DNA from: Anaerolineae bacterium
GTDB taxonomy: Bacteria > Chloroflexota > Anaerolineae > Aggregatilineales > Phototrophicaceae
NCBI GenBank assembly: GCA_022841825.1
Contig: JALHQT010000001.1
Span: 310,001 to 374,000, forward strand
Direction: 5' to 3'
Length of the DNA: 64,000 nucleotides
Shown here: one piece after another, positions 1 through 64,000 of the stretch
How the letters are laid out: each line of letters opens with the position of its first letter
How positions within the stretch are numbered: position 1 is the first letter of the stretch
Notes under the pieces: model-generated
Database searches by the model: none
Told to the model about the DNA's origin: nothing
What the model saw: the letters and a program-made list of their open reading frames with translations, nothing else
Program-made: the position numbers and the translations under genes

Positions 1-818
1 ACATCGACTTCTATACCGCCAATGGCATCCACGACGGTGATCACAGTTCGGAAATCTACTGCCATGTACTCATTAACGCGCATTCCCAGGTTGTACTGCA
101 CGGTTTGCATGGCGAGGCGCGGTCCAAAGCCGGGCTGGTCAAGCTCTCCGTAGATCATCGCGCTGTTGACGCGCTGGAGGCTGGCGTAGCCCGGCATTTC
201 GACGTACAGGTCGCGCGGGATACTCAGGACACCGATGCGATTGGTCACCGGGTCAATGCTGACCAGCATCATCGTGTCGGTGCGAAAGCTGAGACCTCTT
301 TCACCCTGCCGACGATCAAGCCCCATTGCCAGCATCGTGAAACGCGAATTTCCATCCCAGGGCTGTAAGACAATCGTTCTTCCATCGTTCAGGGTTACAC
401 GGTTGCCGGTGTCCAGGCTGTTGGGTTCACTCACCACATTCGAGAAGTCGATGCGGGCGTCAACCGGGGTGGGGAGTATGCCCACATTCGTAGCCAGCGC
501 AATGGTTTCGGTTTGGTTGGCTCGCACCAGCAGGGATACGCTCATGCTCATGACGATCACGACACTGAGCATGGCGACGGCGATGATCACCCACGCCCAT
601 TCGCCGCCGCGTGACCTGCTGCGCAGTTTTCGGCGGCGCAAACGATCGCGTGCAGCGGACTCGCGCACAAGGGATGGCGGCGGCGGGGCGAACTCGTCAC
701 TATAATGGGAGACTGACGGCGGGCGAGGAACCGGGATCGTCGGTGTCGCCGCCGGAATGCTGCGCTGCGCAGGCGTGGGTACGGTTCGTTCGTCGCTCGG
801 CGGGAGGTTGATTGACAT
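1..818 (-). CDS. LytR-CpsA-Psr (LCP) family envelope protein, C-terminus cut by window edge
   Basis: The frame opens at ATG 818-816 and stays open to base 1, giving about 272 N-terminal codons. Residues 1-72 are a Pro/Arg-rich cytoplasmic tail. A single membrane segment lies at about 74-98. An extracytoplasmic LCP domain starts near residue 158, with the hallmarks FRTDTMMLVSIDP, GVLSIPRDLYVEMPG and VDAIGGIEVDV. LCP proteins transfer undecaprenyl-linked glycopolymers to peptidoglycan or other cell-wall acceptors; the conserved Asp and Arg residues bind the pyrophosphate lipid. The catalytic domain is incomplete here and the C-terminal part cannot be judged. It diverges from the lipoate ligase gene at 893. 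A second, complete LCP protein is at 58316-60040, so the genome has at least two paralogs. The family call is firm; the substrate is unknown. Confidence 0.88.
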   Translation of the reverse strand, partial: MSINLPPSDERTVPTPAQRSIPAATPTIPVPRPPSVSHYSDEFAPPPPSLVRESAARDRLRRRKLRSRSRGGEWAWVIIAVAMLSVVIVMSMSVSLLVRANQTETIALATNVGILPTPVDARIDFSNVVSEPNSLDTGNRVTLNDGRTIVLQPWDGNSRFTMLAMGLDRRQGERGLSFRTDTMMLVSIDPVTNRIGVLSIPRDLYVEMPGYASLQRVNSAMIYGELDQPGFGPRLAMQTVQYNLGMRVNEYMAVDFRTVITVVDAIGGIEVD

Positions 819-892
819 AGGCTTCGTGTAACAGGTCTACACCTGATCTTTTACGAAATTCTCACAATTTTGAGTATAGGGTGACTACGATC

Positions 893-1702
893 ATGCGTCA
901 ATGGCGCTTGATAAACGATTACTCGACGGTTGGCGCGCACAACATGGCCGCGGATGAGGCGATCATGCGCAGCGTGGCGGCGGGTGCTGCGCTGCCCACA
1001 CTTCGTCTGTATGGCTGGTATCCGCCCTGTCTGTCACTGGGTTACGGGCAGCACGCTGCGGACGTAGATTGGGATCGCTTGCGAGCACGCCGTTGGGACT
1101 GTGTACGGCGCACGACGGGCGGGCGGGCGATTTTGCACACCGATGAACTCACCTACAGCCTGGCGCTGCCGCTGACGCATGAACTGGCGCAGGGCGAGGT
1201 CGTGGAGAGCTACCGCGAAATCAGCCGTGCACTGCTTGCCGCGCTGCGGCTGCTGGGCGCGCAGCCAAGCGCGGAAAAACGTGCGCAGAGCGCCAAATCA
1301 TTTGATCCGGTGTGTTTTGAAACGCCGTCGGATTATGAAATCACCGTCGCAGGTCGCAAGCTGGTCGGCAGTGCGCAGGCGCGGCGGGGGGGTGGGCTGC
1401 TTCAGCATGGCACGCTCCCCCTGACGGGCGATATCACGCGAATCTGTGATGTGCTTGTTTACGCCGATGACGCTGCGCGCGAACGGGCAATGGCGCACGT
1501 TGCTGTGCGAGCGACGACGCTGGAAGCTGCGTTAGGGCGCGTGGTGGGTTGGTCGGAAGCTGCGGAGGCGGTGTCTCAGGGTTTTCGCGAAACGTTCGAT
1601 CTCACGCTGGAGAGCGGCGATTACACGGCGGCAGAGCGAGAAGAAACACTGCGGCTTGCGGAACAGATCTATGGGACGGATAGCTGGACAAATCGGCGAT
1701 AG
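893..1702 (+). CDS. Lipoate/octanoate transferase (LipM/LplA family)
   Basis: This is a biotin/lipoate A/B protein ligase family protein of 269 residues. It carries the RRTTGGRAILHTDELTYS motif (about residues 72-89) that binds the acyl chain, and GRKLVGSAQ with the conserved Lys (about 154-162). A Cys in VCFETPSDYEI (about residue 141) sits where LipM octanoyltransferases keep their catalytic cysteine. This favours octanoyl transfer from ACP to GcvH or E2 domains over an ATP-dependent LplA, but the distinction rests on that residue alone. I chose ATG 893 because AGGGTGA lies 8 bases upstream; an in-frame GTG at 881 would add four residues. No lipA or lipoylated-complex gene is adjacent, so the context does not decide the substrate. 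Confidence 0.82.
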   Translation: MRQWRLINDYSTVGAHNMAADEAIMRSVAAGAALPTLRLYGWYPPCLSLGYGQHAADVDWDRLRARRWDCVRRTTGGRAILHTDELTYSLALPLTHELAQGEVVESYREISRALLAALRLLGAQPSAEKRAQSAKSFDPVCFETPSDYEITVAGRKLVGSAQARRGGGLLQHGTLPLTGDITRICDVLVYADDAARERAMAHVAVRATTLEAALGRVVGWSEAAEAVSQGFRETFDLTLESGDYTAAEREETLRLAEQIYGTDSWTNRR

Positions 1703-1744
1703 GCTATACTCTCGTCTTTCCCATAGTCAATAAGAGCTTCGGAT

Positions 1745-2683
1745 ATGGCACAACGACAGCTTCCACTTTTCCCCAATATGCCTGCCAAGCCGGAAGACAT
1801 TTCGGTTCATACATCGCTCAAGCACACGCTCGCGGTGTTCCAAACGCATCTGCTGAACGAGGGCAAGACGCAGCATACGCTCAAGGCTTTTACATCAGAT
1901 CTGCATTTGCTGGCGGAATTCTCTGGCGACGAACGCGCGATAGGCGAATACAGCACCGAAATGCTTGAGCAGTTTCTCAACTGGCTTGAACATGGTCGCG
2001 GCGTGCCTTGCAGCCGCAAGTCGTACGCGCGGCGTGTGACGACTCTCAAGGTCTATTTCAAGTGGCTGTTCACGATTAACGCGATTCCGCACGACCCGGC
2101 ACTGCCCATCCTCCAGCGCTCCGGGCAGGCACCGCTTTCAGAAATCCTGGGCGATGAAGAACTGAGTGCGCTGCTTGCCTACACCTATACGCTGCGCCTC
2201 GGCGAAAAGCCGGACGCGCGCCCCGAAATGCTGCTGCGACTGATCAGCGAGACTGGGATCAAGAAGGCGGAGGCAGAGCGCCTGGTTCCTTCGGACATGG
2301 TACGTCTGGGCAAAGACACGGCAGTGATGGTCATCAAACATGCCAGCGCTAAAGACATCTACAAGGAACGGCGGATCGACCTCAGCGCGAAGTTTCTGGA
2401 TGTCTATGATGAGTATCTTCAGCAGTACCGCCCGCAAACATCGCTGTTCACCTGCACACCGCGCAATCTCGAATACATCCTGGCGGACATCGCGGTAGGC
2501 GCAGGACTCGACAAGAAGCCGTCGTTCGAGATGCTTCGCTGGACGTGCGCGGTCCGGGATTATCTGAATGGCGTCGATCCGGACGCCATTCGTGAAAAAC
2601 TCGGCTTGAGCAAGATTAGTTGGGTCGAGACCTTCGCCAAGATCAAACGGCTGGCGGGCGAAGGCGAGGACGACGAAACATAG
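1745..2683 (+). CDS. Tyrosine recombinase-like protein with degenerate catalytic residues
   Basis: The protein has 312 residues. An N-terminal SAM-like core-binding domain (about 22-120, with KTQHTLKAFTSDLHLLAEF) is followed by a C-terminal catalytic-fold domain (about 132-300), the XerC/XerD layout and length. The active site looks degraded. The GLRxxEL Arg is Lys (GIKKAEAERL, residue 173). The HxLRH motif reads FEMLRWT, keeping only Arg265. The LGH His is Leu288, and the nucleophilic Tyr is Phe297 (SWVETFAKI). The frame is intact and ordinary in composition, so it is not obviously a pseudogene. A DNA-binding or regulatory role without strand cleavage is inferred. A TATACT box at 1705-1710 could be its -10. 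No att sites or phage genes are nearby. Confidence 0.75.
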   Translation: MAQRQLPLFPNMPAKPEDISVHTSLKHTLAVFQTHLLNEGKTQHTLKAFTSDLHLLAEFSGDERAIGEYSTEMLEQFLNWLEHGRGVPCSRKSYARRVTTLKVYFKWLFTINAIPHDPALPILQRSGQAPLSEILGDEELSALLAYTYTLRLGEKPDARPEMLLRLISETGIKKAEAERLVPSDMVRLGKDTAVMVIKHASAKDIYKERRIDLSAKFLDVYDEYLQQYRPQTSLFTCTPRNLEYILADIAVGAGLDKKPSFEMLRWTCAVRDYLNGVDPDAIREKLGLSKISWVETFAKIKRLAGEGEDDET

Positions 2684-2686
2684 CGC

Positions 2687-3895
2687 TCAAAGAACGCGCA
2701 GCAGCAGCCCCTTCAGGTAGCCGCCTTCCGGGAATGTTAATGCCACAGGATGGTCGGGCGCTTGTTCCAGGTGTTTGACGATCTGCGCCTGACGCCCGCT
2801 GTCTGCCAACGCCCCAAAGACGATCTTCTGGAAGAGGTCTGCGCTGACGGCACCGGAGCAGGAGAAGGTCATCATGTAGCCGCCCGGCTTGACAATCTTG
2901 AAGGCGTGCAGGTTGAGATCTTTGTATCCGCGCGCTGCTTTTTCGACCTGCCCGGCACTATGCGCGAATTTCGGTGGGTCGAGCACGACAAGATCGAACG
3001 ATTCACCGCTTTTCGCATGATCGCGCAGCAGCTCAAAGGCATCTGCCATGACGCTGTCGGTTCGACTGATCCAATCCGGATTGTTCAGTCGAATGATCTC
3101 TTCACCCGTTTGCAGCGCTTCCCGGTAGGAATCGACATTGCAGACATAGCCTGCGCCAGAAGCCAGCGCATGAAGACCGAAACTGCCCGTATAGCTGAAG
3201 AGGTTGATGAAGCGAAAGTCATTTGGCAGCACAAGATGTTTCGGAGCCAGGAGGCTGCGCAGTTGCGCGCGGTTTTCGAGCTGATCGAGATAGTAACCGG
3301 TCTTGTGCCCCTTGCGGACATCCACCAGGATGCGCAGCCCGTACTCATCGATTTCAATGCGCGCAGGGGGGGCTTCGCCCCACAGGACGCCCTCCGCATG
3401 GGTCAAGCCCTCGCGTGAGCGGACATCAACGTCGCTGCGCTCGTAGATCCCCTGCGGTTTGACAATGTTCGCCAGGATGTCGGTCAGCAGTGCTCGGCGG
3501 GTTTCGATGCCCAGGGTAAGTGCCTGGAGTACCAGCCAATCGCCGTAGCGGTCTACCACCAATCCTGGAAGATAGTCGTTTTCCGCATTCACCAGACGCT
3601 GCGCGGTCAGGTTAGGGTGGTGGGCGCGTGCCGCAATGGCGGATTGAATGCGCGCGCGCCACCACGCATCGTCGATAGTCTCGTCATGCCAGGTGAGGAT
3701 GCGCACCTGAATTTGCGAATTCGGGTTCCAATATCCGCGCGCCAGAAACTTATCTTCGGCAGAGACAACGGTGACGATGTCGCCCGGTGTTGGATTACCT
3801 TTGATGGAGTCGATAGCACCGGAAAAAATCCAGGGATGCTGCTGAATGATCGGTTTTTCACGACCCTTGCTGATGATGACACTGGCGCTCGTCAT
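2687..3895 (-). CDS. rlmI: 23S rRNA (cytosine-C5)-methyltransferase, RlmI family
   Basis: This is a class I SAM-dependent methyltransferase of 402 residues, the usual length for RlmI (m5C1962 of 23S rRNA). An N-terminal PUA-like domain (about 1-75: WIFSGAI, GDIVTVVSAEDKFLARGYWN) precedes a central region and the Rossmann fold. The latter contains FINLFSYTGSFGLHALASGA (SAM loop), VVLDPPKFAHS (catalytic DPPxF) and TFSCSGAVS (the second Cys motif). It is convergent with the recombinase-like gene, with only 3 bases between their stops. It lies downstream of ligA with a 72-base gap that holds its own promoter-like sequence. The family is clear; the exact target cytosine is by analogy. Confidence 0.88.
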   Translation of the reverse strand: MTSASVIISKGREKPIIQQHPWIFSGAIDSIKGNPTPGDIVTVVSAEDKFLARGYWNPNSQIQVRILTWHDETIDDAWWRARIQSAIAARAHHPNLTAQRLVNAENDYLPGLVVDRYGDWLVLQALTLGIETRRALLTDILANIVKPQGIYERSDVDVRSREGLTHAEGVLWGEAPPARIEIDEYGLRILVDVRKGHKTGYYLDQLENRAQLRSLLAPKHLVLPNDFRFINLFSYTGSFGLHALASGAGYVCNVDSYREALQTGEEIIRLNNPDWISRTDSVMADAFELLRDHAKSGESFDLVVLDPPKFAHSAGQVEKAARGYKDLNLHAFKIVKPGGYMMTFSCSGAVSADLFQKIVFGALADSGRQAQIVKHLEQAPDHPVALTFPEGGYLKGLLLRVL

Positions 3896-3925
3896 GAGAT
3901 TTCGCTTTCGAGGTAGATTGCGAGC

Positions 3926-3953
3926 ATTGTAGTCCTCATAAGGTAATCTGCAA
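3926..3953 (-). promoter_or_regulatory. Putative sigma-70 promoter for the RlmI gene
   Basis: On the minus strand, TTGCAG (3953-3948) and TACAAT (3931-3926) are separated by 16 bases, about 30 bases upstream of the start codon. This fits a vegetative promoter in the ligA-rlmI gap. Confidence 0.5.
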
Positions 3954-3967
3954 GCATCGAACGCGAT

Positions 3968-5992
<2,025 letters not shown>

Positions 5993-6751
5993 CTAAGGCG
6001 TGGCGACGGCGGCGATCAGGTTGGCAGCAATCCAGCCACTGCGCGTGGGATCATCGACATCCTCTACGCGCCACCAGACCAATCCGCTGCCCTGTTCCGG
6101 TCCTTCAGTCACGACGAACAATTCGTTTGCTTCGGTGAAGAACAATTCGACGTTGTCCAGATTGGGCGCGGGGCGCACGCGGACGGCTTCCCCCGTTGTC
6201 AGCACCTGCGAGCCTATCTGGATGGCAATCGGGGTGGGCGAAAGGACAATCGGAACTAACGTTGGACCCGATAACGCAAGCTGACCCGCTGATGACGGGT
6301 TGATCCCCGGCAGCGTTGCAAGCGGCAGCGTGGGCGCGAACTGCGGGATGGGCGGCGTTGACGATGGGACTGCTGTGATGATGACCACGACAGGCTCCCC
6401 CCCCGCTTCGAAGCGCCCACCGACCGCGAAGACAAGGAGCAGGATGGCGAAGGAGACGCCGACCACGAACAGCAGCATCAGTGCCAGCGACCAGGCGGGC
6501 AGATACCAACCGCTGCTGCGGCGATCTGTGCGGCGTGGCGCGCTGTTCTTGCGTCTTTCGCGTTTGATGGGCGTGCCGCGCGGCGGTGTTGGCGGCGAGG
6601 CAGCGGCACCGCGTTTGGAGTCTTCGTGCGGCGGGCGCGGCGGCAGGGCTGGGCGATTCTGTGGCATCGGCGCGGGGATGCCGATTGGCTTTCCGGGCTG
6701 TGTGCCGTCGAGATCGCGCGGGTCATGATCGGGAATATTGAGGTCGGGCAT
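5993..6751 (-). CDS. Membrane-anchored protein with extracellular SH3b domain
   Basis: The protein has 252 residues. The first 80 are Pro/Arg-rich and cytoplasmic (PALPPRPPHEDSKRG, RERRKNSAPRRTDRRSSG). A membrane segment lies at about 87-110 (LALMLLFVVGVSFAILLLVF). A Pro/Thr-rich extracytoplasmic linker (about 120-185) leads to a bacterial SH3-like domain (about 185-248: EAVRVRPAPNLDNVELFF, WWRVEDVDDPTRSGWIAANLI). SH3b domains usually bind cell-wall peptides. It is sandwiched between polX (4-base gap) and ligA (12-base gap), an odd place for an envelope protein. Its role there is unknown, and co-transcription may be accidental. Confidence 0.75.
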   Translation of the reverse strand: MPDLNIPDHDPRDLDGTQPGKPIGIPAPMPQNRPALPPRPPHEDSKRGAAASPPTPPRGTPIKRERRKNSAPRRTDRRSSGWYLPAWSLALMLLFVVGVSFAILLLVFAVGGRFEAGGEPVVVIITAVPSSTPPIPQFAPTLPLATLPGINPSSAGQLALSGPTLVPIVLSPTPIAIQIGSQVLTTGEAVRVRPAPNLDNVELFFTEANELFVVTEGPEQGSGLVWWRVEDVDDPTRSGWIAANLIAAVATP

Positions 6752-6755
6752 GGTC

Positions 6756-8495
6756 CTACTTGCCTCGTGGTGTAACCCAATTCAGAAAGGCGTCAAGTGC
6801 CCAGGTATTCACGACGGATCGCGCTTCAATCCAACCACGACGCGCCGTCATGATGCCAAAGCGCAGTAAATCCATGTCGGAGGCGCTATGTGCATCGGTG
6901 TCGATGCAAATTTTGACCCCGAGTTCGACGGCACGTCGCGCATAGCTCGCTTCCAGGTCGAGACGTTCCGGATTGCTGTTGATTTCCAGCGCTGTGTCGT
7001 GCTTTGCCGCCGCCGCGAACAAAGCTTCCATGTCGAGATCTGCCCCTTCGCGGTCGGGGATGAGCTGCCCGCGCGGGTGTCCCATCAGATCGACGTGTGG
7101 GTTAGAGATCGCATTTAGGGCGCGCTGGGTGACCTGTTCACGGGGCTGGCGCAGACCGACATGCAGCGACGCGACCACGAAATCGAGCTGCGCCAGGATG
7201 TCATCGGGATAATCCAGCGTGCCATCCGCCTTGATCTCAATCTCCGAACCGTGAAAGACGCGAAAGCCGTAGCGCTCACGCATCTCGGCATCGACCGCTC
7301 GTACTTCCTGCTGCTGGGTGAGCAGTCGCTCAATCGATAAGCCATTGGCGACCGCCGCACTGCGCGAGTGGTCGGTGATGACGATGAATTGGCGTCCACG
7401 CAGACGCGCCGCTTCCGCCATCTCTCGGATCGAGAGTTTGCCATCGCTCCAGGTTGTATGCATATGGAGATCCGACCGGATGTCGTCGATGGTGATGAGG
7501 TTGGGGAGCCTGCCTGCTTGTGCAGCCTCGACCTCGCCCCAGTCTTCACGGAGCTCCGGCGGAATCCAGGGCAGCCCCAGCGTCGCATAGACCTCTTCTT
7601 CGGTCGCACACAGGATTTCGCCATCGTCGCTTACGCGGCTGAAGGCGTGCTCATTGAGGCTCAAGCCCTGCTTGAGGGCGAGTTCGCGCAGTCGGATATT
7701 GTGCGCCTGACTCCCGCTGAAGTATTGCAGGGCTGTTCCCCAACGCGCAGGTGGAAGCACGCGCAGATCGACCTGCAACCCATTGGCGAGTTCGAGCGAA
7801 CTCTTGCTTTCACCATTTCCCAGGACGCGAGCCACTTCTGGCATGTGGATGAACGCCTCCATCAGTGGCGCGGCGTCTTCGCTGGCGACGAGCAGGTCGA
7901 GATCGCCGATGGTCGGACGAGCGCGGCGGGTGCTGCCCGCGACTGTGCCTTTGAGGGCACCCGGAATTTCAAGCAGACGTGCCAGAATTGTTTCGGCATA
8001 GGGAAGCGCAATGCCGAGCGGCGTTCGCGTATCGGTGGAGCGGCGGCGGTATGCAGCGATGCCTTCCAGGATCTTTGCCTCACTCTTTACGCCCATGCCG
8101 GGCAGGTCGCGCAGTTTGCCGTCTTTGGCGGCGGCTTCCAGGCTGTCGAGCGTGGTGATGTCGGCGGTTTCCCAGAACATCTTGGCTTTCTTGGGTCCAA
8201 CACCATTCACACGCAGCATTTCGACGACGCCTTCAGGGACTTCCGCCTTTAGGCGTTCGTAGAATTCAAGTCTCCCGGTATCAACCAGCTCCTGGATTTT
8301 TTCCGCAAGGACTTTGCCGACTCCAGGGATTTCATTCAGTTTGCCTTCTGCCACCAGGGCGCGCATCTCGCGCGGGTATTCGGCGATGGTTTCGGCAGTG
8401 CGGCGATACGACAGGACGCGGTGAATGATCTCGCCCTGAATTTCCAGCATGTCTGCGACAGCAACAAAGATATTGGCGATTTCGCGGTTGGTCAT
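6756..8495 (-). CDS. polX: PolX-type DNA polymerase/3'-5' exonuclease with PHP domain
   Basis: Bacterial family X polymerase of 579 residues, the typical length, acting in gap filling for base excision repair. In order it has helix-hairpin-helix lyase-like repeats (about 1-150: IPGVGKVLAEKIQEL, VNGVGPKKAKMF, LPGMGVKSEAKILEG), a nucleotidyltransferase palm with GDLDLLVAS (two catalytic Asp), and a C-terminal PHP phosphoesterase domain. The PHP domain starts at SDLHMHTTWSDG and contains FIVITDHS, GSEIEI, LMGHPRG and DTDAHS as metal ligands, giving 3'-5' exonuclease/AP activity. ATG 8495 was chosen because GGTGGAG lies just upstream and homologs start MTNREIA. It heads an operon with the SH3b gene and ligA and diverges from the trp leader. 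Confidence 0.93.
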   Translation of the reverse strand: MTNREIANIFVAVADMLEIQGEIIHRVLSYRRTAETIAEYPREMRALVAEGKLNEIPGVGKVLAEKIQELVDTGRLEFYERLKAEVPEGVVEMLRVNGVGPKKAKMFWETADITTLDSLEAAAKDGKLRDLPGMGVKSEAKILEGIAAYRRRSTDTRTPLGIALPYAETILARLLEIPGALKGTVAGSTRRARPTIGDLDLLVASEDAAPLMEAFIHMPEVARVLGNGESKSSLELANGLQVDLRVLPPARWGTALQYFSGSQAHNIRLRELALKQGLSLNEHAFSRVSDDGEILCATEEEVYATLGLPWIPPELREDWGEVEAAQAGRLPNLITIDDIRSDLHMHTTWSDGKLSIREMAEAARLRGRQFIVITDHSRSAAVANGLSIERLLTQQQEVRAVDAEMRERYGFRVFHGSEIEIKADGTLDYPDDILAQLDFVVASLHVGLRQPREQVTQRALNAISNPHVDLMGHPRGQLIPDREGADLDMEALFAAAAKHDTALEINSNPERLDLEASYARRAVELGVKICIDTDAHSASDMDLLRFGIMTARRGWIEARSVVNTWALDAFLNWVTPRGK

Positions 8496-8589
8496 TCGTC
8501 TCCACCTGTAGAACAAATGGTCATGGCAAGTATAGCGAAAATTGATTGGAGTGGAATAGGGTTTTGCTGCGAAACACCGGGTAGAATGC

Positions 8590-8618
8590 TTGACAGCATT
8601 CGTGCTTCTCGCTATCCT
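8590..8618 (+). promoter_or_regulatory. Putative sigma-70 promoter of the trp operon
   Basis: TTGACA (8590-8595) and TATCCT (8613-8618) are separated by exactly 17 bases. Transcription would start near 8625, just before the T-box leader. This is the best promoter match in the polX-trpE gap. Confidence 0.7.
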
Positions 8619-8640
8619 GATGCCTAATCGCATACAAAAA

Positions 8641-8936
8641 ACGACCGTGAACTGAACGAGTACATATCCAAGCGGGTTGACAGAGAGTCGCCAGTGCTGA
8701 GAAGGCGACAGCATCGCAGATATGGAATGGCTCAGGGAGTCGCGCAGGTGAACGCACCTCTACAACGAGGCGGATGTCTACTAGCCTGTGCCGGAGCAGC
8801 CACCGTTATCTTGGCAAAAGGTATTGGCTCTTGTGCCTTTATCTGATAAGAGTGCTTTCAGGTTGAGCCTGAAGGTAACAAGGTGGCACCACGGGAATCC
8901 CCTCTCGTCCTTGACTGGCGAGGGGGGATTTTGTTT
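8641..8936 (+). promoter_or_regulatory. tRNA-Trp T-box riboswitch (trp operon leader)
   Basis: This fills most of the 457-base gap between polX and trpE. The T-box core AGGTGGCACCACGG (8881-8894) matches the consensus, and its UGGC bulge (8884-8887) would pair with GCCA of a tRNA whose discriminator base is G, as in bacterial tRNA-Trp. Stem I is recognisable: loop-E AGTA at 8659-8662, helix CATATC/GATATG (8663-8668/8719-8724), GAA (8725-8727), then the specifier TGG (8728-8730). A CTGA/TCAG lower helix (8652-8655/8732-8735) and a GTCGCC/GGCGAC apical stem (8687-8692/8704-8709) are present. The downstream terminator completes the switch. Uncharged tRNA-Trp would stabilise antitermination and turn on the trp genes and trpS. 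Confidence 0.9.
8896..8936 (+). terminator. T-box regulated intrinsic terminator before trpE
   Basis: AATCCCCTCTCG (8896-8907) pairs with CGAGGGGGGATT (8919-8930), 12 bp with one G-U, followed by a TTTTGTTT tract. Its 5' arm abuts the T-box sequence, as expected for mutually exclusive antiterminator and terminator forms. Confidence 0.88.
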
Positions 8937-8952
8937 GTGAGGAACACCGCAT

Positions 8953-10473
8953 ATGGTTTTTGCTCCTGTTCTGTCGTCGGAAGTCCTGCGCGCAAAGCCC
9001 AGCCGGGGCGAAGTGCGTCACTTGTTCGAGCAGGGCGATCTGGTCCCGGTCTATCGAACACTCCTCGGCGACCTTGAAACGCCGATGAGCGTATATCTGA
9101 AGCTTGCGCAAACAGGCACCTATTCTTTCCTGCTCGAAAGCGTCGAGGGTGGTGAGCAGGTAGGGCGCTACTCCTTCCTGGGTGTCAACCCCAAGGGGGT
9201 GATCATCGTCAAGAACGGCGAAGTCACGCGCATCTACAAGGGACGGCGCGAATCCCGACCGCTGGCGCACGGAGAAGATCCGCTGGCGGCAGTCAAGTCC
9301 GAGTTCATGCGGGTGACTCCCGTTCGGGTCGAAGGGCTGCCTCGGTTTGTGGGTGGGGCGGTTGGCTGTCTTGCGTACGATGCCGTGCGCTATTTCGAGC
9401 GTCTGCCGGACAGCGCGACGGATGAGCTGGGCGCACCGGATGCGGCGTTCATGCTCGTCGATACGCTCGTGATCTTTGATCATGCCAAGCATCAACTGAC
9501 TGTGCTTGCCAATGCGCACAACACCGGGGACACAGATGCCGCTTATGATGATGCGCTGAACCGGATCGACACGATTGTGTCCGCGCTGCGGCAGCCGCTG
9601 CCCCCTATCGCTCAGGCGGGCACCCCGACAGGCGAAGCGATGCAGTCCACGCATTCGCAGGCGGATTACGAAGCAGGTGTGCTGAAGGCGAAAGAGTACA
9701 TCGCTGCGGGCGACGCCTTTCAGATCGTGATTTCACAGCGCTTCAGCCGTCGGACGAGTGCTTCTCCTGTCGCGATTTATCGCGCACTGCGCGCGACCAA
9801 CCCCTCGCCGTTCATGTTCTTGCTGCGTTTTGCCGACGATTTCACGTTGGTGGGTGCCTCGCCGGAGATGATGGTGCGTCTGGAGGATGGCGTCGCCACC
9901 AATCGCCCGATTGCAGGTTCGCGCCCGCGCGGGGCGAATGAAGCGGAAGATCAGGCTTTGGCGGATGAGCTGCTCGCCGACCCGAAAGAGCGTGCCGAAC
10001 ATGTGATGCTGGTCGATTTGGGACGCAATGACCTAGGGCGCGTGTGCGACTACGGCACCGTCAAAGTCACCCGCATGATGTACGTCGAGCGGTATTCAGC
10101 GGTCATGCACATCGTCAGTCAGGTGGAGGGGAAGCTGCGCGCGGGCATGGATGCCTTTGACTTGCTGCGTGCGACCTTTCCGGCAGGCACCCTGAGCGGC
10201 GCTCCGAAAGTCCGCGCGATGGAGATCATCGAGGAGATTGAAGAGACGCGGCGCGGGTTTTATGGCGGCGCGGTGGGTTACATCAGCTTTGATGGGTCGA
10301 TGGACACCTGTATCACCATTCGCTCGGCGCTCGTGCAGGGGGATAAGGTGTCGATCCAGGCGGGCGCTGGCATCGTTGCCGACAGTGTACCCGCGTCGGA
10401 GTACCAGGAGACGATCAACAAAGCGCGCGCTGTCGCCAACGCGATCCAGCGTGCAGAGGAAGGATTGTTGTAG
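8953..10473 (+). CDS. trpE: Anthranilate synthase component I
   Basis: This is the 506-residue chorismate-binding subunit that makes anthranilate with ammonia supplied by TrpG. The N-terminal part holds the LLES motif (60-63) associated with tryptophan feedback binding. The C-terminal chorismate-binding domain has PFMFLLRFADDFTLVGASPE, IAGSRPRG, DLGRNDLGRV, FPAGTLSGAPKVRAMEII and RGFYGGAVGYISFDG. ATG 8953 has GAGGAA 7 bases upstream. It is the first gene after the T-box; the next gene starts 3 bases after its stop. Length and motifs fit TrpE; the trp neighbourhood makes PabB or another chorismate enzyme unlikely. Confidence 0.97.
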   Translation: MVFAPVLSSEVLRAKPSRGEVRHLFEQGDLVPVYRTLLGDLETPMSVYLKLAQTGTYSFLLESVEGGEQVGRYSFLGVNPKGVIIVKNGEVTRIYKGRRESRPLAHGEDPLAAVKSEFMRVTPVRVEGLPRFVGGAVGCLAYDAVRYFERLPDSATDELGAPDAAFMLVDTLVIFDHAKHQLTVLANAHNTGDTDAAYDDALNRIDTIVSALRQPLPPIAQAGTPTGEAMQSTHSQADYEAGVLKAKEYIAAGDAFQIVISQRFSRRTSASPVAIYRALRATNPSPFMFLLRFADDFTLVGASPEMMVRLEDGVATNRPIAGSRPRGANEAEDQALADELLADPKERAEHVMLVDLGRNDLGRVCDYGTVKVTRMMYVERYSAVMHIVSQVEGKLRAGMDAFDLLRATFPAGTLSGAPKVRAMEIIEEIEETRRGFYGGAVGYISFDGSMDTCITIRSALVQGDKVSIQAGAGIVADSVPASEYQETINKARAVANAIQRAEEGLL

Positions 10474-10476
10474 ACG

Positions 10477-11130
10477 ATGACAGTCAAACGGATTCTTTTC
10501 ATTCGCCCCGGTGAGACCGATTGGAATCGCGCTGGCAAGCAGCAAGGAATCGCCGCCGCGCCGTTGAATCAGCTTGGCGTTCGTCAGGCGGAGAAACTTG
10601 GCGAATTCCTGCGCGTGATTGGCGTGAGTGGTCTTTACGTGAGCACCACGCGGCGAGCGGCGCAGACGGGCGAGATCATCGCGGCGAAACTCGGCGTCAG
10701 CCTGACGCCGGACGAGCGGCTGCGTGAACGCAATGTTGGGTACTGGCAGGGGCTGACGATTGCGGAAATCCGCGATTGGTATCCCGACCAGTATTCCGCG
10801 CTGCAAGAAGACCTGGATGGTTATCGCATTCCGGGGGGTGAGGCGCGCATGGAGGTGCTCAAGCGAATGCGAGAGGCGCTCGCCGATATACTGAGTCAGG
10901 CAGAAGGCGAGACAGTTGCCATCATCTCGCACACGACCGCGATCAAGATGGTCCTGCATGAACTGACGGGCAGCCGTGATGTCCAGATGGCGGACCTGAC
11001 CAATACATCCGTGACTACAATCGCCCGCGATAGCGAGGGCGATCCGTGGCGCATTATCACGGTTGACGATGTGCTGCATCTGGAGGGCATGGAGACAAAT
11101 TCGGTGATCGAGCCGGAGGACAAGCGATGA
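10477..11130 (+). CDS. Histidine-phosphatase-like protein lacking the catalytic histidine
   Basis: The protein has 217 residues and the phosphoglycerate mutase/histidine phosphatase fold. The RHG signature that carries the phospho-accepting His reads RPG here (FIRPGETDWN, Pro11, codon CCC at 10507-10509). The rest of the pocket is kept: STTRRAAQTGE (Arg59/60), RLRERNVGYWQG (Glu84) and the second His152 in AIISHTTAIK. Family knowledge says loss of the nucleophilic His should abolish normal phosphoryl transfer. This may be a pseudo-phosphatase or a binding or regulatory protein. It sits between trpE and trpG, 3 bases after trpE and overlapping trpG by 4 bases (ATGA), so it is tightly built into the trp operon. 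No known step of Trp synthesis needs it. Confidence 0.8.
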   Translation: MTVKRILFIRPGETDWNRAGKQQGIAAAPLNQLGVRQAEKLGEFLRVIGVSGLYVSTTRRAAQTGEIIAAKLGVSLTPDERLRERNVGYWQGLTIAEIRDWYPDQYSALQEDLDGYRIPGGEARMEVLKRMREALADILSQAEGETVAIISHTTAIKMVLHELTGSRDVQMADLTNTSVTTIARDSEGDPWRIITVDDVLHLEGMETNSVIEPEDKR

Positions 11131-11708
11131 TCCTCGTGATCGACAATTACGACAGCTTCACCTACAACATCGTACAGTATCTCGGTTTCCTGGGTGCGGA
11201 GCTGTGCGTCGTGCGCAACGATCAGATGTCGTGGCAGGACATTCACGGGATGCAGCCCACGCATATCGTCATCTCGCCGGGTCCCGGTGACCCGGATGAC
11301 AGCGGCGTTTCGATGGATGTTCTCCGCGAGATGGGCGCGACGACACCGATCCTCGGCGTATGCCTGGGACATCAGTGTATCGGGCAGGTGTATGGGGGGG
11401 TGGTCAAACGGGCGCGCGTGCCGATGCACGGCAAAGTCAGCCTGATTCATCACAATGGCGATCTGATGTTCGACGGGCTTTCGAACCCGTTTGAAGCGAC
11501 ACGCTATCACAGCCTGATTGTCGAGCCAGAGAGCCTGCCTGACTGCCTGCTCGTGGCGGCGCGGACGGAAGACGATGAAATCATGGGGCTGCGCCATAAG
11601 GAGTATCCCGTGTATGGCGTGCAGTTCCATCCCGAAAGCATCCTGACGCCCGAAGGGATGCAGATTTTGCGCAACTTTATCGCAGTTCCTGTTTTGTCGA
11701 AGGTGTAA
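11127..11708 (+). CDS. trpG: Anthranilate synthase component II (glutamine amidotransferase)
   Basis: This class I glutamine amidotransferase of 193 residues supplies ammonia from glutamine to TrpE. The oxyanion region ISPGPGDPDDSG, the nucleophile loop GVCLGHQCIGQ (catalytic Cys) and the His/Glu dyad in VQFHPESILTPEG are all present. YHSLIVE is the usual TrpG/PabA motif. Its start overlaps the phosphatase-like gene by 4 bases, indicating translational coupling. It may also serve para-aminobenzoate synthase, as in other bacteria with a single subunit; the operon position points mainly to tryptophan. Confidence 0.96.
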   Translation: MILVIDNYDSFTYNIVQYLGFLGAELCVVRNDQMSWQDIHGMQPTHIVISPGPGDPDDSGVSMDVLREMGATTPILGVCLGHQCIGQVYGGVVKRARVPMHGKVSLIHHNGDLMFDGLSNPFEATRYHSLIVEPESLPDCLLVAARTEDDEIMGLRHKEYPVYGVQFHPESILTPEGMQILRNFIAVPVLSKV

Positions 11709-11714
11709 GGTTTC

Positions 11715-12749
11715 ATGGTTCAAGAGCAAAGTGCGCTGGCTCAGACGCCTGCGCCGCCACGCAAGAAAATCGTCCTTTCCGGCGTACAGCCGACGGGTGT
11801 GCTGCATATAGGCAATTATGTGGGTGCGCTCAGTCTGTGGGCACAGCAGCAGGACGAATTCCATAACTACTTCATGATTGCGGACATGCACGCGCTGACC
11901 GTTCCGGAGAACGTGAAGGCGAAAGCGCTGCGTGCGAACTCACGCTCCGTTGCTGCACTGTACATCGCTTCGGGGATTGACCCAGAGAAGAATGTGATCT
12001 TTCGCCAGTCATCTGTGACGGCACACGCATATCTCGCCTGGATACTGACCTGCTGTACGCCGATGGGCTGGCTGGAGCGGATGACACAGTTTAAAGTGAA
12101 GGCGGAGCAGGTAGAGAGCATCGGGACGGGGTTGTTCACGTACCCTGCGCTCCAGGCGGCGGACATTCTGCTTTACAACGCTGATTATGTCCCGGTTGGC
12201 GAAGACCAGCGTCAGCATGTCGAATTAACGCGTGATATCGCGTCGCGGTTTAATCATCTCTTTGGAAAGTGTTTCCGCTTGCCGGAAGGCTTGTACCGTA
12301 CGACTGGCGCGCGGGTGATGGGTTTTGACGACCCGACGGCGAAGATGAGCAAAAGTCTTGCGGAGACACAATCGGGCCATGCGGTCAATCTGCTCGATCC
12401 GCCCAACGTCGTCAAAAAGACGATCATGTCCGCAGTGACGGATACGAACAATGAGGCGCGGTTCGAGCATGCATCGCCGGGTGTGCGCAATCTACTCGAA
12501 CTGTACGAGGTGCTGACCAAACAGGAACGCCCGCAGATCGAGGCACAGTTTCATGGTCAGGGTTATGGCAGCCTGAAGGCGGCGGTCGTGGAAGCCGTCA
12601 ACGAGACGCTGCGCCCGATCCAGGAGACCTACAAACAGATTACTGAGGAACCAGGTTACCTGGATGGGCTGCTGGCGCGTGGCGCAGAGCGAGCGGGCGA
12701 AGTGGCGGAGCGCACATTGAAGCGCGCCCGCGAACTGACCGGTTTGTAA
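11715..12749 (+). CDS. trpS: Tryptophanyl-tRNA synthetase
   Basis: Class I aminoacyl-tRNA synthetase of 344 residues that charges tRNA-Trp. The HIGH-like motif is GVQPTGVLHIGNYVGAL (about 24-40) and the KMSKS motif is AKMSKSLAET (about 210-219). GEDQRQHVELTRDIASRFN contributes to the Trp-AMP pocket. It starts 6 bases after trpG and lies inside the trp biosynthesis operon. The upstream T-box can therefore raise both the amino acid and its synthetase when tRNA-Trp is uncharged, a logical arrangement for a tRNA-sensing switch. No N-terminal extension is seen. Confidence 0.96.
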   Translation: MVQEQSALAQTPAPPRKKIVLSGVQPTGVLHIGNYVGALSLWAQQQDEFHNYFMIADMHALTVPENVKAKALRANSRSVAALYIASGIDPEKNVIFRQSSVTAHAYLAWILTCCTPMGWLERMTQFKVKAEQVESIGTGLFTYPALQAADILLYNADYVPVGEDQRQHVELTRDIASRFNHLFGKCFRLPEGLYRTTGARVMGFDDPTAKMSKSLAETQSGHAVNLLDPPNVVKKTIMSAVTDTNNEARFEHASPGVRNLLELYEVLTKQERPQIEAQFHGQGYGSLKAAVVEAVNETLRPIQETYKQITEEPGYLDGLLARGAERAGEVAERTLKRARELTGL

Positions 12750-12760
12750 GGAGGCGGGGT

Positions 12761-13798
12761 ATGGAAATTCAACGCGCAATCGACCTCTTGAGCCGCTTCG
12801 GTCATTTGCAGCCGACCGAAGCGGAAGCCGTCATGAACCAGATCATGAGTGGTACCGCGACTGACGCGCAGATTTCCGCGTATCTGATGGCGCTGCGCAT
12901 GAAGGGTGAAACGCAGGATGAGATCACCGGCAGCGCGCGCGCAATGCGTGCCAACGCGCATCATGTGCCGACACAGGGCGATGCGGGCGAGCTGCTTGAT
13001 ACGTGTGGCACAGGTGGTGACCGCAGCGGCACGTTCAACATCAGCACGACGGTCGCGTTTGTGGCGGCAGGAGCCGGGCTTCGCGTCGCCAAGCACGGCA
13101 ACCGCGCTGCAAGCAGCAAGTGTGGCAGTGCGGATGTCCTGGGTGCTCTGGGCGTCAGCCTGGATCTGACACCGGAACAGGTGGGTCTATGCGTAGACGA
13201 AATTGGGATCGGCTTTCTGTTCGCTGCCAAGCTGCACCCGGCGATGAAGTATGCCGTCGGTGTGCGGCGCGAGATTGGCGTGCGCACGATCTTTAACATC
13301 CTCGGTCCGCTCACCAACCCGGCGGGTGCGCGACGACAGCTCATGGGCGTGTTCGCTGCGGATCTGACAGACATGCTGGCGCATGTCCTGGGGCAGTTGG
13401 GATCAACCTCGGCAATGGTGGTGAGCGGTTACGGCGGGTTGGACGAGTTGACGACCACCGGTCCCAACAAGATCAGCCACTACTTCAATAACAATGTCAG
13501 CAGCTTTGAGCTGAACCCCGAAGACTACGGCTTCCGAGGCGCGCATATTTCGGAACTGCTGGGCGGCGATGCGCCGACCAATGCTGCTATCCTGCGCGGC
13601 GTGCTGGATGGCAGTATTCGCGACGCCAAACGGGATGTTGTGCTGCTCAATGCGGCGGCGGCGCTGGTCGTCGGCGGCAAGGCGAACAGCCTGCGTGCGG
13701 CGCTGCCAATGGCAGAGAGTGTCATCGACAGCGGCGCGGCGCTGAATAAGCTGGATGCGCTAGTCACTTACAGCCAGAAGCTGGCGAACGCTTCCTGA
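12761..13798 (+). CDS. trpD: Anthranilate phosphoribosyltransferase
   Basis: The enzyme (345 residues) joins anthranilate to PRPP, the second step of the Trp branch. Signatures are DTCGTGGDRSGTFNIST (about 80-96, pyrophosphate-binding GTGGD), VAKHGNRAASSKCGSADVL (substrate loop) and FNILGPLTNPAGARRQLMGV. The N-terminal helical domain (1-70) includes MNQIMSGTATDAQISAYLMALRMKGET. GGAGG lies just before ATG 12761. It is separate from TrpG, unlike the fused enterobacterial protein. It sits between trpS and trpC in the same direction with short gaps. Confidence 0.97.
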   Translation: MEIQRAIDLLSRFGHLQPTEAEAVMNQIMSGTATDAQISAYLMALRMKGETQDEITGSARAMRANAHHVPTQGDAGELLDTCGTGGDRSGTFNISTTVAFVAAGAGLRVAKHGNRAASSKCGSADVLGALGVSLDLTPEQVGLCVDEIGIGFLFAAKLHPAMKYAVGVRREIGVRTIFNILGPLTNPAGARRQLMGVFAADLTDMLAHVLGQLGSTSAMVVSGYGGLDELTTTGPNKISHYFNNNVSSFELNPEDYGFRGAHISELLGGDAPTNAAILRGVLDGSIRDAKRDVVLLNAAAALVVGGKANSLRAALPMAESVIDSGAALNKLDALVTYSQKLANAS

Positions 13799-13823
13799 AG
13801 ATAGGACGCTAAAGGAAAGAGAC

Positions 13824-14633
13824 ATGTTCGTCAGGACAGAGACGATCCTGGATAAGATTCTGACACGCAAGCTGGAAGAAATTGCCGAGGCAAAAGAGCG
13901 CAGTGCAGAAGCCGCCCTGCGCCAACAGGCGGAAGCGAGTTCACCGCCGTACGACTTTGTTGGTGCGCTGCATCGGACAAACGTTGCGCTGATTGCGGAG
14001 ATCAAGAAGGCGTCCCCGAGCAAGGGCGTGCTGATCGAGGATTTCGATGCGGTGAGGCTTGCGGAGGTCTATTCCCGGAACGGCGCGGCGGCGCTTTCGG
14101 TGCTGACCGATGCTGATTTCTTCCAGGGGCATCTGGAGTATCTGACGCTGGCGCGGCAGGCAGCCCGCATCCCATCATTGCGTAAAGACTTCATCCTCGA
14201 TGCTTATCAGGTGTATGAGTCACGCGCGGCGGGGGCTGATGCCGTCCTGTTGATCGCGATGGTGCTTGACGACGCGCAGCTTACCGATCTGCACGCGCTG
14301 ATCGTATCCCTCGGCATGGCGGCGCTGGTCGAAGTCCATAATGAGGCGGAACTGGCGCGCGTACTGCGGTGTGGGTGCAGTCTCATCGGCATCAACAATC
14401 GTGATCTGCGGACCTTCCAGGAAGACCTGGGCATTTTTGAACGGCTGGCACGTCAGATACCGTCCGACGTGACACTTGTTGCTGAAAGCGCCATTCGCAG
14501 TGCGGCGGATGTACGGCGAATGGGAAGTTGGGGCGCACACGCGGTTCTGGTGGGTGAGGGTTTGGTCAGGTCTGGCGACATCGGTGCCCAGGTGTGTGCG
14601 TTCAGCGGGCAGCCCCGCGAGGTAAACCCATGA
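13824..14633 (+). CDS. trpC: Indole-3-glycerol phosphate synthase
   Basis: TIM-barrel enzyme of 269 residues that closes the indole ring from carboxyphenylaminodeoxyribulose phosphate. The active-site strands are visible: IAEIKKASPSKG (catalytic Lys), LSVLTDADFFQGHLEYL, RKDFILDAYQVYESRAAGAD, VEVHNEAELARVL, IGINNRDLRTF and LVAESAIRS. AAAGGAAAGAG precedes ATG 13824. Its stop overlaps the start of trpF in an ATGA. The two activities stay on separate polypeptides, in contrast to the TrpC-TrpF fusion of enterobacteria. Confidence 0.97.
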   Translation: MFVRTETILDKILTRKLEEIAEAKERSAEAALRQQAEASSPPYDFVGALHRTNVALIAEIKKASPSKGVLIEDFDAVRLAEVYSRNGAAALSVLTDADFFQGHLEYLTLARQAARIPSLRKDFILDAYQVYESRAAGADAVLLIAMVLDDAQLTDLHALIVSLGMAALVEVHNEAELARVLRCGCSLIGINNRDLRTFQEDLGIFERLARQIPSDVTLVAESAIRSAADVRRMGSWGAHAVLVGEGLVRSGDIGAQVCAFSGQPREVNP

Positions 14634-15304
14634 CCAAAGTCAAGATTTGTGGCATCACGAATTACGAGGATGCGTTGGCAGCAGCCTCTGCCGGCGCGGA
14701 CATGCTCGGCTTGAACTTCTACAAGAAAAGCCCGCGCTATGTGTCTCCCGAAGATGCGGCGGCACTGGCTCGGAGATTGCGCGCGGAAATGGGGTCACAG
14801 ATTCCACTGCTGGTGGGGTTGTTCGTCAACGAGATTGTCGGGCGGGTCTCGATCACGATGGAACAGGTTGGCTTTTCCTCCGTGCAGTTGAGCGGCGATG
14901 AGTCGGTCGAACTGCTGAAGGAACTGCATGGCACGGCGTTCAAGGGAATCCGCCCACGCACGACGGCGGAAGCGCTCGACGATCTGGCTTACTTTGCACC
15001 GGGGGAGCCGAAGAATGAGCGGCTGCCGTCCATCCTGGTGGATGCCTATCACCCGTCGCTGTATGGCGGGTCTGGGCGGCAGGCGAGCACCGAAGTCGCG
15101 CTGGCGGTGAAGGGCAAGACGCCGCGTCTGATGCTGGCAGGCGGTTTGACGCCGGAGAATGTGGCTGAAATCGTTCAGGCGGTGCAGCCCTGGGCGGTTG
15201 ATGTCGCCAGCGGTGTCGAGAGCGATGGGCAGCCAGGAAAGAAGGACGCGGGCAAGCTGCGCGCTTTCATTCAGGCGGCGAAACTGACGTTGTGGGCGAC
15301 GTAG
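14630..15304 (+). CDS. trpF: Phosphoribosylanthranilate isomerase
   Basis: TIM-barrel isomerase of 224 residues acting between TrpD and TrpC. The start motif TKVKICGITNYEDALAA holds the catalytic Cys. GADMLGLNFYKKSPRYVSPEDA and LVGLFVNE follow, with DAYHPSLYGGSGRQAS and LAGGLTPENVAE, then VDVASGVES holding the catalytic Asp and phosphate-binding segment. ATG 14630 overlaps the trpC stop by 4 bases; an upstream in-frame start at 14594 would only add residues from the trpC reading region and was rejected. It is the last trp gene here: trpB and trpA do not follow, so tryptophan synthase must be encoded elsewhere. Confidence 0.96.
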   Translation: MTKVKICGITNYEDALAAASAGADMLGLNFYKKSPRYVSPEDAAALARRLRAEMGSQIPLLVGLFVNEIVGRVSITMEQVGFSSVQLSGDESVELLKELHGTAFKGIRPRTTAEALDDLAYFAPGEPKNERLPSILVDAYHPSLYGGSGRQASTEVALAVKGKTPRLMLAGGLTPENVAEIVQAVQPWAVDVASGVESDGQPGKKDAGKLRAFIQAAKLTLWAT

Positions 15305-15380
15305 CGCTGACTGTTATCCCAAGCGCCGGGTACCGCTGGCAGCGGGCTGAAGGTCGCCCAAGATTTTCAATTCGATCTGC

Positions 15381-15409
15381 TTGACAAGCACGGGAACGCG
15401 CGTTACCCT
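15381..15409 (+). promoter_or_regulatory. Sigma-70 promoter of the ilv/leu operon
   Basis: TTGACA (15381-15386), a 17-base spacer, then TACCCT (15404-15409). The expected start near 15416 leaves about 28 bases before the leader peptide ATG. The -35 is a perfect consensus. Confidence 0.78.
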
Positions 15410-15443
15410 TTACACATTACGGATTGAAAGCAATCGAAGCATC

Positions 15444-15515
15444 ATGAACCGCGCAAACCTTGTCGTAAGCCTTAGCCTTATTCTTGTAGTCCTCCTTATT
15501 ACGGGTGGATCGTAA
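15444..15515 (+). CDS. Branched-chain amino acid leader peptide (attenuator)
   Basis: This is a 23-codon ORF, ATG 15444 to TAA 15513-15515. Twelve of its 23 residues are Leu (6), Val (4) or Ile (2), concentrated in residues 6-19 (LVVSLSLILVVLLI). It starts about 28 bases after the predicted transcription start and stops 42 bases before a strong terminator, ahead of ilvE-ilvB-ilvN. This is the layout of an ilv leader peptide: ribosomes stall on Leu/Val/Ile codons when charged tRNAs run short, which changes the RNA fold downstream. The Shine-Dalgarno is weak. The peptide itself is not expected to have another function. It is unrelated in sequence to E. coli IlvL as far as I can recall, so the identification rests on composition and position. 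Confidence 0.85.
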   Translation: MNRANLVVSLSLILVVLLITGGS

Positions 15516-15572
15516 CTGCTTGGGCGGCGACTGAAACGCGGTACAACGTGTGAATGCAAAAGCCCCCCAAGC
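15449..15572 (+). promoter_or_regulatory. ilv attenuator: protector, antiterminator and terminator segments
   Basis: Three mutually exclusive pairings can be drawn. GCTTGGGCGGC (15518-15528, just after the leader stop) can pair with GCCCCCCAAGC (15562-15572, the terminator 5' arm and loop) with one C-C mismatch, forming an antiterminator. The same 15518-15527 segment can instead pair, 8 of 10, with CCGCGCAAAC (15449-15458) at the start of the leader peptide, freeing the terminator. A ribosome stalled on the Leu/Val/Ile codons (15459-15500) would cover that first segment and favour antitermination. The pairings are read from sequence; the mechanism is inferred from classical amino acid attenuators. 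Confidence 0.8.
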
Positions 15573-15583
15573 GGGGGCTTTTT
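15558..15583 (+). terminator. Intrinsic terminator of the ilv attenuator
   Basis: AAAAGCCCCC (15558-15567) pairs with GGGGGCTTTT (15573-15582) around a CAAGC loop, with a run of five T at 15579-15583. It lies between the leader peptide and ilvE. Confidence 0.92.
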
Positions 15584-15603
15584 CGTTGAAATGAGGAAGA
15601 CGA

Positions 15604-15816
15604 ATGGGCGCACAGCATACTCCAAGTACGACCAGTCAGCATACGCAGTCGATGGCGATGTTGTCTGCCTCTCCGTGCGCGCCTAAGCGTGGCACGGAGC
15701 AAACTGCTGTGCGCCCCATGCAAGCCCTTGCGCAGCATAACGCGCTTTCCCCAGCGAAGGTCGTCCCGGATACGACAGGCGTTGCGGAAAGCGCGTTTTA
15801 TTTCTGCTACTGGTAA
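15604..15816 (+). CDS. Possible 70-residue small protein between attenuator and ilvE
   Basis: ATG 15604 is preceded by a strong GAGGAA (15594-15599), and the frame ends at TAA 15814-15816, 28 bases before ilvE. The product is Thr/Ser/Gln/Ala-rich with no recognised domain; its last residues FYFCYW are aromatic. The same bases carry long perfect inverted repeats (15606-15716 and 15739-15797), which argues that RNA structure is the selected feature. Coding is therefore uncertain: it may be a second leader peptide, a small protein, or not translated. Confidence 0.3.
   Translation: MGAQHTPSTTSQHTQSMAMLSASPCAPKRGTEQTAVRPMQALAQHNALSPAKVVPDTTGVAESAFYFCYW
15606..15716 (+). ncRNA. Structured leader RNA domain upstream of ilvE (unrecognised type)
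   Basis: GGGCGCACAGCA (15606-15617) is perfectly complementary over 12 bp to TGCTGTGCGCCC (15705-15716), closing a domain of 111 bases. Inside it CTCCGTGC (15671-15678) pairs with GCACGGAG (15692-15699), extended by CGC/GCG around a CTAA loop. It lies between the attenuator terminator and ilvE and does not resemble any riboswitch I recognise. Together with the next hairpin it fills the rest of the 540-base trpF-ilvE gap. Confidence 0.6.
15739..15804 (+). terminator. Second terminator-like hairpin before ilvE
   Basis: AACGCGCTTTCC (15739-15750) pairs perfectly over 12 bp with GGAAAGCGCGTT (15786-15797), followed by TTATTTC. The 35-base loop has its own GTCGT/ACGAC stem (15760-15764/15772-15776). 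It could be a second attenuator or a structured RNA element; read-through is required for ilvE expression from the upstream promoter. Confidence 0.5.
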
Positions 15817-15844
15817 CCCGGCATACAGGAGAGTGAGAGCGACT

Positions 15845-16762
15845 ATGCAGCCGACGGAATTCATCTGGAAGAATGGCGAGTTTGTCAAATGGGCGGACGC
15901 GACGGTACATGTGACGGCGCATGTCTTGCATTACGGCAGCAGCGTTTTCGAGGGGGTGCGAACCTACGCGACCAAGACAGGTCCGGCAGTCTTCCGCTTG
16001 CAGCCCCACACCCGCCGCTTGTTTAACTCGGCGAAGCTGGCGCGGATGGAGATGCCTTTCACCGAAGATCAGATCAATAAGGCGGTCGTCGAGACCGTCA
16101 AGTGCAACAATCTGGGTGCCTGCTATATCCGCCCGCTTGCGTTCCGTGATGCGGGGCTGATGGGCGTGGAAGGTCGCAAGAACCCGACCAGCATCGTCAT
16201 TTTCGCCTTTGAATGGGGCAAATACCTGGGCAAAGAGGCAATTGAGCAGGGGGTAGATGTGCAGGTGAGTTCCTGGCGTCGCCTTGCGCCGGGAACGTCG
16301 GCATCGACCGCCAAGATTGGTGGTCAATACGTCAACAGCCAGTTCATTACGATGGAAGCGCACGACAACGGTATGGCGGAGGGCATCGCGCTCGACATCC
16401 ATAACAATGTGAGCGAAGGTGCAGGCGAAAACATCTTTGTCATCATGGGGAACACCGTCTATACCCCCGGTATGGCATCATCGATTTTACTGGGCATCAC
16501 GCGTGACTCGGTCATCACGCTGCTGCGCGACCTCGGCTACGAAGTCCGGTTCGAGACCATCAGTCGTGACATGCTCTACCTGGCGGATGAAGTCTTCTTC
16601 ACCGGGACGGCAGCAGAAGTGACGCCCATTCGCAGCATTGACCGCATCCAGATTGGTCAAGGTGCGCGGGGTCCAGTCACGGCGGCGGTACAGGAAGAAT
16701 TCTTTGCGATCACGACTGGCGAAAAGCCCGACCGTCACGGTTGGCTGACCCCGGTTGAATAA
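15845..16762 (+). CDS. ilvE: Branched-chain amino acid aminotransferase
   Basis: Fold-type IV PLP aminotransferase of 305 residues performing the last step to Leu, Ile and Val. WKNGEFVKWADATVHVTAH and LHYGSSVFEGVRTY form the N-terminal domain. Lys in TSASTAKIGGQYVNS is the Schiff-base lysine. GMAEGIALD, VSEGAGENIF and FFTGTAAEVTPI are the usual cofactor- and substrate-binding segments. ATG 15845 follows an AGGAG; an upstream in-frame start at 15689 would translate structured leader RNA and is rejected. It is the first enzyme gene after the attenuator. D-amino acid and 4-amino-4-deoxychorismate relatives share the fold; length, motifs and the ilvB neighbour favour IlvE. Confidence 0.95.
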   Translation: MQPTEFIWKNGEFVKWADATVHVTAHVLHYGSSVFEGVRTYATKTGPAVFRLQPHTRRLFNSAKLARMEMPFTEDQINKAVVETVKCNNLGACYIRPLAFRDAGLMGVEGRKNPTSIVIFAFEWGKYLGKEAIEQGVDVQVSSWRRLAPGTSASTAKIGGQYVNSQFITMEAHDNGMAEGIALDIHNNVSEGAGENIFVIMGNTVYTPGMASSILLGITRDSVITLLRDLGYEVRFETISRDMLYLADEVFFTGTAAEVTPIRSIDRIQIGQGARGPVTAAVQEEFFAITTGEKPDRHGWLTPVE

Positions 16763-16798
16763 CGAACGTCAGGTTAGTCAGAGCAATAGGAGACGCAC

Positions 16799-18517
16799 AT
16801 GGCAAAGCGGTTACTAAGCGGATCAGAGATTCTCCTTGAATGTCTCGTGGAACAAGGTGTCCAGTACATCTGGGGGTATCCCGGCGGGGCAATCCTGCCG
16901 ACTTACGATGCACTGCCGAAGTATCGTGATCGCATCCATCATATCCTGGTACGCCACGAACAGAGCGCGGCGCACATGGCGGATGGATATGCACGCGCGA
17001 CTGGAAAAGTGGGTGTGTGCATGGCGACCAGCGGTCCTGGCGCGACGAACCTCGTGACAGGGATTGCGACGGCGATGATGGATAGTTCGCCCATCGTGTG
17101 CATCACCGGGCAGGTGCCGCGCCCCGTGATTGGTACCGACGCCTTCCAGGAGACCGACGTCACGGGGATTACGCTGCCCATTACCAAACACAATTATCTT
17201 GTCATGGACATTCATGACCTGGCGGATGCCATTCGCGAAGCATTTTATATTGCCGCAAGCGGGCGTCCGGGTCCTGTGCTGGTCGATATTCCGAAGGATA
17301 TTCAGAATCAGAAGATCGAGTGGGAGTACCCCACGACACCGCTCAAGCTGCCAGGGTATCGACCGCCGAAGATGGCGACGCAGGAGCAGGTGACTGAAGC
17401 GCTGAAGCTGATCAATGAGGCGAAGAAGCCGCTGATCCTGGCAGGGCACGGCTTGATGATGAGCGGCTCGACCAATGAAGCGCGCGAACTCGCCGAAATT
17501 GCGCAGATCCCTGTGGCGCTGACGCTGCTGGGCAAGGGCGCGATGCCGGAAGATCATCCGCTCGTCATCGGCATGATGGGGATGCACGGTGCGGCAGCCA
17601 GCAATTACGCGATTCAGGATGCTGATCTGCTGATCGCGCTGGGGATGCGCTTCGACGACCGCGTGACGGGCAACCTGAAAACCTATTCCCCGAACAGCAA
17701 GAAGATCCATATCGATATTGATCCGTCCGAAATCAACAAGAACGTCAAGGTCGAGGTCGGGATTGCGGGTGACCTGAAGGCGGTGCTCACGCAGCTTCTG
17801 CCGGGGGTCGAGCAGAACAGTCACGCGGAGTGGATGGGCAAGATCCGCGACTGGATGGAAGACTCTGATGAGCGCGACATCATTCACCGCGATACGGGGA
17901 ACATACTCCTGGGCGCGCAGGTGATCAACGACATCTGGAAACATACGGGCGGCGAAGCCATCACGACGACCGACGTAGGTCAGCATCAGATGCTCGAAGC
18001 GCAGTACTACCCGCACAAGCGCCCGCTGACCATGATCAGCAGCGGCGGTCTGGGGACGATGGGATTTGGTTTGCCCGCCGCCATTGGCGCAAAGTTTGGC
18101 AAGCCTGACGAAGAAGTGTGGGCGATTGTCGGCGATGGCGGCTTCCAGATGACCATGCCGGAACTTGCGACGGCGGTGCAAGAGGGTATCCACGTCACCA
18201 TCGCCATCATCAACAATGGGTTCCTGGGGATGGTGCGCCAGTGGCAGGAACTGTTCCACGACAAGAACTACAGTGAGACGCCGATGTTCAGCCCGGATTT
18301 CGTCAAGATTGCCGAGGCATACGGCATCCCGGCGATGCGCATCACGAACCGATCCCAGATTGAAGGCGCGGTGGCATTTTCGCGCAGCTACAAAGACAGC
18401 CGCGTGCCGGTTCTTCTGGAGTTCGTGGTGGAAAAAGAAGAGATGGTCTATCCGATGGTGCCTGCGGGCGCGAACCTGCACGACATGGTGCGTCGCCCCA
18501 AAGTGAGCGAGGAATAG
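16799..18517 (+). CDS. ilvB: Acetolactate synthase large subunit
   Basis: ThDP-, FAD- and Mg-dependent enzyme of 572 residues catalysing the first common step of Val/Leu and Ile synthesis. The catalytic Glu54 is in RHEQSAAHMADGYARATG. MATSGPGATNLVTGIATAMM, FQETDVTGITLPITKHNY and RPGPVLVDIPKDIQ are typical. The C-terminal ThDP motif runs from IVGDGGFQMTMPELATA to INNGFLGMVRQWQ. A good AGGAG precedes ATG 16799. The small subunit gene starts 4 bases after its stop. A long antisense frame on the other strand is a codon-bias shadow. Confidence 0.97.
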   Translation: MAKRLLSGSEILLECLVEQGVQYIWGYPGGAILPTYDALPKYRDRIHHILVRHEQSAAHMADGYARATGKVGVCMATSGPGATNLVTGIATAMMDSSPIVCITGQVPRPVIGTDAFQETDVTGITLPITKHNYLVMDIHDLADAIREAFYIAASGRPGPVLVDIPKDIQNQKIEWEYPTTPLKLPGYRPPKMATQEQVTEALKLINEAKKPLILAGHGLMMSGSTNEARELAEIAQIPVALTLLGKGAMPEDHPLVIGMMGMHGAAASNYAIQDADLLIALGMRFDDRVTGNLKTYSPNSKKIHIDIDPSEINKNVKVEVGIAGDLKAVLTQLLPGVEQNSHAEWMGKIRDWMEDSDERDIIHRDTGNILLGAQVINDIWKHTGGEAITTTDVGQHQMLEAQYYPHKRPLTMISSGGLGTMGFGLPAAIGAKFGKPDEEVWAIVGDGGFQMTMPELATAVQEGIHVTIAIINNGFLGMVRQWQELFHDKNYSETPMFSPDFVKIAEAYGIPAMRITNRSQIEGAVAFSRSYKDSRVPVLLEFVVEKEEMVYPMVPAGANLHDMVRRPKVSEE

Positions 18518-18521
18518 CACG

Positions 18522-19085
18522 ATGCCAGACAGTCAACAGCAGAAGAAGCACACGATCGTGGCGCTGGTGCAGAATCAACCTGGCGTCCTGATGCGCGTGG
18601 CGAACATGTTCCGCCGCCGCAACTTCAACATCGACAGCCTGAGCGTTGGGCGTACCCACCGCGAGGATGTCTCGCGTATGACCATCGTCATCGATAACAC
18701 GCGCGCCAATGCCTACAAGGTGATGTCGAATCTCCTCAAGCTCATCCCGATCATTGATGTGGCGGATGTCTCGGCAGATCTCCACGTCAGCCGCGACCTT
18801 GCGCTGGTGAAAGTGCGCTCGAATGATGCGGAATCGCGCAACGCGCTGACTCTGTTGTGCGAAAAGTTTCCTGCGCGAATCGTGGATATTGGTCCCGATG
18901 TGGTGATTGTCGAGATCACCGCGCAGGAAGAGATCGTCGAAGCATTCATTGCCGAGGCAGACCAGATCGGCATTGTCGAGATGGTACGCACGGGCGTGGT
19001 CGCGATGGGGCGTGGCGTGCGCATTCTTGACGTGCCCGACGAAGAGGAAGCGTTGGAAATGAGCGCTAATGGTCATCGCGTCTAG
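18522..19085 (+). CDS. ilvN: Acetolactate synthase small (regulatory) subunit
   Basis: This 187-residue protein has an N-terminal ACT domain (about 10-85: HTIVALVQNQPGVLMRVANM, FNIDSLSVGRTHREDVSRMTIV) and a C-terminal IlvN domain (about 95-175: LALVKVRSN, FPARIVDIGPDVVIVEITA). In known enzymes the ACT domain binds valine and mediates feedback inhibition, and the C-terminal domain activates the large subunit. It lies 4 bases after ilvB. The length is slightly greater than the usual 160-175 residues because of a short acidic tail (EEEALEMSANGHRV). Confidence 0.96.
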   Translation: MPDSQQQKKHTIVALVQNQPGVLMRVANMFRRRNFNIDSLSVGRTHREDVSRMTIVIDNTRANAYKVMSNLLKLIPIIDVADVSADLHVSRDLALVKVRSNDAESRNALTLLCEKFPARIVDIGPDVVIVEITAQEEIVEAFIAEADQIGIVEMVRTGVVAMGRGVRILDVPDEEEALEMSANGHRV

Positions 19086-19102
19086 GATAATTACACAGTC
19101 AT

Positions 19103-19132
19103 GTAGACGGGCGGGAGAAGTCTCGCCCCTAC
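19103..19132. repeat. Intergenic palindromic repeat (GTAG...CTAC type)
   Basis: GTAG at 19103 and CTAC at 19129 flank GGGCGGGA/TCTCGCCC arms around GAAG. It sits in the 63-base ilvN-leuA gap. A related GTAGGGGCGA element occurs at 60040. It may fold in mRNA between ilvN and leuA but lacks a T tract. Confidence 0.55.
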
Positions 19133-19148
19133 AAGGGAAGAAGTCGAG

Positions 19149-20756
19149 ATGAGCGCAAACCAGATCGATCCGAATGTAGTCCGCATATTCGATACCACAC
19201 TGCGTGACGGCGAACAAAGCCCTGGTGCGACACTGCGCAGCGCCGAGAAGATGGAAATCGCTCGCCAGCTTGCCAAACTTGGCGTGGACATCATCGAAGC
19301 GGGCTTTCCAGCGGCTTCGCCTGATGATCTTGCGGCTGTACAGCGTATCGCTCGCGAGGTTGGTACTGCGGATGGCCCCATCATCGCGGGACTGGCACGG
19401 GCGAAAGAGCATGATATTCGCACCTGCTGGGAGGGCGTGAAGTTTGCCGCCAAGCCGCGCATTCATACCTTCCTCGGCACTTCGGACATTCATCTCAAGT
19501 ATCAGACGGGCTTAAGCCGTGCCGAGGCGCTGGAAGTCGTCCGAAACATGGTGACGCTGGCGCGCAGCCTGTGCGAGGATGTGGAATTCAGCCCGATGGA
19601 TGCCGGGCGCACTGATCCGGGCTTCCTGGTCGAAGTGTGCGCGATGGCGATTGCCTGTGGCGCGACGACGATCAACGTGCCGGACACGGTGGGCTATACC
19701 ATCCCCGCCGAGCACGGCGCGATGTTCGAGATGCTGATCGCCGAGACGCCGGGTGGCGGCGCTGACAGCGGCATCATCTGGTCAGCGCATTGTCACAACG
19801 ATTTGGGCTTGGCAACGGCGAATACGCTGGCGGCGATCTCGGCGGGTGCGCGGCAGGTCGAAGTGACGATCAACGGGATTGGCGAGCGCGCAGGCAACAC
19901 CAGCCTGGAAGAAGTGGTGATGGCAATTGAGACGCGCAAGCCCTACTACAACCTGCGCACTCACATCAACACCCGCGAGATCATGAAGACCAGCAAGATG
20001 GTCAGCAACTATACGGGGCTGGCGGTGCAGGTCAATAAGGCGGTCGTCGGCAAGAATGCCTTCGCGCATGAGGCGGGGATTCATCAGGATGGGATGCTCA
20101 AGCACGCCAGCACCTACGAGATCATGAAGCCGGAAGATGTGGGGTTGGATCGCAGTAAGCTGGTGCTGGGCAAGCACAGTGGTCGCCACGCGCTGAAGGC
20201 GCGCTTGCAGGAATTGGGCTTCGCGATCGAGGGCGATCTGCTCAATAAGGTCTTCGAGCGCTTCAAGGTGCTGGCGGACGCCAAGAAGAACATCACCGAT
20301 GCTGATCTGGTCGCGCTGATGAGCGACGAAGGCGCGAAGCCTGTCGAATACTTTAAGCTGGTCGATATGCAGGTGGTCTGTGGCACGATGGGGATGCCGA
20401 CCGCGACGATGAAAGTGCTCGACCAGGAGGGACACGAGATCATTCATGCGGCGGTCGGCGTAGGTCCGGTTGATGCGTGTTACCGTGCGGTCGATGGCAT
20501 CGTCAAAGCGCCCTGCGTGCTGACCGAGTACGCGGTGCATGCCGTGACTGAAGGCATCGATGCGCTGGGCGAAGTCACGGTCAGCATTCAGGCACCCGAC
20601 AGCGACCGGACATTCAGCGGCTCTGGTGCTGACCCGGATATTGTCGTGAGCAGTGTTCGCGCCTATTTGTCGGCGCTCAATCGCATGATTGCGGCAATGG
20701 GACACGGCGATGTACAGCCCGAAGGGGAAGCGGCAGCCGTGAGCGTAGGTGACTGA
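19149..20756 (+). CDS. leuA: 2-isopropylmalate synthase
   Basis: DRE-TIM metallolyase of 535 residues that condenses acetyl-CoA with 2-oxoisovalerate, the committed step of leucine synthesis. [16 protein letters not shown] (about 14-29) is the signature. [23 protein letters not shown] holds the metal-binding Hx[20 protein letters not shown] and [10 protein letters not shown] follow. The C-terminal region (about 375-520, [29 protein letters not shown]) is the LeuA allosteric domain that mediates leucine feedback. An AAGGGAAGAAG precedes ATG 19149. A second DRE-TIM enzyme (CimA) is encoded downstream at 24666. Confidence 0.95.
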
Positions 20757-20780
20757 CGAGATAAGGTACGGACGACGAGC

Positions 20781-21581
20781 ATGATGCAGACCATCGAAGA
20801 CGCGGTCACGGCGCAGTTCAACGCCGTCGCCGAGAATTACCGCACCAGCAGCGTCCATGCGCAGGGGGAAGACCTGGCACAGATGCTGTTGGCTGCCCAA
20901 CCTGGTGGGCAGGAATATGTGCTGGATGCGGGCTGCGGCGCGGGTCATGCGACTGCTGCATTTGCGCCGCATGTTGCGCGGGTCATGGCATACGACTTGT
21001 CCTCGGCAATGCTCGAACAGGTGCAACTTCTGGCGCGCGAGCGCGGTTTGCTGAATGTCGAGACGCAGCAGGGCACGGTCGATGATCTGCCGTTTGCCAA
21101 CGGCTTGTTCGATTTGGTGATTTCGCGCTACAGCGCGCACCATTGGGCGAAGCCGGACGCCGCGCTGCGTGAGTTTCATCGCGTGCTTAAGCCGGGTGGG
21201 CGCTTCATCCTCAGCGACATCATCGCACCCTTTGATCCGCTGCTGGATACCTGGTTGCAGGCGCTGGAACTGCTGCGTGATCCGTCACATGTGCGGGATC
21301 ACAGCGCCGCGCAGTGGCTGGCAATGTTGGAGTCAAGTGGCTTCGAGGCGAGTGTGGTGTTTCGCTGGCAGCTCCCGCTGGAGTTTGGCGCATGGGTGCG
21401 CCGCATCAACACGCCTGCGCTCTATGTCGAAACGCTCGCAGCGTTGATGGCGGGCGCGCCTGCTGAGGTGCGCGCTGCGTATGCCATGCAGTTTGGCGAG
21501 GGGACGCAGGAGCGGCTGCTGCCAGTCCGGTTCAGCATTCCCGGTGCGCTGCTTGTGGGTATATGCCGAGAGGATGCGTGA
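20781..21581 (+). CDS. Class I SAM-dependent methyltransferase
   Basis: The protein has 266 residues of the Methyltransf_11 type. YVLDAGCGAGHATAAFAPHV is the SAM-binding motif I. VMAYDLSSAMLEQVQLLA is motif II. VDDLPFANGLFDLVISRYSAHHW and LREFHRVLKPGGRFILSDI are the usual post-motifs. The closest functional analogies are UbiE-like and other small-molecule methyltransferases; the substrate cannot be told. It is placed between leuA and leuC, 24 bases after leuA, and its stop overlaps the racemase start by one base. The pair thus forms a two-gene insertion in the leucine operon with no obvious role in it. Confidence 0.82.
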   Translation: MMQTIEDAVTAQFNAVAENYRTSSVHAQGEDLAQMLLAAQPGGQEYVLDAGCGAGHATAAFAPHVARVMAYDLSSAMLEQVQLLARERGLLNVETQQGTVDDLPFANGLFDLVISRYSAHHWAKPDAALREFHRVLKPGGRFILSDIIAPFDPLLDTWLQALELLRDPSHVRDHSAAQWLAMLESSGFEASVVFRWQLPLEFGAWVRRINTPALYVETLAALMAGAPAEVRAAYAMQFGEGTQERLLPVRFSIPGALLVGICREDA

Positions 21582-22276
21582 TGAAGACCATCGGCATGAT
21601 TGGCGGCTTGAGCTGGGAAAGCTCGGCGGAGTACTACCGGATCGCCAATGAGATGGTCAAGGCGCGCTGCGGCGGACTGAACAGCGCACAGCTCCTGCTA
21701 TGGTCATTCAACTTTGCCGAGATTGAGGAATTGCAGCACGCTGGTCGTTGGGATGAAGCGACCATGCGGATGATCGACGCCGCACGGCGCTTGGAGCGGG
21801 GCGGTGCAGACTTATTGCTGATCTGCTCGAATACTATGCATCGGATGGCGGACGAGGTGCAGGCGGCGCTTGGCGTGCCATTGCTGCACATCGCCGACCC
21901 GACGGCGGAGCAGATCAAGCGGGCGGGGCTGACGTGTGTCGGGTTGCTGGGAACGCGCTACACGATGGAGCAGGACTTCTATCGCGGTAGGCTAGAGAAG
22001 CTGCATGGGCTGCGCGTGATTGTCCCAGGGATGGATGATCGGTCGGTCATCAACCGCGTCATCTATGAGGAATTGGTGCTTGGCAGGGTCGAGGCTGCAT
22101 CGAAGGCGGAATATCTGCGCATCATCGCGGACTTGATCGCACAGGGCGCAGAGGGCATCATACTTGGTTGTACCGAAATCATGTTGCTCATTCAGCAGGA
22201 CGATTGCCCGGTTCCGGTGTTTGATACGACGACGCTGCATGTCGTCGCGGCGGTTGACGCTGCGTTAGGTGAGTGA
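21581..22276 (+). CDS. Aspartate/glutamate racemase family protein
   Basis: This 231-residue protein has the Asp/Glu racemase fold. It starts MKTIGMIGGLSWESSAEYYR, the hallmark of aspartate racemase-like YgeA proteins. The two expected catalytic cysteines are in LLICSNTMHRMAD and IILGCTEIMLLI. These enzymes are cofactor-independent and interconvert L- and D-amino acids. ATG 21581 overlaps the methyltransferase stop (TGATG). The 246 bases between it and leuC hold no recognisable gene or strong signal. D-aspartate or a broader amino acid substrate is possible; YgeA-type enzymes can be promiscuous, so specificity is left open. Confidence 0.85.
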   Translation: MKTIGMIGGLSWESSAEYYRIANEMVKARCGGLNSAQLLLWSFNFAEIEELQHAGRWDEATMRMIDAARRLERGGADLLLICSNTMHRMADEVQAALGVPLLHIADPTAEQIKRAGLTCVGLLGTRYTMEQDFYRGRLEKLHGLRVIVPGMDDRSVINRVIYEELVLGRVEAASKAEYLRIIADLIAQGAEGIILGCTEIMLLIQQDDCPVPVFDTTTLHVVAAVDAALGE

Positions 22277-22522
22277 GGTGCTGCTGTGGTGCTGCCCAAT
22301 TTGCGAGAGACAAGTGTGGTCGCCACGGGCGTATCCTGATCGAAGTGCTTTCACCCGCAACCCAGGCTGTGGATCGTGGCGATAAATTCGACGAGTACGA
22401 GGGCGGTGGCGTACAGGAGTGCTGGAGTGCGCGCGATGTGGGAAGCTGAATAACGTGTTTAACGACTTGGCGTGGTGTATCCCCATGCCGAGACATTGTG
22501 ATGATGGAGAAGAAGCATTCTG

Positions 22523-23971
22523 ATGGTTCAAAACGGAACACCACGAACGTTGTTTGAGAAGGTATGGGATCAGCATGTGGTCGCGGCGGGCGCGGAAGAT
22601 ATGCCCGCAGTGCTCTACATCGACCTGCATCTCGTCCATGAGGTCACATCGCCGCAGGCATTTACGCTGCTGCGCGAACGCGGGCTGAAAGTGCGTCGCC
22701 CGGATCGCACGCTGGCGACGATGGATCACAGCACGCCGACGACGCCACGCGGACTGGATGGGTTGATCCCCGTCACCGATGTGCAGGCGCGCGCGCAGCT
22801 CGACTTCCTGATCAAGAACTGCGAAGATTTCGACGTGCCGCTCTACGCGCTTGGCACCGAAAACCAGGGCATTGTGCACGTGATCGGTCCCGAACAGGGT
22901 TTGACGCAGCCGGGCATGACCATCGTCTGCGGTGACAGTCATACCAGTACACATGGCGCATTTGGCGCGCTGGCGTTCGGCATCGGCACCAGCGAAGTCG
23001 GGCATGTGCTGGCGACGCAGACGCTGCTGCAATACAAGCCAAAGACGATGGCGGTGCGCGTTAACGGTCGTCTCAGCCCCGGCGTGACGGCGAAGGACAT
23101 CATCCTCGCGGTGATCGCCAGGATCGGCGTCGGCGGCGGTACAGGCTACGTCTTCGAGTACATGGGTGAGGCGATCCGTGCGCTTTCGATGGAAGGGCGC
23201 ATGACGATCTGCAACATGAGCATCGAGGGTGGTGCGCGCGCGGGCATGGTCGCGCCGGATGAGACGACCTTTGAGTACATCAAGGGGCGTCCACACGCGC
23301 CAAAGGGTGAAGATTGGGATCGCGCGGTTGAGCATTGGCGCAGGCTTCCTACGGATGATGGCGCGACCTTCGACAACGAGGTCATTCTCGACGCTAACAC
23401 GCTGCCGCCGATGATCACGTATGGCACCAACCCTGGCATGGGAATGCAGATCACCGACCGCGTGCCCGATCCCGACAAGCTGGGTGATGTGAGCGCGAAG
23501 ATGGCGCTCGACAAGGCGCTCACCTACATGGGGTTGCAGCCCAACGAGTCACTGCTCGGCAAGCCGGTCGATGTCGTCTTCATCGGGAGCTGCACCAACA
23601 GCCGCATCAGCGATCTGCGTGAAGCGGCGAAGATCATGAAAGGGCGCAAGGTCGCCGAGGGTCTGCGCGTGATGGTCGTGCCCGGCTCGCAGCGCGTGAA
23701 GGCGCAGGCGGAGGCGGAAGGGCTGGATCGCGTTTTCCGTGAAGCGGGCGCGGAATGGCGCGAGGCGGGCTGCTCGATGTGCATCGCCATGAACGGTGAT
23801 CAGCTCGCGCCGGGGCAGTACGCGGTCAGCACGAGCAATCGCAATTTTGAAGGTCGCCAGGGCAAGGGCGGACGCACGTTCCTCGCCAGTCCGCTGACCG
23901 CCGCCGCCACCGCCATCCACGGCGTCGTCACCGACCCACGCACGGTCGTCGGCGAACGAGAATTAGCATAG
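22523..23971 (+). CDS. leuC: 3-isopropylmalate dehydratase large subunit
   Basis: Aconitase-family subunit of 482 residues that carries the 4Fe-4S cluster and isomerises 2- to 3-isopropylmalate with LeuD. Cluster ligands are Cys357 in [17 protein letters not shown] and Cys417/Cys420 in [38 protein letters not shown] and [14 protein letters not shown] are conserved. The length matches the bacterial LeuC type rather than the short archaeal type. It is followed 9 bases later by leuD. The same complex can process citramalate made by CimA, serving isoleucine synthesis too. Confidence 0.96.
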
Positions 23972-23980
23972 AGGAAAATC

Positions 23981-24601
23981 ATGGAACCGATACGCAGTGT
24001 AACCGGTCGCCTTGCGCCGCTGCCAATGAACGACATCGACACCGATCAGATTATCCCGGCGCGTTACTTGAAGGTGACGGACAAGCATGGCTTGGGTGCC
24101 GCCTGCTTCAGCGACTGGCGCTACGCAGCCGACGGATCCCCAAAGCCGGATTTCGTGCTCAACATGCCGCAGTATCAGGGTGCGCAAATCCTGATCGGCG
24201 GGCATAACTTCGGCTGCGGCTCCTCACGCGAACATGCGCCCTGGGCGCTGATGGGTGCGGGTTTCGGCGCGGTCGTCAGCACCTATTTCGCTGACATCTT
24301 CCGCAGCAATTCGCTCAAGAATGGGCTGCTGCCTGTGATCGTCGATGAAGAGACGCACAAGCAGTTGATCAGTCTGGCGCAGGAAGACCCGAATACCCAG
24401 GTCCACATCGACCTGGAAGCGCAGACACTGACGCTGCCGGATGGACGCGCGGTCACATTCCCGATAGACGGCTTCAGCAAGCACTGCCTGCTTAACGGGG
24501 TCGATCAGTTGGGGTATCTGCTCAGTCTGGACGATAAGGCGAGCGCCTATGAAGGGGCGAACAGCGCACGCATCAACACGCACGCCATGATGCAAGGTTA
24601 G
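23981..24601 (+). CDS. leuD: 3-isopropylmalate dehydratase small subunit
   Basis: Swivelling domain subunit of 206 residues that pairs with LeuC. VTGRLAPLPMNDIDTDQIIPARYLK at the N-terminus and GGHNFGCGSSREHAPWAL are the signatures, and DIFRSNSLKNGLLPV completes the active-site region. The length is typical for bacterial LeuD. It lies directly after leuC, with a strong hairpin 8 bases after its stop. Confidence 0.95.
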   Translation: MEPIRSVTGRLAPLPMNDIDTDQIIPARYLKVTDKHGLGAACFSDWRYAADGSPKPDFVLNMPQYQGAQILIGGHNFGCGSSREHAPWALMGAGFGAVVSTYFADIFRSNSLKNGLLPVIVDEETHKQLISLAQEDPNTQVHIDLEAQTLTLPDGRAVTFPIDGFSKHCLLNGVDQLGYLLSLDDKASAYEGANSARINTHAMMQG

Positions 24602-24608
24602 AAATCTG

Positions 24609-24638
24609 ACGAGACGGCGCACCACTGCGCTGTCTCGT
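24609..24638 (+). terminator. Hairpin after leuD, possible weak terminator or processing site
   Basis: ACGAGACGGCGCA (24609-24621) pairs with TGCGCTGTCTCGT (24626-24638) with one G-U and a CCAC loop. The following TGTAGTAT is not a good T tract, so termination is uncertain. It separates leuCD from cimA. Confidence 0.5.
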
Positions 24639-24665
24639 TGTAGTATCGCAGGGGGCAGACCGACA

Positions 24666-26273
24666 ATGCAGCACATTGCAATCTACGACACGACGCTTCG
24701 TGACGGCACGCAGCGCGAGGGTATCTCGCTTTCACTGGCGGATAAACTGAAGATTACCCGTCTGCTCGATGAATTCGGCGTCGCCTACATCGAGGGCGGT
24801 TGGCCCGGCAGCAATCCGAAAGATGCAGGCTACTTCGAGGCGGTGCGCGACGTGCCTTTGAAACACGCGAAGATCGCCGCCTTCGGCAGCACCTGCCGCA
24901 AGAACAGCGACCCGGCGGACGACCCCAACATCCGCGCGCTGGTCGATGCGCAGACTCCCGTCTGCACCGTCGTCGGCAAGACCTCGATGCTGCATGTGAC
25001 GGATGTGCTGCAGACGACGCCTGAAGAGAACCTGCGGATCATCCGCGAAAGTGTCGCTTACCTCAAGTCGCTCGGCAAAGAGGTGATCTACGATGCCGAA
25101 CACTTCTTCGACGGTCTGAAGCTCGACCTCGAATATGCCCTTGATACGATCAAGGCGGCGGTAGATGGCGGCGCGGATATGGTCGTGCTGTGCGATACGA
25201 ACGGAGGATCGATGCCATGGGAGATCACCGAATATGTGACGCTCATCAAGCGAACATTTCCAGACGTGCCCGTTGGTATCCATACACACAATGACGGCGA
25301 ATGCGCGGTCGCCAATTCGCTGGCGGCAGTGCTTGCCGGGGCTGTCCAGGTGCAGGGCTGCATCAACGGCTATGGCGAACGCTGTGGCAATGCCAACCTG
25401 ATCAGCATCATCCCCGACCTGGAACTGAAGATGGGCTATCGCTGCCTGCCACACCCGGAAAACCTGCGCCATCTGACGTCGCTTTCTCGCACTGTGGCGG
25501 AGATCGCCAATCTCGCACCTGATGATCATCTGGCGTTTGTCGGCAAGAGCGCGTTTGCGCACAAGGGCGGCATCCATGTTGCGGCAATTCGCCGTAATGT
25601 CGATAGCTACCAGCACATTGACCCCACACTTGTAGGCAATGAGATGCGCGTACTGGTGAGCGACCTCAGCGGGCAAGGTAACGTCCTGAGCAAAGCCGAG
25701 GAGCTGGGTCTCGAAGTCAGCAGCGCAGAAGCGGTGCAGGTACTGGGCGAAATTAAGAAGCTTGAAAATGAGGGCTATGTCTTTGAGGGTGCAGAGGCAT
25801 CGATTGCTGTGCGGTTGCATCGCGCCAAACCCGGTTATCAGCCAATCTTCACGCTGATCGACTTCATGGTCGTCGTCGAGGAGCGGCGCGGGCGCGGCAC
25901 AACCGCTGAGGCGATGGTCAAGATCGAAGTCGATGGCGAAGTCGTGCATACGGCGGCTGAAGGCAACGGTCCCGTCAACGCGCTAGACATGGCGCTGCGC
26001 AAGGCGCTGATCGCGCGTTATCCGCAGATCACCGAGTTTCAGCTTGCCGACTACAAGGTGCGTATCCTCGATGGCGATAACGGCACGGCGGCAAACACGC
26101 GCGTCCTGATCGATACGAAAGGTGCGGGTAAGCGTTGGAGCACGGTGGGCGCGGGGCGCAATATCATTCAAGCGTCATGGCGTGCGCTGGTGGACAGCAT
26201 CGAGTACGGTCTGTCGCTGGTCGGAAACGGACATGCCACACCTGAAAGCCAAGTATTGGCAGAAAGCACATGA
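24666..26273 (+). CDS. cimA: Citramalate synthase
   Basis: DRE-TIM metallolyase of 535 residues. The start IAIYDTTLRDGTQREGISLS and VAYIEGGWPGSNPKDAGYF distinguish the CimA group from LeuA. GIHTHNDGECAVANSLAAV carries the metal-binding HxH. FAHKGGIHVAAIRRN and a C-terminal regulatory domain (about 375-515) follow. It condenses pyruvate with acetyl-CoA to (R)-citramalate, giving 2-oxobutyrate via LeuCD and LeuB, a threonine-independent route to isoleucine. Context with leuC, leuD and leuB supports this. AGGGGG lies 11 bases before the ATG. Homocitrate synthase is an unlikely alternative. Confidence 0.92.
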   Translation: MQHIAIYDTTLRDGTQREGISLSLADKLKITRLLDEFGVAYIEGGWPGSNPKDAGYFEAVRDVPLKHAKIAAFGSTCRKNSDPADDPNIRALVDAQTPVCTVVGKTSMLHVTDVLQTTPEENLRIIRESVAYLKSLGKEVIYDAEHFFDGLKLDLEYALDTIKAAVDGGADMVVLCDTNGGSMPWEITEYVTLIKRTFPDVPVGIHTHNDGECAVANSLAAVLAGAVQVQGCINGYGERCGNANLISIIPDLELKMGYRCLPHPENLRHLTSLSRTVAEIANLAPDDHLAFVGKSAFAHKGGIHVAAIRRNVDSYQHIDPTLVGNEMRVLVSDLSGQGNVLSKAEELGLEVSSAEAVQVLGEIKKLENEGYVFEGAEASIAVRLHRAKPGYQPIFTLIDFMVVVEERRGRGTTAEAMVKIEVDGEVVHTAAEGNGPVNALDMALRKALIARYPQITEFQLADYKVRILDGDNGTAANTRVLIDTKGAGKRWSTVGAGRNIIQASWRALVDSIEYGLSLVGNGHATPESQVLAEST

Positions 26274-26277
26274 CCCT

Positions 26278-26640
26278 ATGCTGACGAAAATCAATCTTGA
26301 AGAGAAGTTCGCGCTCTTCTCTGAGTTATGGAGCCAGAAGCTTGTCGGGCAAGTCAACGATATGCACGTCAAGCTGGTGAAGATTCAGGGCGAATATGTC
26401 TGGCATCATCATGACCACGAAGACGAACTTTTCATGGTCGTACAAGGGCGATTGCTGATGAAATTACGCGATGGCGACGTATGGGTTGAACCTGGCGAAT
26501 TCCTGATTGTGCCGCATGGCGTGGAACACTGCCCAGTTGCCCCGGAAGAGACGCATATCTTACTGTTAGAGCCTGCTACGACGACACGAGGCGGCAATGT
26601 GGACAACGAACGTACCGCCGAGAATTTGCAGCCGATTTGA
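26278..26640 (+). CDS. Cupin domain protein
   Basis: Single-domain cupin of 120 residues. The first motif, WHHHDHEDELFMVVQGRLLMKLRDG, supplies the His and Glu metal ligands, and the second, PGEFLIVPHGVEHCP, supplies the last His. Start ATG 26278 lies 4 bases after the cimA stop; an in-frame ATG at 26233 inside cimA would add 15 residues. Proteins of this kind start near KINLEEKFALFS, which favours 26278. Many such cupins bind a metal and act as small dioxygenases, isomerases or sensors; no substrate can be named. Its place between cimA and leuB suggests co-expression with the pathway. Confidence 0.82.
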   Translation: MLTKINLEEKFALFSELWSQKLVGQVNDMHVKLVKIQGEYVWHHHDHEDELFMVVQGRLLMKLRDGDVWVEPGEFLIVPHGVEHCPVAPEETHILLLEPATTTRGGNVDNERTAENLQPI

Positions 26641-26663
26641 CGGGACTCTTCCTGAACTGTCGT

Positions 26664-26669
26664 TATAAT
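26664..26669 (+). promoter_or_regulatory. Possible -10 element upstream of leuB
   Basis: A perfect TATAAT lies 50 bases before the leuB start. The only -35-like hexamer, TTGACG at 26637, is 21 bases away, which is too far to be convincing. leuB may have an internal promoter. Confidence 0.35.
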
Positions 26670-26719
26670 CGCGGCAGTTCACATCAGACTTCATTTTGCA
26701 CAGGAAAGCGCACTTCAGC

Positions 26720-27772
26720 ATGAAAGCCACGATTACGCTGCTGCCCGGTGACGGTATTGGACCGGAGGTGATCGAACAATCCGCGAAGCTGCTTCAGACG
26801 GTCGCCAGTCGGTTCGGGCACGACTTCACATTCAACGAAGCGATGATCGGCGGCATCGCCATCGACAAGACGGGCAATCCGCTGCCGGACGAAACGTTGC
26901 GCCTCGGTGAGCAGAGCGACGCCATCCTGATGGGGGCGGTTGGCTTGCCGAAGTATGACGCCGCGCCGATCCGCCCGGAACAGGGTTTGCTCAAGATTCG
27001 CAAGCACTTTGGACTTTTCGCCAACCTGCGCCCGGTCAAGGCTTACCCCGTCCTGGCGGACTTCGCGCCGCTCAAGGCGCATCTGCTCGAAGGGGTCGAT
27101 ATGCTGTTTGTGCGCGAGTTGACGGGCGGTATTTACTTTGGCGAGCGGCAGGAACAGGGCGATGGCAACAGCGCCTACGACACCGAGCTGTACACCGTGC
27201 CGGAAGTCGAGCGTGTCGCGCACGTTGCTTTCCGTGCGGCGGCGCTGCGGCGCAAGAAGGTGACCTCGGTCGACAAGGCGAATGTGCTGGCGGCGATGCG
27301 CCTGTGGCGCAAGACGGTCGTCAAGGTGCATGAAGACTACAATGACATCACGCTTGAGCATGTGCTGGTCGATAGCTGCGCCATGCATCTGCTGACGCGA
27401 CCGGCATCATTCGACGTGCTGGTCGCCAGCAACATGTTCGGCGACATTCTCAGCGACGAAGCGTCAGTGCTGGCGGGTTCGTTGGGGATGCTGCCTTCTG
27501 CGTCGTTGGGCGACGGGCGTTTTGGCTTGTACGAGCCAGTACATGGCAGCGCGCCCGATATTGCCGGACAAGGTAAGGCGAATCCCATCGGCACGATCCT
27601 GAGCGCGGCGATGCTGCTGCGCTACAGCCTGGCGCTGGAAACAGAAGCGCAGGCGATTGAGAACGCGGTCGAAGCGGCATTGGCGACGGGTGCCCGGACG
27701 GCAGACATTGCAGGCGGTGGTCCTTGGTTGAGCACCAGTGAGTTTGCGCAGGAAGTGATCACGCGGCTGTAG
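26720..27772 (+). CDS. leuB: 3-isopropylmalate dehydrogenase
   Basis: NAD-dependent beta-decarboxylating dehydrogenase of 350 residues, third step of leucine synthesis. ITLLPGDGIGPEV opens the protein. LLKIRKHFGLFANLRPVK, VRELTGGIYFG, DKANVLAAMRLWRKTV and the signature SNMFGDILSDEASVLAGSLG follow, with EPVHGSAPDIAGQGKANPIG as the NAD-binding loop. ATG 26720 has AGGAAAG upstream; the in-frame TTG at 26696 is rejected. It likely also oxidises the citramalate-derived intermediate. An internal -10 may drive it. It is the last leu gene of the cluster. Confidence 0.97.
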   Translation: MKATITLLPGDGIGPEVIEQSAKLLQTVASRFGHDFTFNEAMIGGIAIDKTGNPLPDETLRLGEQSDAILMGAVGLPKYDAAPIRPEQGLLKIRKHFGLFANLRPVKAYPVLADFAPLKAHLLEGVDMLFVRELTGGIYFGERQEQGDGNSAYDTELYTVPEVERVAHVAFRAAALRRKKVTSVDKANVLAAMRLWRKTVVKVHEDYNDITLEHVLVDSCAMHLLTRPASFDVLVASNMFGDILSDEASVLAGSLGMLPSASLGDGRFGLYEPVHGSAPDIAGQGKANPIGTILSAAMLLRYSLALETEAQAIENAVEAALATGARTADIAGGGPWLSTSEFAQEVITRL

Positions 27773-27781
27773 CGCGTCATC

Positions 27782-29059
27782 ATGGCAGCCACACACAACC
27801 CATTTTCGGCGCTCCAGTACCGCGACTTTCGTCTACTGATGGGCGGACGCCTCACCGCGCAAATCGGCGAGATGATGGTCAGTATCGCTATCGGTTGGGA
27901 GCTGTACGAGCGTACGAACGATGCGCTTGCGCTCGGTTTGGTCGGCTTGGTACAGGTCATTCCGGTCATCCTGCTCTCGCTGCCCGGCGGCTACGTCGCA
28001 GATCGCTACGACCGCAAGCGCGTTACGCTGTACAGCCAGCTCTTTCTCATGGCTATGTCGGGGGCGCTGCTGGTGCTCTCGGCAACCCAGGGGGCATTGC
28101 CTCTGATCTACATCGTACTGGCGTTGATCGGCGTCGGTCGCGCTTTCAACAACCCGGCGGAAGGCGCGATCACGCCCGAAACTGTACCGCCCCAGGCATA
28201 TGAGAACGCCGCCACCTGGAGCGGCGCTGTCTGGCAAATTTCGTCCATCCTGGGACCTGCAGTCGGTGGCTTGCTGATCGGGCTAACGAACAGCGCGGCA
28301 GTGGTCTATGGGGTGAATGTGGCGGCGGGCGCGGTGCTTGTGGTGGCGATTCTGTTGTTGCGCAGCAAGCAGACAGACTTCGCTGCGGCAGAAGAGCCGC
28401 CTCTTCAGGCGCTCTACAATGGCTGGAAGTTCGTGCGCCACTCCCAGCTTATTCTAGGGTCGATCACGCTCGATATGTTCGCGGTGCTGCTTGGTGGGGC
28501 GATCTATCTGCTGCCGATCTATGCGCGCGACATCCTGCATGTCGATGCGACTGGGCTAGGGCTGCTGCGCGCTGCGCCGTCCGTCGGCGCGCTGACGACG
28601 GCGCTCATTCTGGCACGCAGTACGGGATTTCAGCGCGCGGGCGCGGCGCTGTTGTGGGCGGTCGCGGGGTTTGGGCTGGCGACGATCATCTTCGGCATTT
28701 CGACGAGCTTTTGGCTTTCGCTGCTGATGCTGGCGCTGACGGGGGCGCTGGACATGGTGAGCGTCATCATCCGACACACGCTGGTGATGCTCAAGACGCC
28801 TTCAGCGATGCGCGCTCGCGTCAACGCGGTTAACTCGATCTTTATCGGCGTCTCGAACGAGTTGGGCGGCTTCCGTGCTGGCGTAGCGTCGAGCTTCTTT
28901 GGCAGCATTCCGGCTTTGGCGGTGGCTGGGCTGCCCGCATTGGCAGTGGGTCCGACATGGGCAGTCGTCAGCGGGGGAGTCGGCACAATCCTGGTCGTGC
29001 TGCTCGTCGCGCGTTACGCGCCAGAGCTGCGCCGGCTGGGACGAATGCGCGATGGCTGA
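27782..29059 (+). CDS. MFS transporter (EntS/MFS_3-like exporter)
   Basis: This 425-residue, about 12-helix major facilitator family protein starts FSALQYRDFRLLMGGRLTAQIGEMM, typical of the MFS_3/EntS group. The loop 2-3 motif is GGYVADRYDRKRVTLYSQ, the conserved DRxxRR-like signature. GVGRAFNNPAEGAITPETVPP also fits this subfamily. Family members export siderophores, drugs or other small molecules; none can be inferred here. It starts 10 bases after leuB and may be co-transcribed, and is convergent (7 bases) with the Clp-N/kinase gene. Export of an amino acid or intermediate is possible but speculative. Confidence 0.85.
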   Translation: MAATHNPFSALQYRDFRLLMGGRLTAQIGEMMVSIAIGWELYERTNDALALGLVGLVQVIPVILLSLPGGYVADRYDRKRVTLYSQLFLMAMSGALLVLSATQGALPLIYIVLALIGVGRAFNNPAEGAITPETVPPQAYENAATWSGAVWQISSILGPAVGGLLIGLTNSAAVVYGVNVAAGAVLVVAILLLRSKQTDFAAAEEPPLQALYNGWKFVRHSQLILGSITLDMFAVLLGGAIYLLPIYARDILHVDATGLGLLRAAPSVGALTTALILARSTGFQRAGAALLWAVAGFGLATIIFGISTSFWLSLLMLALTGALDMVSVIIRHTLVMLKTPSAMRARVNAVNSIFIGVSNELGGFRAGVASSFFGSIPALAVAGLPALAVGPTWAVVSGGVGTILVVLLVARYAPELRRLGRMRDG

Positions 29060-29066
29060 TGCTGTC

Positions 29067-31031
29067 CTACGACGCGGGTGGCAGCCCACTGCCTGAGCGC
29101 CCGCTTGCGCTGGCGTCCGTCAGCCCGCCATCCGCTGTGAGACTGCTGTCCCCTGTTTGCCCCGGCTGCGGCGCAAGGCGTGCGCAGCAGTAAGCGGCGA
29201 GCAGGAACATCAACCGTCGGCTGCCGATGGGCATGGACTCCCAGTGCACGGCACGCAGCGCGCAGAAGGTCAACGCCGTCCAGTATTCCACCCAATCGTT
29301 CGGGTCAGCCAGTGTGATGACGACGATCTCGCGCAGCGCCTCAATCGGCGACAGGGCATCGTCGAGGATTGGGTCAGGTGTCGTCTCGAAGCCGCCGTCA
29401 AAGGCTGCTCGCCGGGTCAGGACACGTCTGGCATCCGCCCAACTCTGCCCCACGGTTTTCATGGCGAGGTCATTGAGCAGACTGATTTCCATGCATGCCC
29501 AGTCGAACAGGGTATGACCTGTGCGCGCCTGGGCGAAGTCGATCAGAAACGGGCTGTTGTTGGGTCCGAGCAGGATATTGCCCAGGTGAAGGTCGCCATG
29601 AATGCGGCTGACCGAGCCGTAGATGGTGGAGTCCAACAGGCTTTCAAAATGGAACAGCGGATTTGGCAGCCGCTCGAAGGGTGGTAGGCTGGGAATGGTT
29701 GCCCCGGTTGGGTCAAAATCCGGTTCCAGATTGCGGACCATGCTCAGTAGCAGCTCGCTGCGCGTCGCGTATACGCGCCCTGCAAGCTGCTCGATGACTT
29801 CGCCGAGATAGTGGGTGTCCTGTCGCAGATCAATCCCCCGCACCTCGACGCGGTACGCGCGACGCAGCCCTTCGATGCCGGTGCCCAGCGTGAGCTGGAC
29901 GGCGCTGCGGGTGGGGTCGAGACGCGAAATCGAAAAGCCAGCCAGAACGACGGTATCACCGAGTTCCACCGACTTCAGGCGTTCGCGGCGAATGGGGTCT
30001 CGGAGCAGGAGCGCGCCTTCCGGAGCTTGCTCGCCGTGGGGCAGCAGGTCGAGGATGAACAGCGGGGGGAGTAGGAAGTCATATTCCTGCCAGGCGGGAA
30101 AACGATAGGGACGACGCTGTCCCCACCAGGCGCGCCCAAAGGTCGGGTAAAGCTCATGCCGCAGCCACGCCCCCAACTGCGCCAGCCCAATCCTCCAGGC
30201 AGCTTCGCGCATATCCTCGGCTTTGCCGATGCCGCTGATAAAGGTGTATTTGATGCCCGCGAGATCGCTGGTTTCGGGCGCAGTGGGGCGTTCCTCAATG
30301 CGTGCAGTCAGCGGTGGCAGCGTCGTTTTGACCTGTCGCTCGAAACGGCGCGCTTCTTCCAGGATGATGTTGGCATCGTCGATCTTGACGACGACCGTCG
30401 CATCTTCACTGCCGTCCTGCTGGATCGGCGTTGCTGCCAGCAAGAGCGCGCCGCTGTACCCACCCAGCAAACGCCGCTCCAAGCGTATCCTGGCATAGCC
30501 GTAGAACATTCGACGAAGGACGAACAACTGCTCCTCATCAATGATCGGGTCGCCCTCATAGCCCGCGGCAAACTCGATCTTCACGTAGGGCAGGGGGACG
30601 GCTGAGGTGGTCGAAAATGACAGGATGTCCTGTGTCAACAGGGGCAAGTCGATGCCGAGGCGGGCGAAGATGCGGATGGGGATACTGCCTCCCTCTTCGA
30701 TCATGGCGCGAAGGAGGTCGCGTTCGCTGATGTCGGCGCGCCCGTCTTCAAGCGCTAGGTCGTTCGCAATCCCCAGGATGATCTCTGCGCGAGGAGAATT
30801 GGGCATGCCCGCCCACAACCGCTGATGGCTCCCTTTGCCAATATGGCGGCGCACAGCATCAATCACGTATTCAGGTTTGTAGCCGTAATTCTCGATAAGA
30901 GAAGCGATGATCCCACCGCGCAGCATCAGTGCGCCGATGAAGAGGTGCTCCGCTCCGATGAAGTGGTGGCGCATTCGGGCGGCTTCCTGGCGTGCGTTGA
31001 TCTGAATGTCTCTCAGAAGCAGGTCTGGCAC
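29067..31031 (-). CDS. Clp-N domain fused to an APH-like kinase/phosphotransferase
   Basis: The protein has 654 residues. Residues 4-135 form two Clp-N repeats (ARQEAARMRHHFIGAEHLFIG, then SPRAEIILGIANDLALED with ERDLLRAMIEEGG), normally the peptide- or adaptor-binding end of ClpA/ClpC, but no AAA+ module follows. About 165-250 looks like a kinase N-lobe (GGYSGA loop 190-195, Lys216 in TVVVKI, EEARRFERQ). A beta-rich insert at about 335-405 interrupts it. The C-lobe has SRIHGDLHLGNILL (Asp480, Asn485) and FLIDFAQARTG (Asp498), the APH/choline-kinase signature. It may belong to the APH-like kinase group reported with ternary-complex conflict systems, but this needs a profile search. Last gene of the thrC-FHA-unknown operon. 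Confidence 0.72.
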   Translation of the reverse strand: MPDLLLRDIQINARQEAARMRHHFIGAEHLFIGALMLRGGIIASLIENYGYKPEYVIDAVRRHIGKGSHQRLWAGMPNSPRAEIILGIANDLALEDGRADISERDLLRAMIEEGGSIPIRIFARLGIDLPLLTQDILSFSTTSAVPLPYVKIEFAAGYEGDPIIDEEQLFVLRRMFYGYARIRLERRLLGGYSGALLLAATPIQQDGSEDATVVVKIDDANIILEEARRFERQVKTTLPPLTARIEERPTAPETSDLAGIKYTFISGIGKAEDMREAAWRIGLAQLGAWLRHELYPTFGRAWWGQRRPYRFPAWQEYDFLLPPLFILDLLPHGEQAPEGALLLRDPIRRERLKSVELGDTVVLAGFSISRLDPTRSAVQLTLGTGIEGLRRAYRVEVRGIDLRQDTHYLGEVIEQLAGRVYATRSELLLSMVRNLEPDFDPTGATIPSLPPFERLPNPLFHFESLLDSTIYGSVSRIHGDLHLGNILLGPNNSPFLIDFAQARTGHTLFDWACMEISLLNDLAMKTVGQSWADARRVLTRRAAFDGGFETTPDPILDDALSPIEALREIVVITLADPNDWVEYWTALTFCALRAVHWESMPIGSRRLMFLLAAYCCARLAPQPGQTGDSSLTADGGLTDASASGRSGSGLPPAS

Positions 31032-31047
31032 TTGGGTTACGCCTCGC

Positions 31048-31548
31048 CTATGCGATTTCGTCGCTGTAAAGCAGGATCAGGTATGCACCGAGAAGCGCCA
31101 GGAGAAGACGGGTACCGGGGTCCGCCGCGCCCAAGTCCAGGCGAATCCGTGTGGTGGCTTCATCGCCGGGGCACGTCAACTGGAGCAGCTTGACGCCGCT
31201 GTCGCGCACCCACGCCCACGCCAGCGGTGACGCGGCGATGCGCCGCCAATGGACGATCTCACCCTGCGGCAGTGTCAAACGCGCATCCTGGTGATGGAAG
31301 ACATAGGATGGGGACGCTTGTCCATTATCGACCTTGCTGATTTCGAACCAGCGGCTGAGGATGCCCCTGTGCGCGATGCGGTAATGCCCGCCCGCTGCTT
31401 CGACCTCATCCACTTCGTTGATCAGACCCGCGCGCGTGACGCGGGCGACCACTTCATCCGCCACTGTTCGCAGTTCATAGCTGGGGGACATGACGTTTGG
31501 TTGAATCCAGCGCAGGTCTTCACCCTTCAGGTCGGCAAACGTCTGCAT
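31048..31548 (-). CDS. Conserved-looking protein of unknown function between FHA and Clp-N/kinase genes
   Basis: The protein has 166 residues and I do not recognise a family with confidence. It is rich in predicted beta strands (YELRTVADEVVARVTRAG, HYRIAHRGILSRWFEI, EIVHWRRIAASPLAWAWVRDSG) with a hydrophobic C-terminal helix (TRLLLALLGAYLILLY, about 145-160). The strand pattern loosely recalls LURP/tubby-like proteins, a weak guess only. It starts 11 bases after the FHA gene and ends 16 bases before the Clp-N/kinase gene, so it is almost certainly co-translated with both. Confidence 0.6.
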   Translation of the reverse strand: MQTFADLKGEDLRWIQPNVMSPSYELRTVADEVVARVTRAGLINEVDEVEAAGGHYRIAHRGILSRWFEISKVDNGQASPSYVFHHQDARLTLPQGEIVHWRRIAASPLAWAWVRDSGVKLLQLTCPGDEATTRIRLDLGAADPGTRLLLALLGAYLILLYSDEIA

Positions 31549-31559
31549 ATCAATGCCCT

Positions 31560-31904
31560 TTATTTCTGAATGCGCAGCCAGGTGCGCCCAATCTTAAACA
31601 ACTGTTCTTCGTGCAGCGCGACCGCTTCTTGCACGCGGATTTCTTCCCCGTCGAGTTCGACATAGGAACCGTTACGACTCTTGAGGTCTTCGAGCCACCA
31701 ACGGTCGCCTCGCAGTGTCAGCCTGGCGTGTTCGCGCGAGATGAAACTGTCGCGTTGAAGCGGGATGTCTCGGTCGTCCTGACGACCGACTGTCAGCACC
31801 CATTCGCCGTCGCGAAGGGTACCGTCGCCCGACTCTGCCAGCAGGGTGAGCGATTTGCCATCTTCCACCCCAGACATGAACATAAGAGTGACCGCAGGTT
31901 TCAT
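31560..31904 (-). CDS. FHA domain protein
   Basis: This 114-residue protein is almost entirely one forkhead-associated domain. VLTVGRQDDRDIPL, SFISREHARLTL and WWLEDLKSRNGSYVELDG contain the conserved Gly-Arg, Ser-Arg-x-His and Asn-Gly residues of the phosphothreonine-binding face. No membrane segment or other domain is present. FHA domains dock on phosphothreonine, so a partner kinase is expected. The APH-like kinase two genes downstream on the same operon is a candidate, although that kinase class usually modifies small molecules. thrC is 42 bases upstream. Confidence 0.9.
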   Translation of the reverse strand: MKPAVTLMFMSGVEDGKSLTLLAESGDGTLRDGEWVLTVGRQDDRDIPLQRDSFISREHARLTLRGDRWWLEDLKSRNGSYVELDGEEIRVQEAVALHEEQLFKIGRTWLRIQK

Positions 31905-31946
31905 GCGTGGCGATTCCTATTCGTTCGCTCTTATTGAACCACAAGT

Positions 31947-33242
31947 TCAGCGTTCCGTCACGCGAGCGCCCAGGACTTCCGCCAGGGCTTCCAGCGTAGG
32001 GGCAGCGTCGCGGATCACGTTGGGGCAAACGGCACGGACATGCTCCAGACGGTCGGCGTGATAGTCGATGGTCGCGTCGGGATCTTTGAGGACATGCCCG
32101 GTCAGAACCCCGACGACGGATTCGTGCGGCTTGATCGTGCCTGAATTGACGAGCTTTCTGATGCCTGCGAGCGAGGCGGCGGAGGCGGGTTCGCAGCCGA
32201 TGCCGATGCCATCGACAATCGCCTTGCTCTCCATGATCTCCTGGTCGCTGACCTGCTCAACCACGCCTTCCGTCCACTGGACGGCGCGCACCGCCTTGGG
32301 GTAGTTGACCGGGTTGCCGATTTTGATCGCGGTCGCCAGTGTATCGGCGTGCATCGGTTCGAGTCGGTCGAATCCGCGCGTATAGGCATTGTAGAGTGGG
32401 TTAGCGCCTTCCGCCTGGATGACGGCAATCGAGGGGATGCGGTCGATCAAGCCGAGCGTGTAGAGTTCCTTCAACCCCTTACCAAATGCCGATGAATTGC
32501 CGAGGTTGCCGCCCGGCACGACGATCCAATCGGGTGCCTGCCAGCGAAGCTGCTGAATCGTCTCGAACATAATCGATTTTTGCCCTTCCAGACGGAAGGG
32601 ATTGACGGAGTTGAGAACGTAAATGCCGAGCTTTTTGCTGACCTCGCGCACAAGTTCGAGGTTCTTGTCGAAATCGGCGTCGATGCGGACGCAGATCGCG
32701 CCATAGGCGATGGACTGCGAGAGCTTGCCAAAGGCGATTTGCTTGTTCTGCATCAGTACGATGCCTTGCAGCCCGCCGAATGCCGCGTACGAGGCGAGTG
32801 AGGCGCTGGTGTTGCCCGTGCTGGCGCAGGCGACGCGCGTCATGCCAAGGCGTTTCGCCTGTGTCACGCCACCTGTCATGCCGCGATCTTTGAATGATCC
32901 GGTCGGGTTTTCGCCCTCGTGCTTGAGGTAGAGCCTGCCCACGCCCGCCCACTTGGCAAGTCGGGGCAGGTCATAAAGATTGGTGTTGCCTTCCGGGCGG
33001 CTGATGATTTCGTCATCCGCCGCATAGGGGGCGATCAGTTCTTTATAGCGCCAGACGCCACTCTTGTAGGGCATCTGCCATGTGCCCATGCGCGAGTCGA
33101 ACAGCTCACGCGTTGCCACTGTGCGCAGCCAGTCCATGTCGTGCTGTACGTCGAGCAGACCGCCGCATGCTTCGCACTCGTAGATGACTGAATCAACGGG
33201 ATATTGCCGCGCGCAGTTCATACATTGTAAGATACTAGGCAT
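31947..33242 (-). CDS. thrC: Threonine synthase
   Basis: PLP enzyme of 431 residues converting O-phosphohomoserine to threonine. An N-terminal zinc-ribbon-like segment has Cys7, Cys10, Cys23 and Cys26. The PLP Lys118 is in HEGENPTGSFKDRGM. ACASTGNTSASLASYAAFGG is the phosphate-binding loop, and PGGNLGNSSAFGKGLKELY is conserved. It is encoded divergently from homoserine kinase across a 42-base gap, so the two partner enzymes share one regulatory spot. AGGAAA lies just before ATG 33242. It heads the operon with the FHA, unknown and Clp-N/kinase genes. Confidence 0.94.
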   Translation of the reverse strand: MPSILQCMNCARQYPVDSVIYECEACGGLLDVQHDMDWLRTVATRELFDSRMGTWQMPYKSGVWRYKELIAPYAADDEIISRPEGNTNLYDLPRLAKWAGVGRLYLKHEGENPTGSFKDRGMTGGVTQAKRLGMTRVACASTGNTSASLASYAAFGGLQGIVLMQNKQIAFGKLSQSIAYGAICVRIDADFDKNLELVREVSKKLGIYVLNSVNPFRLEGQKSIMFETIQQLRWQAPDWIVVPGGNLGNSSAFGKGLKELYTLGLIDRIPSIAVIQAEGANPLYNAYTRGFDRLEPMHADTLATAIKIGNPVNYPKAVRAVQWTEGVVEQVSDQEIMESKAIVDGIGIGCEPASAASLAGIRKLVNSGTIKPHESVVGVLTGHVLKDPDATIDYHADRLEHVRAVCPNVIRDAAPTLEALAEVLGARVTER

Positions 33243-33284
33243 GTTTTCCTCAGCTTGTGCAGGACATTAAGGATACCATTCGAC

Positions 33285-34226
33285 GTGGCATACACCAGAG
33301 CTGCCGCCTTTGCCCCTGCCACCGTTGCCAATCTGGGCGTCGGTTTCGATGTATTGGGCTTGGCACTGTGCGAACCAGGCGATGTCGTCATCGCCGAGCG
33401 GCGCGATACGCCTGGCGCTGCTGTCCGCTTGATCGAGAATGATGGCGGTATTTTGCCTTATGAAGCAAAGAAAAACACTGCCTGCGTCGCGGCGGAGAGC
33501 GCGCTCCGGCTGATCGGTGCGCCGAGCGGCGTCTGGCTGACGATTCAGAAGGGGCTGCCGAGCGCCAGCGGTTTGGGCAGCAGCGCGGCGAGCGCGGTCG
33601 CCGCCGCCGTCGCCGTCAATGCGCTGTTTGGCGAGCCAGTCGAACGGGCGGAGCTGTTGGGCGCATGTCTGGATGGGGAGGCGGTCGCCAGCGGTTACCA
33701 TCCTGACAACGTCGCGCCTGCGCTTCTCGGCGGCATCACGCTGGCGACAGGGCTGACCCCCGCACAGGTGCATCGCATTCCGGTGCCGGATCGACTTCAT
33801 TTGGCGTTGGTGACGCCGAACGTAGCGGTGCCGACGGCAGAAGCGAGGGCGGTGCTGCCTAAACTGGTCGCGCTCAAGGCGATGGTGACGCAGACCGCTG
33901 CCATCGCATATCTGCTGCATACGATCTATGAACAGGATATTGTGGCAATGGGCGCAGCGATGGAGCGCGACGGTATCATCGAGCCTGCGCGCGCGCACCT
34001 GATGCCCCGGCTGGATGAAGCGCGCCGCGCCGCGAAAGCCGCAGGTGCCTATGGGCTGGTGATCAGCGGGGCGGGTCCCTCGCTCGTGGCGATTTGCGAT
34101 GATGCGCAGCAGGCGTCCACGGTGGCAGAGGCGCTGCGGCATGTTTACGACACCTCCGGCATCGGCTGTACGGCATTCGCGACGCGCGTCAGCGAGCAAG
34201 GCGCGCGGGTGATTTCGAGCGAATGA
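33285..34226 (+). CDS. thrB: Homoserine kinase
   Basis: GHMP-family kinase of 313 residues making O-phosphohomoserine for ThrC. AFAPATVANLGVGFDVLGLAL opens the fold. GLPSASGLGSSAASAVAAAVA is the ATP-binding GHMP loop, and YGLVISGAGPSLVAICD is motif 3. The start is GTG 33285, with AAGGA 11 bases upstream; an in-frame TTG at 33255 would add ten residues that lie in the shared thrC/thrB regulatory gap. It is followed by thpR after 19 bases. Confidence 0.94.
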   Translation: MAYTRAAAFAPATVANLGVGFDVLGLALCEPGDVVIAERRDTPGAAVRLIENDGGILPYEAKKNTACVAAESALRLIGAPSGVWLTIQKGLPSASGLGSSAASAVAAAVAVNALFGEPVERAELLGACLDGEAVASGYHPDNVAPALLGGITLATGLTPAQVHRIPVPDRLHLALVTPNVAVPTAEARAVLPKLVALKAMVTQTAAIAYLLHTIYEQDIVAMGAAMERDGIIEPARAHLMPRLDEARRAAKAAGAYGLVISGAGPSLVAICDDAQQASTVAEALRHVYDTSGIGCTAFATRVSEQGARVISSE

Positions 34227-34245
34227 ACCCCAGGAGGATGGCACG

Positions 34246-34791
34246 GTGCGCGCGTTTATCGCCATCGATTTGCCAGACGAACATAAGGATCGTCTGGCAT
34301 CCCTGCGGCTGGACATCCCCGGCGCAAGCTGGACGCGGCGTGAAGGGTATCATTTGACGCTGCGCTTCCTCGGCGATGCTGTGCCTGAGTCGGACATCGC
34401 AAGGCTCGCTGAAGCCTTACACGCTATTGAACAGCCCTCGTTCACGCTCACGCTGGCGGGAGTGGGGCGCTTTCCGCCTGGCGCTCGCCCGGCGGCGCGC
34501 GTACTGTGGGCGGGGATCGAGTCGAGCAGCGCCCTCCATTCGCTCCATCAGAAGGTGCAGGCGGCGCTCGTACCCCTCGGCTTTCCGCCGGAGGAGCGGG
34601 CGTTCAGCCCCCATCTGACGCTGGCACGCCTCAAGTCGTCGAAGACGCAGCCGGACGTGGCGCGCTTTCTGCACAAATACGCGAACTTCCGCGCTGATCC
34701 CTTCCACGCTGAACGATTCCATCTGATCCAAAGTACGCTCACACCGCAGGGCGCAAGCTACGAGACGCTAGTCTCATTCCCGCTGCGATAA
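34246..34791 (+). CDS. thpR: RNA 2',3'-cyclic phosphodiesterase (ThpR, 2'-5' RNA ligase family)
   Basis: 2H phosphoesterase of 181 residues, the usual size. The two HxT motifs are YHLTLRFLGD and FSPHLTLARLK. RAFIAIDLPDEHKDRLASL is the standard N-terminus. It opens 2',3'-cyclic phosphate RNA ends; older annotations call it 2'-5' RNA ligase, and its role in the cell is unclear. The start is a GTG with AGGAGG about 9 bases upstream. It lies 19 bases after thrB, probably in the same transcript, without a functional link I can see. Confidence 0.93.
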   Translation: MRAFIAIDLPDEHKDRLASLRLDIPGASWTRREGYHLTLRFLGDAVPESDIARLAEALHAIEQPSFTLTLAGVGRFPPGARPAARVLWAGIESSSALHSLHQKVQAALVPLGFPPEERAFSPHLTLARLKSSKTQPDVARFLHKYANFRADPFHAERFHLIQSTLTPQGASYETLVSFPLR

Positions 34792-34866
34792 GTCCACCTG
34801 ACTGCGGATTTGGGCAGCGCGGGCTATACTCCCGACACGATTTCCTGACCATTGAGGATTATTAAT

Positions 34867-36351
34867 ATGTCCACTATCCAGAATTACATCGCCGGTGAAT
34901 GGCGCGCCGCGAGCAGTGGCGAAACCTTTGCCAGCCTGAACCCGGCGACTGAAGCGGTCATCGCCCATGCGGCGAAGAGCACGCGCGACGATGTCGAGGC
35001 GGCGGTTGCGGCTGCGAAGGCTGCCTTCAAGGGCTGGCGGCTGACGCCCGCACCACGACGTGGCGAAATCCTGTTTCGCGTCGCCGAAATTCTGCGCGAC
35101 CGCAAGGAAGACCTCTCCCGCCTGATGACGATGGAGATGGGCAAAGTCCTCACCGAGGCGCGCGGCGATGTGCAGGAAGCCATCGACATGGCGTATTACA
35201 TGGGCGGCGAGGGGCGTCGTCTGCTGGGCTACACCGCGCCTGTCGAGATGCCGAACAAGTTTGGCATGGCGCTACGCGAACCGTCAGGCGTTGTCGCGCT
35301 CGTCACCCCCTGGAACTTCCCGGTCGCTGTGCCGAGCTGGAAGATGCTGCCCGCGCTGGTCGCCGGGAACACAGTCATCTGGAAGCCGAGCGAAGAGACA
35401 CCTGCGATGAGCGCGGCATTCGTGCAGGTCTTCATCGACGCTGGGCTGCCGCCGGGCGTGCTCAACCTCGTACTTGGTGCGGGCGACGTTGGCGGGGCGC
35501 TGATCACACATCCGGATGTGCGCGTTGTCTCGTTCACCGGCAGCACAGCGACAGGGCTGAGTGTCTATCAGCAGGCAGCGGGGCAGGGCAAGAAGGTTTC
35601 GCTGGAGATGGGCGGGAAGAACGCCATCATCGTCATGGACGACGCCAATCTTGAACTAGCGGTGCAGGCGATCACCTGGAGTGCTTTCGGCACGACCGGG
35701 CAGCGCTGCACGGCGACCAGCCGCCTGATTGTTCACCGGGACGTTCATAACCAGCTCGTCGAGGCGCTGGTCGAAAAAGGCAGGGCGCTGCGGGTCGGCG
35801 ATGGTCTCGACCCGGATGTCGAGGTAGGACCGCTGGTCAATATGAAGGCGCTGACCAAGGTCGAGTCGTACATGGGTGTGGCGCAGGCGGAAGGCGTGCG
35901 GGCGGTGCTGGGTGGCGCGCGGTCAGCCATGCCGCATGGCTATTTCTTCCAGCCCACGCTGCTGGATCATGTGTCGCCGGAAATGCGCGTGGCGCGGGAA
36001 GAGATCTTCGGTCCAGTGCTGTCGATCATCGAAGTGGGGTCGCTCGACGAAGCAGTCGAGGTCAACAACAGCGTGATCTACGGCTTGTCGAGCAGCATAT
36101 TCACCGAGAACGTCAATGCTGCGTTCCGTGCCATCCGCGATTTGGCTACCGGGATCGTGTATATCAATCACGGCACGACGGGCGCAGAGATCCAGTTCCC
36201 GTTCGGCGGCACGCGCGGCACGGGCAACGGGATGCGCGAGGCGGGGCAGACGGCGCTGGACGGCTTCACCGAGTGGAAGTCGGTCTATGTCGATTACAGT
36301 GGGCGTTTGCAGCGCGCCCAGATCGATACTGATGCTGTATTGAACGGATAA
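34867..36351 (+). CDS. Aldehyde dehydrogenase (NAD(P)-dependent)
   Basis: The protein has 494 residues of the ALDH superfamily. [21 protein letters not shown] and [13 protein letters not shown] bind the cofactor, [10 protein letters not shown] is the glycine motif, Glu247 lies in [16 protein letters not shown] and the nucleophile Cys281 in [15 protein letters not shown]. The C-terminal [22 protein letters not shown] resembles the ALDH7-like and related semialdehyde dehydrogenases, so an amino-acid semialdehyde is a possible substrate, but this is not settled by sequence. ATG 34867 has GAGGA upstream. A TATACT box at 34825-34830 suggests its own promoter. Confidence 0.92.
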
Positions 36352-36454
36352 TGTCCGGCGAACGTATAGGGTAAATCCCCGCCAAAAGCCGGATCAAAGG
36401 CGAGCCGGTCTGCGCGATACTCAGCCATGAATGCACTCACATCGGGGAATCATC

Positions 36455-37789
36455 ATGGCTGAGACTGCGCTCTTTCGGAAACGCTGGTTCCTGGTGTTCG
36501 CGGGGATTATTGTGATCGTCGCCGTACTTGGCGGCGTCTACTGGGTTCTCATCCAGGCGGGGTATCTCCCTTCGCCGATTGTACGCGATCCGCTTCCGCC
36601 GCCGATACTTGCCACCACACGAGATGAACGGTGGGTGCAGGATGTGCGTTACCTGGCGGACAACCTCATCTATCTTCATCCGAACGCATTCGATGCCGTG
36701 CCGCAGGACACGTTCGACGCACAGGTCAATCGCCTGATCGCGGATGTGCCGACGCTGACCGCCGCGCAGATTTGGGTTGGCATCGCGGAGATCGCGGCGC
36801 TGCTCAATGACGGACACACCGAACCGTACCTCCATGTGCCGGGCTTTTTTCGCCTGTACCCGCTGCGCCTTGGGTGGTACGGCGATGATTTGGTGGTGAC
36901 GGGCGCGCATCCCGATTATGTGGAGGCTGTCGGCGCACGGGTCACGCACATCGGTTCGACGGATGTGCAGAGCGCGTTCGAGGCGGTCGAACGTGTCATC
37001 TCGTACGACAACGCGCAAAGCTTGCGCTTCAGTTCGCAAACCTTCCTGCGCACGCCAGAGGTGCTGGCTGCGGTCGGCATTCTGGAGGACGCGGAGCGCG
37101 GTCAGTACACGTTAGAACGTCCCGATGGCGCGACGTTCGAGGTTGAAGTCGTGCCGGTCGCCACCGATGATCGTTCGTTCCAGTACGTGACGCTGTACGA
37201 TGCGCTGGACATCGCGCCTCCGGTGCGGACGCTCAATCCTGACAGGGACTACTGGTACACCTATCTTGAAGACTCGCAGACGATCTACTTTCACTACTAT
37301 CGCTGCAATGACAACCCGGATTATCCGTTTGCCGCATTCGTCACGGAGATGATGACGTTTATCGACAGCCACGAGGTCGCGCGTGTGGTGGTCGATCTGC
37401 GCTTCAACGGCGGGGGAAATTCAACCGTGATCGACCCCTTCATGGACGCGATTCGCGCGCGACCGTCGCTGATTGCGGAGGGCAAGCTGTTCGTGTTGAT
37501 CGGGCACCAGACCTTTTCGTCGGCGATGCAGAACGCTATCGACTTTGACAACCAGACGAACGCGATCCTGATCGGCGAGCCGACCGGGGGCAAGCCGAAC
37601 GCCTATGGCGAAACACGCACCTTCAATCTGCCGAATTCTGGCATAGAAGTGCAGTACTCTACGCGCTTCTTCCGCAATCTTGCGGACAGCGACCCGGAAG
37701 CAGTTATGCCGCAGATAGAAGTTTCCATCACCTGGGCGGATCTGCTGGCGGGTCATGACAGCGTGTTGGAAGCGGCGGCGAGTTTTTGA
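36455..37789 (+). CDS. Membrane-anchored S41-type peptidase
   Basis: The protein has 444 residues. A signal anchor spans about 9-33 (WFLVFAGIIVIVAVLGGVYWV). An N-terminal domain with NDGHTEPYLHVPG leads to a C-terminal tail-specific protease-like core: VARVVVDLRFNGGGNSTV and FVLIGHQTFSSAMQNAIDFD, where Ser355/Ser356 is the candidate nucleophile, then GEPTGGKPNAYGE. No clear PDZ domain is seen, so it is an atypical S41 member. The ATG at 36455 follows GGGGAAT; an in-frame ATG at 36431 is possible. It is followed by a good terminator and looks monocistronic. Its substrate is unknown. Confidence 0.82.
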   Translation: MAETALFRKRWFLVFAGIIVIVAVLGGVYWVLIQAGYLPSPIVRDPLPPPILATTRDERWVQDVRYLADNLIYLHPNAFDAVPQDTFDAQVNRLIADVPTLTAAQIWVGIAEIAALLNDGHTEPYLHVPGFFRLYPLRLGWYGDDLVVTGAHPDYVEAVGARVTHIGSTDVQSAFEAVERVISYDNAQSLRFSSQTFLRTPEVLAAVGILEDAERGQYTLERPDGATFEVEVVPVATDDRSFQYVTLYDALDIAPPVRTLNPDRDYWYTYLEDSQTIYFHYYRCNDNPDYPFAAFVTEMMTFIDSHEVARVVVDLRFNGGGNSTVIDPFMDAIRARPSLIAEGKLFVLIGHQTFSSAMQNAIDFDNQTNAILIGEPTGGKPNAYGETRTFNLPNSGIEVQYSTRFFRNLADSDPEAVMPQIEVSITWADLLAGHDSVLEAAASF

Positions 37790-37844
37790 GTTTCTTCTGC
37801 GCTTGCGGTATCCTCGCTTCACATCATTCAGCATCAGCTAAACG

Positions 37845-37875
37845 CTCCATGAATCCTGTGTTCATGGAGTATTTT
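37845..37875 (+). terminator. Intrinsic terminator after the S41 peptidase gene
   Basis: CTCCATGAA (37845-37853) pairs perfectly with TTCATGGAG (37861-37869) around TCCTGTG, followed by TATTTT. Confidence 0.85.
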
Positions 37876-37899
37876 GCCGCTGCAAGAGAAGTTAACTTG

Positions 37900-37908
37900 T
37901 GCTAAAAT
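37900..37908 (+). promoter_or_regulatory. Extended -10 promoter for iscX-nuo
   Basis: TGC-TAAAAT is an extended -10 element about 28 bases before iscX. No clear -35 is seen, as expected for this class. It follows the peptidase terminator. Confidence 0.5.
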
Positions 37909-37935
37909 GCACAATGAATACTGGTTAACGATTAG

Positions 37936-38145
37936 ATGAACGGGCTGCACTGGGATGCCTCATACGCGCTTGTGCGCGCACTCATGGCAGCGCATCCTGA
38001 TGTCGATCTCGAATCCGTCGGAATTGATCAGCTTTATCATTGGGTGATCGCGCTGCCAAACTTTGCGGACGATCCTGCCCTAGCTCATGAAGCACTGTTG
38101 GAACAATTGTTGCGCGAGTGGTATGAGGAGGCGAATGCCGAATGA
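37936..38145 (+). CDS. iscX: IscX-like iron-sulfur assembly protein
   Basis: This small acidic protein of 69 residues is collinear with IscX (YfhJ). [36 protein letters not shown] and [13 protein letters not shown] match the family's W, HPD, LPxFxDDP and EAxxEAxLLxWxxE pattern. In known bacteria IscX binds IscS and iron and tunes Fe-S cluster assembly, but it normally lies in an isc operon. Here it overlaps nuoB by 4 bases (ATGA), so it is translated with complex I subunits that need many clusters. No iscS or iscU is nearby. Confidence 0.85.
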
Positions 38146-38993
38146 GCCAGTTGGACTTACGTGAACTCCACAGCCCGGAGTTTCCCGTCCCCACCGACAT
38201 GCAGGGGAATGTCGCCATCACGAGCCTGAGCAAAATCTACAATTGGAGCCGCCGCTCTTCGATGTGGCCCCTGCTGTTCGGGCTTGCGTGCTGCGCGATT
38301 GAGATGATCGCGACGGCGGCGTCGCGTTACGACCTCTCACGCTTTGGCATGGAAGTCATGCGCGCCAGCCCTCGTCAGAGCGATTTGATGATTGTGTCGG
38401 GAACCGTCACGAAGAAGATGGTCGTCCCGATTGTGCGCATCTACAACCAGATGCCCGAACCGAAGTATGTGATGGCAATGGGGGCGTGCGCCAGCGGCGG
38501 TGGTCCCTTCAAGGAAGGCTACAACGTCGTCAGCGGCATTGACCAATACATCCCAGTCGATGTGTATATCCCAGGCTGCCCGCCGACCCCACAGGCGCTG
38601 CTCTACGGGCTGATTTCGCTTCAGAAGAAAATCGACGGTCAGTCGCTGGCAAACATGGACGACGTGCCCTGGTATGGTGTCGGTCCGTCTGACCCTGTTC
38701 CAGTGCCAGTCCTGGGTCCCGACATTATTGACCCACGTCAGGCAGAACTGATTCGCCAGCAGGCAGTGCTTGCTGCTCAGGGCAAGCCGTTTGGTGTGCG
38801 TGAATTGTCCGGTGCTGCTTTGGGCGTGCGCGCGGCGGTCCCGGTTGTCGAGGCGAAGCCCGCTTTGGAAGCGGCGACGGCATCTACCGAGGCAGCAGCG
38901 GAGCTAGATCCAGAGAAAGCGGCACGTTTGGCGAAGCGAGAAGCCGCGTTGGCGCGTAAGCGTGCGGCACAGGGTGGAGAAAAGAGCGAGTAA
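38142..38993 (+). CDS. nuoB: NADH-quinone oxidoreductase subunit B
   Basis: Complex I subunit of 283 residues that holds the N2 cluster next to the quinone site. Cluster cysteines are the tandem Cys50-Cys51 ([10 protein letters not shown]), Cys116 ([11 protein letters not shown]) and Cys146 ([10 protein letters not shown]). The core ends near residue 165; the remaining 110 or so residues are an Ala/Glu/Lys-rich extension ([20 protein letters not shown], then [19 protein letters not shown]) not found in short NuoB proteins. It overlaps iscX and lies 3 bases before nuoCD. Confidence 0.95.
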
Positions 38994-38996
38994 CTC

Positions 38997-40871
38997 ATGA
39001 CCGATATGCTTGCACCTGTCGCGCCGACCGAACTCGAAACGGGGTCGGCGCTCGAATACCTGAAGAACAAATTTCCCGACGCGGTCAAGGATGACACGCG
39101 CCAGGGATTCGGTGGTGTGGTGATCGACCGTTCAAAGCTGGTCGATGTTGCGCGCGCTGTGCGTGACGAGCTGGGCTACGACTATCTGTCGAGCGCTACT
39201 GCTGTCGATTATCACGGCATCAGCGATCATATGGAGATGGTCTATCACGCTTTCCGCACCTCTGGGGGTCCCGCGCTGGTGATGAAGGCGCAGACGCCGC
39301 GCGAGAATGCCGAAGTTCCGTCGCTCGTCGGCGTGTGGCCCGGTGCTGACTTCCAGGAACGCGAGGCATACGACCTCTACGGCATCCAGTTCCCCGGTCA
39401 CCCCAACCAGAAACGCATTCTGCTCTGGGATGGCTTTGACGGACACCCGATGCGCAAGGACTGGAAAGAAGCGTATTACGAGGAAGATCACAAGCCTTTC
39501 GAGAGCCGCTGGCCCAAAGGTTACGTGCGCCGCGCTGAAGAGCTAAACATCTTCGGAAAGAACGTCCGGTATCCCGCCGACTTGGATCTGAGTCGCCTGA
39601 CGGATACTTCCGAGCAGTCGATCTACAGCGGCATGGGCTTGGGCGTGGATGTGCAGGAACTGACAGCCGAACCAGGGCAGATGCGCACGGATCGACTGGT
39701 TGTCAACCTCGGTCCGCACCATCCCAGCACGCATGGTGTGTTCCGCATGGTCGTTACGCTGGATGGCGAGACGGTCGAGACGCTCGAACCGGTCATGGGC
39801 TATCTGCACCGCAATCATGAGAAGATCGGCGAACGCAACGCCTGGCTGATGAACATCCCGTTCACCGACCGCCTCGATTACATCAGCAGCATGGGCAACA
39901 ACATGGGCTATGTGATGGCGGTTGAGCAGCTCCTGGCGAAGGGTGCGCGCTACACACCGCCAACCTATCGCGCGGAAGTCATCCGAGTGTTGATGGTCGA
40001 GCTGACGCGCATCGTAAACCACCTGTGGGCGATTGGCTTCCTGCTCAACGACCTGGGTGCGTTCTTCACACCCGCGCTGTACGCGATTGCCGAACGCGAG
40101 AAGATCCTCGATTTCTTCGAGGCGACGGCGGGCAGCCGCCTGATGTGCAACTACATGCGCTTCCAGGGTGTCTACAAGGACCTTCCGGAGCGGATGCGTG
40201 GAACATCCAACACGCTCAACGACAAGATTCGTGATTTCAATACGATGGATTACCTGGCAGAACTCATCAACGAGCGACTGCCGCGCTCCATCGACGAGCT
40301 GGATCACTTCCTGACGGACAGCGAAATCATCAAGACGCGCTGCGAAGGCGTGGGCATCCTGCCGCCAGAGATGGGTGTTGCTTACAGTGCGACGGGTCCG
40401 CTGCTGCGCGCCAGTGGCGTGCCTTACGACATCCGCCGCATGGACCCGTACAGCATCTATCCCGAACTCGATTTCGACATCTGCACGCGCCCGAATGGCG
40501 ATGTCTACGACCGCTATCTCATCCGCCTGGACGAGATGCGCGAAAGCATCCGCATCCTCAAGCAGTGCCTTCCGCGACTGGAAGCGACGCAGGGCGAGGA
40601 CATCTTCGCCGGTAACAAGGCGATCTACGCGCCGCGCGTGCCCGTCGGCGAGGCATATGGTCGTGTCGATAACCCCAAGGGTGAACTTGGCTTCTACGTC
40701 GTCTCCGAAGGCGATCCGAAGGGTCCACAGAATCCCTGGCGCTATCACGTTCGCGCCCCAAGTTTCATCAACCTGACGGCGTTGGGGCAGATGTGCAAGG
40801 GACATAAGGTCGCGGATATTGTGGTCATCCTCGGTAGTATCGACATCGTGTTGGGGGAGACGGATCGGTAA
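38997..40871 (+). CDS. nuoCD: NADH-quinone oxidoreductase fused subunits C/D
   Basis: The 624-residue fusion of the 30- and 49-kDa complex I subunits. The NuoC part (about 15-190) contains [20 protein letters not shown] and [24 protein letters not shown] linker of about 40 residues leads to NuoD (about 225-624) with [38 protein letters not shown]-like packing and the conserved C-terminal [20 protein letters not shown]. NuoD forms the quinone cavity with NuoB. Fused NuoCD is known in other phyla such as enterobacteria. Its stop and the nuoI start overlap (TAATG). Confidence 0.94.
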
Positions 40872-41686
40872 TGAATGGGATGGGTATTCTGAAGGGCTTG
40901 GGCGTCACGCTTAAGCACTTCTTCCAGACATATGTAGATGACATCAAGTACGGCGGGCGCAAGTACATCGGCAACGAGAACTTCGAGACTCGCCAGGGCT
41001 TGAAGGCGCAGGGTGCCTACACCGTCCAGTACCCCGAAGAAAAGCTGGCGATGCCGGAGCGCTTCCGCTTCGTGCCGTTCCTGGTCGTCGAAGAACCCGA
41101 TCACCCGGATCGGGCGGGGCATGACTGGTGTACGAGCTGCGGGATTTGCGCGAAGGTCTGCCCGCCGCAGTGCATCTGGATCGTACGCAGCGAAGATCCT
41201 GTGACCAAGCGCCCGGTGCCAGAACCGGAAGCGTTCTTTATCGACATCGACATCTGCATGAACTGCGGCTACTGTGCGGAGTTCTGCCCGTTCGACGCGA
41301 TCAAGATGGATCACGATTACGAAATGGCGGATTACGACCGCACGGGCGTCGGGCTGCATATTCACGACAAGCCGCGCCTGAGCAAGCCGTTCAGCTACTA
41401 CTATGACATCGCGCCGACGACGGCTGCGGAAGAAGCGGCGGGGCGCGGCGGATGGGAACACCCGGACGTCATCAAGGAAAAGAAGAAGTCTGGGCAGCCG
41501 GTCATGGATAAGCCCTGGCACATGCTGCGTGCGGAAGACCCGGAAGCGCGTGCTGCGGCGGCTGCCGCTGCGCAGGCGGCTGCGGCTTCTGCCAGCGCGT
41601 CAGCAGGACCGAAAGTCGATATGGCGGCGGAACGTGCCAAGCGTCGCCAGGAGGCGCTGGCACGCCATCGCGCCTGGAAGCAGTAG
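40871..41686 (+). CDS. nuoI: NADH-quinone oxidoreductase subunit I
   Basis: Ferredoxin-like complex I subunit of 271 residues with two 4Fe-4S clusters (N6a, N6b). Cluster ligands are Cys87/90/93 with Cys97 and Cys129/132/135 with Cys139, in WCTSCGICAKVCPPQC and ICMNCGYCAEFCPFDAI. The N-terminal amphipathic part (1-25) contacts the membrane arm. After residue 160 there is an extra tail, ending in an Ala/Ser-rich segment (about 220-245) and a basic end (AERAKRRQEALARHRAWKQ), similar in style to the NuoB tail. No other nuo genes follow, so the remaining subunits must be elsewhere. Confidence 0.94.
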   Translation: MNGMGILKGLGVTLKHFFQTYVDDIKYGGRKYIGNENFETRQGLKAQGAYTVQYPEEKLAMPERFRFVPFLVVEEPDHPDRAGHDWCTSCGICAKVCPPQCIWIVRSEDPVTKRPVPEPEAFFIDIDICMNCGYCAEFCPFDAIKMDHDYEMADYDRTGVGLHIHDKPRLSKPFSYYYDIAPTTAAEEAAGRGGWEHPDVIKEKKKSGQPVMDKPWHMLRAEDPEARAAAAAAAQAAAASASASAGPKVDMAAERAKRRQEALARHRAWKQ

Positions 41687-41723
41687 CCTCTACGGAAACG
41701 GCGACAATCGAGCACACAGCTTC

Positions 41724-41757
41724 AGAGGTTCTCCAGTGCGAGAACCTCTTGTTATTC
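41724..41757 (+). terminator. Intrinsic terminator after nuoI
   Basis: AGAGGTTCTC (41724-41733) pairs perfectly with GAGAACCTCT (41740-41749) around CAGTGC, followed by TGTTATT. Confidence 0.82.
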
Positions 41758-41774
41758 CGGTCAACACACGGCAG

Positions 41775-41783
41775 TGGTAAAAT
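41775..41783 (+). promoter_or_regulatory. Extended -10 promoter for the methyltransferase gene
   Basis: TGG-TAAAAT lies 16 bases before ATG 41799, implying a very short or near-leaderless 5' end. Confidence 0.45.
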
Positions 41784-41798
41784 AGCCCTGCGCAGCGC

Positions 41799-42578
41799 AT
41801 GAGAATACATGGCATGATCCCTAATGATGATTTGTACCAGCGAACCCGCCGCTCATGGGAAGCGATTTGGGAGGAAGAGAGCAGCATCCGCGATGAGATC
41901 GAGGTGCTGAAGGAAGCTCGAACGAGCGACCAGTTTGATGTGTTCCCGCCCTTTCTTTCGAAAGAAGGCTACATTCTTGAAGCCGGGAGCGGTCTCGGCG
42001 CGACACTGCTGCTGCTCCGTGATCGTGGCTACAAGATGATCGGGTGCGATTATGCCGAGCGAGCGCTGCACCAGTTTTACAGCTATGATGCGACGATCCC
42101 CGTGAATGTCGCGGATGTTCACGCCCTGCCATACGCGACAGACTCATTACATGGTTACCTTTCGTTTGGCGTCTTCGAACACTTCGCACAGGGAATGTCC
42201 GCCGCGCTTCGAGAAGCGTGTCGCGTACTTGTACCGGGCGGCATCCTGGTGATGACGATCCCCTATCCCAACGTCGTAAACCGATATGTTCGCTGGCGGC
42301 GCAGGTCATCCGGCAAGAGCGTGCTGAATAATGACGACTTCTTCGAGAGCACCTACACGCGCCGGGACTTAGAGCGCGAACTGCGCGATGCAGGGTTCGA
42401 CGTCTTGGTCGCCAAGCCGACCAGTCACAGCTTTACCTTTTGGGGGCTGGGTGGCGTGTTCCGCGCGCCCGGCTACTATCGCACGTCGACTCTTGCGGAA
42501 TTCTGCGGCGCGCTGGCGCGCGAGACGCTGCCCTGGGCGTTCAATTACTCGACGATGATGATAGGTCGGAAGCGATAG
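41799..42578 (+). CDS. Class I SAM-dependent methyltransferase
   Basis: The protein has 259 residues. GYILEAGSGLGATLLLLRDRG is the SAM-binding loop, MIGCDYAERALHQF motif II, and HALPYATDSLHGYLSFGVFEHF and LREACRVLVPGGILVMTIPYPN the later motifs. A C-terminal segment RRDLERELRDAGFDVL is common in UbiG/UbiE-like small-molecule and polysaccharide-modifying methyltransferases. The substrate is unknown. The start may be ATG 41799 or ATG 41814 five codons later; neither has a good Shine-Dalgarno. It stands alone between the nuoI terminator and mrp. Confidence 0.8.
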   Translation: MRIHGMIPNDDLYQRTRRSWEAIWEEESSIRDEIEVLKEARTSDQFDVFPPFLSKEGYILEAGSGLGATLLLLRDRGYKMIGCDYAERALHQFYSYDATIPVNVADVHALPYATDSLHGYLSFGVFEHFAQGMSAALREACRVLVPGGILVMTIPYPNVVNRYVRWRRRSSGKSVLNNDDFFESTYTRRDLERELRDAGFDVLVAKPTSHSFTFWGLGGVFRAPGYYRTSTLAEFCGALARETLPWAFNYSTMMIGRKR

Positions 42579-42615
42579 TCGAGACTTACGCTCGCATTTT
42601 GATGATGAACATCTT

Positions 42616-42621
42616 TATAAT
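42616..42621 (+). promoter_or_regulatory. Possible -10 element for mrp
   Basis: TATAAT lies 38 bases before ATG 42660. No convincing -35 at 16-18 bases is present. Confidence 0.35.
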
Positions 42622-42659
42622 GGATGTCGGTGTGCAAACTGGAAAAGGAACGATTGAGC

Positions 42660-43712
42660 ATGACTGAACTTCGTGACCAGGTGATGGCAGCGCTCGGCAC
42701 CGTCATCGAGCCAGAACTCGACCGCGATATTGTGTCGCTGGGCATGGTACGCGACCTCAGCATCGAGGGAAGTACCGCGCAATTCACCATTGTCCTGACG
42801 ACGCCCGCGTGCCCGCTGAAAAACGTGTTCATCGAACGCTGTGATGCGGCTGTGATCGGCAAGATCCCTGGTATCTCGCGGCTTGACATCAAGTGGGACG
42901 CCCAGGTGCCGACGGACAAGAAGATGTTCGGGCGACTGGACGTGCCAATTCGCAGCATTGTCGCTGTGCACAGCGGCAAGGGTGGGGTGGGGAAGAGCAC
43001 GGTTTCCACCAATCTCGCCTGTGCGCTGGCGGAGGCTGGCGCGCGTGTCGGGTTGATTGACGCAGACATCCTCAATCCGAATCTGCCGATGATGACAGGG
43101 TTGGGTTATGGGCGTCCGCGCGTGGTTGATAACAAGATGATGCCGATTGAAGCCTATGGCGTCAAAGTCATGAGTACAGGCTTTCTGAGTGATCCGGGTA
43201 AGCCGATGATCATGCGCGGTCCCATGCTGCACAGTGCGATTCGCCAGTTCTTCATGGATGTGAACTGGGGGCAGTTGGATTACATGATTGTCGATTTGCC
43301 GCCAGGAACGGGCGATGCGCCGCTTTCGCTGGCACAGTCGTTCCCGTTGACCGGCGCGGTCATCGTGACACAGCCTCAGGAAGTTGCGGTCAGCGATGCA
43401 CTGCGCAGCGCCGCGATGTTTGAGACCCTGAATGTTCCCGTATTGGGGGTTGTCGAAAATATGGCAGGCGACTTCTTCGGCAGCGGGGGTGGAGAAACGC
43501 TGGCACATCAGCGCGGCGTGCCGTTCCTGGGACGTATTCCGATGGATGCAGAAGTGCGCAAAGGCGGGGACTACGGGCGTCCCGTCGTTATCCACCAGCC
43601 AGACAGCCCAGCAGGCAGGGCGTTCCATACGCTGGCACAGATGACTGCCGCGCGCATCAGTGTTGTCATGCTCCAGACGGCGGATGTCATTCCGCTCACC
43701 GTCATCGGCTGA
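42660..43712 (+). CDS. Mrp/NBP35 family iron-sulfur carrier ATPase
   Basis: The protein has 350 residues. An N-terminal MIP18/DUF59 domain (about 3-80, with TTPACPLKNVFIERC) precedes a ParA-like P-loop ATPase: VAVHSGKGGVGKSTVSTNLA (deviant Walker A, about 101-120), GLIDADILNPNLPMM, YMIVDLPPGTGDAPLSL and VIVTQPQEVAVSDALR. The usual CxxC cluster-binding pair after GVVENM is absent: the segment reads VVENMAGDFFGSGGGE. The family role is loading or carrying Fe-S clusters; loss of CxxC makes the cluster site uncertain, though some actinobacterial relatives also lack it. ATG 42660 follows AAGGAA. An earlier start at 42624 is less likely. Confidence 0.9.
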   Translation: MTELRDQVMAALGTVIEPELDRDIVSLGMVRDLSIEGSTAQFTIVLTTPACPLKNVFIERCDAAVIGKIPGISRLDIKWDAQVPTDKKMFGRLDVPIRSIVAVHSGKGGVGKSTVSTNLACALAEAGARVGLIDADILNPNLPMMTGLGYGRPRVVDNKMMPIEAYGVKVMSTGFLSDPGKPMIMRGPMLHSAIRQFFMDVNWGQLDYMIVDLPPGTGDAPLSLAQSFPLTGAVIVTQPQEVAVSDALRSAAMFETLNVPVLGVVENMAGDFFGSGGGETLAHQRGVPFLGRIPMDAEVRKGGDYGRPVVIHQPDSPAGRAFHTLAQMTAARISVVMLQTADVIPLTVIG

Positions 43713-43715
43713 TCA

Positions 43716-43997
43716 TCAGTCATCCAGACCCAGTACCTGGATGGTATCGTCCGCGCTTTTGACACGATTGTAGCGCCCGATCAGCAGCCAGAAGAGGAAG
43801 CTGGCGAGCGCCGCAATCGCAAAGGCAAGGACAGCTTCGCCCTGCACACCGCGAAACTGGATATAGTTCCAGGTGAAGATATAGACCGGGATCAGAGTCA
43901 ACAAGACGATCCGGCGCTTCTTATAGTCAATCCGCTGGAACAGGATCATCAGAAAGAGAAACAGCCCCAGCAGCAGGAAAAACACACTCCATTCCAC
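43716..43997 (-). CDS. Small membrane protein of unknown function
   Basis: The protein has 93 residues with about three membrane segments: SVFFLLLGLFLFLMILF (about 4-20), RIVLLTLIPVYIFTWNYI (about 29-46) and VLAFAIAALASFLFWLLIG (about 56-74). A short polar C-terminal tail follows. No family is recognised. It is convergent with mrp, with three bases between the stops. It follows the beta-lactamase-like gene by 65 bases on the same strand and may share its transcript. Confidence 0.65.
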   Translation of the reverse strand: MEWSVFFLLLGLFLFLMILFQRIDYKKRRIVLLTLIPVYIFTWNYIQFRGVQGEAVLAFAIAALASFLFWLLIGRYNRVKSADDTIQVLGLDD

Positions 43998-44062
43998 GAC
44001 TTCTCACCTTTGAACGCCACTTTCATCTCAAGACATTGTACGTCATCCACATAAGGCGGAGA

Positions 44063-45733
44063 TTATCGCCCCAGCGTTGGACTATTGAGATCGACCTGCT
44101 CATAGGTTGGCGCGAAATTCACGCATTCCTGGGCTGTTGGTGGGATATCCTGGCGCGGCGCAATCAGCGGATCGCCGGGATTGAAGTAGTTCCACGTTGC
44201 GCGCGAGATTCCCTCAATGAGCGGCCAGGCGCGGTCGAAGCTGAAAAAGTCCGTTGCTTCCCAGACAAACACCGCGATCACGTAATTGCGCCCATTCGGC
44301 GGAAAAACAATTCCCGCATCACCATGTACGTTAGAGAGCCAACCATTCTTGTGCGCGATAGTAGTCCCAGGAGGGATGCCCGCCTGGAGCAGGCGTTCCA
44401 GGTTGTTGTTACTCATGATGTTCAACATCTGGCGGCATTCGGTCTGGTTGTATTCTCCCTCTGGATAGGCGGTCATCAGCCCGCTGCCAGAGTACGCGCA
44501 GTCGTAGATCATCCCGAAGGCAGTTCCGAGATCCTCCGTCGTGACCTGATTGAATGGGTCGGGCGACGTGTTGAAGGTCGTATTCGGCTGTGTCGCGGGC
44601 GACGGGATCGAACCCGTCACGAACGAACTATCACCCAGGTCGAAGGGCGCTGTGATGTAGGTGTTACGCATTCCGAGGGTTTGGTTCGTCTGGACAATAC
44701 TCTGCAAGCCGTTAAAGATAGGGTCAGCGCCGATCTGTGTATCGCCGCGCGCAATCGCGCTGTTGCCTGTCAACTGCATAAGCAGATTGGACGACGAGTT
44801 GTTGCTGCACAGCAGCGACTGGCTCATCAGGAAAGCTTCGTCGCGCGAGGGGGCACCGAGGAGATTGCGAAAGTAGTCCAGCAGGATCGATAGTTTCGCG
44901 GTGCTGGCGGCAGACATTGCGACATCGCTGTTGATATTCATTTCGTCGCCTGTTTCGAGGTCCATGACATAAACGGAGGCGACTGTGGACTGCCCGTCGA
45001 AGATGAAGCCCTGCGCGTCCAGATAACCGATGATCATTTGCTGTAACACATCCAGCCCAGGTCCACGACCGTCTGCGCCTTCGACCGGCAGGACTACGGT
45101 TCGATTGATGGGGTCACGGAGTGCCGCATCCAACAAGGGCACCGCCGCCGAGACATCCAGTCGATAGCCTGCCGCACCTGGGCGCAGGGTCAGCGTCTGT
45201 ACGTCGAAACTTGCGCCGCCGGGCGGTCGGTCGTAGCGGGGGATGATTTCTGTTCGCAGCCATTGTTCCAATAGCTGCGGTTGGTAGTCGGCAGCCAGCG
45301 GGATGCTGATGCTGGTTCGTTGGGCAAGACGCCCACTCAGATAATTAAGGAACTGTACCCAGAATTGACCCTCAGTTATGCCTGAGCTGCGCGCAGCCGC
45401 CAACATGGTCGCGCGTTGGGTTGTAAATCCTACAGCGGCAGGGTCGAGCTGGATGGGCGCGTCGGCGTACCAGAGCGTGATAGGCGAACTGTAAGCACTT
45501 TCCCACGCCTGCATCGCTTCTGCCGGGGTTAGCCCGCCGACATCAATGCCTGCGACGTTCACGCCTAACGGAAGACGGTCACTCTGGGTGCTGAAGCGCA
45601 CCAGTTCCCACACCAGCCACCCGACGGAGATGAGCAACATACCAAACGAAAGGATCGGGATGATCGGGATGCGCAGCGCAGGCTTTCGCCCGTTGGTTCG
45701 TTTGGGAGTGCGCATGGAGATGGTTGAGGACAT
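44063..45733 (-). CDS. PG_binding_4/VanW-type protein with class A beta-lactamase-like domain
   Basis: The protein has 556 residues. A signal anchor spans about 22-45 (IPIIPILSFGMLLISVGWLV). Residues about 55-235 look like the putative peptidoglycan-binding repeats found before VanW domains (GVNVAGIDVGGLTPAEAMQA, and GGASFDVQTLTLRPGAAGYRL as a second unit). From about 250 a class A serine-hydrolase fold follows, with STAK (Ser277, Lys280), SNN (310-312) and HKNGW as the KxG motif. The triad is complete, so it may be a beta-lactamase or a DD-peptidase-like wall enzyme; the wall-binding half favours a wall role. ATG 45733 has AGGAA 8 bases upstream and follows the Nudix stop by 4 bases. Confidence 0.8.
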   Translation of the reverse strand: MSSTISMRTPKRTNGRKPALRIPIIPILSFGMLLISVGWLVWELVRFSTQSDRLPLGVNVAGIDVGGLTPAEAMQAWESAYSSPITLWYADAPIQLDPAAVGFTTQRATMLAAARSSGITEGQFWVQFLNYLSGRLAQRTSISIPLAADYQPQLLEQWLRTEIIPRYDRPPGGASFDVQTLTLRPGAAGYRLDVSAAVPLLDAALRDPINRTVVLPVEGADGRGPGLDVLQQMIIGYLDAQGFIFDGQSTVASVYVMDLETGDEMNINSDVAMSAASTAKLSILLDYFRNLLGAPSRDEAFLMSQSLLCSNNSSSNLLMQLTGNSAIARGDTQIGADPIFNGLQSIVQTNQTLGMRNTYITAPFDLGDSSFVTGSIPSPATQPNTTFNTSPDPFNQVTTEDLGTAFGMIYDCAYSGSGLMTAYPEGEYNQTECRQMLNIMSNNNLERLLQAGIPPGTTIAHKNGWLSNVHGDAGIVFPPNGRNYVIAVFVWEATDFFSFDRAWPLIEGISRATWNYFNPGDPLIAPRQDIPPTAQECVNFAPTYEQVDLNSPTLGR

Positions 45734-45737
45734 CTGC

Positions 45738-46256
45738 TTATTCCTGTGATCTGCTGGGGGACAATGCGCGCCTGGCAAGCGCAATCTGAACGGCTTCGCG
45801 GATGAAGGGGTAGACATTTGGAAGGCTGTCCGGATCATGCCAGGCGAAGCCGATGAGTTCCGGAGAGAGGTGATTGACGTTGTGAGATGCGGCGTCGCAC
45901 AAATAAGCGAATGTCATATGGCGCATGGCGGGTAGAAACTCGATGTGAATGAGTTCGCCGACCTGGACATGCAGCCCTACCTCTTCATTCATTTCCCGGG
46001 CGACGGCGCGTATCGGTGTTTCATTGGCGTCGACCCAACCCCCTGGCGGTCCCCAGGGATGGCGTGGGTGAAAGATGTGCTCTACCAGCAGTATCTGCCC
46101 CTGGTCGTTAAAGAGCAGCCCTACGGCACCTGCCGTGAACTTGGGTTGAAGTATGCGATAAAGCCGCTGAAGAAATGAAATTAGCCAGGGTATTCGTCTG
46201 AATATGTGCGCCGCTCGAACGCGCAGACGGGTGATAGGATGCTGCCAATTGCTCAT
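45738..46256 (-). CDS. Nudix hydrolase
   Basis: The protein has 172 residues with a complete Nudix box, GGWVDANETPIRAVAREMNEEVG, matching GX5EX7REVXEEXG. FTAGAVGLLFNDQGQILLVEH and HPWGPPGGW are the surrounding strands. Nudix enzymes cleave nucleoside diphosphates linked to another group; the specificity is not visible. ATG 46256 follows a promoter closely, with at most a few bases of 5' leader. An in-frame start at 46295 is upstream of that promoter and rejected. It is followed by the beta-lactamase-like gene. Confidence 0.88.
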   Translation of the reverse strand: MSNWQHPITRLRVRAAHIFRRIPWLISFLQRLYRILQPKFTAGAVGLLFNDQGQILLVEHIFHPRHPWGPPGGWVDANETPIRAVAREMNEEVGLHVQVGELIHIEFLPAMRHMTFAYLCDAASHNVNHLSPELIGFAWHDPDSLPNVYPFIREAVQIALARRALSPSRSQE

Positions 46257-46265
46257 AGTGCAGCC

Positions 46266-46295
46266 AGTGTAGCTATGGATTGCACATGAAGTCAA
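46266..46295 (-). promoter_or_regulatory. Sigma-70 promoter of the Nudix gene
   Basis: On the minus strand TTGACT (46295-46290) and TACACT (46271-46266) are 18 bases apart. The start site would fall only a few bases before ATG 46256, so the mRNA may be leaderless. Confidence 0.6.
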
Positions 46296-46387
46296 CGGCG
46301 ATCCTCGCAGGTGAGGAAGCTTTACCGTTATTTGCTATGAGTTGCGATTATGATGGAACTCAAAGGTTCTTTGCGGCTGGGACCACA

Positions 46388-48589
46388 ATGGTGATTCGAC
46401 TGAAGACATTGGCTGGAAATCTACTGCGCGCATCTCGGCTCGTATATCCGCGAGTGCGTGCGCGTGTGATCACGCCCTTTCTGCTGATTGTGATTGTGAT
46501 GGCTGGGTTAGGCGTCTTCACCGTGACGCGCCTGGTCGCGGGCAGCCTTCAGGAGCGCTTCAGCAACCAGCTTGCCGCGAGCCTGGACGCGGCGAAGAAT
46601 ACAGCGGTATCGGTTGAACAGGGGCTGTTGGAACAGCTTCGCCTTCTGGTGTTTGTGCGCGATGCACCCTCGCTTATTCTATCCGGGGATTCTTCCTCGC
46701 TTGACGCTATCGTGCGCCCAATTGTGGCGAATGCATCCTTGGACGAGATTAATGTCGTGGGTCGTGAGGGCAATGGAGTACTGCGGCTGCGCCGCCTGGC
46801 AGGTGTCCCCACGCCGGAATATGAAGTCCTACAGCCACTCGGTGTCCAATCCTGGGAGGGCGCTGCGCGCGTCCTTGCTGGGGAACTGGACGTACTGGGA
46901 GACAAGTTTGCGGATATTGTCGAAACGAACATTGGCGATGTCCTGTTCATCACAGCCGCTGTATCGACGCCGGATGGCGTGACCGTTGGTGCGATCAGCG
47001 TAGGGATTCGAATGGATCGCCTCGCTATCCTGATGCGTGAACAATCGCTCTCGGCAGTTGCACTCTACGATCTTCGCGGACAGCTTCTGGCTCATACGTT
47101 TCAGGGTGTCAGTGACGTGGACATTGCGCTGGACACACCCACTGTCGAGTCCCTTCTGGCTGGTGTGACGACGCAAAGCCCACTGACAGAATTTCAGGTT
47201 GGTGGTGAACTGTATCAACTCCTGGTGTCGACACTGGAGGTTCGCAGCCGTGTAGTTGGGCTGCTGACCGTGGGTTTGCAGACGAATTTCATCGTTGATA
47301 GCGCTGGAACGAGCCGCGACTTGCTCGCACTCATCTTTGGCGGACTCGCCATGTCCGTTCTGGTCTTCGGGTTGGTAATTTCTCGCTCGATCACGAGTCC
47401 GATCAATCGATTGGTGCAGACTTCGCGCGCCATTACCCAGGGCGATCTGAGCCGGCGTGTCGAGCTGAAGACCCCGGATGAATTGGGTGAGCTAGGCATC
47501 ACGTTTGACCGCATGACCGATGAGCTTGTGCAGCAGAAGCTGGAGATTGCAGAACTCTACCAACGCCAATTGCAGGAAACCGCGCGGCGCGAGGCGATGC
47601 TGAACAACATCGGTGACGCCGTGATCGTTCAGGATGCCTGGGGCAATATCCTGTTGCAGAATCCCGCTGCTGCTGCGCTGACAAATACGCTGACGAAGCA
47701 GCCCAAAGAAAACCAGCGTCTGAATGACTTACTTGCCGATCCGACTCTTCAGGAGGTCGAGCAGCGACTGGAACTTGCAGGCAGGAATCTGAGCGTACTC
47801 TCGGCAACATTGAAGATGCCGTCCGGGGAGGCATTTGGACGTGTGACGGTTCTGCGTGACTTTACGGCGATTGCGCAGGCGGAGCGGCTCAAAGATGAGT
47901 TGATCATGCAGATGTCTCATGAGCTGCGGACTCCGCTCGCGGTTGTCCGCGGCAACGCGGACTTGCTGCGCATCATGGAAAAGAAGAACCTCAGCGAAAA
48001 GGGCGATCACTTTCTGAGCCGACTAAGTGACAGTGTCTATACTTTGGAGCGATTGGTCAGCCAGGTGGTCGATGTCAGCACGATCACCGCAGGGCGCTTC
48101 AGTATCGAGCAGCACGCTGTCGATCTGAATGACCTGGTCGAAGAGCGCGCCCTGCGTTGGCAGCCGCTGATGGTTGCGCGCGGATTATTCTTTGAGTACG
48201 ACGTGCCGGATATTCCGCTTGTGATCGATGGCGACCGTGCCCGTCTTGGCGAGCTTCTGGATCATGTCATACGTAATGCCCACGATTACACGCTTCCAGG
48301 TGGGCGGGTTGCAATCAGGATGGACTGCCGTGACCGCTGGGTGTTGATCGATGTTCTGGACACCGGGGTGGGCATCAAAGCGGATGAAATCAATAACGTG
48401 TTCGACAGCATGTTTCGAGGGAGCGCGGCGGAGGCAGGACCGACGGACAGTCGCGGTATGGGCGTTGGCTTGTACATCTCGAAGCATATCGTCGAGCGCC
48501 ATCATGGGCGGGTGCGCATTGGCAGTGTGCCCGATCAGGGAACCCATCTTCGCCTTGAGTTTCCGCTTTCACGTCGGGTGATGACATGA
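46388..48589 (+). CDS. Membrane sensor histidine kinase (CACHE-HAMP-PAS-HisKA-HATPase)
   Basis: The protein has 733 residues from ATG 46388; in-frame TTG 46280 and ATG 46286 are alternatives with less convincing sequence. TM1 is at about 28-50 (VITPFLLIVIVMAGLGVFTV). A large extracytoplasmic double-CACHE-like domain runs to about 310, then TM2 (LIFGGLAMSVLVFGLVISRS) and HAMP (SPINRLVQTSRAITQGDLSRRV). A PAS-like segment follows (AMLNNIGDAVIVQDAWGNIL). The phospho-acceptor His511 is in MSHELRTPLAVVRGN. The ATPase has HVIRNAHDYTLPGGRV (N box), DTGVGIKADE and GMGVGLYISKHIVERHHG. No response regulator is adjacent. Its stop overlaps the start of the CUB protein gene. Confidence 0.92.
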   Translation: MVIRLKTLAGNLLRASRLVYPRVRARVITPFLLIVIVMAGLGVFTVTRLVAGSLQERFSNQLAASLDAAKNTAVSVEQGLLEQLRLLVFVRDAPSLILSGDSSSLDAIVRPIVANASLDEINVVGREGNGVLRLRRLAGVPTPEYEVLQPLGVQSWEGAARVLAGELDVLGDKFADIVETNIGDVLFITAAVSTPDGVTVGAISVGIRMDRLAILMREQSLSAVALYDLRGQLLAHTFQGVSDVDIALDTPTVESLLAGVTTQSPLTEFQVGGELYQLLVSTLEVRSRVVGLLTVGLQTNFIVDSAGTSRDLLALIFGGLAMSVLVFGLVISRSITSPINRLVQTSRAITQGDLSRRVELKTPDELGELGITFDRMTDELVQQKLEIAELYQRQLQETARREAMLNNIGDAVIVQDAWGNILLQNPAAAALTNTLTKQPKENQRLNDLLADPTLQEVEQRLELAGRNLSVLSATLKMPSGEAFGRVTVLRDFTAIAQAERLKDELIMQMSHELRTPLAVVRGNADLLRIMEKKNLSEKGDHFLSRLSDSVYTLERLVSQVVDVSTITAGRFSIEQHAVDLNDLVEERALRWQPLMVARGLFFEYDVPDIPLVIDGDRARLGELLDHVIRNAHDYTLPGGRVAIRMDCRDRWVLIDVLDTGVGIKADEINNVFDSMFRGSAAEAGPTDSRGMGVGLYISKHIVERHHGRVRIGSVPDQGTHLRLEFPLSRRVMT

Positions 48590-51500
48590 ACACCGAGCCG
48601 CTGAAGCCGATTGCGCCGCTGGAGATGCAGATTCATGCCATGCGGCGGCAGTCGCGGCGCTGGGCACTGCTGCTCTTTCCGCTGATGTTGGCGACGGCTT
48701 TGTGTGTCTGTGCGCAGATTGGGTTGTGGTTCGTGCGACCCGACCAACTGCCGATCCAGATTAGCGCTGATTCGACAGCGGACTACAGTCCCTGGGAACG
48801 CTTGATCGTGGCACAGTTTGACCCGCGCCTGCAAACTGCGATTGCGCTGGATGTGACGCGCGGGATCAACCCCACACAGGCGCTGACCCTCATTGCGGCT
48901 GCGGCGACCGCGACCGCCCAGGCACCGACTGCGACCGCCAGCCAGACGCCAACCCTGACCGTGACCGCAACACTGACTCAGACATCCATTCCGACGATCA
49001 CGCTGACCACCGCACCGGAGGCAAGCCCAACCGCCATACCGAGCAGCACGTCCAGCCCGACGGCGCTGCCCAGCCTGACCTCTACCCCGGATGTAACGGT
49101 TACGCCGTCGGTCACCGCCTCGTGGACGGTTGCCCCGACGCGAACGCCAGTCGCTTCGACGTCAACCGCTACATCCACGTCTACACCCATCGCGGTCGCG
49201 CAGGTTCCGACGCCGACCCACACACCGCTGCCCCCGCAGGCAGACCTCTATGCAGATATTCGTCTGATCAATACGACGCCGGGGACGCAGCTCCAGTTCG
49301 GGGCGATCTGTGGAAATGCCAGCGGCATTGTCGTCACCGGGCTGGGAATGTCCTTGACGTTGAATGGTGTCAACACGCCTGTTGTACCGCCTTCAAGCCT
49401 GCTGGCGGGTGGGATAGTCGAGATTCCCTATATCTCGCCCAGTCCGGTGCAGAATATCACCGTTGACGTTACGGTTTTCTGCGCGGCAGCGCAGCCCGAT
49501 CCAAACCCGACGAATAACGCGCGCGCGCTTCGGATCGTGATCGCGCCGCTCGCGCTTCCACCAACACCGACACCGATAATTGTCCCGACCGACACACCTG
49601 TCGTGCCGCCGACGCCGACGGATACACCTGTCGTGCCGCCGACGCCGACGGATACGCCTGTCGTGCCGCCAACGCCAACCGACACGCCTGTCGTGCCACC
49701 GACGCCAACCGACACGCCCGTCGTGCCGCCGACACCGACCGACACGCCCGCGGTGCCGCCGACACCGACCGATACGCCTGTTGTGCCGCCGACACCGACC
49801 GACACGCCCGCGGTGCCGCCGACGCCAACCGATACGCCCGTCGTGCCGCCGACGCCGACCGACACGCCTGTCGTGCCGCCGACACCGACCGATACGCCTG
49901 TTGTGCCGCCGACACCGACCGACACGCCCGTCGTGCCGCCGACACCGACCGAAACACCGACGGATACGCCCGTTGCACCAACCGCAACCGAGACTTCGAC
50001 GAGCACCCCGACGGCAACGCCAATCGTGATGACCGGTGATATCATCCGTGAGGTCTGGCTTGGTCTCAATGGTGCCACCGCACTCGACATCAACGCGCTT
50101 CTTGCTGATCCTCGCTATCCGAACTCGCCGAATCTCTGCTTTGTCGAAACGGAATTTAATGCGCCTCAGGATCAGGCTGAAGACTATTCGCAGCGTATGC
50201 GGGCACTGTTGCTGCCACCGGCGACCGGCAGCTATGTCTTCTGGATCACGAGCGATAATGCCAGTCGCCTGAGTCTGAGTACCGACGAGAACCCAGCCAA
50301 TGCAATCCCCATCGCAAGCAGCAGCCCATTCAATCTGCCCTTTTTCAACTTTGACGAATTCCCGTCACAGCAGTCCATTTCCGTGTTCCTGGTAGCGGGA
50401 CAGCCGTACTACATTGAAGCAATGCACATGGAAAACATCGGGGAAGACTTCCTGCGCGTTGCGTGGCAGGGACCGACGATCCCGGTGCGCGAGACAATTT
50501 CCGGCACTTACCTGACGACAGACGGACTGAGCTGTAATGCGGTCGCCAATACACCGACGCCGACGCCGACCGAAACAGCGACGGCGACGCCGACCACGAC
50601 TCCAGCGGGTAACCCGTCGATGTGTACTTCGACGACTTCTAGCGCAGTGAGCGGCACCTTGTACGACTCAGGCGGTGCCAGCAGTAACTACGGGGATGGC
50701 GAAAACTGCGCATTCCTGATCCAGCCGGCTGGCGGCGGCACGATAGAGATGAACTTCAGCCAGTTCAATACAGAGGCTAGCCACGACCTGCTGTATGTGT
50801 ACGATGGCAGCAGCACCAGCGGGGTACTGCTGGGGGTCTACAGTGGAGGCGCGCTGCCGCCGACACTGTGGGCGGCATCTGGCAGCATGTACTTGGTGTT
50901 CACATCGGACGCCAGCGCCTTTGATGCCGGCTTCACCGCAACATGGACGACTGCACCCCAGGGCGATCAGTACGTGATGTGCAACTCACTGACGACATCG
51001 ACGTTGACCAGTGGCACGCTGTATGACTCCGGCGGGGCGGCGTACGATTACGAAGACCAGGAGAATTGCAGCTTCCTGATCCAGCCGGTTGGCGGCGGCA
51101 CGATAGAGATGAACTTCAGCCAGTTCAATACAGAGGCTAGCCACGACCTGCTGTATGTGTATGATGGTAGCAGCGCCAGCGGGGTGTTGCTGGGGGTCTA
51201 CAGTGGAGGCGCGCTGCCGCCGACATTGTGGGCGGCATCTGGCAGCATGTACTTGGTGTTTGTATCGGACGCCAGCGCCTTTGATGCCGGATTCACCGCA
51301 ACATGGACGACTGCACCCCAGGGCGATCAGTACGTGATGTGCAACTCACTGACGACATCGACGTTGACCAGTGGCACGCTGTATGACTCCGGCGGGGCGG
51401 CGTACGATTACGAAGACCAGGAGAATTGCAGCTTCCTGATCCAGCCGGTTGGCGGCGGCACGATAGAGATGAACTTCAGCCAGTTCAATACAGAGGCTAG

Positions 51501-52512
51501 CCACGACCTGCTGTATGTGTACGATGGTAGCAGCGCCAGCGGGGTGTTGCTGGGGGTCTATAGTGGAGGGGCGCTGCCGCCGACATTGTGGGCGGCATCT
51601 GGCAGCATGTACCTGGTGTTCACATCGGACGCCAGCGCCTTTGATGCCGGCTTTACCGCAACATGGACGACCGCGCCCCAGGGCGATCAGTACGTGATGT
51701 GCAACTCGTTGACGACATCAACGTTGACCAGTGGCACGCTGTATGACTCCGGCGGGGCGGCGTACGGTTACGAAGACCAGGAGAATTGCAGCTTCCTGAT
51801 CCAACCGGCGGGCGGCGGCGTTGTTCAGCTCGATTTCACGGCGTTCGATACTGAGAACACATGGGATACGCTCACGATATACGACGGCGTTGATACAAGT
51901 GGCACGGTACTGGGGGTCTACAGTGGGGGGGCACTTCCGCCGACATTGTGGGCAGCATCCGGCAGTATGCACCTGGTGTTCCAGAGCGATGTTTCCATCA
52001 TTCAGGCAGGATTTGCGGCGACCTGGTCGATTTTGACCCCTGTGCCCGGCTTCGTTCGTGCGATCAATTTCGGTGGTACTGCGCTGGTCGTCGACGGCAA
52101 CAACTGGGAGGGCGAGGCTTCGTCGAACTATACACTTGGGGCTGGTGACATTACAGAATGCCCACCGGGAACAATTAACCCACCAACCGACATCAACCGC
52201 GAAACTATGCTTAGATGTATCGCATGGCAAGACGCTGATGCGCTAGAAATCACTATGATCAACTTGCCGAACGGTACTTATGATGTCTACTTCTGGCGCT
52301 GGGAGGATAACTTTGTCGAGACTGTTGACCATTTCCTGCAAGGGGTCTTGGTCGAAAATGATCTGACAATTCCGGTCACAGGGTGGCGGCGTATGGGTCC
52401 GTATTCTGTAGTTGTCACGAATGGGACTATTCTCTTTGAGTCAAGTGGTGGACATCAGAACATCAGCGGTATGGAAGTCTGGCAGGTTGGGACAGGCGGA
52501 CCAGGAATCTAG
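48586..52512 (+). CDS. Giant anchored surface protein with TP-rich repeats, PA14, four CUB-like domains and a malectin-like C-terminus
   Basis: The protein has 1308 residues. TM anchor at about 26-49 (WALLLFPLMLATALCVCAQI). A Thr/Pro/Ser-rich stalk (about 100-210) precedes a CARDB-like beta domain (about 212-320). Twelve VPPTPTDTP-type decapeptides (339-458) follow, then a PA14-like domain (about 484-650, with FWITSDNASRLSLSTDENP). Four CUB-like units (about 675-1150) carry SGTLYDSGGA, ENCSFLIQP, LLYVYDGSS and LWAASGSMYLVF. The C-terminal 150 residues (AINFGGTALVVDGNNWEGE, GMEVWQVG) look malectin- or carbohydrate-binding-like. It probably binds glycans or proteins outside the cell. It overlaps the kinase gene by 4 bases. 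Confidence 0.85.
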   Translation: MNTEPLKPIAPLEMQIHAMRRQSRRWALLLFPLMLATALCVCAQIGLWFVRPDQLPIQISADSTADYSPWERLIVAQFDPRLQTAIALDVTRGINPTQALTLIAAAATATAQAPTATASQTPTLTVTATLTQTSIPTITLTTAPEASPTAIPSSTSSPTALPSLTSTPDVTVTPSVTASWTVAPTRTPVASTSTATSTSTPIAVAQVPTPTHTPLPPQADLYADIRLINTTPGTQLQFGAICGNASGIVVTGLGMSLTLNGVNTPVVPPSSLLAGGIVEIPYISPSPVQNITVDVTVFCAAAQPDPNPTNNARALRIVIAPLALPPTPTPIIVPTDTPVVPPTPTDTPVVPPTPTDTPVVPPTPTDTPVVPPTPTDTPVVPPTPTDTPAVPPTPTDTPVVPPTPTDTPAVPPTPTDTPVVPPTPTDTPVVPPTPTDTPVVPPTPTDTPVVPPTPTETPTDTPVAPTATETSTSTPTATPIVMTGDIIREVWLGLNGATALDINALLADPRYPNSPNLCFVETEFNAPQDQAEDYSQRMRALLLPPATGSYVFWITSDNASRLSLSTDENPANAIPIASSSPFNLPFFNFDEFPSQQSISVFLVAGQPYYIEAMHMENIGEDFLRVAWQGPTIPVRETISGTYLTTDGLSCNAVANTPTPTPTETATATPTTTPAGNPSMCTSTTSSAVSGTLYDSGGASSNYGDGENCAFLIQPAGGGTIEMNFSQFNTEASHDLLYVYDGSSTSGVLLGVYSGGALPPTLWAASGSMYLVFTSDASAFDAGFTATWTTAPQGDQYVMCNSLTTSTLTSGTLYDSGGAAYDYEDQENCSFLIQPVGGGTIEMNFSQFNTEASHDLLYVYDGSSASGVLLGVYSGGALPPTLWAASGSMYLVFVSDASAFDAGFTATWTTAPQGDQYVMCNSLTTSTLTSGTLYDSGGAAYDYEDQENCSFLIQPVGGGTIEMNFSQFNTEASHDLLYVYDGSSASGVLLGVYSGGALPPTLWAASGSMYLVFTSDASAFDAGFTATWTTAPQGDQYVMCNSLTTSTLTSGTLYDSGGAAYGYEDQENCSFLIQPAGGGVVQLDFTAFDTENTWDTLTIYDGVDTSGTVLGVYSGGALPPTLWAASGSMHLVFQSDVSIIQAGFAATWSILTPVPGFVRAINFGGTALVVDGNNWEGEASSNYTLGAGDITECPPGTINPPTDINRETMLRCIAWQDADALEITMINLPNGTYDVYFWRWEDNFVETVDHFLQGVLVENDLTIPVTGWRRMGPYSVVVTNGTILFESSGGHQNISGMEVWQVGTGGPGI
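49600..49959 (+). repeat. 30-base tandem repeat, 12 copies, encoding VPPTPTDTP units
   Basis: Twelve in-frame 30-base units, imperfect at synonymous sites, encode the stalk of the giant surface protein. Copy differences are mostly GTC/GTT/GCG and ACG/ACA changes, so the protein repeat is conserved better than the DNA. Confidence 0.9.
50602..52036 (+). repeat. 360-base coding repeats (four CUB-like units)
   Basis: Four consecutive units with a 360-base period, boundaries near 50602, 50962, 51322 and 51682. Units 2 and 3 differ at only a handful of positions, and unit 1 is nearly identical over its second half; unit 4 diverges after its first third. Confidence 0.88.
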
Positions 52513-53603
52513 TCCGGTTCATTCCCCTGACCAGGTGGAATGCGTTCGAAGCGGGTCATGCCGAGCAGGAGTGTCCGCAGAGAGTCTAGGATCACTTGCC
52601 GTCGTGCTTCCTGCGGTTCGATCATGGTGTTCAGCACATATGCTGCCTGGTCGCCACCCAGGTCAACGAAGAAAAGGTTGAGTGCGAGATCCGGGCTAAC
52701 GTATTGTTCGACTGCACGACCGTCGTTACGGAGAAAGCTGCCAGTCACAGGGAGCTGTGCACCAGTGCCGAGCGCGGGAGCCATGATTGCCAGAAGGTCG
52801 CTGCGCCAATCGACGAAACTGCTGCCCTCAAGTTGAGCAATCCGGATCGTAGCGAGCGCTTCGGCGCGGTTGTGCGCAAGGGTGATCGTGTCTTCAATGA
52901 TGGCGGAAGCGTTGTCTTCCTGGCTTGAAGCGGGCAACCAGGGGCTTGCCAGCGTGAGGGTGACATCAGTGGCAAAGACGATAGTGTTGGGCGGCATCTC
53001 GCTCAACGAGAGCGGGCGGTCTTCCAGCACAAGCTGGGGCAGTGGTGCTGTGACTTCCGCGCCGCCATTGAACCGTATGCTGGCGAGAATGGATACCCAC
53101 TGCTGGGGCTGCTGAAGGAGCGCGGTGAGTTGTGTCTGGTTGTCGACGAGAATTTCGGCGACCACGATACGACCTTCTGCAAGTGCAAGGAGCGCGTACA
53201 GACCGCCTTCGCTTCCAGTGTCGAGCGTATAGGGCAGGACGATCAGCCTGCCATTTGGCAGGTCAAATTCGGGGAAGTCTTCAATCGGGGTGCCGACGAA
53301 CGCCACCATCGAGAGCACTTCGTCGCGTACGGAATTCAAACTTGGCGTTGTAGCGTACTCCCAAATGTCCCAGACATCCTGAATCCGCAGATTGGCAAGG
53401 CGAGCATCTGGCTCAAGACTCGTGAGCATCACTGTGTTGGGTGAGTTAGGATCGACAGACACAAAGTACGATGCGGGAAACGTCACCTCCATCCCGCCAG
53501 GGGTTCTCACTAACTCTTGTGCCGCTGGTGCGCTGGAGGGGGTGGGTGTGGCGGCGACATCACCCCTGATGCTGAACATGAACGCCAGAAGCACGAATAG
53601 CAT
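52509..53603 (-). CDS. Secreted protein of unknown function
   Basis: The protein has 364 residues from ATG 53603. It starts with a signal peptide (MLFVLLAFMFSIRGDVAA), then a short TPTPSSAPAA linker and a globular body. Two similar halves may be present, each with a beta segment followed by LPNGRLIVLPYTL or TGSFLRNDGRAVEQYV. I do not recognise the family. The frame extends further upstream, but the added residues would cover the divergent promoter of the next gene and lack signal-peptide character. It is convergent with the giant surface protein; the two stops share CTAG at 52509-52512. Confidence 0.65.
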   Translation of the reverse strand: MLFVLLAFMFSIRGDVAATPTPSSAPAAQELVRTPGGMEVTFPASYFVSVDPNSPNTVMLTSLEPDARLANLRIQDVWDIWEYATTPSLNSVRDEVLSMVAFVGTPIEDFPEFDLPNGRLIVLPYTLDTGSEGGLYALLALAEGRIVVAEILVDNQTQLTALLQQPQQWVSILASIRFNGGAEVTAPLPQLVLEDRPLSLSEMPPNTIVFATDVTLTLASPWLPASSQEDNASAIIEDTITLAHNRAEALATIRIAQLEGSSFVDWRSDLLAIMAPALGTGAQLPVTGSFLRNDGRAVEQYVSPDLALNLFFVDLGGDQAAYVLNTMIEPQEARRQVILDSLRTLLLGMTRFERIPPGQGNEPD

Positions 53604-53728
53604 CGTGATGTGCCGGGTATCTGGACGTCTCGGATTGCTGTGCTGATGCTCTGCGCAATGGACGCCAGTGCTGACCTTGTGTCGTCCGAAGGTTCCCCAA
53701 AACCCAAATCTCAGAAGCGTTTTTCTGG

Positions 53729-53737
53729 TGGTATAAT
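53729..53737 (+). promoter_or_regulatory. Extended -10 promoter for the large sensor kinase operon
   Basis: TGG-TATAAT, a perfect extended -10, lies 48 bases before GTG 53785. No good -35 is seen. Confidence 0.6.
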
Positions 53738-53784
53738 CCATATTACAATTCTTCAACCTTACGTACACACGGAAATCGACCAAC

Positions 53785-56700
53785 GTGACCGAGCTTCCGA
53801 ATGACTTCCTCAACCTGCTCGCGAAGACCCCTGGGGACATCTTCTACTTCTTGCTGGTGTTCATTCTACTTCAAGCTGCGTTTTTCATTGCGTTTGGCAG
53901 CCGCACGCGCCTGTCTGGGGTACGGGCGGCATCACGGTACACACTGGCGACACTCGTCGCCATCGTGTCGTGGGCAGTGATGATGCTGGGTCTGATCGTC
54001 TCTGCGTTGGCGAATCAGCCGGTGGACTTGATTCTGCCGCCGCTGGAACGGGCTGTGCAGGTCATGACGGTTGTGGTGTTGTCGTGGGCGTTTATCACAG
54101 CCGACCACGAGCGTTTCGGACGCTTCTCGAACCTGGTGCTGCTCGTTTCGGGCTGGGCAGTCGTCATTGGGTTTTTCCTGACCTTTCTGCCGTGGACAAC
54201 GCCGGGTGTCAGCAGCGCTGGCTTCGCAAGCAGCATTTACAGCGTTTACTGGTCTTCCGCACTGGTAATCATCGCTAGCATCGGTTCTGTCCTAACCATT
54301 CTCTTCATTCGCTCCGTGCTGGATGCGCCGTTGAAGGTGATCTTCTTCGCGTTGATTGGCTTCGGAAGCCTTGTCACGCTGATGGGGGCTCTCCAGACTT
54401 CGCTTCCTGGCGATTATGTCGGTGTGCTGCGATTGACATATCTGGGCGCAATGCTCATCGTCCCGGCGATCATGTATCGAATGGTATTCATGCGGCTGGC
54501 ATCTGTGGCGCCTGCCGACGTTCCTGCAATTGCTCCCAAACTCGATTCGATGCTCGTTGCCCCAGGCGCCGCTGCCGAGTCGTCTGAAGAGGATGCTCGC
54601 CCCGCGTCAACTGCTGTGTTCAGCGAGCGCGAGACCTCTTCGGTGATGAAGGCGTTGGGACTCATGCTGGAACGTCCTGATCCAGAAGCAATCCCATCGC
54701 AGATTGTGACCAGTGCGTGTAGTACGCTGAAGGCGGACCTCGGCGCGCTGTTGACGCTGCAAGATGCCAACTATGCCGATGTAATTTACAGCCACAACAA
54801 GCTCTTGTCTCGTCCCATCGAGACTTTTTCCGTCGGTCTCGCTTCTCAGCCTACGCTTGTGAATGCGGTTGAGCGAAAGATGCAGCGTGTGCTGCTGGTG
54901 GATCGGAATACGGACGAACTGCGCGATCTCTACACTCGTTTTGACGTGGAGCAGGCGGGACCGACCTACTTCCAACCGCTTTTGCGCGGCGGGGAAGTGA
55001 TCGCCGTTTTGATGTTGGGGATGCCCTACAGCGGTCGTGAGCTGACCCAAGGCGAGCAGGAGACATTACGAACCATCGGCATCCTGGGCGCGAACCTGCT
55101 CGCCATCACAAATACCGCGAAGGATCAGCGTGTGAAGGCGGAGGGACGCATCATTCAGGCGATGGTGCGCGGCGTTTCTCCCGACGAGATTCCAGACTCA
55201 GATGTCGTCGCCTCGTGGGAGGAAATGCATCGTCAGTTAGACTCTGCGCGGGATCAGATCGTCCAACTCAGCCGTCAGGTGACGGCACTGAAGATTGAGC
55301 TGGATGACGAACGCAGCAGGGTGACAACGGCACTTTCTGACACCGAAGAGGGTCTGTCTGTGACCGGGCGTATGCTCGCCATGACAGAAGATCATGAACG
55401 CTTGATTCATGAGCGCGAACAGCTTTCTGCGCGCCTGCGTGACGCCGAAGCCAAGCTAGCCAGCGCCACCGCCAGCGGCGATGTTGGCTTGTTCCAGGCG
55501 ATGATCGACGTATTGAACCGCGAAAAGGGCGATCTGCAAAAGCAGCGCGACGCGCTTACGCAGCAAATCACGGAGCTGCGCGCTGCGGGCGACGGGGCGG
55601 TGGTGCCCGACGCGATGCGTGAGATGCTCGAGCGCATGAGTGATGAAAAGTCACGCCTGGAGCTTGACCGGGAGCAGCTACGCCAGCGCGTGGGCGAAAT
55701 CGAGGGGCAGTTGACCGCGCTTGGCATCGAAGGCGGCGCGAGCGGACTTGCGTCGCTCGTCACGAATCTTTATGAGCAGCAGGCGCAGATGCAGAGCAAG
55801 TATGATGCATTGAAGCGCGAAAGCGAAAGCGCTGGCGGGGCGGAAGTGGCGAAACTGCGCGTCGAGCTGGCAAATCTCGCCGCCGACCGCGAGGCACTGA
55901 CCAAGCAGCGCGAGATGCTGCGCGCGGACTATGACGAGCTTGCACGGCGCGCGGAGGCGCTCAAGGATCAGCGATCCCGCGTGATGGCAGAGGCGGCTGC
56001 CTATCAGCAAGAGCTGACCGAAGCCCATGTGCAGCAGGCGCAGATTCGCGTGGGACTTCAGCGTTCGTTGGAAGAGAAGTCGGCTCTGGTCAGTGAGCGT
56101 GACATGCTGATCGCGGAGAAGCTGGCATTGGAGTCCGAGCGCGACGGATTGCTGGCGCGCGTTGAGGGTGACCGCGAGCGTCTGGCACAGCTTGGGCAGG
56201 ATGGGGTCGGATCGCTGACTGGGATGATCGACGAGCTGACTCAGCGCCGTTCAGCACTGGAGCGCGATCTCCTTCAGGCGCAGCTTGAAGTCTCCGACCT
56301 GCAAAACCGCCTTGACGTTGCGCGCATCAAGACGATGGGGCAGCCCGCCACTGCTGAACCTGCCCTGGTGGATCAGTTCGCGGCGCTGGTGCACGGTTAC
56401 CGCACCTCGCTTTCGCCGATCATCGAGTATGTCGATCTGATGTTGGGTGAGTCGGCGGGTATTCTGGGCGACATGCAGCGTAAGTTCTTGCTTCGTGTGG
56501 CGTCGAATGCACGACGCTTGTGGACGATGACCGAGGGCTTGCAATGGCTGGCAGCGCTGGATACAGGGCGCTATCAAACGAAGCGCACGCAGGTGGATAT
56601 GATCGAAGTGATTGAAGACGCGATTACCCGCGCGGCTGTTCCTCTCCGCGAGAAAGATCTGACCATTCACCTCGACCTGGATGACGATCTGCCGAAGTTG

Positions 56701-57075
56701 AATGCGGACCCGGATGCGATGGTCCAGATGGTTGGGCAGCTCGTGACCAACGCCTATCTTGCCTGCGACCCCGGCGGCGCATTGTCCATCAGTGTGCGCC
56801 ATCAGCGGCTGCGCCTCCCGCGTGGAGATGCAAACGCGGAACAGGTCGATGCCCTGGTGGGTGCGGTCGCCGACAGCGGGGTAGGGATAGCTGCGGAAGA
56901 TCAGGCGTCTGTATTCTCGCGTCGATACCGCCTGGAAAACCCGCTTATTCCAGGCTTGGGAGATACAGGAGTAGGATTGGCAATTGCCAAACAACTGCTG
57001 GAAGCGCACGGTGGCGACATCTGGTTCGAGACAGGTGACCATGGGACGACCTTCTTCTTCGCAATTCCGTATTAG
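53785..57075 (+). CDS. Large sensor histidine kinase with 7TM, GAF and coiled-coil regions
   Basis: The protein has 1096 residues. About seven membrane helices (1-235) form an N-terminal sensor. A GAF-like domain follows (about 290-440: ADLGALLTLQDANYADVIYS, GEVIAVLMLGMPYSG). A very long coiled coil (about 475-855) is rich in Glu, Arg, Gln and Leu. The dimerisation/H-box reads FAALVHGYRTSLSPIIEYVD with His870, but the usual Glu or Asp after the His is Gly. The ATPase has MVGQLVTNAYLACDPGGAL, DSGVGIAAEDQ and GDTGVGLAIAKQLLEAHGG. GTG start; no clear Shine-Dalgarno. No response regulator is adjacent. LysM and LCP genes follow, suggesting envelope sensing. Confidence 0.88.
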   Translation: MTELPNDFLNLLAKTPGDIFYFLLVFILLQAAFFIAFGSRTRLSGVRAASRYTLATLVAIVSWAVMMLGLIVSALANQPVDLILPPLERAVQVMTVVVLSWAFITADHERFGRFSNLVLLVSGWAVVIGFFLTFLPWTTPGVSSAGFASSIYSVYWSSALVIIASIGSVLTILFIRSVLDAPLKVIFFALIGFGSLVTLMGALQTSLPGDYVGVLRLTYLGAMLIVPAIMYRMVFMRLASVAPADVPAIAPKLDSMLVAPGAAAESSEEDARPASTAVFSERETSSVMKALGLMLERPDPEAIPSQIVTSACSTLKADLGALLTLQDANYADVIYSHNKLLSRPIETFSVGLASQPTLVNAVERKMQRVLLVDRNTDELRDLYTRFDVEQAGPTYFQPLLRGGEVIAVLMLGMPYSGRELTQGEQETLRTIGILGANLLAITNTAKDQRVKAEGRIIQAMVRGVSPDEIPDSDVVASWEEMHRQLDSARDQIVQLSRQVTALKIELDDERSRVTTALSDTEEGLSVTGRMLAMTEDHERLIHEREQLSARLRDAEAKLASATASGDVGLFQAMIDVLNREKGDLQKQRDALTQQITELRAAGDGAVVPDAMREMLERMSDEKSRLELDREQLRQRVGEIEGQLTALGIEGGASGLASLVTNLYEQQAQMQSKYDALKRESESAGGAEVAKLRVELANLAADREALTKQREMLRADYDELARRAEALKDQRSRVMAEAAAYQQELTEAHVQQAQIRVGLQRSLEEKSALVSERDMLIAEKLALESERDGLLARVEGDRERLAQLGQDGVGSLTGMIDELTQRRSALERDLLQAQLEVSDLQNRLDVARIKTMGQPATAEPALVDQFAALVHGYRTSLSPIIEYVDLMLGESAGILGDMQRKFLLRVASNARRLWTMTEGLQWLAALDTGRYQTKRTQVDMIEVIEDAITRAAVPLREKDLTIHLDLDDDLPKLNADPDAMVQMVGQLVTNAYLACDPGGALSISVRHQRLRLPRGDANAEQVDALVGAVADSGVGIAAEDQASVFSRRYRLENPLIPGLGDTGVGLAIAKQLLEAHGGDIWFETGDHGTTFFFAIPY

Positions 57076-57092
57076 AGTGTGGGGTTAGTTTC

Positions 57093-58241
57093 ATGCGGCG
57101 GGATTACGGTGGTGAGATTCTGGTAGCCATTGGGACGATCAGCGTTCTGGTCTTTGCGGTGGCGTTTGCGGTGATATTGATTGTCGCACAGCAGGGACGC
57201 CCTGAAGCTGTGGCAACTGCGAGTGCTATCGGGCAAGCGGGTGCCAATGCGCCTGAAGCCAGCGCGACATCCCAGTCTGTGATAGGGGCAGTGCCCAGCG
57301 CGACCCGCGCGGTCGAGACACCGACTGCCACCCTCGCCGCGACTGTGGTTGAGCCGACCGAAGCGCCCCCTACGGCAACGCGGGACGCAGGGAGTGAGAC
57401 GACGACTGCCCAGCCTTCGGCAACACCGACAGACGTGCAGCCGAGCGCGACATTGCGCCCGCCTACCCGGACTCAGCCGCCTTTGACCGCTACTTCGACA
57501 CGCGCAGCGCCGAGTGCCACCCCAACAGCACGCCCAACCTTGACATCAACCTCTACTCTACTCCCGGCGACTGCGACCCCAACAGCGACTCCTACGGCGA
57601 CGCTGACCGCAACGTCGTCCGCCACGCCGACACTGACGGCGACTGCGACCCATACCATGACGCCTACGCACACGGCGACCGCATCGGCAACGCCGACGGC
57701 GACGGCGGTTCCCCCGACAAGTACCCCTGCATTGAGTGCGAGCGGCTGTCCTATTCCCCCCGGTTGGCTGCCGTATGCAGTCCAGTCCGGCGACACGTTG
57801 TTTTCATTGGCGCGGGGGAGCGGCAGCACCGTGAGTGCCCTTCAATCGGGCAACTGTCTTGCCGATGAAACCATTTTTGCAGCGCAGGAACTCTATCTGC
57901 CATCCCCGCAAGCAATAACGACTGCGGACACGATCGAGGGGTGCAGCGCCCCGGGTGTGTTCATCGATCCGGGTTTGTTCGGGCAAATGTTGAGCGGGGT
58001 TTTTGAGGTGCGTGGCACTGCACGCATCGAAGACTTCGCGTTTTATCGGCTGGAAATTGCGTCTGCGGGTTCAGAGGTGTTTGCGGAGATACGGCGCGGG
58101 GTGACGCCTGTGGTGGATGGCGTGCTTGCGCGCGTCAGCTCCGCACGGTTTGCGCCAGGCAGCTACCGCCTGCGCCTGGTCGTCGTCGATGCACGCGGCG
58201 GTTTTCCGCAACCCTGCGCCATACCGCTGATCATCCAATAG
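57093..58241 (+). CDS. Membrane-anchored LysM protein with Thr/Pro-rich linker
   Basis: The protein has 382 residues. TM anchor at about 9-32 (ILVAIGTISVLVFAVAFAVI). A mucin-like Ala/Thr/Pro/Ser linker covers about 40-222. A LysM motif follows (about 226-275: WLPYAVQSGDTLFSLARGSG, ALQSGNCLADETIFAAQELY), normally binding the GlcNAc backbone of peptidoglycan. The last 100 residues (FEVRGTARIEDFAFYRLEI, GSYRLRLVVVDARGGF) resemble an Ig-like module. It begins 17 bases after the sensor kinase stop and precedes the LCP gene. Confidence 0.82.
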   Translation: MRRDYGGEILVAIGTISVLVFAVAFAVILIVAQQGRPEAVATASAIGQAGANAPEASATSQSVIGAVPSATRAVETPTATLAATVVEPTEAPPTATRDAGSETTTAQPSATPTDVQPSATLRPPTRTQPPLTATSTRAAPSATPTARPTLTSTSTLLPATATPTATPTATLTATSSATPTLTATATHTMTPTHTATASATPTATAVPPTSTPALSASGCPIPPGWLPYAVQSGDTLFSLARGSGSTVSALQSGNCLADETIFAAQELYLPSPQAITTADTIEGCSAPGVFIDPGLFGQMLSGVFEVRGTARIEDFAFYRLEIASAGSEVFAEIRRGVTPVVDGVLARVSSARFAPGSYRLRLVVVDARGGFPQPCAIPLIIQ

Positions 58242-58315
58242 CCATTCCGCATTGGGCGTTCATCCGTTAGACTCTGACACTGCGATCGTTTCGTGATGTC
58301 AGGCAAGGGCACTTC

Positions 58316-60040
58316 ATGAGTGAACACAAACGGCGCGGCGCATGGGCTGCCACGCTGCTATATCGAATTGTCATTGTGGCGCTGGTCGCCGCGATCCTGT
58401 TTTTCGGCTATCAACTCGCGGAGGAGATTCTGCGGCGCATTGGCGAGCAGACGGCGGCGAGCGCTGCCAGCGCGTCATATCCTGGCACTGCGTCCGCGAT
58501 AGCGCCGACTGCGACATTAACGGCATCTCCTGAACTTACGGCGACAGTGACTCTGCCCTCCGTCACTCCGGAACCGACGGCGTCTGCCGGAGTGAGTCTG
58601 GGCAAACAAACGTTTGCCACCAACACGCCGCGCCCCCTCGATCCATCTGATGTGACGCTGCCCGCCATCAACACGCCGCAGATGATTTCGACACCGCCAC
58701 CTTCGGCGACGGTCTTGCCGATGGAGACGCTGACTTTGCCACCCACGCTGGACGCTGGCATTTCACTGACGCCGCGCCCGTTGCCGACTCTTTTCGTCTA
58801 TGGAGATGCGCCTGTTGATGCGCAGGCACCGACGGCAATCCCAACGGCGGTCGAGTATGTGGATCGTCGTGGCTACGACCTGATGAATATTGTCCTGCTC
58901 GGCAATGATGAGGAACTGACGAACGATAACTTCATTCGTACCGACACGATGATCATCGTCTCAATCAATCGCACGACGGGCACGGTTTCGATGCTGGGGC
59001 TGCCGCGCGACCTGTTTGTCTACATCCCCGGCTGGACGATGCAGCGTCTGAATCTCGCGTACATGCGCGGGCAATCGGTGGGGTGGACAGATGGCGGTTT
59101 TGGGCTTCTGCGTCAGACTATTCTGTACAACTTCGGCATTAACGTGCATTACTACGCGATGGTCAATCTCTCCGGGCTGACGGCGTTGATCGATGCAGTG
59201 GGCGGCGTCGAAGTGGCGGTAGACTGTGCCATCCTCAATCTGCCCCTGATTGGCGCGGAAGTGCCTGCCGCCGCGACACGCGCGACCGAAGAGGGTTCAT
59301 ATCTGCTTGATGTGGGCGTGTATGACATGAATGGCGGCGAGGCGCTGTGGTATGCGCGCGCGAGAGACAATGCCATTGAATTCGACCGTCAGCGCCGCCA
59401 GATGCAGCTCTTGCGCGCGATCTGGCGCAAAGCGCGCGATAACGGGTTGCTCACGAATGCACCCGCGCTCTGGAACGAAATTCAGCCCTATATCGAGACG
59501 AACCTGGCATTTGAAGACCTGATTGGACTGCTGCCGATTGCGCTCAATCTTGATCCGAGCGGGATCGAGAATTTCAACTTCCGCCGCCTTTACCACACCA
59601 CGCCCTGGCAGCCGCCGGATGGTGTGAACGTCCAGCTTCCGATTTACGATACCATCCGCCCAATGCTCGAAGACTTCTACAGTCCGCCGACCGAGAGCCA
59701 GGTGCGGCTGGAAGGTGCGTCAATCCGCATTCGGAACGGGACGACCAATGCCGATTGGGATCGTGTCGCAGCGGATCGCCTGGGCTACAGCGGCTTCATA
59801 GCAATTGCGGCAGGCGCGGCGGATAACTCCGATTACGCCGATACGATCCTGATCGACTATACCGGGCAAAACAAGGGCAGCAGCTTGCAGGACATCGCAC
59901 GGCTGTTGAACGTGCGACCGGAGAATATTCGTGTCGAGCCGAATCCTAATCGCGAGGTCGATTTCGAGGTCATCCTCGGTGAGAATTACGACTCCTGCAC
60001 CGAGGAAGGCATCGTGACGACGGGGGGAATTGAGGGGTAG
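58316..60040 (+). CDS. LCP family glycopolymer transferase with LytR C-terminal domain
   Basis: The protein has 574 residues. TM anchor at about 18-40 (IVIVALVAAILFFGYQLAEE), then a Thr/Pro-rich linker to about 185. The LCP domain (about 190-390) shows DLMNIVLLGNDEE, FIRTDTMIIVSINRTTGTVS, MLGLPRDLFVYIPGW, LIDAVGGVEVAVDC and the Arg-rich ARARDNAIEFDRQRRQMQLL. The C-terminal part (about 465-560, ASIRIRNGTTNADWDRVAA, ILIDYTGQNKGSSLQDIARL) is a LytR_C-type domain. These enzymes attach glycopolymers to the wall. AAGGG precedes the ATG. It is a paralog of the truncated protein at 1-818 and sits downstream of the kinase and LysM genes. Confidence 0.92.
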   Translation: MSEHKRRGAWAATLLYRIVIVALVAAILFFGYQLAEEILRRIGEQTAASAASASYPGTASAIAPTATLTASPELTATVTLPSVTPEPTASAGVSLGKQTFATNTPRPLDPSDVTLPAINTPQMISTPPPSATVLPMETLTLPPTLDAGISLTPRPLPTLFVYGDAPVDAQAPTAIPTAVEYVDRRGYDLMNIVLLGNDEELTNDNFIRTDTMIIVSINRTTGTVSMLGLPRDLFVYIPGWTMQRLNLAYMRGQSVGWTDGGFGLLRQTILYNFGINVHYYAMVNLSGLTALIDAVGGVEVAVDCAILNLPLIGAEVPAAATRATEEGSYLLDVGVYDMNGGEALWYARARDNAIEFDRQRRQMQLLRAIWRKARDNGLLTNAPALWNEIQPYIETNLAFEDLIGLLPIALNLDPSGIENFNFRRLYHTTPWQPPDGVNVQLPIYDTIRPMLEDFYSPPTESQVRLEGASIRIRNGTTNADWDRVAADRLGYSGFIAIAAGAADNSDYADTILIDYTGQNKGSSLQDIARLLNVRPENIRVEPNPNREVDFEVILGENYDSCTEEGIVTTGGIEG

Positions 60041-60065
60041 TAGGGGCGAACCCGTGGGTTCGCCC
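60040..60065. repeat. Intergenic palindromic repeat, possible bidirectional terminator
   Basis: GGGCGAACCC (60044-60053) and GGGTTCGCCC (60056-60065) pair perfectly around GT, preceded by GTAG. It lies in the 43-base gap between the convergent LCP and aldo/keto reductase genes and starts with the LCP stop codon's last base. Confidence 0.7.
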
Positions 60066-60083
60066 GACTGTCACCGATCTCTT

Positions 60084-61067
60084 CTACCAGCGGTGATGCA
60101 CCAGCGCTCGGATGTGGGTGTCGTAGATGCGCTGACACGCTTCCATCTGCGCGTCGGTCAGGGCGGGTAGGTCGGCGGCGGCGCAGTTGTCTTCGACCTG
60201 CGAAGGGCGCTTGGCACCGGGGATCGTACAGGTGACCGCCGGGAACATCAGGCACCAGCGCAGCGCGAACTGCGCCAGCGTTGTGCCGGTCGGCACAAGC
60301 GCCTTCAGCTCGTCCACCGCTTGCAGCGCAACCGCATAATCGACGCCGGAGAACGTTTCGCCCATGTCGAAGGATTCGCCGTGGCGGTTAAACTGGCGAT
60401 GATCGTCCGTGGAAAACGTCGTCTGCGCGGACATCTTGCCCGTCAGCATCCCGCTCGCCAGCGGAACGCGCGCCAGGATGCCGACCTTGCGCCTGGCAGC
60501 CTCAGCGAAAAAGAGTTCGGACGGGCGTAAGCGGAACAGGTTGAAGATGATCTGCACCGACTGGACGTTCGGATACTCAATCGCCTTCAACGCCTGCTCG
60601 ACCTTCTCGACGCTGACGCCGTAATGCTTGATCTTGCCTGCCGCCATCAGGTCGTCGAGGATGCCGAAGATTTCCGGCGTGTAATAGACGTCGGTGGGCG
60701 GACAGTGAAGCTGCACGAGATCGAGGCAGTCGGTCTCCAGGTTGCGCAGGCTGCGCTCGACCCAACTGACGAGATTTTCGTGGGTGTACCCTTCGACGGT
60801 CTGGCGGGGGAGTCGTCTTCCGGCTTTGGTGATGACGTAGAATGACTCTTTGCGTTCGCGGCGTAGTCTCGCAATCAGGCGTTCGCTGTGCCCGTCGCCG
60901 TAGACATCGGCGGTGTCGATCAGATTGACGCCGAGATCGAGGGCGCGATGCAGCGCCGCCATCGACTCGCGGTCGTCCACGTTACCCCATGCAGAGCCGA
61001 TTGCCCATGCGCCAAAACTGACTGTCGAAACGTTCCAACCTGTGCGACCGAATTCACGGTATTCCAT
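60084..61067 (-). CDS. Aldo/keto reductase
   Basis: (beta/alpha)8-barrel oxidoreductase of 327 residues using NADPH. The catalytic tetrad is visible as Asp51, Tyr56, Lys81 and His121 in LIDTADVYGDGHSERLIA, YVITKAGR and LVQLHCPPT. The C-terminal TCTIPGAKRPSQVEDN binds the cofactor phosphate. It resembles the broad AKR group including YajO/YhdN-like general reductases; the substrate is unknown. It lies 8 bases downstream of dppC on the same strand, so it may be co-transcribed with the transporter. Confidence 0.92.
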   Translation of the reverse strand: MEYREFGRTGWNVSTVSFGAWAIGSAWGNVDDRESMAALHRALDLGVNLIDTADVYGDGHSERLIARLRRERKESFYVITKAGRRLPRQTVEGYTHENLVSWVERSLRNLETDCLDLVQLHCPPTDVYYTPEIFGILDDLMAAGKIKHYGVSVEKVEQALKAIEYPNVQSVQIIFNLFRLRPSELFFAEAARRKVGILARVPLASGMLTGKMSAQTTFSTDDHRQFNRHGESFDMGETFSGVDYAVALQAVDELKALVPTGTTLAQFALRWCLMFPAVTCTIPGAKRPSQVEDNCAAADLPALTDAQMEACQRIYDTHIRALVHHRW

Positions 61068-61075
61068 GCTGCTGA

Positions 61076-62017
61076 TTAGTCCTTGCTGGTGGGGTCGAAG
61101 GCGTCGCGCAAGCCGTCGCCAATGACATACAGGCAGAGTACAGTGGTGAAGATGAGCACGCCCGGCATGATCACCAGGTGGACGCCGCGCGTGAAGTACT
61201 CGCGCGCTGCTTGAAGCATGTTACCCCAGGTTGGTTCCGGCGGCTTGACGCCCAGACCGAGGAAGCTTAACGCCGCTTCGACCAGAATGAGACTCCCAAT
61301 GTCGATCATGAGGCTGATGATGATGACGGAGAACAGATTGGGCAGGATATGGATGAACATGATGCGCGCCGCACCCGCGCCCATTGAACGCGCCGCCACG
61401 ACATAATCGCGTTCCCGCAGCGACAGCGTTTCGCCACGGACCAACCGTGCGGTACCCGTCCAGCCCAGCAAACCGAGGACGAGGATGAGCGGGACGACAC
61501 CGCTGCCGGTCGATGTTCGGATGAATAGCGCTGAGACGATGAGCAGCAGGAACAATGATGGGATTGATGTGAGCGTTGCGATGAACCAGTTGTTCAGATC
61601 ATCGATGATGCCGCCGTAGTAGCCGGTGACCATACCGAGGGCGACGCCGATGACGAGAGACAACCCCGCAGCGAGCGCGGCAATGCTGAGAGAGACACGC
61701 GCACCGTAGAGCAAACGCGCGAAATGGTCGCGCCCCAGGTCGTCCGTACCGAGGATGTGTGGGAACGATCCATAAGGGAGAAACGTCTTATCGGTCTGTA
61801 CATCCGTGTAGCTGATGTTCAACCAGGTTTCGAAGGCGGGTGCCAGGAGCGCGAACAGCACAAGAAGGGATAGTACCGCCAGCGCCACCAGAGTCAGTTT
61901 ATCGCGGCGGAGGCGGCGCAGCGCCCGCGACGTCAAAGAATCAGGTTTGCGGTGCTCGTGCGCTTCATCCGGAACGCCGATCTTGGCGACGGATGTCGTG
62001 GTCACTCGGGTTGCCAT
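61076..62017 (-). CDS. Oligopeptide ABC transporter permease (DppC/OppC type)
   Basis: The permease has 313 residues and about six membrane helices. RRLRRDKLTLVALAVLSLLV is the first. ILGTDDLGRDHFARLLYGAR is the conserved DppC motif, and RERDYVVAARSMGAGAARIM contains the EAA loop that contacts the ATPase. LVEAALSFLGLGVKPPEPTWG follows. ATG 62017 has GGAGG with a 9-base spacer; in-frame starts at 62023 and 62038 are less well placed. It follows dppB by 17 bases. No ATPase genes are within the window; they would have to lie elsewhere. Confidence 0.92.
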   Translation of the reverse strand: MATRVTTTSVAKIGVPDEAHEHRKPDSLTSRALRRLRRDKLTLVALAVLSLLVLFALLAPAFETWLNISYTDVQTDKTFLPYGSFPHILGTDDLGRDHFARLLYGARVSLSIAALAAGLSLVIGVALGMVTGYYGGIIDDLNNWFIATLTSIPSLFLLLIVSALFIRTSTGSGVVPLILVLGLLGWTGTARLVRGETLSLRERDYVVAARSMGAGAARIMFIHILPNLFSVIIISLMIDIGSLILVEAALSFLGLGVKPPEPTWGNMLQAAREYFTRGVHLVIMPGVLIFTTVLCLYVIGDGLRDAFDPTSKD

Positions 62018-62034
62018 ACTCATTTCCCTCCGCG

Positions 62035-63129
62035 TCAATTAAAGCGAATGCGCGGATCGATCAGCGCATACAGAATGTCTGACAATAGGTAGCCCAGGAT
62101 CGTCGCCAGTGAACCGATGATGACGAATGCCATCACGACCGGGAAATCCTGCTGAACGACCGACTCGAAGCCCAGGCGTCCCAGACCTGGCCAGGAGAAG
62201 ATGGTCTCGGTCAGCACCGCGCCGCCGAGGACCCCGGTGATGGACGGGCCCAGGAAGGTCGCAATCGGGATGAGGGCATTGCGCGCGCCGTGCTTGAACC
62301 AGGTCGTTCGCCCGGACAAGCCTTTGGAATAGGCGGTGCGCATGTAGTCCTGCTGCATGACATCCAGCATCGAGGCGCGCATGTAGCGTGAGAAGACGGC
62401 GACGCCCTGTGAAGCCAGCACGAATACCGGAAGCACCAGATACACCAAACGCCCCTGAATGGGCGGACAGCCGCCGACCAGGACGGGTGGACACTGCCCG
62501 CCCATCATGAACGGGTTCGGCGACACATCCGGGAACAACACCCTGCCGAACAGCAGGATGAGGATAAGACCGAGCCAGAAGATTGGGATTGAGCTGAAGA
62601 CGACAGCACCAATGCGTGTCACACTATCAAACCAGCTTCCGCGGCGGACGGCGGCGAGGATGCCAATTGGGACGCCCACCAGCACGCCAACCGCGAGGGA
62701 GATGAACCCCAGCTCAAAGGTCGCTGGGACACGCTCAAGAATCATATCGACGACGTTGCGCGGCTTTGTGAACGAGCGCCCAAAGTCACCTCGAATGATG
62801 CCTCGGCGGTCGCCGGGCTGCTCATTGACGCCGTCGCCGTCGGCATCACAGGCGAGGATGATGCACTGGTCGCTCAGACCGTCCCCGTCGGTATCGCGGC
62901 GCATCCAGTCGTCGCCCGTCAACCAGCGCAAATACTGAATGACTGCCGGGTCATTGACTCCCAGCTTTGCCGCCAGGGCATCGCGCTGTGCCTGAGTTGT
63001 GCTGGGTCCGAAGGTGAGGAGTGAGACGGGATCGCCCGGTGCAGCGAGCATCAGCATATAGGTCAGCAGGGTGATGCCAAAGAAGGTCGGGATCGCCTGC
63101 AAGAGACGGCGGAGGGTGTATTTGACCAT
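62035..63129 (-). CDS. Oligopeptide ABC transporter permease (DppB/OppB type) with Asp-rich insert
   Basis: The permease has 364 residues, slightly longer than usual. TM1 is RRLLQAIPTFFGITLLTYML. GDFGRSFTKPRNVVDMI and the EAA loop MRASMLDVMQQDYMRTAYSK are canonical, as is the C-terminal FSWPGLGRLGFESVVQQDFPV. An insert of about 35 residues in the first extracytoplasmic loop (about 75-110) holds two DxDGDG motifs, DTDGDGLSD (79-87) and DADGDGVNE (95-103), with Cys89 and Cys94 between. These look like calcium-binding thrombospondin type 3/dockerin-like loops. A second loop has a CPP repeat (QCPPVLVGGCPPIQG). Confidence 0.9.
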   Translation of the reverse strand: MVKYTLRRLLQAIPTFFGITLLTYMLMLAAPGDPVSLLTFGPSTTQAQRDALAAKLGVNDPAVIQYLRWLTGDDWMRRDTDGDGLSDQCIILACDADGDGVNEQPGDRRGIIRGDFGRSFTKPRNVVDMILERVPATFELGFISLAVGVLVGVPIGILAAVRRGSWFDSVTRIGAVVFSSIPIFWLGLILILLFGRVLFPDVSPNPFMMGGQCPPVLVGGCPPIQGRLVYLVLPVFVLASQGVAVFSRYMRASMLDVMQQDYMRTAYSKGLSGRTTWFKHGARNALIPIATFLGPSITGVLGGAVLTETIFSWPGLGRLGFESVVQQDFPVVMAFVIIGSLATILGYLLSDILYALIDPRIRFN

Positions 63130-63240
63130 GGTGGTTTGTTTAATACGTTCAAGGTTAACGACTGAAAAAAATCATAGCGCAATTTCGAGACAATAACAGT
63201 GCTTTTTGCAGTTGAAACCGGGTCACATGTCATGGCTTAA

Positions 63241-63272
63241 GTGCACGAGGGGCGCATCTGCCCCTCGTACAC
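63241..63272. repeat. Intergenic palindromic repeat
   Basis: ACGAGGGGC (63245-63253) and GCCCCTCGT (63260-63268) pair around GCATCT, with GTG and CAC outside. It lies in the 224-base gap between the binding protein and dppB genes. Confidence 0.65.
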
Positions 63273-63289
63273 TCAGGTACTTTCGGAAA

Positions 63290-63343
63290 CCTCACCCCCT
63301 TGATCCCCCTCTCCGCACGCGGAGAGGGGGTTGGGGGGTGAGG
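63290..63343. repeat. Long intergenic palindrome (CCTCACCCCC / GGGGGTGAGG type)
   Basis: CCTCACCCCC (63290-63299) pairs with GGGGGTGAGG (63334-63343), and inside it CCCCCTCTCCG (63305-63315) pairs with CGGAGAGGGGG (63320-63330). This two-stage palindrome resembles dispersed repeats I know from Chloroflexota and cyanobacterial genomes. Confidence 0.75.
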
Positions 63344-63353
63344 TTGGGGGTTA

Positions 63354-64000
63354 TTAGGGCGTGTTGACTGCCCAGGTGTTGACGTTCCAGTACAACTGTG
63401 ACGGATATGGGCTGAAGCCCGACACGTTCGACTGCGCGGCATACATGCCCGCGACCGTAAACAGAGGTACGTACGGGAGGTCTTCCTGGAAGATCTCCTG
63501 CATTTCGACGTAATAGGGGCGGCGACCTTCGACCGTGCAACCATCGGTTTCCGACGGCGTGTTGGCGAGGCGGTTCAGCTCGTCAAAGCGCTCGTTGTAG
63601 TACGACGCGTTGTTGCTGCCGCTGGCGATGACATCGCCAGCGCCGGTGAGGATCTGGGTGACATCCGGGTCATCCGGGTAGCCATTGCGCCAACCGAGGA
63701 TGAAGGCGTCGAAGGTCTGGCTGTCCATGATGTCGAGCAGCACGTTGAAGTCGATGGTCTGGAAGTTGACCTGGAAGCCGATCTGCTGGAGCTGATCCTG
63801 GAAGATGGTGGCGATCGCTTCGCGACGGGCATTGCCTTCGTTGGTGAAGAGCGTGAAGCTGAGCGGCGTGCCGTCTTCAGCGTACATGGCACCCTGAGCG
63901 ACGCGCGGGGTGGAGGGGTCATTGTCGTCATCGACCCAGCCCGCTTCTTCGAGCAGCGCAGCGCCGGCTTCGGCATCGAAGGGCAGCATCGGCAGATCGT
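63354..64000 (-). CDS. Oligopeptide ABC transporter substrate-binding protein, N-terminus cut by window edge
   Basis: The C-terminal 215 or so codons of an SBP_bac_5 family protein. The frame is open to the right edge. FDAEAGAALLEEAGWVDDDND, LSFTLFTNEGNARREAIATIFQDQL, IGFQVNFQTIDFNVLLDI and LGWRNGYPDDPDVTQIL are typical of peptide-binding lipoproteins, and EDLPYVPLFTVAGMYA is the conserved end. It delivers peptides to the DppB/DppC permeases encoded just downstream. The signal peptide and lipobox lie outside the window. A 224-base gap with two palindromes separates it from dppB, which may set the ratio of binding protein to permease. Confidence 0.9.
   Translation of the reverse strand, partial: DLPMLPFDAEAGAALLEEAGWVDDDNDPSTPRVAQGAMYAEDGTPLSFTLFTNEGNARREAIATIFQDQLQQIGFQVNFQTIDFNVLLDIMDSQTFDAFILGWRNGYPDDPDVTQILTGAGDVIASGSNNASYYNERFDELNRLANTPSETDGCTVEGRRPYYVEMQEIFQEDLPYVPLFTVAGMYAAQSNVSGFSPYPSQLYWNVNTWAVNTP

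Follow-up and report, generated by a model that had tools for sequence, protein, structure and literature searches.

Positions 15381-15583 (+ strand) of the 64,000-nt stretch of Anaerolineae DNA analyzed here, hereafter the window, very probably form a ribosome-mediated transcription attenuator of ilvE-ilvB-ilvN(-leuA), as judged from the window and sequences related to it. The original prediction had proposed a classical attenuator of ilvE-ilvB-ilvN. Its elements were present in the window and, except for the protector helix, conserved in relatives, and leuA was added downstream. The structural genes of the branched-chain amino acid (BCAA) pathway that follow the leader were all on the + strand and were identified by NCBIfam models above their cut-offs. 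They are ilvE (15845-16762, branched-chain amino acid transaminase; PRK06606 and TIGR01122), ilvB (16799-18517, acetolactate synthase large subunit; TIGR00118), ilvN (18522-19085, acetolactate synthase small subunit; TIGR00119 and PRK11895) and leuA (19149-20756, 2-isopropylmalate synthase; TIGR00973), which lies 63 nt 3′ of ilvN.

The leader starts with a promoter-like site on the + strand (15381-15409), with TTGACA at 15381-15386, a 17-nt spacer and TACCCT at 15404-15409. It had been claimed to be a consensus promoter. The -35 element is indeed perfect and recurs in relatives, but the -10 element has only three of six matches, and for this reason the site was absent from the list of our consensus scan. 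Among the first leaders, 55 of 66 had an exact TTGACA in the best site, 56-98 nt 5′ of the leader start, compared with 11 of 1320 shuffles; the 11 without it were L005, L029, L030, L045, L049, L107, L117 and L123-L126. The mean best promoter score was 9.4, versus 7.6 in shuffled sequences (74 leaders, including the second leaders of tandem pairs).

Leader ORF 1 (15444-15515, + strand) encodes MNRANLVVSLSLILVVLLITGGS in 23 codons. As had been predicted, 12 of the 22 codons after the start are Leu, Val or Ile, and an ORF rich in these residues was found at the equivalent place in relatives. The same-genus genome G009 and L004 (labelled Anaerolineae bacterium CFX9) share one leader peptide, and the closest labelled relatives place the window in Chloroflexota/Anaerolineae, a placement that depends on the labels of related contigs. 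In 49 leaders, 90% of a 12-residue core was Ile (28%), Leu (33%) or Val (28%). Codon choice was also peculiar. CTT and CTC made up 80% of the Leu codons in the 49 leaders versus 21% in ilvB of related loci, and CTG 7.5% versus 49%. Similarly, GTA accounted for 29% of the Val codons versus 7.6% in ilvB, and GTG for 10% versus 41%. The Leu and Val codons of the leaders are thus skewed to CTT, CTC, GTC and GTA. If these are read by scarcer tRNAs, they would sharpen the response of the leader; a general avoidance of G in the leader stretch is an alternative cause of the skew.

ORF 1 is strongly hydrophobic, and a terminator behind the trp operon that lies upstream would be ordinary. The ORF might therefore encode a small membrane-spanning protein, with the hairpin simply terminating that gene or the trp operon. 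We consider this very improbable. Membrane helices have a residue make-up unlike a core of nearly only Ile, Leu and Val, in which Ser reached 6%, Ala 1% and Phe 0.2%, and Met, Trp and Tyr were absent. Besides this residue make-up, the skewed Leu and Val codons disfavour a hydrophobic small protein, as does an antiterminator that covaries at a near-fixed distance from the stop codon (see below). Moreover, the leader keeps its position before different first genes, which by NCBIfam are ilvE in the window and ilvD in L034, L035 and L053.

The claimed intrinsic terminator was found between the leader ORF and ilvE, at 15558-15583 (+ strand). It reads AAAAGCCCCC-CAAGC-GGGGGCTTTTT, pairing 15558-15567 with 15573-15582, and its U-run is at 15579-15583. 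In the window (15554-15587) and in many relatives, GTT often follows the U-run and AAC often precedes the A-run. As these match each other, pairing in the terminator stem may continue across the U-run in the window and in many relatives. The 5′ strand of the antiterminator, CTGCTTGGGCGGC (15516-15528), stands immediately 3′ of the ORF 1 stop codon and is complementary to the 3′ strand, GCCCCCCAAGCGG (15562-15574), inside the terminator hairpin. The pairing of 15518-15528 with 15562-15572 proposed earlier held at 10 of 11 positions and covaried in relatives.

When the segment after the stop codon was left free, it folded in silico as the antiterminator (-29.3 kcal/mol in the window), and once the 12 nt that follow the stop codon were masked, the predicted fold changed to the terminator. 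The distance from the stop codon to TTGGG was 4 nt in 34 of the 42 leaders of the window type. By this spacing and the masked fold, a ribosome at the stop codon would cover the antiterminator strand and one stalled at the regulatory codons would not. In sister families the leader ORF is longer, and its final codons contain the 5′ strand of the antiterminator (15 of 57 units).

We infer the transcription start, ribosome stalling, termination and the cellular response as follows. RNA polymerase would start about 30 nt 5′ of the leader ORF. With an ample supply of charged tRNAs for Leu, Val and Ile, the ribosome would reach the stop codon (15513-15515) and cover the next ~12 nt, which hold the 5′ antiterminator strand. 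With 15516-15528 covered, terminator 1 would form and transcription would stop. When the charged tRNAs are scarce, the ribosome would stall in the Leu/Val/Ile run, leaving the 5′ strand free to pair with 15562-15574; the terminator would then not form, and transcription would continue into the ilv genes.

Folded alone, the window leader was only moderately better than its shuffles (z = -2.3 and -2.0). The strength of the case for the predicted attenuator comes from comparison across relatives and not from the folding of a single sequence. We restricted the test of the antiterminator to the 57 of 100 distinct units that had both anchors, TTGGG and CCCAA, setting 43 aside; these 57 yielded 47 distinct pairs. 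In the four flanking columns, 147 of 188 cells paired, compared with 99.4 ± 5.3 when the partners were redealt among the 47 pairs. Both sides had changed in 45 cells versus 19.4 ± 3.1 in shuffles, and the covariation score was 0.205 versus 0.066 ± 0.012; neither value was reached in any of 500 shuffles of the 47 sequences, although such counts are not probabilities because related sequences are not independent. The true register scored above all six slid registers. The number of antiterminator pairs with changes on both sides (seven) was unremarkable, since 66 of 500 shuffles had as many, and beyond the anchor, on its far side, three pairs had no excess over shuffles. In an anchor-free test of the best duplex between each unit and its own terminator, P ≤ 0.05 was obtained in 55 of 100 units and P ≤ 0.01 in 23.

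A protector helix between 15449-15458 and 15518-15527 had also been claimed. Eight of its 10 positions pair in the window, with a duplex of -17.9 kcal/mol, but comparison lent it no support: against synonymous resampling, duplexes between the ORF and the antiterminator strand had P ≤ 0.05 in just five of 42 leaders (median P = 0.335). Compensatory changes had been expected in three helices. The antiterminator covaried; the terminator recurred in relatives, where it is built into the scan criterion, with 0 matches in four controls; and the protector helix was not supported. Several points speak against the attenuator. The protector, which would impose termination when the leader is untranslated, shows no conservation in the 42 leaders, and one locus, L113 (= L028), has no U-run. 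Further points are the missing Rfam leader match at gathering score, own-terminator pairing with P ≤ 0.05 in 55 of 100 units and not in all, the unremarkable number of pairs changed on both sides, and the 23 of 40 phylum regions in which no unit was seen. This locus (leader 5227-5301) keeps the leader and the antiterminator, and its terminator hairpin without a U-run lies shortly before the next ATG. Possibly it has switched from transcriptional to translational control.

In alignment with related genomes, all of the BCAA-rich ORF, the terminator and the covarying antiterminator recurred, as the original prediction required. We defined a unit as a frame with at least eight Ile, Leu or Val in 10 residues followed by a terminator, and scanned 80 loci around the closest ilvB relatives. 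Upstream of ilvB, 53 of the 80 loci had such a unit (58 units). The controls held none: 0/80 for the reverse strand, 0/80 for ilvB with its downstream sequence whichever strand was read, and no unit in any of 10 dinucleotide-shuffled sets. When the same scan was run with seven other residue triplets, it found 0-9 loci, nine being the figure for Ala/Val/Gly. At a threshold of seven in 10, units were present in 39 of 40 loci labelled Chloroflexi (reverse strand 0/40) and in 18 of 37 labelled Acidobacteriota (reverse strand 0), a split by record labels sorted by hand, in which the other three records of the 80 (one Myxococcales, one Didemnitutus and one 'uncultured bacterium') were not counted. 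The sole Chloroflexi-labelled locus missed was L028, which has the leader and antiterminator but no U-run. At least two types of BCAA leader were seen in Acidobacteriota (L036, L038-L043, L056, L064, L073, L077 and L079), one of them with an antiterminator like GCGGATGAT(G)/(C)ATCATCCGC running over the stop codon.

We also surveyed 61 genomes of the order, our own included, in a tally made by hand. Among the 47 assessable genomes, 43 had the unit at the scan threshold; one of these, G025, was atypical, with the unit about 90 nt before ilvB. In the other four it was recognized by relaxed inspection, G027 having no U-run and G048, G053 and G058 having six of 10 residues. The remaining 14 (G007, G011, G014, G019, G034, G036, G037, G040, G050, G052, G055, G056, G057 and G060) were not judged, owing to an incomplete ilvB match or a contig end, or, for G050, a sequence that was not included. 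In the phylum, 121 genomes were searched, 93 had an ilvB match, and 40 upstream regions from 34 families were taken. The unit was present in 17 of the 40 regions (reverse strand 0) and not in the other 23. All six class-mates from outside the order had it, and so did 11 of the 34 others, several of them doubtful; L191 and L204 are among the doubtful ones of the 17. The loci of the two collections partly overlap, only identical units were merged, and many of the genomes are metagenome drafts.

A model of the leader, R1, found one attenuator copy in the own genome (E = 6.6e-13; the next match had E = 5.55). With stricter filters it matched only 15 of 301 phylum genomes, so R1 does not gauge prevalence. 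Elsewhere R1 matched at E of 1e-4 to 7e-3 per genome. From translations read by eye, we take the genes after these matches to be ilvB (L160, L165), dihydroxy-acid dehydratase (L166, L170), DAHP synthase (L158, L162), a LivK-like binding protein (L161) and acyl-CoA ligase (L167-L169). No leader was seen at the matches L158, L163 and L164. The match in L159 stands behind a TatA-like frame; it was rejected as an attenuator and is probably just the terminator of a gene. Attenuator-like hairpins precede the DAHP synthase-like gene in L158 and L162, and in L162 a frame with SRYYFYI near the hairpin suggests an aromatic amino-acid leader. In the small genomes L167, L168 and L169, a short frame resembling F..TF.FT.RTRVRLG and a GCTTGGG/CCCAAGC pairing precede the acyl-CoA ligase-like gene.

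The trp genes lie on the + strand upstream of the leader, and a T-box (RF00230, 103 bits) at 8638-8915 precedes trpE. It was the only Rfam match at gathering score in the window. This T-box and the ilv leader lie in one genome segment, and both are leaders of the transcription-attenuation kind that serve amino-acid operons; T-boxes, however, sense tRNA directly and have no leader peptide. As the T-box precedes trpE, the neighboring trp and ilv operons seem to be served by two different attenuation mechanisms. The presence of this T-box raises the alternative that terminator 1, too, is controlled by a T-box, a riboswitch or a protein-binding leader, with the ORF being incidental; elsewhere, ilv genes are targets of ppGpp riboswitches and of CodY, according to the available parts of PMC10272879 and PMC5864092. 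We hold it to be highly unlikely. No known RNA family or riboswitch reached threshold at the leader: no Rfam leader family did so at gathering score there or in 14 loci, the best score at the window leader being a sub-threshold 22.1 bits for Phe_leader (versus 55 bits), and RF00230 did not match at the ilv leader. From promoter to terminator the leader is about 170 nt, mostly taken up by the ORF, antiterminator and terminator, and its conserved parts are the Ile/Leu/Val codons and the antiterminator, with no aptamer family at gathering score. The attenuator driven by leader translation is therefore preferred.

Two Ile/Leu/Val leader-terminator units stood in series at nine loci, eight of them distinct (L033, L034, L035, L045, L053/L128 counted once, L118, L122 and L130). 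The second leader started 20-69 nt after the first terminator. None of the eight second leaders had a second promoter-like site. Since their promoter scores were 4.5-7, both leaders of a pair are probably on one transcript. In L034 the genes after the tandem leaders are ilvD, ilvE, ilvB, an ilvN-sized frame, ilvC and leuA.

In the window, a second terminator-like element precedes ilvE on the + strand. Hairpin 2 (15739-15797) pairs AACGCGCTTTCCCCAGCG at 15739-15756 with 15780-15797 and is followed by TTTTATTT. It is overlapped by ORF 2 (15604-15816, + strand), which has 70 codons and is poor in Ile, Leu and Val; an AGGA (15594-15597) precedes its ATG at a distance of 6 nt. From another ATG, at 15591, a 31-codon ORF could be read that ends before hairpin 2; the AGGA favours ATG 15604 over ATG 15591 as the predicted start. 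Elements like hairpin 2 were also found in the same-genus L083 and L132 and in others. A repeat or mobile element was rejected as the source of the hairpins in 15585-15844, for which the own genome gave nothing beyond the segment itself, its inverted repeat and three matches that were short and weak.

Among 92 leader loci, the distance from the last BCAA terminator to ilvE was at least 120 nt in 37 and less than 120 nt in 25; in the remaining 30, the next 560 nt held no recognizable ilvE start. A long hairpin with a U-run was present in 29 of the 37 roomy loci (the window and 28 relatives), compared with 10 of 740 shuffles. In all 29, a frame starting upstream was open into the 5′ arm, an overlap that was itself the selection rule. 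Without this rule, the 5′-most ATG ORF of at least 20 codons reached the arm in 27 of the 29, compared with 4.6 ± 2.1 (maximum 11) in shuffles. The two exceptions were L012 and the window, the latter because a different short frame begins at ATG 15591. The end of ORF 2 falls within the loop, within the 3′ arm or past hairpin 2; in L101 it falls where the 5′ arm has its edge. In the relatives L003, L012, L094 and L117, unannotated examples of ORF 2 were seen before ilvE.

The composition of ORF 2 is the opposite of that of ORF 1. In the 29 ORFs up to the hairpin, Ile, Leu and Val made up 45 of 1264 residues (3.6%) versus 14.7 ± 0.9% after base shuffling, and Phe, Met, Trp and Tyr together 12.6% versus 6.0 ± 0.6%. 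As the former are depleted while the latter are enriched, ORF 2 avoids branched-chain residues, beyond mere hydrophilicity. Over the whole length the Ile/Leu/Val fraction was 123 of 1781 (6.9%), with 10% in ORF 2 of the window alone. Under a longest-ORF rule, L003, L089 and L117 gave another frame and the overall fraction became 8.5%.

A ribosome finishing ORF 2 would sit on or near the hairpin, so translation of ORF 2 would prevent terminator 2. On this reading, read-through may require translation of ORF 2, and the operon may answer to a lack of BCAAs only when the supply of other amino acids is adequate. We tentatively propose a two-step gate as a possible reading: leader 1 would pass the polymerase when BCAAs are scarce, and ORF 2, purged of those codons, would block terminator 2 when translated as far as hairpin 2 or across it. 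The ilv operon would then be read only if BCAAs are scarce and other amino acids and translation are in good supply. We know of no described control element in which a leader frame is selected to avoid the sensed codons. In sister families another predicted BCAA leader is in the second place.

ORF 2 could instead encode an ordinary small protein, with hairpin 2 acting as a partial terminator or an RNA-processing hairpin. This explanation competes with the gate and not with attenuator 1, and we regard it as evenly balanced. A peptide motif common to ten ORF 2 leaders, SPWTE...DAL..YN, suggests a protein product; its profile matched 17 of 98 family genomes, once each, the own genome not being among them. 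A Shine-Dalgarno-like motif preceded only 13 of the 29 ORFs (by a simple pattern), and the 25 loci with less than 120 nt before ilvE have little room for a second element. Three ORF 2 peptides had no Pfam match. However, avoidance of Ile, Leu and Val together with enrichment of Phe, Met, Trp and Tyr would be odd for a protein and is expected of a frame read in BCAA shortage. The ORFs 2 of L083, L097 and L132, which are free of the motif, were also low in Ile, Leu and Val (4.5-7.1% of the whole ORF).

Leader-peptide attenuation is usually told as a proteobacterial and actinobacterial mechanism, with some cases in Firmicutes, and ilvGMEDA, ilvBN and leuABCD of E. coli are ribosome-mediated attenuators of BCAA operons. 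Among the papers covered, we found no earlier report of leader-peptide attenuation of ilv genes in Chloroflexi; the multi-phylum survey of Lopatovskaya et al. (2010) may include one. In the parts available, PMC4833913 brings up Chloroflexi solely for the comparatively small number of genomes in that group, and PMC9413887 deals with his genes in Gram-positive bacteria. Those of PMC10272879 describe a uORF at ilvB-II of Corynebacterium and, for ilvB-OMG motifs from various phyla, uORFs that are BCAA-rich; those of PMC5864092 describe the Listeria rli60 attenuator before ilvD, and those of PMC8632094 a cysS attenuator along with motifs for ilvD and for ilvB of Leptospira. So far as these accounts go, the window leader has in common with E. 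coli, Corynebacterium ilvBNC/ilvB-II and Listeria rli60 a Leu/Val/Ile ORF, a terminator, a competing antiterminator and BCAA genes downstream. Unlike them, it is in another phylum and has the antiterminator strand directly after the stop codon (sister families have it inside the ORF, at its 3′ end), and leaders of its type have no clearly conserved protector and, in many cases, a second element behind. The ilvB-OMG and Leptospira ilvB motifs (PMC10272879, PMC8632094) likewise have BCAA-rich uORFs predicted before ilvB, a likeness drawn from their partial descriptions only.

The available part of PMC3641672 presents Salmonella mgtCBR as a singular case in which attenuators in tandem answer to different signals. 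As in mgtCBR, with its mgtM and mgtP, two short leader ORFs stand here in series and are tied to stem-loops. As described there in part, the ATP and proline signals of mgtCBR add up, whereas here both leaders are BCAA-rich (eight distinct loci) or the second ORF is BCAA-poor (29 leaders).

The predicted attenuation at the BCAA operon extends over the Anaerolineae examined, i.e. the order and all six class-mates outside it, and about half of the Acidobacteriota loci. Because of this occurrence, the mechanism would either be of great age or have arisen anew many times. The loci with two leaders in series also provide a natural set of tandem cases. The opposite compositions within one leader, with about 90% Ile, Leu and Val in the ORF 1 core and 3.6% in ORF 2 before its hairpin, raise the question of whether a starvation switch may also carry a check that other amino acids are in order.
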